DNA of 32,327 nt, from contig PPDH01000044.1 of the NCBI GenBank assembly GCA_002899765.1, positions 24,243 through 56,569 of the forward strand, in the 5' to 3' direction. Position numbers and translations under genes: made by a program. The notes under the pieces are model-generated. The model had not been told where the DNA came from. It was given only the letters and a program-made list of their open reading frames with translations, and did no database searches. Within the stretch, counting starts at the first letter, position 1. The number at the start of each line of letters is the position of its first letter. Shown here piece by piece: positions 1 to 32,327 of the stretch. Source of the stretch: Sulfurimonas sp. Lineage in GTDB: Bacteria > Campylobacterota > Campylobacteria > Campylobacterales > Sulfurimonadaceae.

Positions 1-72
1 ACTGAAAAATACATGTCAATAGATATGACAAATGCTGAGAGAATACCGCTACTACCGAATGTAACACTATAA
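1..72 (+). CDS. 3' end of an unidentified protein (partial)
   Basis: Reading frame 1 is open from the window edge to a TAA at 70-72 and gives 23 residues ending in NAERIPLLPNVTL. The beginning lies outside the window, and the tail is too short to name a family. It converges with the minus-strand gene that ends at 89, leaving only 16 bp between the two stop codons. The frame could be open by chance, so confidence is low. Confidence 0.35.
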   Translation, partial: TEKYMSIDMTNAERIPLLPNVTL

Positions 73-88
73 AATTAGGTGCGAAAGC

Positions 89-655
89 TCAGTTATTTTT
101 ATAATAATCAGAAAATAAAAACTTCATAAAAACAGGATGTACTACAGTTAATAAAATAGATATACAGAAAATAATACTGATATTTATAGCCCATTTATTA
201 TTGACGTTTTGATGTTTAAGTTGAATGGGCTTACCCATAAATTTTACATTTTTGTTGTTTTTATATTCATCATAAATAGTTTTAATTGAAAATACTACCA
301 ATACAAGTAGTAGCAGGAAATAAAAGTATATAGCCCACAAAATTAAACCAACAAAAGGAAATAACATTTGTTGCGCTAGAGGAAACAAGGAAGGCTTAAC
401 ATGTGTAAATTCAACAATATAATTGTTTACATATACATTAGACATATAAGCAATTATTAGCGTTGTTATTGAAAAAAGTGTTATAGCTACTTTACTTTTA
501 AAATAATTTGTATATTTTATAAGTTCTTTTAATAGCAAATATATACTTATAACTGTAGATATTGACACTAAAAATATAACGATTAACGGATTTATATCAA
601 ATAAAAAGATTAATAGTTCAGCGATACCAATTAACAAAAAAGGTAAAAAAATCAT
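89..655 (-). CDS. AT-rich multi-pass membrane protein of unknown function
   Basis: I do not recognise this 188-residue protein. It is very hydrophobic, with about four to five membrane segments: roughly residues 3-20, 22-43, 57-73, 98-124 and 158-175. A short polar, basic loop sits at about 128-155 (EYKNNKNVKF and after). The ATG is preceded by an AAAAGGA ribosome site at normal spacing. The gene looks clearly more AT-rich than the lsrK-galU block, which suggests recent acquisition. The inverted repeat at 722-748 lies just upstream and may control it. The coding call is fairly safe because of the length, the ribosome site and the coherent hydrophobic pattern. The function is unknown. Confidence 0.6.
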   Translation of the reverse strand: MIFLPFLLIGIAELLIFLFDINPLIVIFLVSISTVISIYLLLKELIKYTNYFKSKVAITLFSITTLIIAYMSNVYVNNYIVEFTHVKPSLFPLAQQMLFPFVGLILWAIYFYFLLLLVLVVFSIKTIYDEYKNNKNVKFMGKPIQLKHQNVNNKWAINISIIFCISILLTVVHPVFMKFLFSDYYKNN

Positions 656-721
656 TATTGTCCTTTTAAAATCTATTTATCCAACGAACATTATATATAA
701 AACAGCTTGATATTTGCTAAA

Positions 722-748
722 TAAATGAACACGAAAAGTGTTCATTTA
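722..748. promoter_or_regulatory. 11-bp inverted repeat, possible operator
   Basis: The arms TAAATGAACAC (722-732) and GTGTTCATTTA (738-748) are exact reverse complements around a 5-base GAAAA centre. No T-tract follows on either strand, so it does not look like an intrinsic terminator. It lies 67 bp upstream of the start of the minus-strand membrane protein. A repressor operator for that gene is the simplest reading, but no regulator for it is visible in the window. Confidence 0.45.
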
Positions 749-1057
749 AATGATAAAAATATGACAAAATACAATAATATGGTTATTTTCTGGCTAATTT
801 GATTAAAATCTTTAAAATATCAGTGTGCATTTAAAAATATTTTTTGCATTATTTGAACTATGACCCTGAGAATGAATCTTCATTTTTTTAATAAGTTTTA
901 TATGTGTTAAATGGGTATTTCTTTTGGGGCATATTTTCATTAAAATATTTGGAACTAAGAAAATTTATTTACTCCTAATTATTTCATAAGATTTGTATCA
1001 CAGAGCCTGAGAAATTTTTACTAAATATTAGTTACAATAATGAAATTAGGAGTTTTT
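749..1057. other. AT-rich intergenic region without a gene
   Basis: No supportable ORF or RNA gene was found here. The stretch is AT-rich and presumably holds the promoter for the antitoxin-like gene at 1058. The only clear signal is the ribosome site AGGAG at 1048-1052, which decides that gene's start. Confidence 0.4.
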
Positions 1058-1279
1058 ATGCATACGATACAGTTAAATATTGACGATTCCATTTTTGATA
1101 AATTTATGGGTCTGATTGAAATACTGCCAAAAGACAAAGTAGAAGTTACAACCCTAAAAGAGTATCCATCCATCTCTTTTGAAGAAGCGAAACAAAAAGT
1201 TCAAAAGGCTGTAAATGGTATTTCAGCAAACAAGGGCATTCCTTTAAACAAAGCTATAGACAAAGTACTCCAGTCTTAA
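1058..1279 (+). CDS. Antitoxin-like protein of a type II toxin-antitoxin pair
   Basis: This 73-residue protein (MHTIQLNIDDSIFDKFMGLI...) has the N-terminal strand and helix pattern of small antitoxins paired with RelE/ParE toxins, followed by a charged C-terminal helix (about 43-73) suited to wrapping a toxin. The start at 1058 is chosen over the in-frame ATG at 1040 because AGGAG lies at 1048-1052, five bases upstream. The stop codon abuts the ATG of the toxin remnant at 1280 (TAAATG), the usual coupled arrangement. The toxin is broken, so this antitoxin is probably an orphan. The family call is an inference from size, pattern and partner. Confidence 0.6.
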   Translation: MHTIQLNIDDSIFDKFMGLIEILPKDKVEVTTLKEYPSISFEEAKQKVQKAVNGISANKGIPLNKAIDKVLQS

Positions 1280-1515
1280 ATGAACTACAATATAATTGTT
1301 GAGAGTGAAGCTTTAGAAGATTTATCTTTGAACTTCAAAAAAAGATTGGCTCCTTAAGCCAAATGCCTCATCGCTGTAGAAAAAGTTACTATATCGACGA
1401 TGAAGATACGAGAGATTTGATATATAAAAAATATACCATTGTTTTCAAAATAATTGAACAAAATGCGCATATATTAACACTTTTTAAAACAACCTACCAT
1501 TTACCACAAAGATAA
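1280..1515 (+). pseudogene. RelE/ParE-family toxin remnant, frameshifted and internally deleted
   Basis: The ATG at 1280 opens MNYNIIVESEALEDLSLNFKK, a typical RelE/ParE beginning, but this frame stops at 1355-1357. The typical C-terminal half (SLSQMPHRCRKSYYIDDEDT, then a beta-strand region with YTIVFKI) continues in the +1-shifted frame and ends at TAA 1513-1515. The frames meet near the A-run at about 1337-1343. The helical middle, roughly 20-25 residues in family members, is missing, so the lesion is a deletion plus a frameshift and not a simple slip. The product should be inactive. It follows its antitoxin with no gap. Confidence 0.75.
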
Positions 1516-1607
1516 CTAATATTATCAAATTGGTATAAGATGAAAAAACATACAAGTGGATTTGGACTGCCTGTTTTGGGTGAGATATAAATTAATAGGA
1601 AAAAAAC

Positions 1608-3176
1608 ATGAACTACTTAATGGCGATAGACGCAGGTACCGGAAGTGTTAGAGCAGTTATCTTTGACATGTCGGGCAATCAGATAAGCGTTGCCCAAAAA
1701 GAGTGGACGCACTTAGAAGAAGAGGGCGTGCCAAACTCCATGAGCTTTGATTTTGAGGCAAATTGGACTCTTACATGTAGATGTATAAAAGAGTCGCTTG
1801 AGTCTGCGAACTTAAGCGGAGACGATATAGCCGCTCTTAGTGCAACGAGTATGCGTGAGGGTATAGTACTTTACGACAATATGGGCAGAGAACTTTGGGC
1901 GGTCGCAAATGTCGATGCAAGAGCGGGCGATGAGGTGCGGTTTTTAAAAGAGAATTTTAAGGGCATCGAAGAGGAGTTTTACGCAGAGTCGGGGCAGACT
2001 TTTGCTCTGGGGGCGATTCCTCGCATCATGTGGCTAAAGAACAACAGACCTGACATGTACGAAAAAGTTGCAAAAATCTATATGATAGGCGACTGGATAC
2101 TTGCAAAGTTAAGCGGTGTGATAGCGAGTGACCCGAGCAACGGCGGAACTACGGGGATATTCTCTTTGAAAAATCGCAACTGGGCAAGTGACATGTCAAG
2201 AAAAGTCGGCTTAAAAGATGATATGTTTCCAACTGTTTTGGAAGTCGGAACTCTTATGGGAAGCGTTACAAAGAAGGCTTCAAAAGAGAGCGGATTGTCA
2301 ACAGAGACTAAAGTAGTCATGGGCGGCGGAGATGTTCAGCTCGGTTCTGCAGGTTTAGGCGTTGTCGATGTCGGACAAGCCGCCATTTTGGGCGGCTCTT
2401 TTTGGCAGCAGGTGGTAAACATAGACAAAAACACGCCTCCGCCGAAAGATATGGGCATAAGGGTAAATACACATGTAGTGCCTTCTCTGTCACAAGCCGA
2501 AGGCATTACCTTTTTCAGCGGTCTTGTTATGAGATGGTTCAGAGACGCTTTTTGCGATATTGAGAAGCTTGAAGCTGCGGAGCGCGGTGTGGATGTTTAT
2601 AAAGTTTTAGAAGAAAAAGCCTCAAAAGTATCTGTGGGTTCATACGGGATTCTGCCTATATTTTCAGACTCTATGAAATACGGCAAGTGGTATCACGCAG
2701 CTCCGAGTTTTTTAAATCTAAACATAAATTCCGCTACATGTAACAGAGCTTCGATGTTTAGAAGTCTGCAGGAAAATGCGGCGATAGTCTCAGCGATAAA
2801 TCTTGATAAAATAGAAAAGTTTACAGGCGTAAAAATAGAGACAATAGTCTTTGCAGGCGGTGCGAGCAAAGGCGAGTTGTGGTCTCAGATAGTTGCAGAC
2901 GTAACGGGGTGCAGAGTGAAGATTCCCCGTGTAACGGAAGCTACCGCTCTAGGAGCCGCAATGGCGGCGGGAGTGGGAATAGGGGTTTACAAAAGCATAA
3001 CAAAAGCCGCACATGAACTTGTTGTCTGGGATAGGGTGTATGAGCCGAATTTTGAGAATAAAAAAGTTTACGATGAGATAAAAATTAAGTTTGAAAAAGC
3101 ATACGAAGTGCAATTAAAGTTAGTAGATGATAATATTACGACTTCAATGTGGATGGCACCCGGTTTAACTCTCTAA
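1608..3176 (+). CDS. lsrK: Autoinducer-2 kinase LsrK-like (FGGY carbohydrate kinase)
   Basis: FGGY-family kinase of 522 residues, about the length of E. coli LsrK, which phosphorylates autoinducer-2 (DPD) in the cytoplasm. The N-terminal ATPase loop reads MAIDAGTGSVRAVIFD. Stretches matching LsrK from memory are SMREGIVLY and NVDARAGDEV near 80-110, DPSNGGTTG near 180, GGGDVQLG near 240, FWQQVVN near 265, RWFRDAFC near 310, and FAGGASKGELWSQI near 420. The C-terminus TTSMWMAPG also follows LsrK. The ATG has AGGA at 1597-1600. No lsr transporter, lsrF/G, lsrR or luxS is in view. It sits directly upstream of metK, whose product feeds the methyl cycle that yields AI-2. The family is secure; the exact substrate is inferred from similarity. 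Confidence 0.85.
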   Translation: MNYLMAIDAGTGSVRAVIFDMSGNQISVAQKEWTHLEEEGVPNSMSFDFEANWTLTCRCIKESLESANLSGDDIAALSATSMREGIVLYDNMGRELWAVANVDARAGDEVRFLKENFKGIEEEFYAESGQTFALGAIPRIMWLKNNRPDMYEKVAKIYMIGDWILAKLSGVIASDPSNGGTTGIFSLKNRNWASDMSRKVGLKDDMFPTVLEVGTLMGSVTKKASKESGLSTETKVVMGGGDVQLGSAGLGVVDVGQAAILGGSFWQQVVNIDKNTPPPKDMGIRVNTHVVPSLSQAEGITFFSGLVMRWFRDAFCDIEKLEAAERGVDVYKVLEEKASKVSVGSYGILPIFSDSMKYGKWYHAAPSFLNLNINSATCNRASMFRSLQENAAIVSAINLDKIEKFTGVKIETIVFAGGASKGELWSQIVADVTGCRVKIPRVTEATALGAAMAAGVGIGVYKSITKAAHELVVWDRVYEPNFENKKVYDEIKIKFEKAYEVQLKLVDDNITTSMWMAPGLTL

Positions 3177-3219
3177 TTTTAAAGAGTAAAAACCGAAACT
3201 AAGGGGTGTTTTTCAAACT

Positions 3220-3247
3220 AGTACGCGAGGCAAAAGTCTTGCGGGCT
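3220..3247 (+). promoter_or_regulatory. Stable hairpin in the metK leader
   Basis: CGCGAGGC (3224-3231) pairs with GTCTTGCG (3236-3243) over an AAAA loop, giving eight pairs including two G-U. Beyond an A-G mismatch, AGT (3220-3222) pairs with GCT (3245-3247). No T-tract follows, so it is not an intrinsic terminator. It ends 11 bases before the metK ribosome site AAGGA (3259-3263). I could not match it to a SAM riboswitch class I know. A leader control element for metK is inferred. Confidence 0.5.
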
Positions 3248-3268
3248 GATAATAACTCAAGGAAATAT

Positions 3269-4468
3269 ATGTATCTTTTTACAAGTGAAGTAGTTAGTCC
3301 GGGGCATCCCGATAAATGTGCGGATATTATCGCAGACAGTATAGTAGATAAGTTAATTATCGGAGACCCGAAATCAAGAGTTGCGTCAGAGGTTTTTGTC
3401 GCGGGAAAACATATTGTCATCGGCGGAGAGGTAACATCTAAGACAAGAGTTACGACCGAGGATTATAAGAAAATCGTTCATGATGCTCTTGTAAACATAG
3501 GCTATGACGGCAATCCATACTTTACAAAAGAGGAGTGTCTTCATCCTGAAGATGTAGAACTTCAAGTGCTTTTAAATGCGCAGTCTCCCGATATAAATCA
3601 AGGTGTTGACCAAGAAGACGGCGAGATAGGTGCGGGTGATCAGGGGATAATGTTCGGTTATGCCGACATCGAGACGCAAAATTTTATGCCTAGTGCTATT
3701 ACTTATGCAAGAGTTTTGATGGAAAAAGTATATAACTATGCAAAAGAAAATCCTTCAAAACTTGGTGTCGATATTAAAACACAGGTTACTATGGATTATG
3801 GTAAGAAAGAGAATTTTGAGAAGTGTCAACCTCAAAAAATCCACACGATTGTCGTCTCCGCTCCATGTGTTAATACTATGGATATAAACAGTGTGAGAAA
3901 ACTCATAGGCGAGTTAATAGACGATGCAGGGCTTCCGAGCGAGCTTTATGACAAAAACGACTGTATTATTCACATCAATCCTACGGGAAAATATGTCTCT
4001 CACTCATCACTGCATGACTCAGGACTTACGGGCAGAAAGCTTATAGTTGACAGTTTCGGCGGATATGCACCTATCGGCGGCGGCGCGCAGAGTTCAAAAG
4101 ACTATACTAAAGTTGACAGAAGCGGGCTTTATGCGGCACGTTATATTGCAAAACATATAGTAGCATCAGGTTTGGCAAAAAAAGCGCTTGTTCAGATATC
4201 TTACGCAATCGGAGTTGCTAAGCCTACTTCGGTTACGGTCGACACATACGGAACCGTAATTAACGGTTTGGATGATGATAAATTATCAACTTTTGTACAG
4301 AACAATTTCCCTTTAACTCCAAACTGGATAACACGAAAATTTGCTCTTGATATGCCATCAAAAGAGACATTTTTATATGCGGATGTTGCAGCTCGCGGGC
4401 AGGTAGGACAGAGTGACTATCCATGGGAACAGCTTGATGAGCTTGAAAAATTTGAGGCACTAAAGTAG
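3269..4468 (+). CDS. metK: S-adenosylmethionine synthetase
   Basis: Makes S-adenosylmethionine from methionine and ATP in the cytoplasm. The start is placed at ATG 3269, preceded by AAGGA at 3259-3263. This gives 399 residues beginning MYLFTSEVVSPGHPDKCAD, as in campylobacterial MetK. A longer reading from a GTG at 3206 only adds translated leader, including the hairpin at 3220-3247. The signature segments are GHPDKCADIIADSIVD at the N-terminus (ATP/methionine site), GAGDQGIMFGYA in the middle, and a GGGA...KVDRSGLYAARYIAKHI stretch towards the C-terminus. SAM made here is used by the radical-SAM enzyme MqnE encoded 3 bp downstream, and the LsrK-like gene lies upstream. Confidence 0.96.
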   Translation: MYLFTSEVVSPGHPDKCADIIADSIVDKLIIGDPKSRVASEVFVAGKHIVIGGEVTSKTRVTTEDYKKIVHDALVNIGYDGNPYFTKEECLHPEDVELQVLLNAQSPDINQGVDQEDGEIGAGDQGIMFGYADIETQNFMPSAITYARVLMEKVYNYAKENPSKLGVDIKTQVTMDYGKKENFEKCQPQKIHTIVVSAPCVNTMDINSVRKLIGELIDDAGLPSELYDKNDCIIHINPTGKYVSHSSLHDSGLTGRKLIVDSFGGYAPIGGGAQSSKDYTKVDRSGLYAARYIAKHIVASGLAKKALVQISYAIGVAKPTSVTVDTYGTVINGLDDDKLSTFVQNNFPLTPNWITRKFALDMPSKETFLYADVAARGQVGQSDYPWEQLDELEKFEALK

Positions 4469-4471
4469 TTT

Positions 4472-5533
4472 ATGAATTTAAAAGAGAAAATTTTAGCTGA
4501 AGAAAGAGTAAGTTTTGATGAAGCTTTAACGCTTTATGAGATGGATTTTTTTGAACTTGGAGAGATTGCAGATACTTTAAGACAAAAAAGACATGGCAAA
4601 AAAACATACTTCAATATAAACCGTCATATAAATCCTACGAATGTTTGTGCGGATGTCTGTAAGTTTTGTGCTTACTCGGCAACAAGAAAAAATCCAAATC
4701 AATATACAATGACGCATGATGAGATAATGGATATAGTAAAAGATATCGACTCAAGAGGTGCAAAAGAGGTTCATATAGTTTCAGCTCATAATCCAAATAC
4801 TGGTTTAGAGTGGTACTTGGAGATTTTTAAAAAAATCAAAACAGCTTATCCTCATCTACATGTAAAGGCTTTGACTGCTGCTGAGGTTGATTTTCTCTCT
4901 CGTCATTATGGGAAAACTTATGATGAGATTCTTGATTTGATGGTTGCGTACGGGGTAGATTCTATGCCCGGAGGCGGTGCTGAGATATTTGACGAGAAAA
5001 TTAGAGACTATATCTGCAAAGGTAAAGTCACGTCAGACCAATGGCTTGAGATTCATAGAAAATGGCATGAGAGAGGTAAAAAGAGCAATGTCACCATGCT
5101 TTTTGGACATGTCGAAAGCCGTGCAAACAGAGTAGACCATATGATGAGAATAAGAGAGCTTCAAGACAAAACAGGCGGTTTTAACTGCTTTATACCGCTT
5201 GTTTATCATACACAAAATAACTACTTAAATATAAAAGAACCTATAACCGCAAATGAGATTTTGCGTACTATGGCAATCAGCCGCATAGTTTTGGATAATG
5301 TGCCGCATCTAAAAGCTTACTGGGTAACTTCCACCGTCAATCTTGCTCTTGTCGCGCAGGAGTTCGGTGCAAACGACTTAGACGGAACGATAGAAAAAGA
5401 GTCCATAAACTCTGCCGCGGGAGCTAAAAGTGCAAACGGAGTAAAGCTTGAAGATTTTACCGCACTTATAAAAAACAGCGGATTTATCCCCGTTGAGAGA
5501 GACAGCGTTTACAACGAAATAAAAGTCTGGTAA
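4472..5533 (+). CDS. mqnE: Aminofutalosine synthase MqnE (radical SAM)
   Basis: Radical-SAM enzyme of the futalosine menaquinone pathway. It joins 3-(1-carboxyvinyl)oxybenzoate to SAM-derived adenosine to give aminofutalosine. The protein has 353 residues. The [4Fe-4S] motif CADVCKFC (CxxxCxxC) is at about residues 58-65 and is followed by AYSATRKNP. Other family stretches are EVHIVSAHNP, DSMPGGGAEIFDEKIR and TMLFGHVES. The futalosine route is the usual menaquinone route in Campylobacterota. The gene begins 3 bp after the metK stop, and its stop overlaps the next ATG (TAATG), so metK-mqnE-glycosyltransferase is probably one operon. A paralogous MqnC role is less likely given the match across the whole length. 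Confidence 0.93.
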   Translation: MNLKEKILAEERVSFDEALTLYEMDFFELGEIADTLRQKRHGKKTYFNINRHINPTNVCADVCKFCAYSATRKNPNQYTMTHDEIMDIVKDIDSRGAKEVHIVSAHNPNTGLEWYLEIFKKIKTAYPHLHVKALTAAEVDFLSRHYGKTYDEILDLMVAYGVDSMPGGGAEIFDEKIRDYICKGKVTSDQWLEIHRKWHERGKKSNVTMLFGHVESRANRVDHMMRIRELQDKTGGFNCFIPLVYHTQNNYLNIKEPITANEILRTMAISRIVLDNVPHLKAYWVTSTVNLALVAQEFGANDLDGTIEKESINSAAGAKSANGVKLEDFTALIKNSGFIPVERDSVYNEIKVW

Positions 5534-6360
5534 TGGAAATATCGGTTGTAATCCCTGCATATAACCGATATAAAGTTTTACAAAGAGCTTTAAGCTCTGT
5601 TTACTCTCAAACACTTAAACCAAAAGAGGTCATCGTTATAGATGACGGCTCTACGGATAAAACCTCACAAATCAAAAACCTTTTTCCGCAAATCAAATAC
5701 TTTTATCAAAAAAACTCAGGCGTTTCAAGTGCGAGAAATTTAGGTATAAAAGAGTCTACATGTGAGTGGATTGCATTTTTAGACTCCGATGATGAATGGC
5801 ATGAAGATAAACTAGCTCATCATGCAGAGTTTCATAAAAATTTTCCGGATATACGCATGAGCTATACGGATGAGAAGTGGATAAGAGACGGCGATGAGGT
5901 GAAGATGCCTAAAAAATTTTGTAAATATGGCGGTTATATCTTCATGGAGTGCCTCTCGCACTGTATTATCGCTCCATCCGCAGCACTTATGCATAAAGAG
6001 ATTTTTGCGGATGTGGGAGAGTTTGATGAGAGTTTGGAAGTGTGTGAAGATTATGACATGTGGCTTAGGGTTACATGTAGATATGAGATAGGATTGATTG
6101 ATAAAAAATTGATAACAAAGTATGGCGGCTGCGATGATAAGCTGAGTGTCAAACACTGGGGGATGGACAGGTTCAGGGTAAGAGCTTTGGAGAGAGTGCT
6201 TGATTTGGAGTTGTCAAAAGATAAAAAAGAGGCTGTGTTAAAAACTTTAGTGCAGAAGTACTCTTTACTTTTAAAGGGCGCAATAAAATATGATAGAATA
6301 ATAGACTCTAATGAATACAAAATAAAAATACAAAGATATAAAATTGAACAATTTAACTAA
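5533..6360 (+). CDS. Family 2 glycosyltransferase (GT-A fold)
   Basis: Cytoplasmic glycosyltransferase of 275 residues. The N-terminus ISVVIPAYNRYKVLQRALSS, then VIDDGSTDKT (about 35-44) and the metal-binding FLDSDDEW (about 81-88), are standard GT2 nucleotide-sugar motifs. GEFDESLEVCEDYDMWLR (about 161-178) contains the acidic base region. The ATG overlaps the mqnE stop by one base, and the gene's end overlaps the pglB start by 17 bases. The pglB and galU neighbours suggest it builds the lipid-linked glycan for N-glycosylation, in the manner of the Campylobacter pgl transferases. The donor and acceptor sugars cannot be read from the sequence. Confidence 0.9.
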   Translation: MEISVVIPAYNRYKVLQRALSSVYSQTLKPKEVIVIDDGSTDKTSQIKNLFPQIKYFYQKNSGVSSARNLGIKESTCEWIAFLDSDDEWHEDKLAHHAEFHKNFPDIRMSYTDEKWIRDGDEVKMPKKFCKYGGYIFMECLSHCIIAPSAALMHKEIFADVGEFDESLEVCEDYDMWLRVTCRYEIGLIDKKLITKYGGCDDKLSVKHWGMDRFRVRALERVLDLELSKDKKEAVLKTLVQKYSLLLKGAIKYDRIIDSNEYKIKIQRYKIEQFN

Positions 6361-8461
6361 AGATACAAAGTTAACCCTCCTTTATATAGCAGTCGCATTT
6401 CTTTTTTCAGTTGCAATCAGAATGATATGGTTTTACAATTTTGCAGAGTACGAGCCTTTTAAGTTTAACGGCCAGTTTATGATAAACACCAATGACGGCT
6501 ACTACTGGGCGGAGGGTGCAAGAGATATACTAAGCGGTGTTACTCAGAAAAACGACCTCTCGCCGATAACTACCGCAGCTTCGCAGTTAACGGCTTTATT
6601 TGCTTATATCTTGCCTTTTTCGTTTGAGAGCGTCATTCTTTTTATGCCGGTTTTTTTAAGCTCGCTCGTGGTCGTTCCTATCATACTAATCGCAAAAAGT
6701 CTTGAGAATCTCGAACTTGGACTTGTAGCCGCACTTCTGGCAAGCATAGCATGGAGTTACTACAACAGGACGATGATTGGCTACTTTGATACCGACATGT
6801 TAAACATTGTACTTCCCATGTTCTTGCTTTGGTCGATTATCTGGGCGGTTAAAACAAACGAGGATAAGTATCTCATTATCACGGCAATTGATATTTTAAT
6901 ATACAGATGGTGGTATCCTCAAAGTTACTCGCTTGAGTTGTCATTCTTTGGGCTTATCCTCCTTTATACGCTTATTTGGGATAGAAAAAATATTTACAAC
7001 TATAAGCTCTTAACTATCATGATGTTAGCCATGATTGGTCTTGAGGGCTACATTAGAGCTATCTTGGTTTTGGGTGTTTTTTATATCTGCAGGCAAAAGC
7101 AATTTGATAAATATGTCTACTATATTTTGAGTGCGTCGATAGTACTGTTTTTTGCTTCAGGCGGATTTAATCCTATCTGGGGTCAGTTAAAAGGGTATGT
7201 CTTTAAAGATGCCCTGAGTATCGGGGAAGGTGGATTAAAGCTCCACTTTTACTCGGTTGTACAGACGGTTAGAGAGGCTGGGCATATACCGTTTGAGATG
7301 TTTGCGAACCGAATAAGCGGACATGTGGTTACGTTTGTTGTCTCGATCATAGGATTTATCTATCTAGCGTACAAACACAAAATCATGCTCTTTGGAATTC
7401 CTCTTATCGGTCTTGGATTTTTGGCGTATGTCGGAGGACTTCGCTTTACCATTTATGCGGTTCCCGTATTGGCTTTTGGAGCTGCTTTTTTGATTACAGA
7501 AGCGGCGCGATTTATGCCGAGTAAAAGATTGAAGTTTTTAGCTGTTACCGCGCTAAGTATGGCAGTTTTATATCCAAATATAGTTCATGTACAAGAGTAC
7601 AGAGTTCCTACGGTATTTAATGCGCAAGAGGTTGAGATTTTAGAGACTCTAAAAAACAGAGCCGATAGAGAAGATTATGTAGTTGCATGGTGGGATTACG
7701 GTTATCCGCTAAGATACTACAGCGATGTTAAAACACTAATAGACGGCGGAAAACACAGCGGAGCGGTAAACTTCCCCGTGAGTTTCATACTTACGAATCC
7801 CCAAAACGTATCTGCGAAGATGGCAAGGCTTGATGTTGAATACACAGAGAAGAGTTTTATTAAAGAAGAGCTAAGCAGAGATAAAAATCTAACTATATTT
7901 TCAAACATAGAGCAGATGACAAAGGATTACGGATTTAGCGATACGAATGACTTTTTGCTCTCGCTGCAGACTGATATAAAACTCCCTCAAAAAACAAGAG
8001 ATATCTATCTCTACCTGCCATATAGAATGTTGGATATCTATCCGACGGTTGAGATGTTCTCAAACATAAATCTTATGGACGGCGAGATGAAGAAACGCTC
8101 GCTTTTTTATCTCTCAAAAATGTTTAAGCAGGAGCAAAATATTGTAAATCTGGGGCAGGGAATTTTGTTTGACTTACAAAACAAAAAAATAACTATAAAC
8201 AATCAAACAGTGCCGATTAAGAGATTTGTTCAAACATCGTATGATAAGAGTATGAAGTTTTCAAAAAATGTACAGATGGCAAACCCAACTGCAAGCGTAA
8301 ATATAATATACATGTCAAGCTATAATACATTTTTAGTCATTGATGAAAAAACATATAACTCGCTATATGTACAATTAATGGTTCTAGAGGAGTATGATAA
8401 GAATCTCTTTGAAGAAGTTGTTATGACTCCTCATGCAAAGGTGTATAAGTTAAAAATTTAA
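6344..8461 (+). CDS. pglB: Oligosaccharyltransferase PglB (STT3 family)
   Basis: Moves a lipid-linked oligosaccharide onto asparagine in D/E-x-N-x-S/T sequons on the periplasmic side of the inner membrane. It has 705 residues, close to C. jejuni PglB. A multi-pass N-terminal half (to about 415) is followed by a periplasmic domain. The first-loop aspartate is in NDGYYW (D51), the second acidic motif is YFDTD (D149, D151), a loop glutamate is in VREAGH (E311), and the STT3 signature WWDYG is at 449-453. Stretches such as YYNRTMIGYFDTDML, GGLRFTIY and RYYSDVKTLIDGGK closely follow the C. jejuni protein, and both end in KLKI. It starts at TTG 6344, because the first downstream ATG would delete the first membrane helix. 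Confidence 0.95.
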   Translation: MNNLTKDTKLTLLYIAVAFLFSVAIRMIWFYNFAEYEPFKFNGQFMINTNDGYYWAEGARDILSGVTQKNDLSPITTAASQLTALFAYILPFSFESVILFMPVFLSSLVVVPIILIAKSLENLELGLVAALLASIAWSYYNRTMIGYFDTDMLNIVLPMFLLWSIIWAVKTNEDKYLIITAIDILIYRWWYPQSYSLELSFFGLILLYTLIWDRKNIYNYKLLTIMMLAMIGLEGYIRAILVLGVFYICRQKQFDKYVYYILSASIVLFFASGGFNPIWGQLKGYVFKDALSIGEGGLKLHFYSVVQTVREAGHIPFEMFANRISGHVVTFVVSIIGFIYLAYKHKIMLFGIPLIGLGFLAYVGGLRFTIYAVPVLAFGAAFLITEAARFMPSKRLKFLAVTALSMAVLYPNIVHVQEYRVPTVFNAQEVEILETLKNRADREDYVVAWWDYGYPLRYYSDVKTLIDGGKHSGAVNFPVSFILTNPQNVSAKMARLDVEYTEKSFIKEELSRDKNLTIFSNIEQMTKDYGFSDTNDFLLSLQTDIKLPQKTRDIYLYLPYRMLDIYPTVEMFSNINLMDGEMKKRSLFYLSKMFKQEQNIVNLGQGILFDLQNKKITINNQTVPIKRFVQTSYDKSMKFSKNVQMANPTASVNIIYMSSYNTFLVIDEKTYNSLYVQLMVLEEYDKNLFEEVVMTPHAKVYKLKI

Positions 8462-8483
8462 CTTTTGTTATGTTTAAATTAGA

Positions 8484-8516
8484 TAGAATCCCAATAAAAA
8501 ATATACTCATCTAGGA
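8484..8516 (+). promoter_or_regulatory. Possible promoter and ribosome site for galU
   Basis: TAGAAT at 8484-8489 resembles a -10 box and lies in the 61-bp gap after pglB. AGGA at 8513-8516 is six bases before the galU ATG. No convincing -35 is seen, but campylobacterial sigma-70 promoters often lack one. The ribosome site is firmer than the promoter. Confidence 0.35.
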
Positions 8517-8522
8517 TAATAA

Positions 8523-9362
8523 ATGCCAAAAGATAGAACAAAAATTTCAAAATGTCTCTTCCCTGCCGCAGGGTATGGAACAAGGTTTCTTCCAGCCACA
8601 AAAGCAATACAAAAAGAGATGCTTCCTGTACTTACAAAACCGCTGCTGCAATATGGCGTTGAAGAGGCAATAAGTGCAGGAATTGAGACCATGGCAATTG
8701 TTACGGGTCGTGGGAAGAGAGCGATTGAGGATCATTTTGATGTCTCTTATGAGCTAGAACATCAGATAAAAGGCACTTCAAAAGAGCACTATCTAACAGA
8801 AATAAGAAGTGTCATCACAAAATGTACCTTCTCCTATACGAGACAGATTGAAATGAAGGGGCTCGGACATGCAATACTTTGCGGAGAGACGCTTATAGGA
8901 GATGAACCTTTTGCCGTTATCTTAGCGGATGATTTATGCGACAACAACGCAGACTCGGTTTTAGCGCAGATGGTAAAACTTTATGAGAAGTACCGCTGCT
9001 CAATCGTAGCGGTTGAAGAGATACCGCCGCAGGACAGCAACAAATACGGTGTAGTAGCGGGTAGAGAGGAGGAGGATGGCGTACTTAGAGTCACAGACAT
9101 GGTGGAAAAACCCGACCCTAAAGATGCTCCTTCAAATCTTGCAATCATCGGAAGATATATACTCACACCCGATATTTTTGACATCTTAAGAGAGACAAAA
9201 CCGGGAAAAGGCGGAGAAATTCAGATAACCGATGCACTTTTGGCTCAGGCAAAAGAGGGCAGGGTTATTGCCTATAAGTTTGAGGGTAGAAGATTTGACT
9301 GCGGAAGTGTAGACGGTTTTGTAGAGGCTACAAACTATTTTTATAATAAAAACAGAGTATAA
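8523..9362 (+). CDS. galU: UTP-glucose-1-phosphate uridylyltransferase
   Basis: Makes UDP-glucose from UTP and glucose-1-phosphate for surface polysaccharide and glycan synthesis in the cytoplasm. It has 279 residues, a normal length for bacterial GalU. The nucleotide-binding signature FPAAGYGTRFLPATKAIQKE (about 13-32) is intact. It is followed by PLLQYGVEEA, FAVILADDLCD (about 126-136), DMVEKPDP and GKGGEIQITDAL near the sugar site. ATG 8523 has AGGA at 8513-8516. The pgi remnant starts 1 bp after its stop codon, so the two were co-transcribed. The pairing with pglB suggests a supply role for glycan precursors. Confidence 0.95.
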   Translation: MPKDRTKISKCLFPAAGYGTRFLPATKAIQKEMLPVLTKPLLQYGVEEAISAGIETMAIVTGRGKRAIEDHFDVSYELEHQIKGTSKEHYLTEIRSVITKCTFSYTRQIEMKGLGHAILCGETLIGDEPFAVILADDLCDNNADSVLAQMVKLYEKYRCSIVAVEEIPPQDSNKYGVVAGREEEDGVLRVTDMVEKPDPKDAPSNLAIIGRYILTPDIFDILRETKPGKGGEIQITDALLAQAKEGRVIAYKFEGRRFDCGSVDGFVEATNYFYNKNRV

Positions 9363-9363
9363 A

Positions 9364-10575
9364 ATGAACTATCAGCATAACTTTAACCCGACTCTCTCGG
9401 ATGAAGATATTTTTAGCCAAATTGTAAAAGAGAAGGATTATATATGATACTATAATCTTGTATTTAGCGATACGTCGGAGTATAAAGAGTATGCACAATC
9501 TCTTAAACAAAAAAATATAGTTATAATAGGTATAGGCGGCAGTACGCTGGGTACTTACGCCATATATAAGTTTTTAAAACATTCAAAAAATTTAAGTAAA
9601 AAACTCTATTTTTTAGAAACTACAGACCCTATAGATATAAAATCAAAGCTGGAAAACATTGATTTGAATGACACTCTTTTTATTGTTATCTCAAAATCAG
9701 GCACTACTATCGAGACCGTCTCTATCTTTAAATATATCCACTCTTTAGTTATATGTGACAAAAACAATACGCTTGTCATAACGGAGAGTGATTCCAAGTT
9801 GAACGAGTATGCAAAAGCAAATGAGATTATGAGCTTTTAGATACCAAAAAACGTAGGCGGAAGATTTTCGGTCTTTAGCGCGGTCGGCTTAGTTCCTCTC
9901 GCCATTGTCGGCATAGATATTGACGCTCTTTTAGCGGGAGCAAAAGAGATGCATGACTCATTTTTCAATCAAACTCAGACCTATGAGAGAGTGCTTAAAA
10001 AAGCAAGGTTTTTTGTAGAGTATAAAAACAGTTTTAATATCAATGTCGTATTTTCTTACTCTTCAAGATTGGATGGGTTTAACAAGTGGTATATACAGCT
10101 GTGGGGGGAGAGTTTGGGCAAGATTGACATCAACAGCACTAGACAGGGTCTTACTCCTATAGGAATTATCGGTCCAATCGATCAGCACTCTTTTTTACAA
10201 CTTATTGTCGAGGGCAGACGCGATAAGACTGTAACAGTTATAAAAGTTAATGATTTTTATAACCATTTGAAGATTCCAGATATTAAGCTAGATGGTCTTG
10301 ATGAACTGAATTATATAGACTCTATAGAGTTCTCATCTATCATAAATAAACAAGCAGATGCTACGATAGAGTCTATTAACAATCTGGGTGACATACCGTG
10401 TGATGTGGTAACTATAGACAGCGTAAGCGAGAAAAGTATTGCAAGCCTGATGTATGAGTACGAACTCTTAACATCAGTCTGTGCCAAGTTTATGTACATA
10501 GATGCGTATGACCAGCCCGGAGTGGAGGCTGGAAAGATTATCTTAAAGCAGAAGCTTAAAGAGGCAAAAGAGTAA
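9364..10575 (+). pseudogene. pgi: Glucose-6-phosphate isomerase, interrupted by two in-frame stop codons
   Basis: One continuous 404-codon frame encodes a Pgi-like protein, close in length to the Campylobacter enzyme, but TGA at 9445-9447 and TAG at 9838-9840 interrupt it. Family motifs occur in all three pieces' frame: GIGGSTLGTYAIY and SKSGTTIET before the second stop, GGRFSVFSAVGLVPLAI just after it, and STRQGLTPIGIIGPIDQHSF near the C-terminus. The reading frame never shifts, so these are point nonsense changes. The ancestral codons were perhaps GGA (Gly) and CAG or GAG. Pgi interconverts glucose-6- and fructose-6-phosphate. No single fragment holds a full active site. Sequencing error is the main alternative. 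Confidence 0.85.
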
Positions 10576-10593
10576 TCTTTCATCAATTAGAAC

Positions 10594-10650
10594 GCTAAAT
10601 GAGCAAAAGCCCATTTAGCTACGCTAACCGCTATGGTACTGAAGTCTACA
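10594..10650. repeat. Hairpin-plus-tail repeat, copy 1
   Basis: GCTAAATG (10594-10601) pairs with CATTTAGC (10612-10619) around a loop containing AGCAAAA. A tail follows that includes CCGCTATGG (10628-10636). A second copy at 22665-22723 has a different stem sequence that still pairs, and nearly the same tail in the same orientation. This copy lies between the converging pgi and glutathionylspermidine-synthase-like genes and runs into the latter's stop codon (10646-10648). Confidence 0.65.
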
Positions 10651-11830
10651 CTATAACATGACCTACAAATTTGCTCATGTTGCCCAGTATTTCACCGCCT
10701 TTTCTAAAGCTAAGACCGCAGGCTTCATAAGCAAAGAAAACTCCCGCCTGATACTTCTCTTTGTTCTCATCGCTGTTTAGTTCAACATACTCTTGATAGA
10801 CTTTTTTGTAGTTGCCGTAAGGTCCATCTTGTTCATGTAAGACGCTTCCATCGGAATCAACTATTTTTACATTTGCGCCTTCTCTGCCAAAAACACTCTT
10901 CTGCACATGTTTTATCCCCTTAAGAGGTTCAAAAGATGTTTTTAAAAGATACGGTGAATCAGGAAAGAGGTCATAGAGTATTTTTAACATCCCTTTTGAT
11001 TGAAAAAGTAGCGTATAGGCAGGGTTTAATATAATTGCACTCTGGTTTTGCATAATGTTACTCAGAGTCGTTGCAAGTTCAGGCTCATCAATCGCTATAT
11101 CTTCCCATGGATAGAGTTTAAACCAGTACTCATACTTGTTGTCGTCTCTATCATAGATACCCTCTTCATCAAACTTTACATTTTGCAGATATTCAAATCC
11201 CGTATTAAAACCTGCATCCGTTGCAATCTGACGAAGCAGTTTTGTAGTTGCTTCCTCCTCGTCATTGCCATGGATTGATGAGAAGAGTATTTTCCAGCCG
11301 TCATATCTCTCATTGAAGAGTTCCGTGTCCTCAAAAAGCGTAATAAGACGTTTGAAGTTCTCTTTTATAGCATCATAGACATTGTTAAACTGGCTTTGCT
11401 CATCAAGAGAGTTCTCCCTTAAAAGCGCCCACTGCAAAAGAGCAGTTTCAAAAAGCGATGTAGGCGTATCGGCATTGAACTCAAGAAGCTTTATAGGTTT
11501 GCCATCCAGACCGCCTGCCAAATCAAATCTGCCGTAAACATGCCAGTGGACATCATTTTCCCAACTTTTTTTAATCGCTTCTATTAGGTTAAAAGGGATT
11601 CCAAGCTCAAAAAAGAGGTTGTTTTCTATGACATACTCTGCAGCTTCGGCGTACATGTCGTAAAGCTCATTTACCGCTTCGTAATATGCCTCAGCTTCCT
11701 CTTGCGTAATTTTTACCAAAGTATCACTTATGTATCTGCTGCTGTCGCTGTCTGTATGCCATGTAAAGCCAAGTTCTTCCAGCTGTTCATTTTTTAGAGG
11801 TTTTATATTTTTTAATCTTACCAATATCAA
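10646..11830 (-). CDS. Glutathionylspermidine-synthase-like protein (pre-ATP-grasp)
   Basis: ATP-grasp ligase-like protein of 394 residues in the glutathionylspermidine synthase C-terminal family, like E. coli YgiC/YjfC and C. jejuni Cj0372. Family stretches are GFTWHTD, YGRFDLAGG and KLLEFNADTPTSLFE (N-terminal half), FKLYPWEDI in the middle, and SVFGREGANV followed by GPYGNYKKVYQEYVEL near the C-terminus. There is no amidase domain, so it is not a bifunctional Gsp protein. It probably forms an amide bond between a peptide and an amine; the substrate is unknown. Its start overlaps the UPF0323 lipoprotein stop by 4 bp. That pairing recurs in Campylobacter (Cj0371-Cj0372, from memory). Confidence 0.85.
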   Translation of the reverse strand: MILVRLKNIKPLKNEQLEELGFTWHTDSDSSRYISDTLVKITQEEAEAYYEAVNELYDMYAEAAEYVIENNLFFELGIPFNLIEAIKKSWENDVHWHVYGRFDLAGGLDGKPIKLLEFNADTPTSLFETALLQWALLRENSLDEQSQFNNVYDAIKENFKRLITLFEDTELFNERYDGWKILFSSIHGNDEEEATTKLLRQIATDAGFNTGFEYLQNVKFDEEGIYDRDDNKYEYWFKLYPWEDIAIDEPELATTLSNIMQNQSAIILNPAYTLLFQSKGMLKILYDLFPDSPYLLKTSFEPLKGIKHVQKSVFGREGANVKIVDSDGSVLHEQDGPYGNYKKVYQEYVELNSDENKEKYQAGVFFAYEACGLSFRKGGEILGNMSKFVGHVIV

Positions 11831-12390
11831 CCGCCGTATGTAGAAGTTTTTGATGTTGATGACGTGGAGCCGCCAAAAAAGCTTTTCTTGCTTGATGTGC
11901 TTGAGGCTTTTGCTGCCGCAGAGCGGCTGTAAGCGCTCTTGTTTACCGAAGATGATTTAGAGGCAAAGTTTTTATTATTCATAAGTGCATTGCCTATCAT
12001 GTTGCCTAAAAGTGAACCTGCAGCAACTGCTAGGATAGTTCCTGCCAAACCCATTCCCGCACTGCCCTCACCGCTTGAGAGTGTCTCGGATGTTCCTTCT
12101 TGAACTTTTTGGTACTCCTGCTGGGCCAAGAGTTTCATCTCATCTTCGTTCATAAAACGCTCAACAGTGTTGCCGTTTTCATCTTTTTCGCGGATTATTG
12201 CTCTGTTTGGACCCTCTGTAGGCATCTCTTCGACAACGACATACTTTCCGTTTGCCTGCTGCTCTATAACTAAATATCTATTTTGCGGCTGCTGCTGCTC
12301 TTGTGATGAACATCCGCTAAGAACGCTCATCATGACTAAACCCGCACTTCCTAGTGCAACTCCGTTTGCCAGAGAAGAAATATGTCTCAC
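11827..12390 (-). CDS. UPF0323 family lipoprotein
   Basis: A 187-residue lipoprotein. The signal sequence ends in the lipobox LSGC with lipidated Cys27. It is followed by a Gln-rich linker (SSQEQQQPQNR), a small folded region with PTEGPNRAIIREKDENGN (about 57-74), a Gly/Ala-rich hydrophobic segment (about 107-135, GSLLGNMIGNALM), and a Ser/Lys-rich low-complexity tail ending in YGG. This is the architecture of UPF0323 proteins such as C. jejuni Cj0371. The biochemical role is unclear. It overlaps its neighbours on both sides by 4 bp, so it is translationally coupled in the carB-distal operon. Confidence 0.85.
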   Translation of the reverse strand: MRHISSLANGVALGSAGLVMMSVLSGCSSQEQQQPQNRYLVIEQQANGKYVVVEEMPTEGPNRAIIREKDENGNTVERFMNEDEMKLLAQQEYQKVQEGTSETLSSGEGSAGMGLAGTILAVAAGSLLGNMIGNALMNNKNFASKSSSVNKSAYSRSAAAKASSTSSKKSFFGGSTSSTSKTSTYGG

Positions 12391-12830
12391 TTCTTTAAAT
12401 CCTTTTTATTTATTTTAATAATTTTGTTGAGATTATGCTCATAAAATGTAATATGCTCTCTGCCCTCATAGAGAATATCGCCGCTGTAAGTTCTTTTAGA
12501 GGTTTCTAAAATAGTGTTTTTTTTCATAAAAACAGCTTCTCCCACACTGTGTCCGATGCTTTGAAAAAGTGTCAACAAGACAAGAAAAGATAACACTCCT
12601 ATGACAAAAAGAGTGATTTTATAATTGTTTAAATACACTATAATATAGCCTAAAATAAACGTTAATACAAAAAATAGATAGCCGTTTTGATTGTCTGCAA
12701 ACAAAATATTGTAGTAGAGTTCAATGTTATAAAAATTTATATAATTGAGCAAAATTCCCAAAAATAGAAAGAAATCCAGAATAAAAGTTATAAATATACC
12801 CGTGAGAAACGCTTGTATAGCCTTGTTCAT
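12387..12830 (-). CDS. Small membrane protein of unknown function
   Basis: I do not recognise this 147-residue protein. It has three likely membrane segments, at about residues 7-30, 50-67 and 70-92. A soluble, charged C-terminal part (about 100-147) contains RTYSGDILYEGREHITFYEH, which looks like a small beta structure on one side of the membrane. The start overlaps the stop of the YrdC/Sua5-like gene by 4 bp, and its stop overlaps the UPF0323 lipoprotein start by 4 bp, so it is coupled to both. No cofactor or catalytic motif is visible. Confidence 0.65.
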   Translation of the reverse strand: MNKAIQAFLTGIFITFILDFFLFLGILLNYINFYNIELYYNILFADNQNGYLFFVLTFILGYIIVYLNNYKITLFVIGVLSFLVLLTLFQSIGHSVGEAVFMKKNTILETSKRTYSGDILYEGREHITFYEHNLNKIIKINKKDLKK

Positions 12831-13258
12831 CTTAGTTTTCTCCTCTTTTTAGAGTTTATTTTTATAAGTGAGGACGCATCTTTTTCACTCAAAGAGTGCC
12901 AATCTTCTATTATTATATCAGCTTTTGATTCACAAAAATCTCTATTGAAACTCTCGGCACTTTTATTTGCCGAAGTTGAGTAAAACCAAGGAGTATCTCT
13001 TAGTATTTGCGAATCAAGTGTAATGTTTGCAACTCTGAATGAAAAATTATTTATGATAAATGTAGTTTTTTTTGAGCGGCGAACCAGATTTTTTCTCCCC
13101 GTTGCAACTCTGTTTCCGTCTTGCTTAAAGCTTTTAAAATCTTTGTAAACTTTTATAAAAGGCTTTGTTTGCGGGCGGGATTTTATCTCGTAGAGTTTTT
13201 GTGCGTTTTGCGACAAAAAACCGACGGTAGTGTCGGTTTGAGTAAGCAGTACAGGCAT
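12827..13258 (-). CDS. Short YrdC/Sua5-family protein
   Basis: A 143-residue protein related to threonylcarbamoyl-AMP synthases. LTQTDTTVGFLSQN at the N-terminus, KSRPQTKPFIKVY (the KxRxxxKP signature) at about 27-39, and FYSTSANKS (the STSAN signature) near the middle are YrdC/Sua5 hallmarks. Full-length TsaC/Sua5 proteins have about 180-210 residues, so this is a compact version. It could be the organism's tRNA t6A enzyme or a paralog. The start is placed at ATG 13258, two bases after the carB stop. A longer reading from 13300 would translate the end of carB in another frame and adds no family sequence. It is probably co-transcribed with carB. Confidence 0.75.
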   Translation of the reverse strand: MPVLLTQTDTTVGFLSQNAQKLYEIKSRPQTKPFIKVYKDFKSFKQDGNRVATGRKNLVRRSKKTTFIINNFSFRVANITLDSQILRDTPWFYSTSANKSAESFNRDFCESKADIIIEDWHSLSEKDASSLIKINSKKRRKLR

Positions 13259-13260
13259 TT

Positions 13261-16200
13261 CTATGCTAGAAAATCTTGTAGTGCTTTTGAAGAAGACCAT
13301 GAGTCATCCCTCATTTCATCAAGAGCAAGTATAAGTGCTCTTGCAGCACTTAGAGTCGTAAAGTAAGGAATGTTCCTCTTAAGAACTTCTTGACGTATAA
13401 CAATCGCATCTTTCTTTGAAGTGTTGTTATCAGAGGTATTGATTGCCATGTGGATAGCATCGTTTTTCATGCTGTCTTCTATATTTGGACGGCCTTCAGA
13501 GATTTTCAGAACCACTTCACAAGGAACTCCTGCCGCTTCTATGACGGCTTGAGTGCCTTTGGTCGCAACAAGTGTAAATCCATGTTTATGAAGACCGCTT
13601 GCAATTTCTGGTGCATGTTTTTTGTCCGTATCCACAAAAGAGAGAAAGCATGTTCCCTCTCTTGCTATTTTGTTGCCCGCAGCAATTTGTGCTTTTGCAA
13701 AGCTGATACCGAAATTTGAGCTTATGCCCATAACTTCGCCTGTTGACTTCATTTCAGGTCCTAAAACTAAATCTGCACCGTAGAGTTTATGAAACGGGAA
13801 AACCGCTTCTTTGACGGAGATGTGTCCTTTTAGACGAGGTTTTAAAAGAGAGTTTTCTTCCATGACGATATTGTATTTGTCATAATACTCCAGCGCACTT
13901 CTAAGAGTTTCGCCCACCATAACACGGGTTGCTACTTTTGCCAAAGGCATTCCTGTCGCTTTACTTACAAAAGGAACAGTTCTTGAAGCTCTAGGATTTA
14001 CCTCGATAAGGTAAATCTCATCTTGATAGATTGCATATTGTACATTCATAAGTCCGCGTACGCCAAGACCGAGTGCGATGGTTTTTGTCTGCTGTTCAAC
14101 TTTGTCTATCATCTCTTTTGAGAGGTTGACCGGAGGAAGTGAACATGCGCTGTCTCCAGAGTGGATACCCGCCTCTTCGATATGCTGCATGACCGAGCCT
14201 ATGTAAACATCCACACCGTCACAGATAGCATCAACATCAAGCTCAATAGCCTGATCTAAAAATTTATCGATTAAAACAGGTGCATTGTTTGAAACAGAGA
14301 CCGCTAAGTCCATATATTGTTTTAGCTCATCTTCGCTGTAAACTATGCGCATACCGCGTCCGCCAAGAACAAATGACGGACGTACAAGCACAGGATATCC
14401 GAGTCTCTGCGCAATAACGTAAGACTCCTCTTTTGTGCGAGCTAAACCGTTTGATGGCTGTTTCAGCCCATGTTGATTTACAAAATTTGAAAATTGCTCT
14501 CTATCTTCCGCCAAATCGATAACATGTGAAGGCGTTCCCGCAATCTTTGCTCCGATTTTATTGAGAGAATCTGCGAGTTTAAGAGGCGTCTGTCCGCCAA
14601 AGTGAACAATGATACCGTCAGGGTGCTCATTCTCAATAACTTCTCTTACATGTTCAAAATCAATCGGCTCAAAGTAGAGCACGTCGGAAGTATCATAGTC
14701 TGTTGAAACAGTTTCGGGATTACAGTTGTACATGATGGTCTCTATGCCCATCTCTTTAAGTGCGAATGCAGCATGAACACAGCAGTAGTCAAACTCTATA
14801 CCCTGACCGATTCTGTTTGGCCCGCCGCCTAAAATAAGAACTTTTTTCTTATCGCTTACTCTATTTTTTACATTAGGAAGTCTTGTTATGTTTGTAGTAG
14901 AGTACAAGTATGGAGTGAGAGCTTCAAACTCCGCTGCACATGTGTCAACTTCATTGTACTCCAGATTTACGCCTAGAGATTTTTTTGCTTTGTAGACATC
15001 ATCTTCACATGTCTGTAAGTTTGAGTTTTTATTTATTAGAACAGAGATTCTTTTATCTGAAAAGCCGTCTACTTTTACGCTTCTCATAAACTCTTCATCA
15101 AACAAAATCTTATCTGTTATGATGCTCTCTGTTTTGATAATCTCTTCTAACTGATATAAAAACCAAGGATCGATTTGACATGTTTCAAACATCTCTTCAA
15201 TGCTCATGCCGCGGCGAAACCCTTCTGTAACATAGAGAACTCTGTCTGCGTTTGGACGACGGATTTCATGTTTTATGAAATCGATATCCGCATCTATCTC
15301 GTCAAATCCGCATAGTCCGGTCTCAAGCGAGCAGAGTGCTTTTTGCATGGACTCTTTAAATGTTCGTCCGATTGCCATAACTTCGCCGACACTTTTCATG
15401 CTCGTACTTAACGTGTTTTCAGCTTCGGGAAATTTTTCAAAAGTAAAACGAGGTATCTTAGTAACAACATAGTCGATAACAGGCTCAAATGATGCAGGAG
15501 TTCCCGTAATGTCGTTTGTAATCTCATCAAGAGTAAATCCTACCGCCAGAAGCGTAGCAACCTTTGCTATCGGGTAGCCTGTTGCTTTACTTGCGAGCGC
15601 AGATGAGCGAGAAACTCTAGGGTTCATCTCGATAACAATCATACGGCCTGTTTTTGGATCGATTGAAAATTGAACGTTACTTCCGCCTGTATCTACGCCT
15701 ATCTCTCTTAAGATGTCGAAAGAGGCATTACGCATTCTTTGATACTCTTTATCGGTAAGAGTGAGTGCAGGAGCAACCGTGATGCTGTCTCCCGTGTGAA
15801 CGCCCATCGGGTCGAAGTTTTCGATGGAACAGACAATGATGCAGTTATCTGCTTTGTCACGGATAACTTCCATCTCATACTCTTTCCAGCCAAGAAGGGA
15901 CTCTTCTATGAGTATTTCAGTTACCGGGGATTCATCAAGTCCGCGTTTTGCAAGCTTTTTAAACTCATCCATGTTGTATGCAACACCGCTTCCGCCGCCT
16001 GCAAGAGTGAACGATGCACGGATAATAATAGGAAAACCGATTGTCTCGGCTGCCTTTAGAGCATCGTCCATGTTGTATGCATACATAGAAAACGGCAAAT
16101 CCATACCGATTTTAATCATAGCCTCTTTAAACGCCGAGCGGTCTTCACCCTTATGAATGGCTTTAGGAGATGCACCTAGAAATTCTACTCCTTCAAGCAT

Positions 16201-16518
16201 CCCTTTTTCATACATTTTAGTAGCAACATTGAGTGCAGTCTGCCCGCCCATTGTAGGCAAAATAGCATCAACTTTTTCATCTTTAATGATTTTAGCGATG
16301 ACCTCTTCTTTGATAGGCTCTATATATGTCCTATCTGCAAATTCTGGGTCTGTCATAATAGTTGCGGGATTAGAGTTTATAAGAACAACGCGGTAACCGA
16401 GCTCTTTTAATGTTTTAACGGCTTGAGTTCCTGAGTAGTCAAATTCACAAGCTTGACCGATGATAATCGGACCGGAGCCTATGAGTAAAATAGTGTGAAT
16501 ATCGGTGCGTTTTGGCAT
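13261..16518 (-). CDS. carB: Carbamoyl-phosphate synthase large subunit
   Basis: Makes carbamoyl phosphate for arginine and pyrimidine synthesis, using ammonia from the glutaminase subunit CarA, which is not in the window. It has 1085 residues, a normal length. Two tandem ATP-grasp halves are visible. The first begins [21 protein letters not shown] and contains [20 protein letters not shown]; the second begins [20 protein letters not shown] and contains [19 protein letters not shown]. The C-terminal allosteric domain (about 935-1085) follows. AAGG precedes the ATG. A TATAAT box at 16556-16561 lies in the 80-bp gap after mreC, so it may be transcribed separately as well as from the upstream block. 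Confidence 0.97.
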
Positions 16519-16555
16519 TGTTTACCTTTTTTGTTAGTACATAAAAAATTTGTTT

Positions 16556-16561
16556 ATTATA
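16556..16561 (-). promoter_or_regulatory. TATAAT -10 box upstream of carB
   Basis: Reading the minus strand, TATAAT lies 37 bases before the carB ATG in the only sizeable gap between mreC and carB. A T-rich stretch (GCTTTTTG) is just upstream, as in campylobacterial promoters, which usually lack a -35. Transcription would start near 16548 and leave a leader of about 30 bases. Confidence 0.5.
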
Positions 16562-16598
16562 GGCAAAAAGCACTTAATATTTGATGAGTTTTGGAGTT

Positions 16599-17360
16599 TT
16601 ATTTTATCTTTTTAATCATATGAAAATAGTTTGGGTCATTTGTTTTATAGTATGGTTCTATAACTGCGTTTTGGTATCCCTGCGATGAAGTGACGGATAA
16701 AACTCTTCCGACATTTAGTCCTTTGAAAAATATCTCATCCAGCCCTGAAGTTACAACTTCATCGCCCTTTTTTATGTGATGCCAAGCAGGAATAAACTTT
16801 ACAATCAGATACTCCGAACTGTTCCCATGTGCAATTCCCGGTGCTTTTTCATCTCCGATATGTACGGCATAAGAGCTTTTAATATCTCTGTTTAAAAGTC
16901 CCAAAGCTCTTCCGTCTTGTGGTATTACAATCCCTGCTACTATGTTTTTATACACGAGTCCGTAAATTTTTGAAGAGTTATACTCTTCTACTTCAAGCCA
17001 TATTCTGTTTAAATCACCAAATTTTTGATAGGAGAGAGTTCTCACAAGCTCTACTCTGGGATCTGTTTGAAGAGAAGAGTTGTTGTCGGTAAAAAAGTCA
17101 TTTATTTCAGAGTACAACTGTTGCATGACCAGTTCGTTGTTCTCATATTTTTTAAGTTTATCTTTTAGTTCTGCTATATGTGTCGCTTGAAAAAAGTGCT
17201 GTATTATTTGATTTTGTATAAATTCCGTAGATGTATGGTAATTTGATTTGATGTTATTTAAGGCTGAGACAAAAGGTGCTTGAATAATATTTGTATAGTA
17301 CAATGCACCCACTAGGAGTGCAGTAAATAGCAAAAAAAAGCTAAAGAGCCCTTTATTCAT
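16599..17360 (-). CDS. mreC: Rod shape-determining protein MreC
   Basis: Inner-membrane anchored periplasmic scaffold of the cell-elongation machinery, partner of MreB. It has 253 residues from ATG 17360. A TTG two codons upstream is a less likely start. The ATG overlaps the end of mreB by 8 bases. One N-terminal membrane helix (about 6-24) is followed by a helical stretch (about 50-90), then the MreC beta domain with VRTLSYQKFGDL, GIVIPQDGRALGLLNRDIKS, and KKGDEVVTSGLDEIFFKGLN near the C-terminus. The gene pair mreB-mreC in this order is standard. Confidence 0.93.
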   Translation of the reverse strand: MNKGLFSFFLLFTALLVGALYYTNIIQAPFVSALNNIKSNYHTSTEFIQNQIIQHFFQATHIAELKDKLKKYENNELVMQQLYSEINDFFTDNNSSLQTDPRVELVRTLSYQKFGDLNRIWLEVEEYNSSKIYGLVYKNIVAGIVIPQDGRALGLLNRDIKSSYAVHIGDEKAPGIAHGNSSEYLIVKFIPAWHHIKKGDEVVTSGLDEIFFKGLNVGRVLSVTSSQGYQNAVIEPYYKTNDPNYFHMIKKIK

Positions 17361-18390
17361 TTTCAAAAAGTTCTTGTAGTAAATCTATCTCTTCAAGTGC
17401 ACGACCCGTACCGCGGGCAACCGCTAAAAGCTGTTCGTCTGCAACATATACGGGGATTTTAACTATATCTGCCAAATATTTGTCCAGCTGGCGGATTAGT
17501 GCACCTCCGCCTGTTAAGATAATACCGTGGTTTACGATATCTCCCGCCAAATCAGGAGGCATCTGCTCTAGTACATCACGCAGAGCTTCACCTATCTCTT
17601 TAAGAGGGTCTCTCATAGCCTCTCTTGCATCTTCTGAGGTCAGTTCAACCGAACTTAAAAGCCCCTCAACCTGATCTCTACCGGTTATAGTCATCTTTAA
17701 CTCTTCTTCTAGCACAACAGCCGTTCCGATGGCAATTTTAATCTCTTCTGCAACTCTCTCACCGATAAGAAGATTGTATTTTTTTCTAATAAAGTTTACG
17801 ATTGCCTGATCTATTTTATCTCCCGCAGTACGGATTGATTTTGAAAGGACTAGACCTCCAAGAGAGACAACACCAATCTCTGTCGTTCCGCCACCGATAT
17901 CTACCACAAGATTTCCTTGCGGTTCACGTATTTCAATCCCGGCTCCGATTGCTGCTGCCATCGGCTCTTCTATAAGGTAAACTTCTCTTGCCCCCGCACT
18001 AAGTGCAGATTCACGAACAGCTTTTCTCTCAACCTGCGTTAAACCATAAGGTACACATATAATAATTCTAGGGCTAATAAGAGATCTTCTTCCATGCGCT
18101 TTTTCGATGAATTTTCTAATCATTTTTTCAGTGATATCAAAGTCGGCGATAACACCGTCTCTCATAGGACGAATCGCTTTGATATTGCCTGGAGTTTTAC
18201 CTACCATCTCTTTAGCTTCTTGACCGACTGCTAAAACTCTCTGTCTGCCGTATTTTTCAGTTTTAACGGCAACGACTGAGGGCTCATTTATAATGATGCC
18301 TCTGCCTTTGGCTATAACAATCGTGTTTGCAGTTCCTAAATCTATAGCCAAATCATTTGAAAAAAGTCCGATTAATTTATTGAGTACCAT
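17353..18390 (-). CDS. mreB: Rod shape-determining protein MreB
   Basis: Actin-like ATPase that forms membrane-bound filaments and guides lateral wall synthesis. It has 345 residues, the usual length. Actin-fold motifs in order are DLGTANTIVIAKGRGI (phosphate 1, about 16-31), PSVVAV, RPMRDGVIADFDITE, VDIGGGTTEIGVVSLGG (phosphate 2, about 164-180), and ILTGGGALIRQLDKYL (adenosine motif, about 290-305). It starts 9 bases after the clpX stop and overlaps mreC, so it is tightly placed in the minus-strand block. Confidence 0.97.
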   Translation of the reverse strand: MVLNKLIGLFSNDLAIDLGTANTIVIAKGRGIIINEPSVVAVKTEKYGRQRVLAVGQEAKEMVGKTPGNIKAIRPMRDGVIADFDITEKMIRKFIEKAHGRRSLISPRIIICVPYGLTQVERKAVRESALSAGAREVYLIEEPMAAAIGAGIEIREPQGNLVVDIGGGTTEIGVVSLGGLVLSKSIRTAGDKIDQAIVNFIRKKYNLLIGERVAEEIKIAIGTAVVLEEELKMTITGRDQVEGLLSSVELTSEDAREAMRDPLKEIGEALRDVLEQMPPDLAGDIVNHGIILTGGGALIRQLDKYLADIVKIPVYVADEQLLAVARGTGRALEEIDLLQELFENE

Positions 18391-18399
18391 TATTCTGCC

Positions 18400-19644
18400 T
18401 TATGCTATTTGTTTGGAGTGTTTTTTTATATATACAGGAGATTCCCCGTTTTCAATAACTGCTTTTGTTATTAGAACCTCGTATCCGCTGTATTCAGGTA
18501 ACTCATACATGATATCTATCATGTTTTCTTCCAAAATTGCACGAAGACCGCGAGCACCGGTTTTTCTTTTTATTGATTTTACGTCAATAGCTCTCAGTGC
18601 ATCCTCTTCAAAATTTAGTTCAACATTGTCAATAGAGAAGAGTTTTTTATACTGTTTGATAATTGAGTTTTTAGGTTCCGTTAAAATGCGTACCATGTCA
18701 TCTTCAGTAATCTCGTTTAGCGACGCTATGATAGGAAGACGACATACAAGTTCCGGGATAAGACCGTAGCTAACAAGATCATCAGGCTCAACAATGTCAT
18801 AGCTTAGTTTTTGCTCATTTTTGCTTTTTTTCTCATGGCCGAATCCTAAAATATTTTCGCCTTGTTTTCTTTTTAGTATCTCATCAAGACCGTCAAATGC
18901 ACCGCCGCAGATAAATAAAATACCGGTTGTATCTATTGCTATAAACTCTTGATTTGGATGTTTTCTACCGCCCTTTGGAGGGATATTTACGACAGCTCCC
19001 TCTATAATTTTCAAAAGTGCCTGTTGAACACCTTCTCCCGATACGTCACGTGTGATAGAGCGATTTTCGCTCATACGGGAAATCTTATCTATTTCATCTA
19101 TGAAAACTATTCCCTTTTGTGCTTTTTGTACATCGCCCTCAGCCGCTTGAAGAAGCTTTGTTAAAATATTTTCAACGTCCTCTCCGACATATCCTGCTTC
19201 AGTAAGGCTTGTAGCATCCGCTATGGCAATAGGAACATTTAGTACTCTGGCGATTGTTTGTGCCATAAGAGTTTTTCCGCTACCCGTAGGACCTATAAGA
19301 AGTATGTTTGATTTTGAAATTTCAGTATCATCATCTTCAGGGTTTTGGTTATTGAAAATTCTTTTATAGTGGTTGTAAACCGCAACACTAAGAAGTTTTC
19401 TTGCGCGCTCCTGCCCTATAATATACTCTGCTAAAAAGTTGTTCAGCTCTTTTGGAGTCATTAGTTTGCTAACGGAGTCAATTAACTCATCGTTTTTTGA
19501 AGATGAAGATTCGTTTTCATCTCCAAACATTATCTTATAAGCAGAAATTACACAGTTCTTGCAAATATATACACCGTTTCCTGCGATTAAAGGGTTCGCG
19601 TCACTCTCTCCTGCACCGCAAAAACTACATGCTCTATGAATCAT
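18400..19644 (-). CDS. clpX: ATP-dependent Clp protease ATP-binding subunit ClpX
   Basis: AAA+ unfoldase that recognises substrates and feeds them to ClpP. It has 414 residues. The N-terminal zinc finger uses Cys6, Cys9, Cys28 and Cys31. Walker A GPTGSGKT is at 118-125, the pore loop GYVGED at about 151-156, and Walker B IVFIDEID at about 179-186. [15 protein letters not shown], the sensor-2 region, lies near the C-terminus. GAGG about eight bases before the ATG is the ribosome site. The ATG overlaps the stop of a possible 37-residue ORF by 4 bp. Placement between lpxA and mreB matches the campylobacterial gene order I recall. Confidence 0.97.
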
Positions 19645-19754
19645 ACATTTTTCCTCTTACTTATTATTACGGCAGCGGAAGTAATTCCGTCGCCTACGTT
19701 AACACTTGGTTCTCTTTGGCAGAGAGCCCAAAGCACTTGTGCTTTTTTAGTCAT
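19641..19754 (-). CDS. Possible 37-residue ORF coupling lpxA to clpX
   Basis: An ATG at 19754, inside the last codons of lpxA in another frame, opens a 37-codon frame (beginning [16 protein letters not shown], ending IISKRKNV). Its TGA overlaps the clpX ATG by 4 bp. It starts 8 bases before the lpxA stop has been read and bridges the whole 102-bp gap. The layout suits a small coupled protein or a leader that delivers ribosomes to clpX. I know no homolog and it could be a chance frame. The same stretch contains the hairpin AAAGCA/TGCTTT at about 19735-19750. Confidence 0.35.
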
Positions 19755-20538
19755 CAGTTTTCTTTCTTTCATATGGGATTCCGCGTTTTGTTTTAAGAAT
19801 AAAGTTGCAAAGAGTTTGAACATGATGGTTTTTAGTTTTTTCAATCAACTCGTTTGCAACGTCTTTTAATGGTTTTCCTGCTTCAAAGAGATCTCTGTAA
19901 GCGGACTTTAGCTCATCGATATCTTCACGGCTTAAATTTCTTCTAAGCCCTGTAAGATTAAGACCTCTAAGCGTTGCACGATTTCCCTCTGCCATGCAAA
20001 ATGGCGGAACATCCTGTGCTAAAGCGGAAGCTCCTGCTACCATCGCATAATCGCCGATATGAACAAACTGGTGGATAGGCGTCATCCCGCCAATAACTGC
20101 ATAATCTCCCATCTCTACATGTCCTGCTAAAGTTGCAGCATTTGCCAAAATACAGTGATTGCCGATGATTACGTCATGACCGATATGTACATAGCCCATA
20201 AAAAGATTATGAGAACCGATAATTGTTTTACCGCCGCCGCCTTTTGTGCCGGGGTTAAAGAGGGTAAATTATCTGATTTTATTGTTGTCGCCGATTATAA
20301 GTTCTACGTCTTCGCCTGCAAATTTAAGGTCTTGCGGAGCCGAACCGATTACCGCATGTGAAAATATATGGTTATTTTTACCTATAGTTGTTTTTCCGTA
20401 AACAGAACTGTTTTGCTCTATTTTTGTACCCTCACCGATAGTGGTGGCTCCAGAGATGAAACAGTACGGTCCTATCTCAACATTATCGCCGATAACTGCA
20501 CCGTCTTCAATAATTGCCAGGGGAGAAATTTTATTCAA
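19747..20538 (-). pseudogene. lpxA: UDP-N-acetylglucosamine acyltransferase LpxA with one in-frame stop
   Basis: First enzyme of lipid A synthesis, transferring an acyl chain from ACP to UDP-GlcNAc. The frame runs 263 codons, almost the E. coli length. A TAA at 20269-20271 replaces codon 90, within GDNNKIR-stop-FTLFNPGT; family members have Glu here, so GAA to TAA is a single base change. Left-handed beta-helix hexapeptides occur on both sides ([36 protein letters not shown]). The His of GHDVIIGN and the C-terminal helical region are in the downstream piece. LpxA is normally essential, so sequencing error, suppression, reinitiation or another copy must be considered. Confidence 0.85.
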
Positions 20539-20553
20539 TGATTTACCTTTTTT

Positions 20554-21003
20554 TTACTTGTCAACAATCATGGCTTTTAGTTCAGCTTCAGAAACTAAAA
20601 CATTCTCAACATACGCTTTAGCGTCAAGTACCCAGATTTGACCTTTGTTTTTTATAACACTAATGCGGTACTCAAGTCTGTCGCCCGGCTTTACGGGAGT
20701 GCGGAACTTTGCTTTGTCGATGCTCATAAAATAGACGACTTTGTTTGCAACCTCTTCTTCGGTCATATTGCCCATGCTTTTAAATGCCAATATACCGCCT
20801 GCTTGTGCCATTCCTTCTAAAATCATAACACCGGGATAGATTGGATGACCGGGAAAATGACCTTGAAATACGTTATCGCCTATAGTTACATTTTTAAACC
20901 CGACAAGAGATTCTCTCTCTTTAATCTCGGTAACTCTGTCAAGAAGTAAAAAAGGGTAACGGTGAGGTATAATTTTTTGAATTTCCACAACATCCATAAT
21001 CAT
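20554..21003 (-). CDS. fabZ: 3-hydroxyacyl-ACP dehydratase FabZ
   Basis: Dehydrates 3-hydroxyacyl-ACP in fatty acid elongation and competes with LpxA for its substrate. It has 149 residues in a single hot-dog fold. The signature [13 protein letters not shown] is at about 10-22. The active-site stretch [20 protein letters not shown], at about 48-67, carries the catalytic His and Glu. AAGG lies about nine bases before ATG 21003. The lpxA start follows its stop by 15 bases. fabZ-lpxA adjacency is widespread and fits shared control of lipid A and fatty acid flux. Confidence 0.96.
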
Positions 21004-21054
21004 CAGTAAAACCTTTGTAATTTAATAAATTCGGCTATTTTAGCAAATAAAAGA

Positions 21055-22137
21055 TTATATAATGATTAGTTTTTCTCTGGTGTCTTCATAAATTTTTGCA
21101 TTAAGTTCTATAGTAAGTTTTGTTTGAGGTATTTTTTCTACAATAATAATCGGGCTTAAATTGTAATGTGTATCTGTTAAAATAGTTCTAAACTTTAGCT
21201 CTTCATCAACAGAGGGCGGATTAAATAGCAGTTCATTTACGCTTTTGTATTTAAAGTTACATGTAGAGTTGAAAAATTCCAAAGTTACAAACATGATCTC
21301 TTCGCGGTTAAAATAGCCTACGTTATTGCGAGAAAACTCCACTTTCCCCTCTGCTTTTTTTCTTGGGAGAGTAGAGTAAAAAAGTGCGTAAGAAGGGATA
21401 ATTTCTGTTTTTGCAGAAACTATTTTGTGGCTGAATTGGCGATAGTTTAAAAATTTCTCTTTAATGATTTTATAGGCTATGTTTTTCTCTTCAAGCTCGT
21501 TGCGGTAAGTGTACATGTCAAGTCTCTCTTGGATAGAAGAGGGGAGTATTTGGTTTGAGAGGGGAGAGAACATCTCATCCATAAGACGATGCTGCTGTTC
21601 TCGCTGTATGGTCAGTCCGTAGATACATCCACAGTAGTCTTGGCGGTAGAGCTGCTCCTCTTTCGTTACGCGGCTCTGCTCCTGAGTTCCGCCGTTTGTT
21701 CTATAATCATATGCAATAAATTCGATGCCATGTTTTTGAAAAAAAATATCGCCGCTTCGTTTGAGCTGCTCTTGTGATTTTAAAGGGCTTACAAGAAGTG
21801 TGGTCGTGAAGCTTTTTTCGCCTAGTTCAAGAGCTTTTTGCGCACTTCTCTCAAACCTTTTATCAAAACAGACTTCGCATCTTTTACCCTTTTCAGGCTC
21901 ATTTTGTAAACCTCTTACCGCTTCCATCCACGCTTCAAAATCATACTCTCCCTCAAGGAGTTCAATGCCCAGTTTTTTGCATGAGCGTTTTACGTCAAGC
22001 AGGCGAAGCTGATACTCTGAATAGGGATGAATATTCGGGTCGTAGAAGAAGCCGATAAGCTTCTCATTGGGGTAGTCATGCTGCAGCTTTTGTAAGAAAA
22101 AATGTGAATCAACGCTGCAGCAGATGTGTACTAACAT
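21055..22137 (-). CDS. queH: Epoxyqueuosine reductase QueH with C-terminal extension
   Basis: Reduces epoxyqueuosine to queuosine in tRNA as the non-cobalamin alternative to QueG. The metal-binding signatures are intact: HICCSVDS (adjacent Cys pair, residues 4-11), a GKRCEVCFDKR CxxC motif at about 83-93, and YRQDYCGCIYGL with a CxC pair at about 164-175. The catalytic domain ends near residue 190. A further 170 residues or so (from LSNQILPSSIQERLDMY) are not part of minimal QueH; they look soluble and mixed alpha/beta, and I cannot assign them. The ATG directly follows the cyclophilin stop (TAAATG). Confidence 0.88.
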   Translation of the reverse strand: MLVHICCSVDSHFFLQKLQHDYPNEKLIGFFYDPNIHPYSEYQLRLLDVKRSCKKLGIELLEGEYDFEAWMEAVRGLQNEPEKGKRCEVCFDKRFERSAQKALELGEKSFTTTLLVSPLKSQEQLKRSGDIFFQKHGIEFIAYDYRTNGGTQEQSRVTKEEQLYRQDYCGCIYGLTIQREQQHRLMDEMFSPLSNQILPSSIQERLDMYTYRNELEEKNIAYKIIKEKFLNYRQFSHKIVSAKTEIIPSYALFYSTLPRKKAEGKVEFSRNNVGYFNREEIMFVTLEFFNSTCNFKYKSVNELLFNPPSVDEELKFRTILTDTHYNLSPIIIVEKIPQTKLTIELNAKIYEDTREKLIII

Positions 22138-22638
22138 TTACTTTGTTTCAAAAATCTCGATTGAGTTAATCGTGTCTTGACCTTTGATGCTGTCAAGAAC
22201 GGCAAAACTCTCAGCGTCATCTTTTTCTATCGTTCCAAACACAGTGTGAACACCGTCAAGGTGAGGAGTTGCGACAAATGTGATAAAGAACTGACTTCCG
22301 CCCGTATTTGGTCCTGCATGAGCCATAGATAAAGCTCCTCTTTTATGTTTTGTAACATTTGTTTTTGTCTCACATGCGATTGCCCAGTCAGGTCCGCCCG
22401 TTCCTGTTCCTTGAGGACAGCCGCCTTGTGCCATAAAACCCGGAATTACACGATGAAAACTAAGGTTGTTATAAAATCCCGACTCGGCAAGATGCGCAAA
22501 GTTTGCAACAGTGTTTGGAGCTTCTTCAGGAAGTAATTTTATCCAGATATCGCCTTTGCTTGTAGCTATCTTTGCCCACTGTAGTTTATTTAACTCTTCA
22601 GCACTTAAATCGTATGTTTTTAGTTTTCTGCCAAACAT
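22138..22638 (-). CDS. Cyclophilin-type peptidyl-prolyl cis-trans isomerase
   Basis: Catalyses proline isomerisation during folding. It has 166 residues and no signal peptide, so it is probably cytoplasmic (PpiB-like). The catalytic and binding segment [13 protein letters not shown] (about 60-72) is intact, followed by [20 protein letters not shown] and [12 protein letters not shown]. It starts the long minus-strand block. AAGGG precedes the ATG. A -10 box at 22779-22784 would give a leader of about 130 bases that contains the second hairpin-plus-tail repeat. Confidence 0.92.
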
Positions 22639-22664
22639 TTTTACCCTTTTTTATTTTTTTTATA

Positions 22665-22723
22665 AGCCAATCTGAGCAAAACTAAGATTGGCTGCGCTAG
22701 CCGCTATGGCACTAAAGTTTGCC
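22665..22723. repeat. Hairpin-plus-tail repeat, copy 2
   Basis: AGCCAATCT (22665-22673) pairs with AGATTGGCT (22685-22693) around a loop with GAGCAAAA. A tail with CCGCTATGG (22701-22709) follows. Compared with copy 1 (10594-10650), the stem bases differ but pair, while loop and tail are conserved with mostly transition differences. It lies in the presumed cyclophilin mRNA leader and upstream of the divergent histidine kinase gene. Confidence 0.65.
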
Positions 22724-22744
22724 TCTTGCGAGTCAGAGAAGTTC

Positions 22745-22784
22745 TTGCATTTTTGCAATAACTTTAAAATTTTTTGTAATTATA
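22745..22784 (-). promoter_or_regulatory. Likely promoter of the minus-strand block, with small palindrome
   Basis: On the minus strand, TATAAT at 22779-22784 is a good -10 match about 140 bases before the cyclophilin ATG. Just downstream lies the palindrome TTGCA-TTTT-TGCAA (22745-22758 on the plus strand), which would be in the transcript leader or act as a protein site. The surrounding A/T-rich periodic sequence fits campylobacterial promoters. Confidence 0.45.
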
Positions 22785-22828
22785 GTGAAATATTTTAAAT
22801 AAAAGTTTTATTAAAAAATAAATGAGTG

Positions 22829-22834
22829 TATAAT
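22829..22834 (+). promoter_or_regulatory. TATAAT -10 box just before the histidine kinase gene
   Basis: TATAAT at 22829-22834, preceded by GAGTG, ends seven bases before the ATG at 22842. Transcription from this box would begin almost at the start codon, so the mRNA may be leaderless. No Shine-Dalgarno sequence at normal spacing is visible. Confidence 0.45.
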
Positions 22835-22841
22835 TTTGAGT

Positions 22842-24059
22842 ATGAGAATTAAATCACTATTTCAAAACATGACGATAAAGCAGGCAGATATTTTTACCAT
22901 CACGGTTATATTTCTGCTTAGTATAGTTTTTGTCACTCTCTTTGTCGATGAGATGTACAATGATTATGAGAGGGCACTTGAGAAAAGCTCGCTTTTAAAG
23001 AGTGAAAATCTTGTAGATTCTAAATATGTAGAAGAGAATAAAAAAAAGTTAAAGTCACTTTTGGTAAGAACCGCTCTTGCCGTTGTTACGCTCTCTTTTA
23101 TTCTTTTTGCGATATTCCTTGGAATAAACAATCTCTTTAACAAGTTTTTACAAAGAGATACGCAGACGTTTTTGAACTTTTTTAAAAAAGCAGTCGACCA
23201 TGATGAGGCGATAAACCCCGATACTATATTTTTTCAAGATTTTAAAGATATGGTAGGTTATGCAAATGAGATGGTCAGTAAAATAAATGAGCAAAAAAAG
23301 AGTCTCAAAGAGCTTAACCTTGGGCTTGAAGAGAGGGTTAAGAAAAAAACAGCCGCACTTTTAGAGATTAATAAAAATCTAGAGGAGCAGAAGACCTTTT
23401 CTCAGGATTTGCTAAGAGCGCAAAAAGAGTTTTTACGCTATACGGTACATGAGACAAACACCCCTCTGAGCGTTATTCTGACTAGTATGGAGCTTTACTT
23501 GATGAATCATCCAAAAGAGCGGCAACTCTCTAAAATAGAGGCTGCGGCAAAAAATATTTTCAGCATTTATGATGATTTGAGCTATCTTGTTAAAAAAGAC
23601 CATATCGAGTATAAAAAAACTCCGATACATCTCAATAATTTTTTAAACAGCAGAATAGATTTTTTTAGAGATGTCGCAGAGTTTTCGCGTATAACATTTG
23701 AGTATATTCCCTTACATGAAGAGTTACATGTATATTTTAACGAGACAAAACTTCAAAGGATAATAGACAACACTTTGACAAATGCGATTAAATATACGCT
23801 GCCAAATGAGACTGTGTATGTAAAACTCTTAAAAAAAGGAGCATTTTTAGAGTTTTTAGTAAGCAGCAAATCAAAAATTATACAAGACACCGATAAAGTT
23901 TTTGAAGCGTACTATAGAGAAGAGAAAGGAAGAGACGGTTTTGGACTCGGGCTTAGACTTGTAAAGAGTATATGTGATGAAGAGAAAGTGGAGGTCGGCG
24001 TTGTCTCAAGCGACTCTATGACAACATTCAGCTATAAGTTTAAGTTAATGGGAGATTGA
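22842..24059 (+). CDS. Membrane sensor histidine kinase
   Basis: Sensor kinase of 405 residues paired with the response regulator that follows. Two membrane helices (about 16-35 and 76-96) enclose a short periplasmic loop of about 40 residues. A cytoplasmic linker and coiled coil (about 145-195) lead to the H-box VHETNTPLS with the phosphorylated His at about 203. The N-box DNTLTNAIKYT is at about 309-319, and the G-box GRDGFGLGLRLVKSI at about 363-377. ATG 22842 is preferred to the TTG at 22836, which overlaps the flank of the -10 box. The stop overlaps the regulator's ATG by one base. The signal is unknown; the small periplasmic loop argues against a large ligand domain. Confidence 0.9.
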   Translation: MRIKSLFQNMTIKQADIFTITVIFLLSIVFVTLFVDEMYNDYERALEKSSLLKSENLVDSKYVEENKKKLKSLLVRTALAVVTLSFILFAIFLGINNLFNKFLQRDTQTFLNFFKKAVDHDEAINPDTIFFQDFKDMVGYANEMVSKINEQKKSLKELNLGLEERVKKKTAALLEINKNLEEQKTFSQDLLRAQKEFLRYTVHETNTPLSVILTSMELYLMNHPKERQLSKIEAAAKNIFSIYDDLSYLVKKDHIEYKKTPIHLNNFLNSRIDFFRDVAEFSRITFEYIPLHEELHVYFNETKLQRIIDNTLTNAIKYTLPNETVYVKLLKKGAFLEFLVSSKSKIIQDTDKVFEAYYREEKGRDGFGLGLRLVKSICDEEKVEVGVVSSDSMTTFSYKFKLMGD

Positions 24060-24715
24060 TGAAGATACTGCTTTTGGAAGATGAGGTAATGCTTAATGAA
24101 TCAATATGCGAATATCTTCAGAGCGAAGGACATCAGGTAGAGAGCTTCTTTAATGGGATTGAAGCATTGGAAGCTATAAAAGATAATGCGTATGATTTGC
24201 TGATTTTAGACATCACAGTTCCTGGGCTTGACGGTCTGACTTTTTTAGAGAAGATTCATGAACTAAAGATACATGTACCTGCGATTTATATAAGCGCTCT
24301 AGTTGACATAGAGGATATTTCGCGCGCGTATGATTTAGGATGTAACGATTACCTAAAAAAACCGTTTCATCTAAAAGAGCTCTCGCTTAGAGTAAACAGA
24401 GTCAAAATCCTAGACACCACGCCAATAGTGCATCTCAGGCTCTCAAAAAACTACAGCTACGACCAAGAACACTCAACGCTGCTCTTTAACCAAGAGACGC
24501 AGATACTCACCAAAAGACAGTCTCAAATCATAGACCTGCTCTCAAGAAACCGCGGACGCATAGTAGATTTTGAACAGTTTCAAAACTACGTATGGAGCGA
24601 GCAGATAGTAGACAACGCAACCATCCGAGCCGAAATAAACCGCCTCAAAAAAAACCTAAAAGAGGACTTCATAATCAACGTCCGCGGGATGGGGTACATG
24701 ATAGACAAACCATAG
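24059..24715 (+). CDS. OmpR-family response regulator, 3' end used as integration site
   Basis: Two-domain regulator of 218 residues. The receiver domain has acidic residues in LLLEDE (about 4-9), the phospho-acceptor Asp at about 51 in LLILDITVPG, and the conserved Lys in YLKKPF near 102. The C-terminal winged helix (about 130-218) includes LTKRQSQIIDLL and a closing VRGMGYMIDKP. ATG 24059 has GGGAG at 24050-24054 and overlaps the kinase stop (TGATG). The last codons (ATG ATA GAC AAA CCA TA) are also the 17-bp repeat at 28340-28356, so the integrated element begins at its stop codon and leaves the protein intact. Confidence 0.92.
   Translation: MKILLLEDEVMLNESICEYLQSEGHQVESFFNGIEALEAIKDNAYDLLILDITVPGLDGLTFLEKIHELKIHVPAIYISALVDIEDISRAYDLGCNDYLKKPFHLKELSLRVNRVKILDTTPIVHLRLSKNYSYDQEHSTLLFNQETQILTKRQSQIIDLLSRNRGRIVDFEQFQNYVWSEQIVDNATIRAEINRLKKNLKEDFIINVRGMGYMIDKP
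24698..24714. repeat. Left attachment site (17-bp direct repeat)
   Basis: ATGATAGACAAACCATA, identical to 28340-28356. It covers the last five response-regulator codons and two bases of the stop codon. Flanking bases differ on both sides, so 17 bp is the exact match length. Confidence 0.85.
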
Positions 24716-24723
24716 CACCTTAT

Positions 24724-25812
24724 TTACAGGTGTCTAATTGAATTTGTACCGTTTTTGTACCGTTTTTCTAAAAAATCTATTTTCATCTTTTCCTGCTTAG
24801 GTATGTAATGAGTATAAACTTTTAGTGTTATGTCAAGGTTTTTATGTCCTAACATAGACGATACCCAAAGAGAATCAACCTTGTTATTTAACATCATACT
24901 TGCGAAAGTATGTCTAGTGTTATGCAGACTTCTTTTTTGTAAACCTACTTTATCTAAAATCTCTCTGTATATGTTATAAAACAAATAGTTATTAGCATAG
25001 TGAGACACTTTATCTGATTTTGTAAATACAAATCCATTCTGCAATCCAGTTTCTAGCCTTTGAGATTCAAAATATTTTTTAGCCATAGGCAACATCTCTA
25101 TATCTCTATTACTGGATGATGTTTTAGGCTCATTAATGAGACCTTTTGATAGAGTCTTAGATATGGATATTGTTTCTGTTTCAAAATCAATATCACTCCA
25201 TTTTAAAGCTAATATCTCTCCACTTCTTGCACCAGTAAAGAAAGAAATTCCTAAAAAGTTTTTATATTGACCTTTTGCTGATGATAATATCAAATCTATC
25301 TCATCAAGCGTAAAAGGTTTTTGCTCTTTTGGAACTTGATTGAACTTTGGAAGTTTTACAACACTAACGGGATTGGACACTATATCTTCATTTAAGATTG
25401 ATAAATCAAAGAGCTCTTTTAGTATAAACTTAGCACGATTAAGAAGAGTTCTGCTAAAACCCTCATCAGCTATACTTTGAAAAAAATCTTTTATGTGGAT
25501 AGGCTTCACATCTGTAATTTTTTTATCCTCGAAAAATGAGGATATTCTACGAAATGAACTTTCGTAAGTTTTAAGTGTATTTTGCCTTACATTTTTGCTT
25601 TTTTCAAGTATAATTTTGTCTAAGTAATTACTTACTGTAGGTGCTTTATAATCTTGACTAAACCCCAAGTTTTCATCTAAAGCACCGCTTTTAAATCTGT
25701 TAATTATGATGTTTCTATTGACCTTTGTATCTTTCAATTTTGAAGATTTAAATTTATCTCCAACACCATAATATAAGACACCGTTTCTGTTTTTAAATCG
25801 TAGTTTTTTCAT
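24724..25812 (-). CDS. Tyrosine recombinase (integrase) of the element
   Basis: Site-specific recombinase of 362 residues that would integrate and excise the element. An N-terminal arm-binding-like region (about 1-55, rich in Lys) is followed by a core-binding domain (about 58-150) and the catalytic domain. The catalytic residues are Arg196 in GARSGEI, His297 and Arg300 in HNTRH, His323 in LGHKNLDIT, and Tyr333 in KVYTH. The gene ends 9 bp inside the left repeat, the usual place for an integrase. Its last codons contain two copies of the TTTGTACCGT repeat (on the opposite strand). Its start overlaps the HTH gene by 20 bases. Confidence 0.93.
   Translation of the reverse strand: MKKLRFKNRNGVLYYGVGDKFKSSKLKDTKVNRNIIINRFKSGALDENLGFSQDYKAPTVSNYLDKIILEKSKNVRQNTLKTYESSFRRISSFFEDKKITDVKPIHIKDFFQSIADEGFSRTLLNRAKFILKELFDLSILNEDIVSNPVSVVKLPKFNQVPKEQKPFTLDEIDLILSSAKGQYKNFLGISFFTGARSGEILALKWSDIDFETETISISKTLSKGLINEPKTSSSNRDIEMLPMAKKYFESQRLETGLQNGFVFTKSDKVSHYANNYLFYNIYREILDKVGLQKRSLHNTRHTFASMMLNNKVDSLWVSSMLGHKNLDITLKVYTHYIPKQEKMKIDFLEKRYKNGTNSIRHL
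24743..24763. repeat. Left pair of TTTGTACCGT repeats (candidate integrase arm sites)
   Basis: TTTGTACCGT occurs at 24743-24752 and 24754-24763. The same ten bases occur twice, in the same orientation, at 28212-28221 and 28224-28233 near the other end of the element. The spacing of 11-12 bp puts the copies about one helical turn apart. They also encode part of the integrase C-terminus. Confidence 0.6.
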
Positions 25813-26089
25813 ACACCAAACCCTTGTCCAGTTGTAATCTAAACTCTATAATAGATTCTTCTATAAACACAAGTATTTTACCGTTTTTTCGATAAAAATG
25901 CTTACCTTCAATTAGCAAACCAATGCCCATATATCTATTTATCGTGCTTTCTGATTTGTTTAAAAATTTAGCCACTTCTTTTTTAGTAGTTAACGAAGGA
26001 GTGAATTTTTTAAGTCTCTCTTCCATAGCTTCAATCTTGTTTAGCAGCTTTGGGATAAGCTCTAAATTTTCAAATGCTCTTAAATCCAT
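25793..26089 (-). CDS. Helix-turn-helix protein, possible excisionase
   Basis: A 98-residue protein. A coiled-coil-like N-terminus (about 8-28) is followed by a MerR/excisionase-type helix-turn-helix (about 33-75) with TKKEVAKFLNKSESTINRYM and a wing reading FYRKNGKILVF. Small proteins of this type next to integrases often direct excision or regulate the integrase promoter. Its ATG overlaps the Rep stop by one base (TAATG on the minus strand), and its 3' end overlaps the integrase start by 20 bases, so the three genes are coupled. The excisionase role is inferred from position. Confidence 0.75.
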   Translation of the reverse strand: MDLRAFENLELIPKLLNKIEAMEERLKKFTPSLTTKKEVAKFLNKSESTINRYMGIGLLIEGKHFYRKNGKILVFIEESIIEFRLQLDKGLVYEKTTI

Positions 26090-27123
26090 TATGCAGCCTT
26101 TTTATACTCATTTATAGTATGTACTTCTATGTTTTCATTACGCATATATAAAAGCTCTTTATCATCCCATATCTCCATTATTTTGTCACTATCAATAGTC
26201 ACTAATACTTTTAAACTGTTACCTTTTCTAACTTGTGTTAGAGCATAGAGAGTGAATCTATGATGTAACAATCTATGAAGATACAGAGGAGCGGTTGAGC
26301 GACTGGCACAAAATCTGTTTATACGGTTTTTTATATACCACGCATTAAGATATTCATCGTCTTGTGTTATCTGTTCTTTTGATTTTGGGAGCGTTTTATT
26401 GATATATTTCATAATATAACTTTTAGCATTTTGTATGTCTTTTACAAATTTATTTGATTTTGAAAAATAGAAGCGATTAAAAGCTTTTTCAACTTTTTCT
26501 ATCCTATCAGCTGGAATAAATAAGAGTATATGAGCGTGAGGAGTTCCGTTTTTGTGAGGTTCGTTAACTCTGTAATACATTCTTTTGTTTTTAGGCAAAT
26601 CTTTTAGTGACCTGTCTTGTCTAAGTTTAGCCCACATCTTGGTTAATATCTTTGTAGCTTCTCTTGGCTCTGCTCCGTTATATTTTGGATTTTTAATAAG
26701 TGTAGTATCATACTCTGACCTTTGCTTCATCGGATGAAACTCGCTAGGCAGAGTTATAGTCAAAAATACGGGAGTAAGATTTGAGCTTTCTGCTTCTCTT
26801 TGCAGTGTGTCTATGCGGTTTTGAATTTCGGCATAATATCTTTGTGGATTATGGTTTGACGATATAACGCACTCTTTGAGTTTAAGAGTGTTCCCCGTAA
26901 CTTTGTCTTTTATATAACCATACTCTAAAAAGTCATTTTGCTTTTGGATTTTAAGTTTTACCGACACTAAATCACTTTGTGATACTCCGTACTTTTTTAA
27001 AATGTCCACATCTTTTTTATAATTAGTCAAGGAGCGATTATCTCGCAAATCCTTCCGTGCGTCTCCGCACGGAGAGTTTTGCTCGATATCGCTCATATCA
27101 CTACAACAATATGATGAAGTCAT
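26089..27123 (-). CDS. Rolling-circle replication initiator (HUH endonuclease, gpA/inovirus type)
   Basis: Replication initiator of 344 residues, expected to nick one strand at the element's origin and start rolling-circle replication. Three HUH-superfamily motifs are in order: FLTITLPSEFH (about 120-130), the metal-binding NGTPHAHILLF with His196 and His198, and KSYIMKYINK (about 234-243) with Tyr236 and Tyr240 as nucleophile candidates. RFCASRSTAPLYLHRLLHH (about 270-288) resembles the C-terminal segment of P2 gpA-type proteins. The N-terminal 35 residues are poorly conserved in appearance and overlap a GC-rich hairpin. A 1-base overlap with the HTH gene follows. The exact family (phage gpA or inovirus Rep) needs a profile search. 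Confidence 0.85.
   Translation of the reverse strand: MTSSYCCSDMSDIEQNSPCGDARKDLRDNRSLTNYKKDVDILKKYGVSQSDLVSVKLKIQKQNDFLEYGYIKDKVTGNTLKLKECVISSNHNPQRYYAEIQNRIDTLQREAESSNLTPVFLTITLPSEFHPMKQRSEYDTTLIKNPKYNGAEPREATKILTKMWAKLRQDRSLKDLPKNKRMYYRVNEPHKNGTPHAHILLFIPADRIEKVEKAFNRFYFSKSNKFVKDIQNAKSYIMKYINKTLPKSKEQITQDDEYLNAWYIKNRINRFCASRSTAPLYLHRLLHHRFTLYALTQVRKGNSLKVLVTIDSDKIMEIWDDKELLYMRNENIEVHTINEYKKAA
27054..27073. other. GC-rich hairpin inside the rep gene, candidate replication origin
   Basis: TCCGTGC (27054-27060) and GCACGGA (27067-27073) pair perfectly around the loop GTCTCC. It stands out in an AT-rich element and lies in the 5' part of the rep coding frame, where gpA-type phages keep their origin. 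A nick site in the loop is a guess. Confidence 0.4.
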
Positions 27124-27124
27124 T

Positions 27125-27307
27125 TTATACTTCTTGTAAGGCTTTTATTTCTGGAAACGTGCCTTTTAGATAATCCGTTATGATAGTGTAATCATCTAAA
27201 TTTAGTGAGCCGTGAGCATTTAACCCGTCTAAGATTTTGACTAGGTTTTTTATTTTTGACTCTAAAGCAGTATTTGAGTTTTTAAACTCTTTTTTTGTAT
27301 CATTCAT
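27125..27307 (-). CDS. 60-residue ORF upstream of rep
   Basis: I do not recognise this protein. It is predicted to be all-helical and charged (MNDTKKEFKNSNTALESKIK... ending FPEIKALQEV). Its stop lies 1 bp before the rep ATG, which favours a real, coupled gene. It begins after a 192-bp gap. A copy-control or accessory role for Rep is possible, but nothing in the sequence shows it. Confidence 0.55.
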   Translation of the reverse strand: MNDTKKEFKNSNTALESKIKNLVKILDGLNAHGSLNLDDYTIITDYLKGTFPEIKALQEV

Positions 27308-27339
27308 TGTTTCTTTCCTTTAGTGAGGTTTTGAAATAC

Positions 27340-27374
27340 CATAGGGAGTTTTCCGCCAAGATTCACTCTCTATG
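27340..27374. other. Imperfect hairpin in the gap between element genes
   Basis: CATAGGGAG (27340-27348) pairs with CTCTCTATG (27366-27374) with one G-T pair and a 17-base loop containing CCGCC. It lies in the 192-bp space (27308-27499) between the 60-residue ORF and the ssDNA-binding-like gene, which holds no other ORF. It could be an origin, a terminator-like structure without T-tract, or chance. Confidence 0.35.
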
Positions 27375-27499
27375 TGTTATGATTAGCTCCATTAGTAGCA
27401 ACATAAAAGAAAAAATATAATGTTCTATTTCAAACATCTTTCTAACGCCCTCATTTCATTCGGTTGTTCCCACATTTTTTATAGATAAAAAATCGTGGC

Positions 27500-27769
27500 T
27501 TAATTACTTACGAAGAAACTTACAGTAGATTTAGACATAAAACTACATGGGACTTGTATTTTTTTGCCTACTTTGTCTTTGTATTCAGATATTTTTTCAA
27601 TAGGAACAGATATATCCTGCATCTCCTGTTTAATACTTCCATTTGACAGTTCTGTATCTACTAAAACTTGTAATACTGGTTTGCCTTTTGTAACCTCTCC
27701 GGTTTCTTTGTCTTTGAAGTCCGGTTTAACATATGTTGATAGCAACATTCCTTCGATTATTACTTTCAT
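27500..27769 (-). CDS. Small beta-rich protein, possible ssDNA-binding protein (inovirus G5P-like)
   Basis: An 89-residue protein with alternating short strands: MKVIIEGMLLSTYV, KGKPVLQVLVDTE, QDISVPIEKI, GKKIQVPCSFM and TVSFFVS, compatible with an OB-fold. Length, the ETGEVTKGKP loop, and its position with an HUH Rep in a small element resemble filamentous-phage ssDNA-binding proteins. No residue-level signature is decisive, so the function is an inference. Its start overlaps the ribbon-helix-helix gene stop by 4 bp, so the two are translationally coupled. Confidence 0.5.
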   Translation of the reverse strand: MKVIIEGMLLSTYVKPDFKDKETGEVTKGKPVLQVLVDTELSNGSIKQEMQDISVPIEKISEYKDKVGKKIQVPCSFMSKSTVSFFVSN

Positions 27770-28107
27770 TTGTCATCCTCTAATAATGAATTCAGAGCAT
27801 TTATTTTACTTTTCATAGTATCTTTCATTATTGCCTCATCTGGATCAGTTGGATAAAAACCTGTTAATTGATGGTAAAGATAGTCTCTATAATCAACCAA
27901 AAAAGATTTTGTTTTGTTTAGTTCATTTCCGCAGTCATCATTGATTAATGATTGTAAAGTAACGACAATCAATGAATTCATTGAAACTGACTCTTTTTCA
28001 GCCAATGACTGAATATCTTCTTTTAAACTAGCTGGTAGTTTTAAACTAAAAGGCACTTTCTCCTCCTCTTGTGATTTAACAGTCGCAATAATTTTTTTCC
28101 TATTCAT
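27766..28107 (-). CDS. Ribbon-helix-helix (Arc/MetJ-type) regulator
   Basis: A 113-residue protein. The ribbon VPFSLKLPASLKEDI (about 18-32), followed by a helix-turn-helix pair SLAEKESVSMNSLIVVTLQS (about 34-53), is a classic ribbon-helix-helix DNA-binding fold. A helical C-terminal part (about 60-113) follows. It is the first gene of the element's minus-strand operon. A perfect 16-bp palindrome lies 25 bp upstream of its start (28132-28147), so autoregulation and control of element replication are likely. AAGGAG precedes the ATG. Confidence 0.8.
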   Translation of the reverse strand: MNRKKIIATVKSQEEEKVPFSLKLPASLKEDIQSLAEKESVSMNSLIVVTLQSLINDDCGNELNKTKSFLVDYRDYLYHQLTGFYPTDPDEAIMKDTMKSKINALNSLLEDDK

Positions 28108-28131
28108 AGGAACTCCTTGTAAAGTGATTTG

Positions 28132-28147
28132 ACATTCATATGAATGT
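28132..28147. promoter_or_regulatory. Perfect 16-bp palindrome, likely repressor operator
   Basis: ACATTCATATGAATGT is fully self-complementary and lies just upstream of the ribbon-helix-helix gene. Such dimeric regulators bind palindromes at their own promoters. Nearby AT-rich TTTTATAAC on the minus strand could be the -10 region, which the operator would occlude. Confidence 0.6.
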
Positions 28148-28211
28148 TATAAAATGATACCTAAATAGAATTTAAATGTCAAATTATAAATAGAAATCAA
28201 TATTGATACCA

Positions 28212-28233
28212 TTTGTACCGTATTTTGTACCGT
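28212..28233. repeat. Right pair of TTTGTACCGT repeats (candidate integrase arm sites)
   Basis: TTTGTACCGT at 28212-28221 and 28224-28233 match the pair at 24743-24763. The gap between the ribbon-helix-helix gene and the right repeat (28148-28339) holds no ORF. These repeats are its only clear content. Confidence 0.6.
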
Positions 28234-28339
28234 TATTTGATTATGAAGAAGTGGAAGATTAGCTTAAATTGTTTATAGAATAGCTATTAATGAGTAGATA
28301 TTTAGGCTATATGCTTATCACTCATTGTTTCGTTTTGAA

Positions 28340-28356
28340 ATGATAGACAAACCATA
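28340..28356. repeat. Right attachment site (17-bp direct repeat)
   Basis: Identical to 24698-24714. It is followed by AC and then the REP-like region. An empty site would rejoin the response regulator end to the sequence from 28357. Confidence 0.85.
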
Positions 28357-28370
28357 ACAACTCTCTCTCG

Positions 28371-28391
28371 TTCCCACGGTTTCCGTGGGAA
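28371..28391. repeat. REP-like palindrome, left outer
   Basis: TTCCCACGG (28371-28379) and CCGTGGGAA (28383-28391) form a perfect 9-bp stem with a TTT loop, preceded by CTCTCTCG. The right outer copy (29135-29157) is its inverse relative and is partly degraded. Confidence 0.7.
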
Positions 28392-28416
28392 TGCATATAA
28401 AGTTAAAGCGACAAAA

Positions 28417-28450
28417 AGTATACACTCCCACGCTAGAGCATTGGAGCGAG
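28417..28450. repeat. REP-like repeat, left inner
   Basis: It begins AGTATACACTCCCA (28417-28430) and ends GGAGCGAG. The right inner repeat at 29081-29114 starts with the same 14 bases and ends GGGAGCGAG. The internal stem here has two mismatches. Confidence 0.65.
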
Positions 28451-28456
28451 AAGAAA

Positions 28457-28475
28457 ATATTGCAATTTGCAATAT
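28457..28475. promoter_or_regulatory. 19-bp palindrome upstream of the transposase gene
   Basis: ATATTGCAA (28457-28465) and TTGCAATAT (28467-28475) flank a single central T. It lies 50 bp before the transposase ATG and could be an operator. There is no T-tract to make it a terminator. Confidence 0.4.
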
Positions 28476-28524
28476 AATTGTCTATAGCTTTGAAAATGTT
28501 TTATACTCATAAAAAGGAAAATTT

Positions 28525-29067
28525 ATGGGTAGAAGCAGATATAAAATTTTTGAGCCTACATATCCTCACTTTGTAACATGTACAGTTCTTCATTGGATAC
28601 CGATATTTACAAGAGTTGAAACTACCGATATTGTTTTTCAAAGCCTAAAATATCTTCAAATTGTAGATAATCTAAAAATATTTGCTTATGTAATACTTGA
28701 AAATCATCTGCATTTAGTAGCTCAAAGTGATGATATAGCTAAAACCATGTCAAAGTTTAAATCTTTTAGCGCAAGAGAAATTATAAAATATCTCAAAGAG
28801 AAGAATGCCCAAACGATTTTAGAACAACTAGCGTTTTATAAAAAAGCTCACAAAAGTGACAGAGAATTACAACTTTGGCAAGAGGGAATACAGCCTAAAC
28901 TTATAGTCGATGAAAATATGATGATGAGCAGAATAAATTATATTCACAATAACCCCGTAAAACGAGGATATGTAGATGAAGCGAAGCATTGGCGTTATAG
29001 GCGTTATAGTAGTGCTAGGGATTATGAGGGGATGGTTGGTTTGTTGGAAATTGAGAAGCTATTTTGA
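28525..29067 (+). CDS. REP-associated tyrosine transposase (Y1, IS200-like fold)
   Basis: Single-stranded DNA transposase of 180 residues in the TnpA-REP (RAYT) family, which acts on REP hairpins. The N-terminus GRSRYKIFEPTYPHFVTCTV is typical. The metal-binding His pair is in ENHLHLVAQ (about 69-77). The Y1 nucleophile is probably in the helix before YIHNNPVKRGYVDEAKHWRY, a RAYT hallmark near 145-155. AAGGAAA precedes ATG 28525. REP-like repeats flank it on both sides, which supports the family call. It lies just outside the 3.6-kb element and is probably a domesticated host gene, not a self-moving element. Confidence 0.9.
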   Translation: MGRSRYKIFEPTYPHFVTCTVLHWIPIFTRVETTDIVFQSLKYLQIVDNLKIFAYVILENHLHLVAQSDDIAKTMSKFKSFSAREIIKYLKEKNAQTILEQLAFYKKAHKSDRELQLWQEGIQPKLIVDENMMMSRINYIHNNPVKRGYVDEAKHWRYRRYSSARDYEGMVGLLEIEKLF

Positions 29068-29080
29068 TGGGTTTAGATAA

Positions 29081-29114
29081 AGTATACACTCCCATACTGA
29101 AGCATGGGAGCGAG
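29081..29114. repeat. REP-like repeat, right inner
   Basis: It shares AGTATACACTCCCA with 28417-28430. CTCCCAT (29089-29095) pairs perfectly with ATGGGAG (29104-29110) around an 8-base loop. It begins 13 bp after the transposase stop. Confidence 0.65.
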
Positions 29115-29134
29115 TTTTGAGATGTCTGCATTTT

Positions 29135-29157
29135 CACGCGGAGCATGGGAACGAGAG
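29135..29157. repeat. REP-like repeat, right outer (degraded, inverted)
   Basis: The sequence contains GCATGGGAACGAGAG. Its reverse complement matches the CTCTCGTTCCCA start of the left outer repeat. The second stem arm is eroded. It faces the left outer copy in inverse orientation. Confidence 0.55.
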
Positions 29158-29186
29158 AACTCTACATGTATGAGGTTGTTTCAGTC

Positions 29187-30053
29187 TTAACACTCATCTT
29201 TTGGCGTGGATTCTTGAATGGTTTTATAGAAATAGCCGAGTCCTATAAGCATGATGGTTGTGCCTATGAGCAAGTAAAAGGCTGATATCATTTTTGAAGT
29301 ATCCTCAAGCGCGATTTTAAATACCACCATAAGCGTCTCTATGGAGAGGGCTATGATAATAGAGATGAGAAATTTCCCAAGTACTTTATACTGTTTGTCT
29401 TCAGATCTGTGAAACGATTGGTACATGACTTCATGTTCAAAAATCTGTTTTGCAAGGTCATAAATCGCCAGTCCAAGCGTTATAGATATTATGGATCTAA
29501 ATATATCGTGCAAAAAGTCGGATGTTTCCAAAGATGTCATAAGAAGAAAAAAGACAAACACTCCGTATGCTATAAGAGCTATAGAGACTAAAGCTAGTGA
29601 TGTAGAGCCAAAAAAGTAGATAGCCCGCTTGATTTTATCATGGAAGCTGTTATACTCTATAAGTTTGAGTTCTTCTAAGAGAAGAATAAGATTAATATCA
29701 AAAATATAGTATGTAGAGTTTATAAAATGAACTACCGATATGCTTGCTTTTCCTGTTTTATAATGAATGTATGTATTTGATATATAAATTCCATCTTCAT
29801 CTAAGTGCAGTTTTACAAAATAGTGGGTCTTGTCGCTTCCTATATTGGAAGGGTCCTCTCCCTTTTTAAACATGATAGGAGTTATCTGTTTATACTCACA
29901 ATCTACTCCGTACATTAACTGGATATAGCCGTACTGTTTTAGTATGCTTGGCGCCTCGGTCATGTACTCCTTAGGAAGACTGTCTATAAGTCTTTTGAGA
30001 AAAGAGTCTACATTGATTTTTTGTTTTTTATAGATATTTATTACTTCTTTCAT
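29187..30053 (-). CDS. PDC/Cache-like domain protein with C-terminal membrane helices
   Basis: A 288-residue protein of unknown exact role. The N-terminal soluble region (about 1-125) has a helical start and then strands and loops like YKQITPIMFKKGEDPSNIGS, HYFVKLHLDEDGIYIS and SVVHFINSTYYIFDINL. This is the layout of small PDC/Cache ligand-sensing domains. Four membrane segments follow, at about 150-173, 184-202, 226-248 and 255-275. No kinase, GGDEF or methyl-accepting domain is attached. It ends outside the transposase/REP cluster. AAAGAT(G)AAAG before the ATG is only a moderate ribosome site. The PDC assignment rests on pattern, not on invariant residues. Confidence 0.6.
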   Translation of the reverse strand: MKEVINIYKKQKINVDSFLKRLIDSLPKEYMTEAPSILKQYGYIQLMYGVDCEYKQITPIMFKKGEDPSNIGSDKTHYFVKLHLDEDGIYISNTYIHYKTGKASISVVHFINSTYYIFDINLILLLEELKLIEYNSFHDKIKRAIYFFGSTSLALVSIALIAYGVFVFFLLMTSLETSDFLHDIFRSIISITLGLAIYDLAKQIFEHEVMYQSFHRSEDKQYKVLGKFLISIIIALSIETLMVVFKIALEDTSKMISAFYLLIGTTIMLIGLGYFYKTIQESTPKDEC

Positions 30054-30233
30054 CTTTTGCCACCTTGTATAAAAAATTCCAATATATGAGCGTCAATAAA
30101 ACCATTATAGTGCAAAATTTTTATAACTTTTTTCTGTTAAATACAGAAGAGTTTTTCTTAAGCTAAATTAAATATATATTTTTCTATTTTAGGGTCTATG
30201 AGTTTAAAGCTAGTAAGAGTAAATCTTGTTTCA
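30054..30233. other. Intergenic gap with a small hairpin
   Basis: TTCTGT (30132-30137) and ACAGAA (30143-30148) pair around TAAAT. GAGTTTTTCTT follows on the plus strand. There is no plus-strand gene here to terminate, and the T-tract is on the wrong side for the cyclase gene. Nothing else was found in this 180-bp gap. Confidence 0.3.
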
Positions 30234-31436
30234 TTATGTGCTGCGGTTATCTGCAGAGGAGTCTTCAATACCTAAGTAATCTTCTGAAATTTTTATTTTA
30301 TCTCTACCGCTATTTTTAGCTTCATATAGAGCAGAATCTGCTGATTTGAAAGCTTCTGAAAAGTTTTTGTATTTGCCTGGATTTTTGTTTATCCCTATAG
30401 ATACGGTAATCTGAATGTAATCCTCTGTATTTATAAACATTTTGTGATTTCTGATATTGTTAAAAATCCTCTCTATAACATGATAAGATATTTCACTATC
30501 CTCAGATTTTCTTTTAATTAAGATTACAAACTCTTCGCCGCCATATCTGATAGCTATATCTTCATCAACTCTTATGGTGTTTAGGAGTATGCTTCCAACC
30601 TCTTTTAGTATAGTGTCGCCTACATTATGACCATAGGTATCGTTTATCTTTTTAAATTGGTCTATGTCTAATACTCCAAGTATGTACTCATTTAGGTTTA
30701 TTTTGGATTCAATATCTTGGAGATAGTTTCTGTTGAAAACATTGGTTAGTCTATCTGTGTAAGATGATTTTTTTATAGCTCTATATCTGAAAAGTTGAAA
30801 TATCAACGCACCCAAAGATACACTCATAAGGATAAGGATTAAAGCTATACCCATTTTCATCATCGCTAAGATTCTGCTTATCTCTTGTATCTTTTTTATG
30901 GAAAAGTCTATGGCGAGTACCAATTCCACTTTTTCGCCATGAAGAATGGGAACTAAATAACTTATGGAGAGTTTTTGTAAAAAAGCATGTTTGATGATTA
31001 TGGGCTCTTTTTTTGTGTAAAGCTCAAACCATTCAGGGCTACTGACATCAAATTTTTGGTCTAAAAGAGATTTTTCGGATTCAGGAGAAGCATCTACTAG
31101 GAATCTAAAGACATTATTTTTGTCTTTATATAATATATAAGCATATTTGATATTGTCGGTTATAAGGTTTTTTATGTTTCTCTCTAGCTCTTCTCTAAGT
31201 TTTTCATCTTTTTTTATATCGTCAATATAGCTACGGCTGTCTTTTAAAATCTCTTTTATAAAAAGTGCTTTGTGCTCAGTGATTTGCAAGACATCGCTTG
31301 TTGCATTTTTAAACATGTCTTTCTCTATAACTTTTTCATATCTGATTACAGTGAAGAGTAAAAAAGATAAAAAAGCGACAACAAAGAGAATCGCAGTAAC
31401 AAGATAATAAGGATTTTTAAAAGTATCTTTATTCAA
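30234..31436 (-). CDS. Membrane diguanylate cyclase with extracytoplasmic sensor domain
   Basis: Makes cyclic di-GMP from GTP. It has 400 residues: a membrane helix at about 11-31, a periplasmic Cache-like sensor at about 33-185, a second helix at about 191-216 and a GGDEF domain at about 225-385. The catalytic motif GGEEF is intact at 299-303 and the metal site region is VLDIDQFKKINDTYGH. The inhibitory RxxD site is replaced by VDED, so product inhibition at that site is probably lost. It starts at TTG 31436, overlapping the upstream stop by 8 bases; later ATG starts would delete the first helix. It is the third gene of a TonB receptor - secreted protein operon. Confidence 0.92.
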   Translation of the reverse strand: MNKDTFKNPYYLVTAILFVVAFLSFLLFTVIRYEKVIEKDMFKNATSDVLQITEHKALFIKEILKDSRSYIDDIKKDEKLREELERNIKNLITDNIKYAYILYKDKNNVFRFLVDASPESEKSLLDQKFDVSSPEWFELYTKKEPIIIKHAFLQKLSISYLVPILHGEKVELVLAIDFSIKKIQEISRILAMMKMGIALILILMSVSLGALIFQLFRYRAIKKSSYTDRLTNVFNRNYLQDIESKINLNEYILGVLDIDQFKKINDTYGHNVGDTILKEVGSILLNTIRVDEDIAIRYGGEEFVILIKRKSEDSEISYHVIERIFNNIRNHKMFINTEDYIQITVSIGINKNPGKYKNFSEAFKSADSALYEAKNSGRDKIKISEDYLGIEDSSADNRST

Positions 31437-31887
31437 CGTTATCTTCTATAAACTGGGAATATTCACTTGAGAGATTAACCTTGTTTGTATGGAGTCTCTG
31501 TTTTATAAACACGATATTAGGTCTGCTTTTGTTCCAAAAAAATGCACCGTAGTACTTCTTGTTAGAGATTAGTCTTTTGTAGTTGTTTGTAAAAAAGAGC
31601 TTATCCTTGCCTTTGCAGTTCTCTTCAGCTATACCGTTTTTATCAAAAACAAAATTTGCCGATTCACAATTTTGTGTTATTTTAAAATGTTTTGAATATA
31701 TTTTTTGTTCTTCTTTTGTTATCTCAGGAATATACAATTTCACTTTTTTACCCAAGGATGAAGTGGCGATTTTTGAGATTATTTTTGCTTCTAGATCTAT
31801 CTCTTTGTTGTACTTGTCTACTAAAAAAACATGTTGTTTAGCAAAGCCAAATGATAAGATACTTAGAATCAGGAGAAGTGCTTTCAC
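31429..31887 (-). CDS. Secreted protein of unknown function between receptor and cyclase
   Basis: A 152-residue protein, not recognised. The start is placed at GTG 31887, which overlaps the receptor stop (TAGTG) and yields a clean signal peptide, MKALLLILSILSFGFA. A GTG at 31899 would add four residues. The mature part (about 136 residues) has two cysteines (NCESANF and ENCKGKD), able to form a disulfide, and a distinctive GAFFWNKSRPNIVFIKQRL near the C-terminus. It probably lies in the periplasm between the outer-membrane receptor and the cyclase sensor. The layout recalls YfiR-type regulators, but the sequence does not clearly match them. Confidence 0.75.
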   Translation of the reverse strand: MKALLLILSILSFGFAKQHVFLVDKYNKEIDLEAKIISKIATSSLGKKVKLYIPEITKEEQKIYSKHFKITQNCESANFVFDKNGIAEENCKGKDKLFFTNNYKRLISNKKYYGAFFWNKSRPNIVFIKQRLHTNKVNLSSEYSQFIEDNVE

Positions 31888-32327
31888 TAAAACACCCACT
31901 TCATGCTAAAGGTTATCTCTCTTTGATAATCTTCTAGCGAAAAGTCTGCACCTATACCACCCTCTTTGTACAAAGATTTAGTAGAATCATCAAATAGGTT
32001 TCTCCCTTTTAAAGATAGAGATAGGTTTTTGGATATATTGTAAGTTGCACCTAGACTGAAGTTGTAACTGTTTCCTACGCTTACCCCAAGATATTCATAT
32101 GAGTTTCTGTATATTAAAGATGTAAAATACTCAAGAGAATCGTATTCCCCCATAAACTTTACATATCCGCCTTTGTTTGAGTTATTTATATGCTCGCTTA
32201 GTTTTGTAGTGAAGTAATTTAGATTTATTTTATTGAGCCGCTTGCAAATTCCACCATCATAAACTAGTGAATTTGTAAACCTACTAAACTTATCAAGCAG
32301 ATCTTTTAAACTTTTAATCATTTTACC
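31887..32327 (-). CDS. TonB-dependent receptor, C-terminal part (cut by window edge)
   Basis: The frame is open to the window edge and ends at TAG 31887-31889. The visible 146 residues or so show outer-membrane barrel strands. They include the TonB-receptor C-terminal pattern: YNFSLGATYNISKNLSLSLK, then GRNLFDDSTKS (the N-L-F-D-based signature), and a last strand REITFSMKWVF ending in the terminal Phe typical of BamA-inserted barrels. The plug and ligand-binding loops lie outside the window, so the substrate is unknown. The ATG at 32321 is probably internal. Its stop overlaps the start of the secreted protein by one base. Confidence 0.88.
   Translation of the reverse strand, partial: GKMIKSLKDLLDKFSRFTNSLVYDGGICKRLNKINLNYFTTKLSEHINNSNKGGYVKFMGEYDSLEYFTSLIYRNSYEYLGVSVGNSYNFSLGATYNISKNLSLSLKGRNLFDDSTKSLYKEGGIGADFSLEDYQREITFSMKWVF

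Follow-up and report, generated by a model that had tools for sequence, protein, structure and literature searches.

RS1, the satellite of the filamentous phage CTXphi, descends from its own helper and relies on the XerCD of the host. The replicon of Schmid et al., judging by its title alone, is an autonomous plasmid that is reportedly packaged by an inovirus. Few inovirus satellites were met in the literature. For RS1, counteraction of the phage repressor is described in an excerpt of PMC11389934. PICMI is a minimal integrated satellite that carries an integrase and adjoins a regulator gene; its prototype has six genes with an AlpA-like regulator and lies downstream of fis, a DUF3987/DUF5906 primase is required, and the known helpers are virulent phages (excerpt of PMC10803314). 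Streptococcal IMEs with Rep_trans relaxases are likewise integrated and employ a rolling-circle initiator, together with a conjugative helper (excerpt of PMC7563843). Inoviruses of Sulfurimonas and other Campylobacterota possess an HUH Rep, a small SSB-like protein and a tyrosine integrase, along with Zot, secretin, and pIII-like and coat-like genes, the last two recognised by eye.

The DNA analysed here (the window, 32,327 nt) indicates that a Sulfurimonas-like bacterium carries an integrated mobile element, apparently intact, at the end of a regulator gene, and that the element belongs to a Campylobacterota family. We found no published description of this family, which agrees with the earlier note, whose author knew of no campylobacterial family of such make-up. 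The element resembles the inoviruses in its Rep of the same superfamily, its SSB-like protein and its integrase, and in some cases they also have in common the RHH gene and a hairpin; however, the bounded inoviruses L045, L049 and L051 measure about 9-10 kb against 3.6 kb, and the element is devoid of Zot and secretin. As with RS1, a filamentous helper is proposed, though a presumed one here, but the element has its own integrase and its own Rep clade. Its family integrates, in contrast to the replicon of Schmid et al. The PICMI prototype resembles it in its six genes, its integrase and its place beside a regulator gene; the HUH Rep and SSB-like protein set the element apart from PICMI as excerpted, and the streptococcal IMEs have a different Rep family. 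Our preferred reading, to which we assign a probability of about one half, is an integrating rolling-circle element that works as an inovirus satellite and is exported in helper particles. The integrating, rolling-circle half of this reading is evident from sequence comparison, and the helper phage half is presumptive.

Boundaries, gene content and target of the element

The features of the element and its target are as follows.

24059..24715, plus strand: target gene, intact, OmpR-family response regulator (Response_reg and Trans_reg_C domains)
24698..24714, unstranded: left att core, 17-bp direct repeat (repeat search, random-sequence test)
24724..25812, minus strand: tyrosine integrase, 362 aa (PF00589, E 2.9e-21; phrog_1, E 1.2e-65)
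24742..24767, unstranded: two candidate arm sites for the integrase, with TTGTACCGT at 24744 and 24755 (repeat search)
25793..26089, minus strand: 98-aa HTH protein, probably the excisionase (HTH_17 at E 0.0027, short of the Pfam cut-off; phrog_2655 excisionase, E 0.0012)
26089..27123, minus strand: HUH Rep with two tyrosines (HAH; YIMKY), 344 aa, P2 gpA superfamily (PF05840, Phage_GPA, E 8.4e-27)
27125..27307, minus strand: 60-aa ORF, function unassigned (46-87% identity in 6 other loci)
27338..27375, minus strand: hairpin (loop TCTTGGCGGA), candidate site of nicking by the Rep, i.e. double-strand origin (same place before rep in relatives)
27442..27499, minus strand: hairpin and tail CCACGATTTTTT..GTGGGAACAACCGAATGAAATGAGGGCGTTAG, partly common to inoviruses (covariance models)
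27500..27769, minus strand: OB-fold protein, 89 aa, probably ssDNA-binding (AlphaFold2 model, structure matches)
27766..28107, minus strand: 113-aa ribbon-helix-helix (RHH) protein, probably a regulator (phrog_582 Arc-like repressor, E 5e-7; Arc/RHH family matches below the Pfam cut-off)
28132..28147, unstranded: ACATTCATATGAATGT, a 16-bp palindrome that precedes the RHH gene and may be an operator (weak call)
28211..28237, unstranded: two candidate arm sites for the integrase, with TTGTACCGT at 28213 and 28225 (repeat search)
28340..28356, unstranded: right att core, 17-bp direct repeat (repeat search, random-sequence test; outer flank matches the empty site of G004)

The unit of 3,642 bp is delimited by the direct repeat ATGATAGACAAACCATA (24698-24714 and 28340-28356), which is exact over 17 bp and extends to 23 nt at 91%. 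Among 500 random sequences drawn from a first-order Markov model of matching make-up, no comparable repeat was longer than 14 bp (mean of the longest 10.2), and the repeat noticed earlier around this gene set of about 3.6 kb is therefore beyond chance. The genome with the most similar regulator, G004, has an empty site when compared base by base, its sequence matching the outer flank of the right core; the comparison with relatives called for in the earlier note thus yielded the empty allele. The att core is made of the last codons of the response regulator, most orthologues of which align over residues 1-218. A tRNA search of the window found none, and the target is indeed a protein-coding 3' end as originally described, while other members of the family sit in tRNA genes. 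A RAYT-like transposase gene to the right lies outside the element.

All genes occupy the minus strand, in line with the initial description: integrase, excisionase-like HTH, HUH Rep, 60-aa ORF, SSB-like protein and RHH. Their overlap had been overstated in part: two hairpins lie in a 192-nt gap between genes (27308-27499). Pfam and PHROG searches produced no virion-family match among the six ORFs, and Zot and secretin are missing; in agreement with the earlier note, which saw no coat or transfer genes, none was recognised in the element. Nor did the six include a terminase or capsid gene or the DUF3987/DUF5906 primase that PICMI requires. The relatedness of the Rep, SSB-like protein and integrase to inovirus genes could suggest a decayed inovirus that has lost its coat genes. 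All six ORFs are open, however, several host families contain the same coatless set, and a separate clade is formed by the small Reps, which makes decay hardly credible.

The HTH gene recurs between rep and int in relatives, and its product is, as a weak call, the probable excisionase. Just inside both ends of the element lie paired TTTTGTACCGTTTTT-like repeats, absent from the earlier note, which we interpret as putative integrase arm sites; equivalent repeats occur at both ends of L021, L023, L030 and L040 and of both copies in G240. The 60-aa ORF has homologues at L022, L023, L024, L037, L040 and L041, and its Pfam search returned no match at E 1.

Relatives and mobility of the family

The integrase, att repeats and empty site by which integrative elements are recognised are all present, and relatives provide a further indication of mobility. 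The search for such gene sets at response-regulator ends, proposed in the earlier note, led to G074 (L030), where a relative with a different Rep occupies the same response-regulator end between 19-bp repeats 3,632 bp apart. The complete genome G240, from another family, contains two 3.77-kb relatives that are 99.5% identical and reside in two tRNA-Leu genes, each bounded by the same 24-bp repeat and free of cargo; by this comparison the family is mobile. In G024 and G076 the end of the regulator gene holds integrase fragments.

Six larger members are bounded by repeats, and five of them contain genes of defence-like or toxin-antitoxin type. Among the 18 cargo proteins scanned with Pfam, a part of the total cargo, no transfer gene was recognised. 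Scans of viral contigs revealed no small element, either with the single Rep protein or with a Rep alignment, the latter giving 10 loci that all have Zot. The terminal-repeat check for a free circle was negative for L034, the sole small-element contig examined.

Replication protein, hairpins and small DNA-binding proteins

A rolling-circle Rep, itself a criterion for inoviruses, is present in the element. Residues H196, H198, Y236 and Y240 are invariant across 20 aligned Reps; we take H196 and H198 to be the HUH motif and Y236 and Y240 the catalytic tyrosines. In the phylogeny, a branch with support 100/99 separates the small Reps, in all 19 of their rows, from 40 larger Reps, so that they form one clade. 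The closer Reps are the larger Campylobacterota ones, at 35-46% identity at best, with Zot present wherever whole loci were read. As P2-like phages employ this Rep domain, and the hairpin discussed below also occurs in G097 in a phage-like element of about 9 kb that has an endolysin, the window's element could be the satellite of a tailed or tailless phage, with a P2-like helper. We consider this very improbable, given that the window's six ORFs include no terminase or capsid gene and that the Rep is closer to those of Zot-bearing loci than to named phages, which reach 24-31% among the 20 matches listed.

The hairpin at 27338-27375 is where the Rep would be expected to nick. In some relatives its loop has the opposite orientation, a change that would switch which strand is produced.

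The second hairpin (27442-27499) is a candidate single-strand origin or packaging signal. It matches inovirus L049 at 89% over 45 bp, and small elements and inoviruses have in common a 40-45-bp hairpin in two subtypes that do not track Rep kinship (7 of 19 small-element stretches, 4 of 10 inovirus loci). The packaging-signal reading, favoured at first, was weakened when the type-2 model also matched the G097 phage-like element, an island in G054 and the end of a contig in G090, none of them a known inovirus. A strand-conversion origin is favoured for this reason, and the common hairpin may serve as one. The hairpin also adjoins DUF932 and Rad52-like genes (L234). Among the matches listed for loose hairpin patterns in viral-contig scans there was one clear inovirus, L212, whose Zot is 100% identical to that of L051; the remaining ones look like chance, with weak integrase matches at four loci and, for L217, a Zot match that is likewise weak (24%). 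A loose hairpin scan of 8 viral-contig inoviruses gave no copy, an Rfam search returned nothing, and the 462-aa protein of the G097 element had no match when searched against phages.

The AlphaFold2 model of the 89-aa protein (mean pLDDT 85.8) adopts an OB fold. Its best PDB matches are SSBs, which favours the ssDNA-binding function suggested previously, and at TM 0.4-0.5 and a best E of 0.04 the protein is a probable SSB by a weak call. The hhalign comparison with two inovirus proteins in the SSB position gave E 8e-5 and a probability of 61%; the Pfam search gave no match. The palindrome before the RHH gene suggests an operator only weakly, because none of 8 relatives examined has an equivalent there.

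Links to inoviruses and possible routes of transfer

By tblastn with queries taken from 4 of the 10 inovirus loci, Zot and secretin were found in all 10 of these loci and neither in any of 22 stretches with a small-type Rep. The two kinds of element have DNA in common. The integrases of L024 and L037 are 63-72% identical to two inovirus integrases, RHH DNA is common to L023 and L044 (77% over 177 bp), and tRNA-Leu(gag) is occupied by both kinds, in L041 and in the inovirus L051. A common target was considered for L024, L037 and the inoviruses with related integrases; their flanks do not match.

Of 100 genomes of the genus, 13 have Zot. No inovirus Zot was found in the genome bin to which the window belongs, so that the helper inovirus sought in the host genome was not encountered there. 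An inovirus and a small element co-reside in 2 of 10 genomes against 1.3 expected by chance, or in 3 of 12 against 1.6 if the integrase fragments of G024 and G076 are counted. Co-residence above chance was thus not observed; it is not strictly required, since helpers may infect.

This lack of enrichment would suit a self-sufficient integrative rolling-circle plasmid that dispenses with a packaging helper, excising, multiplying and re-integrating in the cell and reaching other cells by natural transformation, in vesicles or by chance transduction. A cargo-free member did move within G240, giving two copies, and the common hairpin is appropriate for the single-strand origin of any rolling-circle replicon. 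Such a plasmid, which we regard as rather unlikely, leaves unexplained the repeated sharing of integrase, RHH gene and hairpin subtypes with inoviruses. Both alternatives of the earlier note, an autonomous element and a filamentous-phage satellite, persist; kinship and DNA in common with inoviruses lean towards the satellite with a presumed helper.

Conjugation offers another route, in which an oriT would have the Rep as its relaxase and the type IV secretion system of a conjugative element would export the strand. Streptococcal IMEs use rolling-circle initiators as relaxases (excerpt of PMC7563843), and the hairpin beside the DUF932 and Rad52-like genes is compatible with a mobilizable element. 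VirB4 (PF03135), however, turned up in only two of the 100 genomes of the genus, G026 and G067. A complete small element is absent from both, though G026 has, at the edge of a contig, a Rep fragment of 27 residues with 67% identity. With no transfer gene recognised among the 18 scanned cargo proteins either, conjugative export is improbable.

For the inovirus satellite that we prefer, the following mechanism can be envisaged. Assisted by the HTH protein in the role of excisionase, the integrase would recombine the 17-bp att core through the arm sites at both ends; the HUH Rep would copy the excised circle by nicking the hairpin just upstream of rep; and the displaced strand would be coated by the SSB-like protein, the RHH protein otherwise keeping the system silent. 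The single strand would most likely leave in particles of a helper inovirus.

More tentatively, and with some doubt on our part, the family might represent Campylobacterota-wide integrating satellites of filamentous phages, with their own Rep clade and integrases, which copy the helper's hairpin signal, travel in this way as ssDNA and repay the host with anti-phage cargo. They would then be the inovirus counterpart of PICIs and P4-like satellites, and the inverted loop in a constant origin stem would mean that the packaged strand is switched between relatives. A large survey found inoviruses through the pI/Zot gene (excerpt of PMC6813254); coatless relatives would escape such a survey. A widespread family, recognisable by its core, its att sites and its defence cargo, would provide filamentous phages with a satellite layer in the style of tailed phages, in a genus where VirB4 was seen in no more than 2 of 100 genomes. 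The 3.6-kb core would also make a very small natural integrating vector.

The integrated element and its target

The element is real and mobile; its parts are ordinary, while its make-up is new as far as the literature could be searched. In the genome bin that holds it (45 contigs, completeness 98.5%, contamination 3.1%), a 3,642-bp unit at 24698-28356 is enclosed by an exact 17-bp direct repeat, whereas repeats arising by chance in 500 first-order Markov sequences reached at most 14 bp. The left copy forms the end of an OmpR-type response-regulator gene, which is left intact. Both the repeat bounding about 3.6 kb and the regulator 3' end as target had been proposed in the earlier note, and both are borne out, as is its reading of an integrase, an HTH protein, an HUH Rep and a ribbon-helix-helix (RHH) protein on a single strand: open reading frames and family matches place all of them on the minus strand. 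As transcribed, the order is RHH protein, 89-aa OB-fold protein, 60-aa ORF, Rep, HTH protein and integrase, with no cargo genes. Two copies of a TTTTGTACCGTTTTT-like sequence lie just inside each end, and we read these as candidate integrase arm sites.

The Rep matches Phage_GPA (E 8e-27), and both HUH histidines and both tyrosines of the YIMKY motif are invariant among the 20 Reps aligned. Compared with solved structures, a model of the 89-aa protein (pLDDT 85.8) ranks single-stranded DNA-binding proteins best, with E 0.04 at best; matches in a viral library are mixed (best 0.016).

The response regulator was searched for in 100 genus genomes, of which 59 gave a match at E <=1e-60, and 30 loci were fetched. 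In the stretch of up to 1.5 kb read downstream of the regulator, a match to the element's integrase is present at four of these loci (the window's genome, G024, G074 and G076) and missing from the other 26; the matches in G024 and G076 are short fragments. Empty sites in relatives had been named earlier as a check, and genome G004 provides one: its regulator, 94% identical, joins directly to the sequence found past the window's right repeat, and the same Y1-transposase-like (RAYT) gene follows the junction at 94%. The search for a similar gene set at other regulator ends was likewise successful, since G074 carries a relative at the same position (locus L030), bounded by a 19-bp repeat with a spacing of 3,632 bp, whose integrase is 85% identical and whose Rep is just 46% identical.

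The RAYT-like gene itself (28525-29067, Y1_Tnp below cut-off) stands just right of the element and outside it, inside 28364-29158, flanked by inverted REP-like palindromes. Directly past the regulator in G039 and G091 (L064 and L062), where no integrase was detectable, a sequence resembling the left arm site was seen by eye, possibly the remains of lost element copies.

Distribution, mobility and cargo

Relatives of the Rep were found in 23 of the 100 genus genomes (19 loci in genome_contigs, several being the same places). The small type, defined in the genus by Rep identity of at least 50%, is present in ten (G000, the window's own bin, with G015, G023, G036, G038, G066, G074, G081, G085 and G097), and core genes adjoin the Rep in all ten, the G023 copy being cut by a contig end. 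Across the phylum, 26 of 298 genomes hold a Rep at E <=1e-60; identity or tree position assigns G000, G015 and G240 to the small type, and apart from loci L258 and L264, which are not part of the tree, the rest group with the larger Reps. The earlier note knew of no campylobacterial family of this make-up, and we found no published description in the open literature, subscription papers and preprints being outside the scope.

Integrase-adjacent direct repeats were found in the window, L021, L023, L024, L025, L027, L030, L032, L033, L040 and L041, with spacings of 3.6-7.0 kb, although the 14-bp repeat of L021 is not above the chance maximum of the Markov control. None was found for L029 and L037, each of which may lack one end. 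The complete genome G240, from another family, contains two copies 99.5% identical across 3,873 aligned bp, one in tRNA-Leu(cag) and one in tRNA-Leu(tag), each bounded by an identical 24-bp repeat (spacing 3,768 and 3,766 bp) and bearing a 25-bp arm-like repeat at each end. Two near-identical copies in two tRNA-Leu genes show that a cargo-free member moves. Extra genes are present in six of the repeat-bounded members, and in five of these they include genes of defence-like or toxin-antitoxin type.

Cargo of larger members
L021: ParE
L025: putAbiC
L027: AAA protein (AbiLi-like) and DUF4276
L032: BrnT and AAA protein
L033: PIN
L041: three genes without family
L029: GmrSD_N protein (left end of L029 not located)

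The hairpin preceding rep

A hairpin preceding rep is a candidate nick site for the Rep. Its loop reads TCTTGGCGGA in the window, L022, L027, L030 and L032, and with one change in L040; the inverse loop, TCCGCCAAGA, occurs in L021 and L041, and with one change in L024, L025 and L037. Other small elements have hairpins at the same place with more divergent loops. The scan found no loop of this kind in the G240 copies, and its matches in ten inovirus loci all lacked this stem. Between close relatives, the candidate-origin loop is inverted relative to the stem (window 27338-27375 against L021, L024, L025, L037 and L041).

Relation to filamentous prophages

The ten loci L042-L051, with larger Reps, are filamentous prophages (inoviruses) or parts thereof, and all ten carry Zot and secretin, the queries having been taken from four of them. 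Neither marker was found in the 22 stretches with a small-type Rep, several of which are truncated at the end of a contig. A tree of 59 Reps puts all 19 of the small type on one side of a branch (support 100/99), so the small elements are something other than random leftovers; of the 40 larger Reps, an inoviral origin is established for part, most phylum loci having been read with 1.5-kb flanks.

Sequence comparison nevertheless shows that DNA has been exchanged between the two groups. The integrases of the putative satellites L024 and L037 group with those of inoviruses L044 and L050, with differing flanks; satellite L023 and inovirus L044 have in common an RHH gene (77% over 177 bp); and tRNA-Leu(gag) is the site of both L041 and inovirus L051. 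Behind the gene for the SSB-like protein (27442-27499 in the window) there is a second hairpin, whose tail is conserved. It was detected in 7 of the 19 small-element stretches that were scanned and in 4 of the 10 inovirus loci. Type 1 is shared by the window, L021, L022 and L040 with inovirus L049, and type 2 by L023, L024 and L037 with inoviruses L043, L044 and L051. Between L024 and L051, whose Reps are far apart in the tree, the hairpin is 95% identical over 41 bp, so the motif does not track the Rep.

A type-2 model found 11 places in the 100 genomes, all at E <=2.6e-7: eight in inoviruses or satellites (six being training sequences, and one, in G067, just outside the fetched stretch) and three elsewhere. 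Because these three are non-inoviral, the second hairpin is more likely a single-strand origin than a packaging signal. The type-1 model recovered its five training places; beyond these it hit the satellite of G015 (a cross-match, 1.5e-4) and, weakly, two further places (0.006, 0.009).

Some other elements deserve mention. A phage-like element of about 9 kb in G097 (L236 10415 to L233 ~9332), with an M15-type endolysin and four other scanned proteins lacking a Pfam match, carries a type-2 hairpin and is possibly an undescribed small phage. The hairpin also occurs in a tRNA-cluster-adjacent island of G054 (L234 5226-11114) with AbiEii, DUF932 and Rad52-like genes. In G067 (C1, ~1.994-2.027 Mb, partly L043) it recurs every ~12-14 kb alongside two equal-scoring zot genes, an arrangement resembling tandemly repeated inovirus prophages. 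Another element type, in L054, L055 and L057, combines a GPA-like Rep of ~380 aa with an SSB-like protein of 83-84 aa and a membrane protein of ~425 aa, the last cut by a contig end in L057.

How might the small elements be transferred? RS1 is a known inovirus satellite (PMC11389934). The type IV secretion marker VirB4 occurs in 2 of 100 genus genomes, G026 and G067. Neither of them has a complete small element, though a Rep fragment of 27 residues lies at the edge of a G026 contig; this rarity and lack of co-occurrence mildly disfavour conjugative mobilization. A second inovirus satellite is reportedly a plasmid. Zot is present in 13 of 100 genus genomes and in 2 of the 10 with small elements (G081, G097; 1.3 expected), or 3 of 12 (1.6 expected) when the G024 and G076 integrase fragments are included, a tally that weighs neither for nor against a helper arriving by infection. 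The empty-site genome G004 holds the type-1 inovirus L049, which makes an L049-like phage the first helper candidate.
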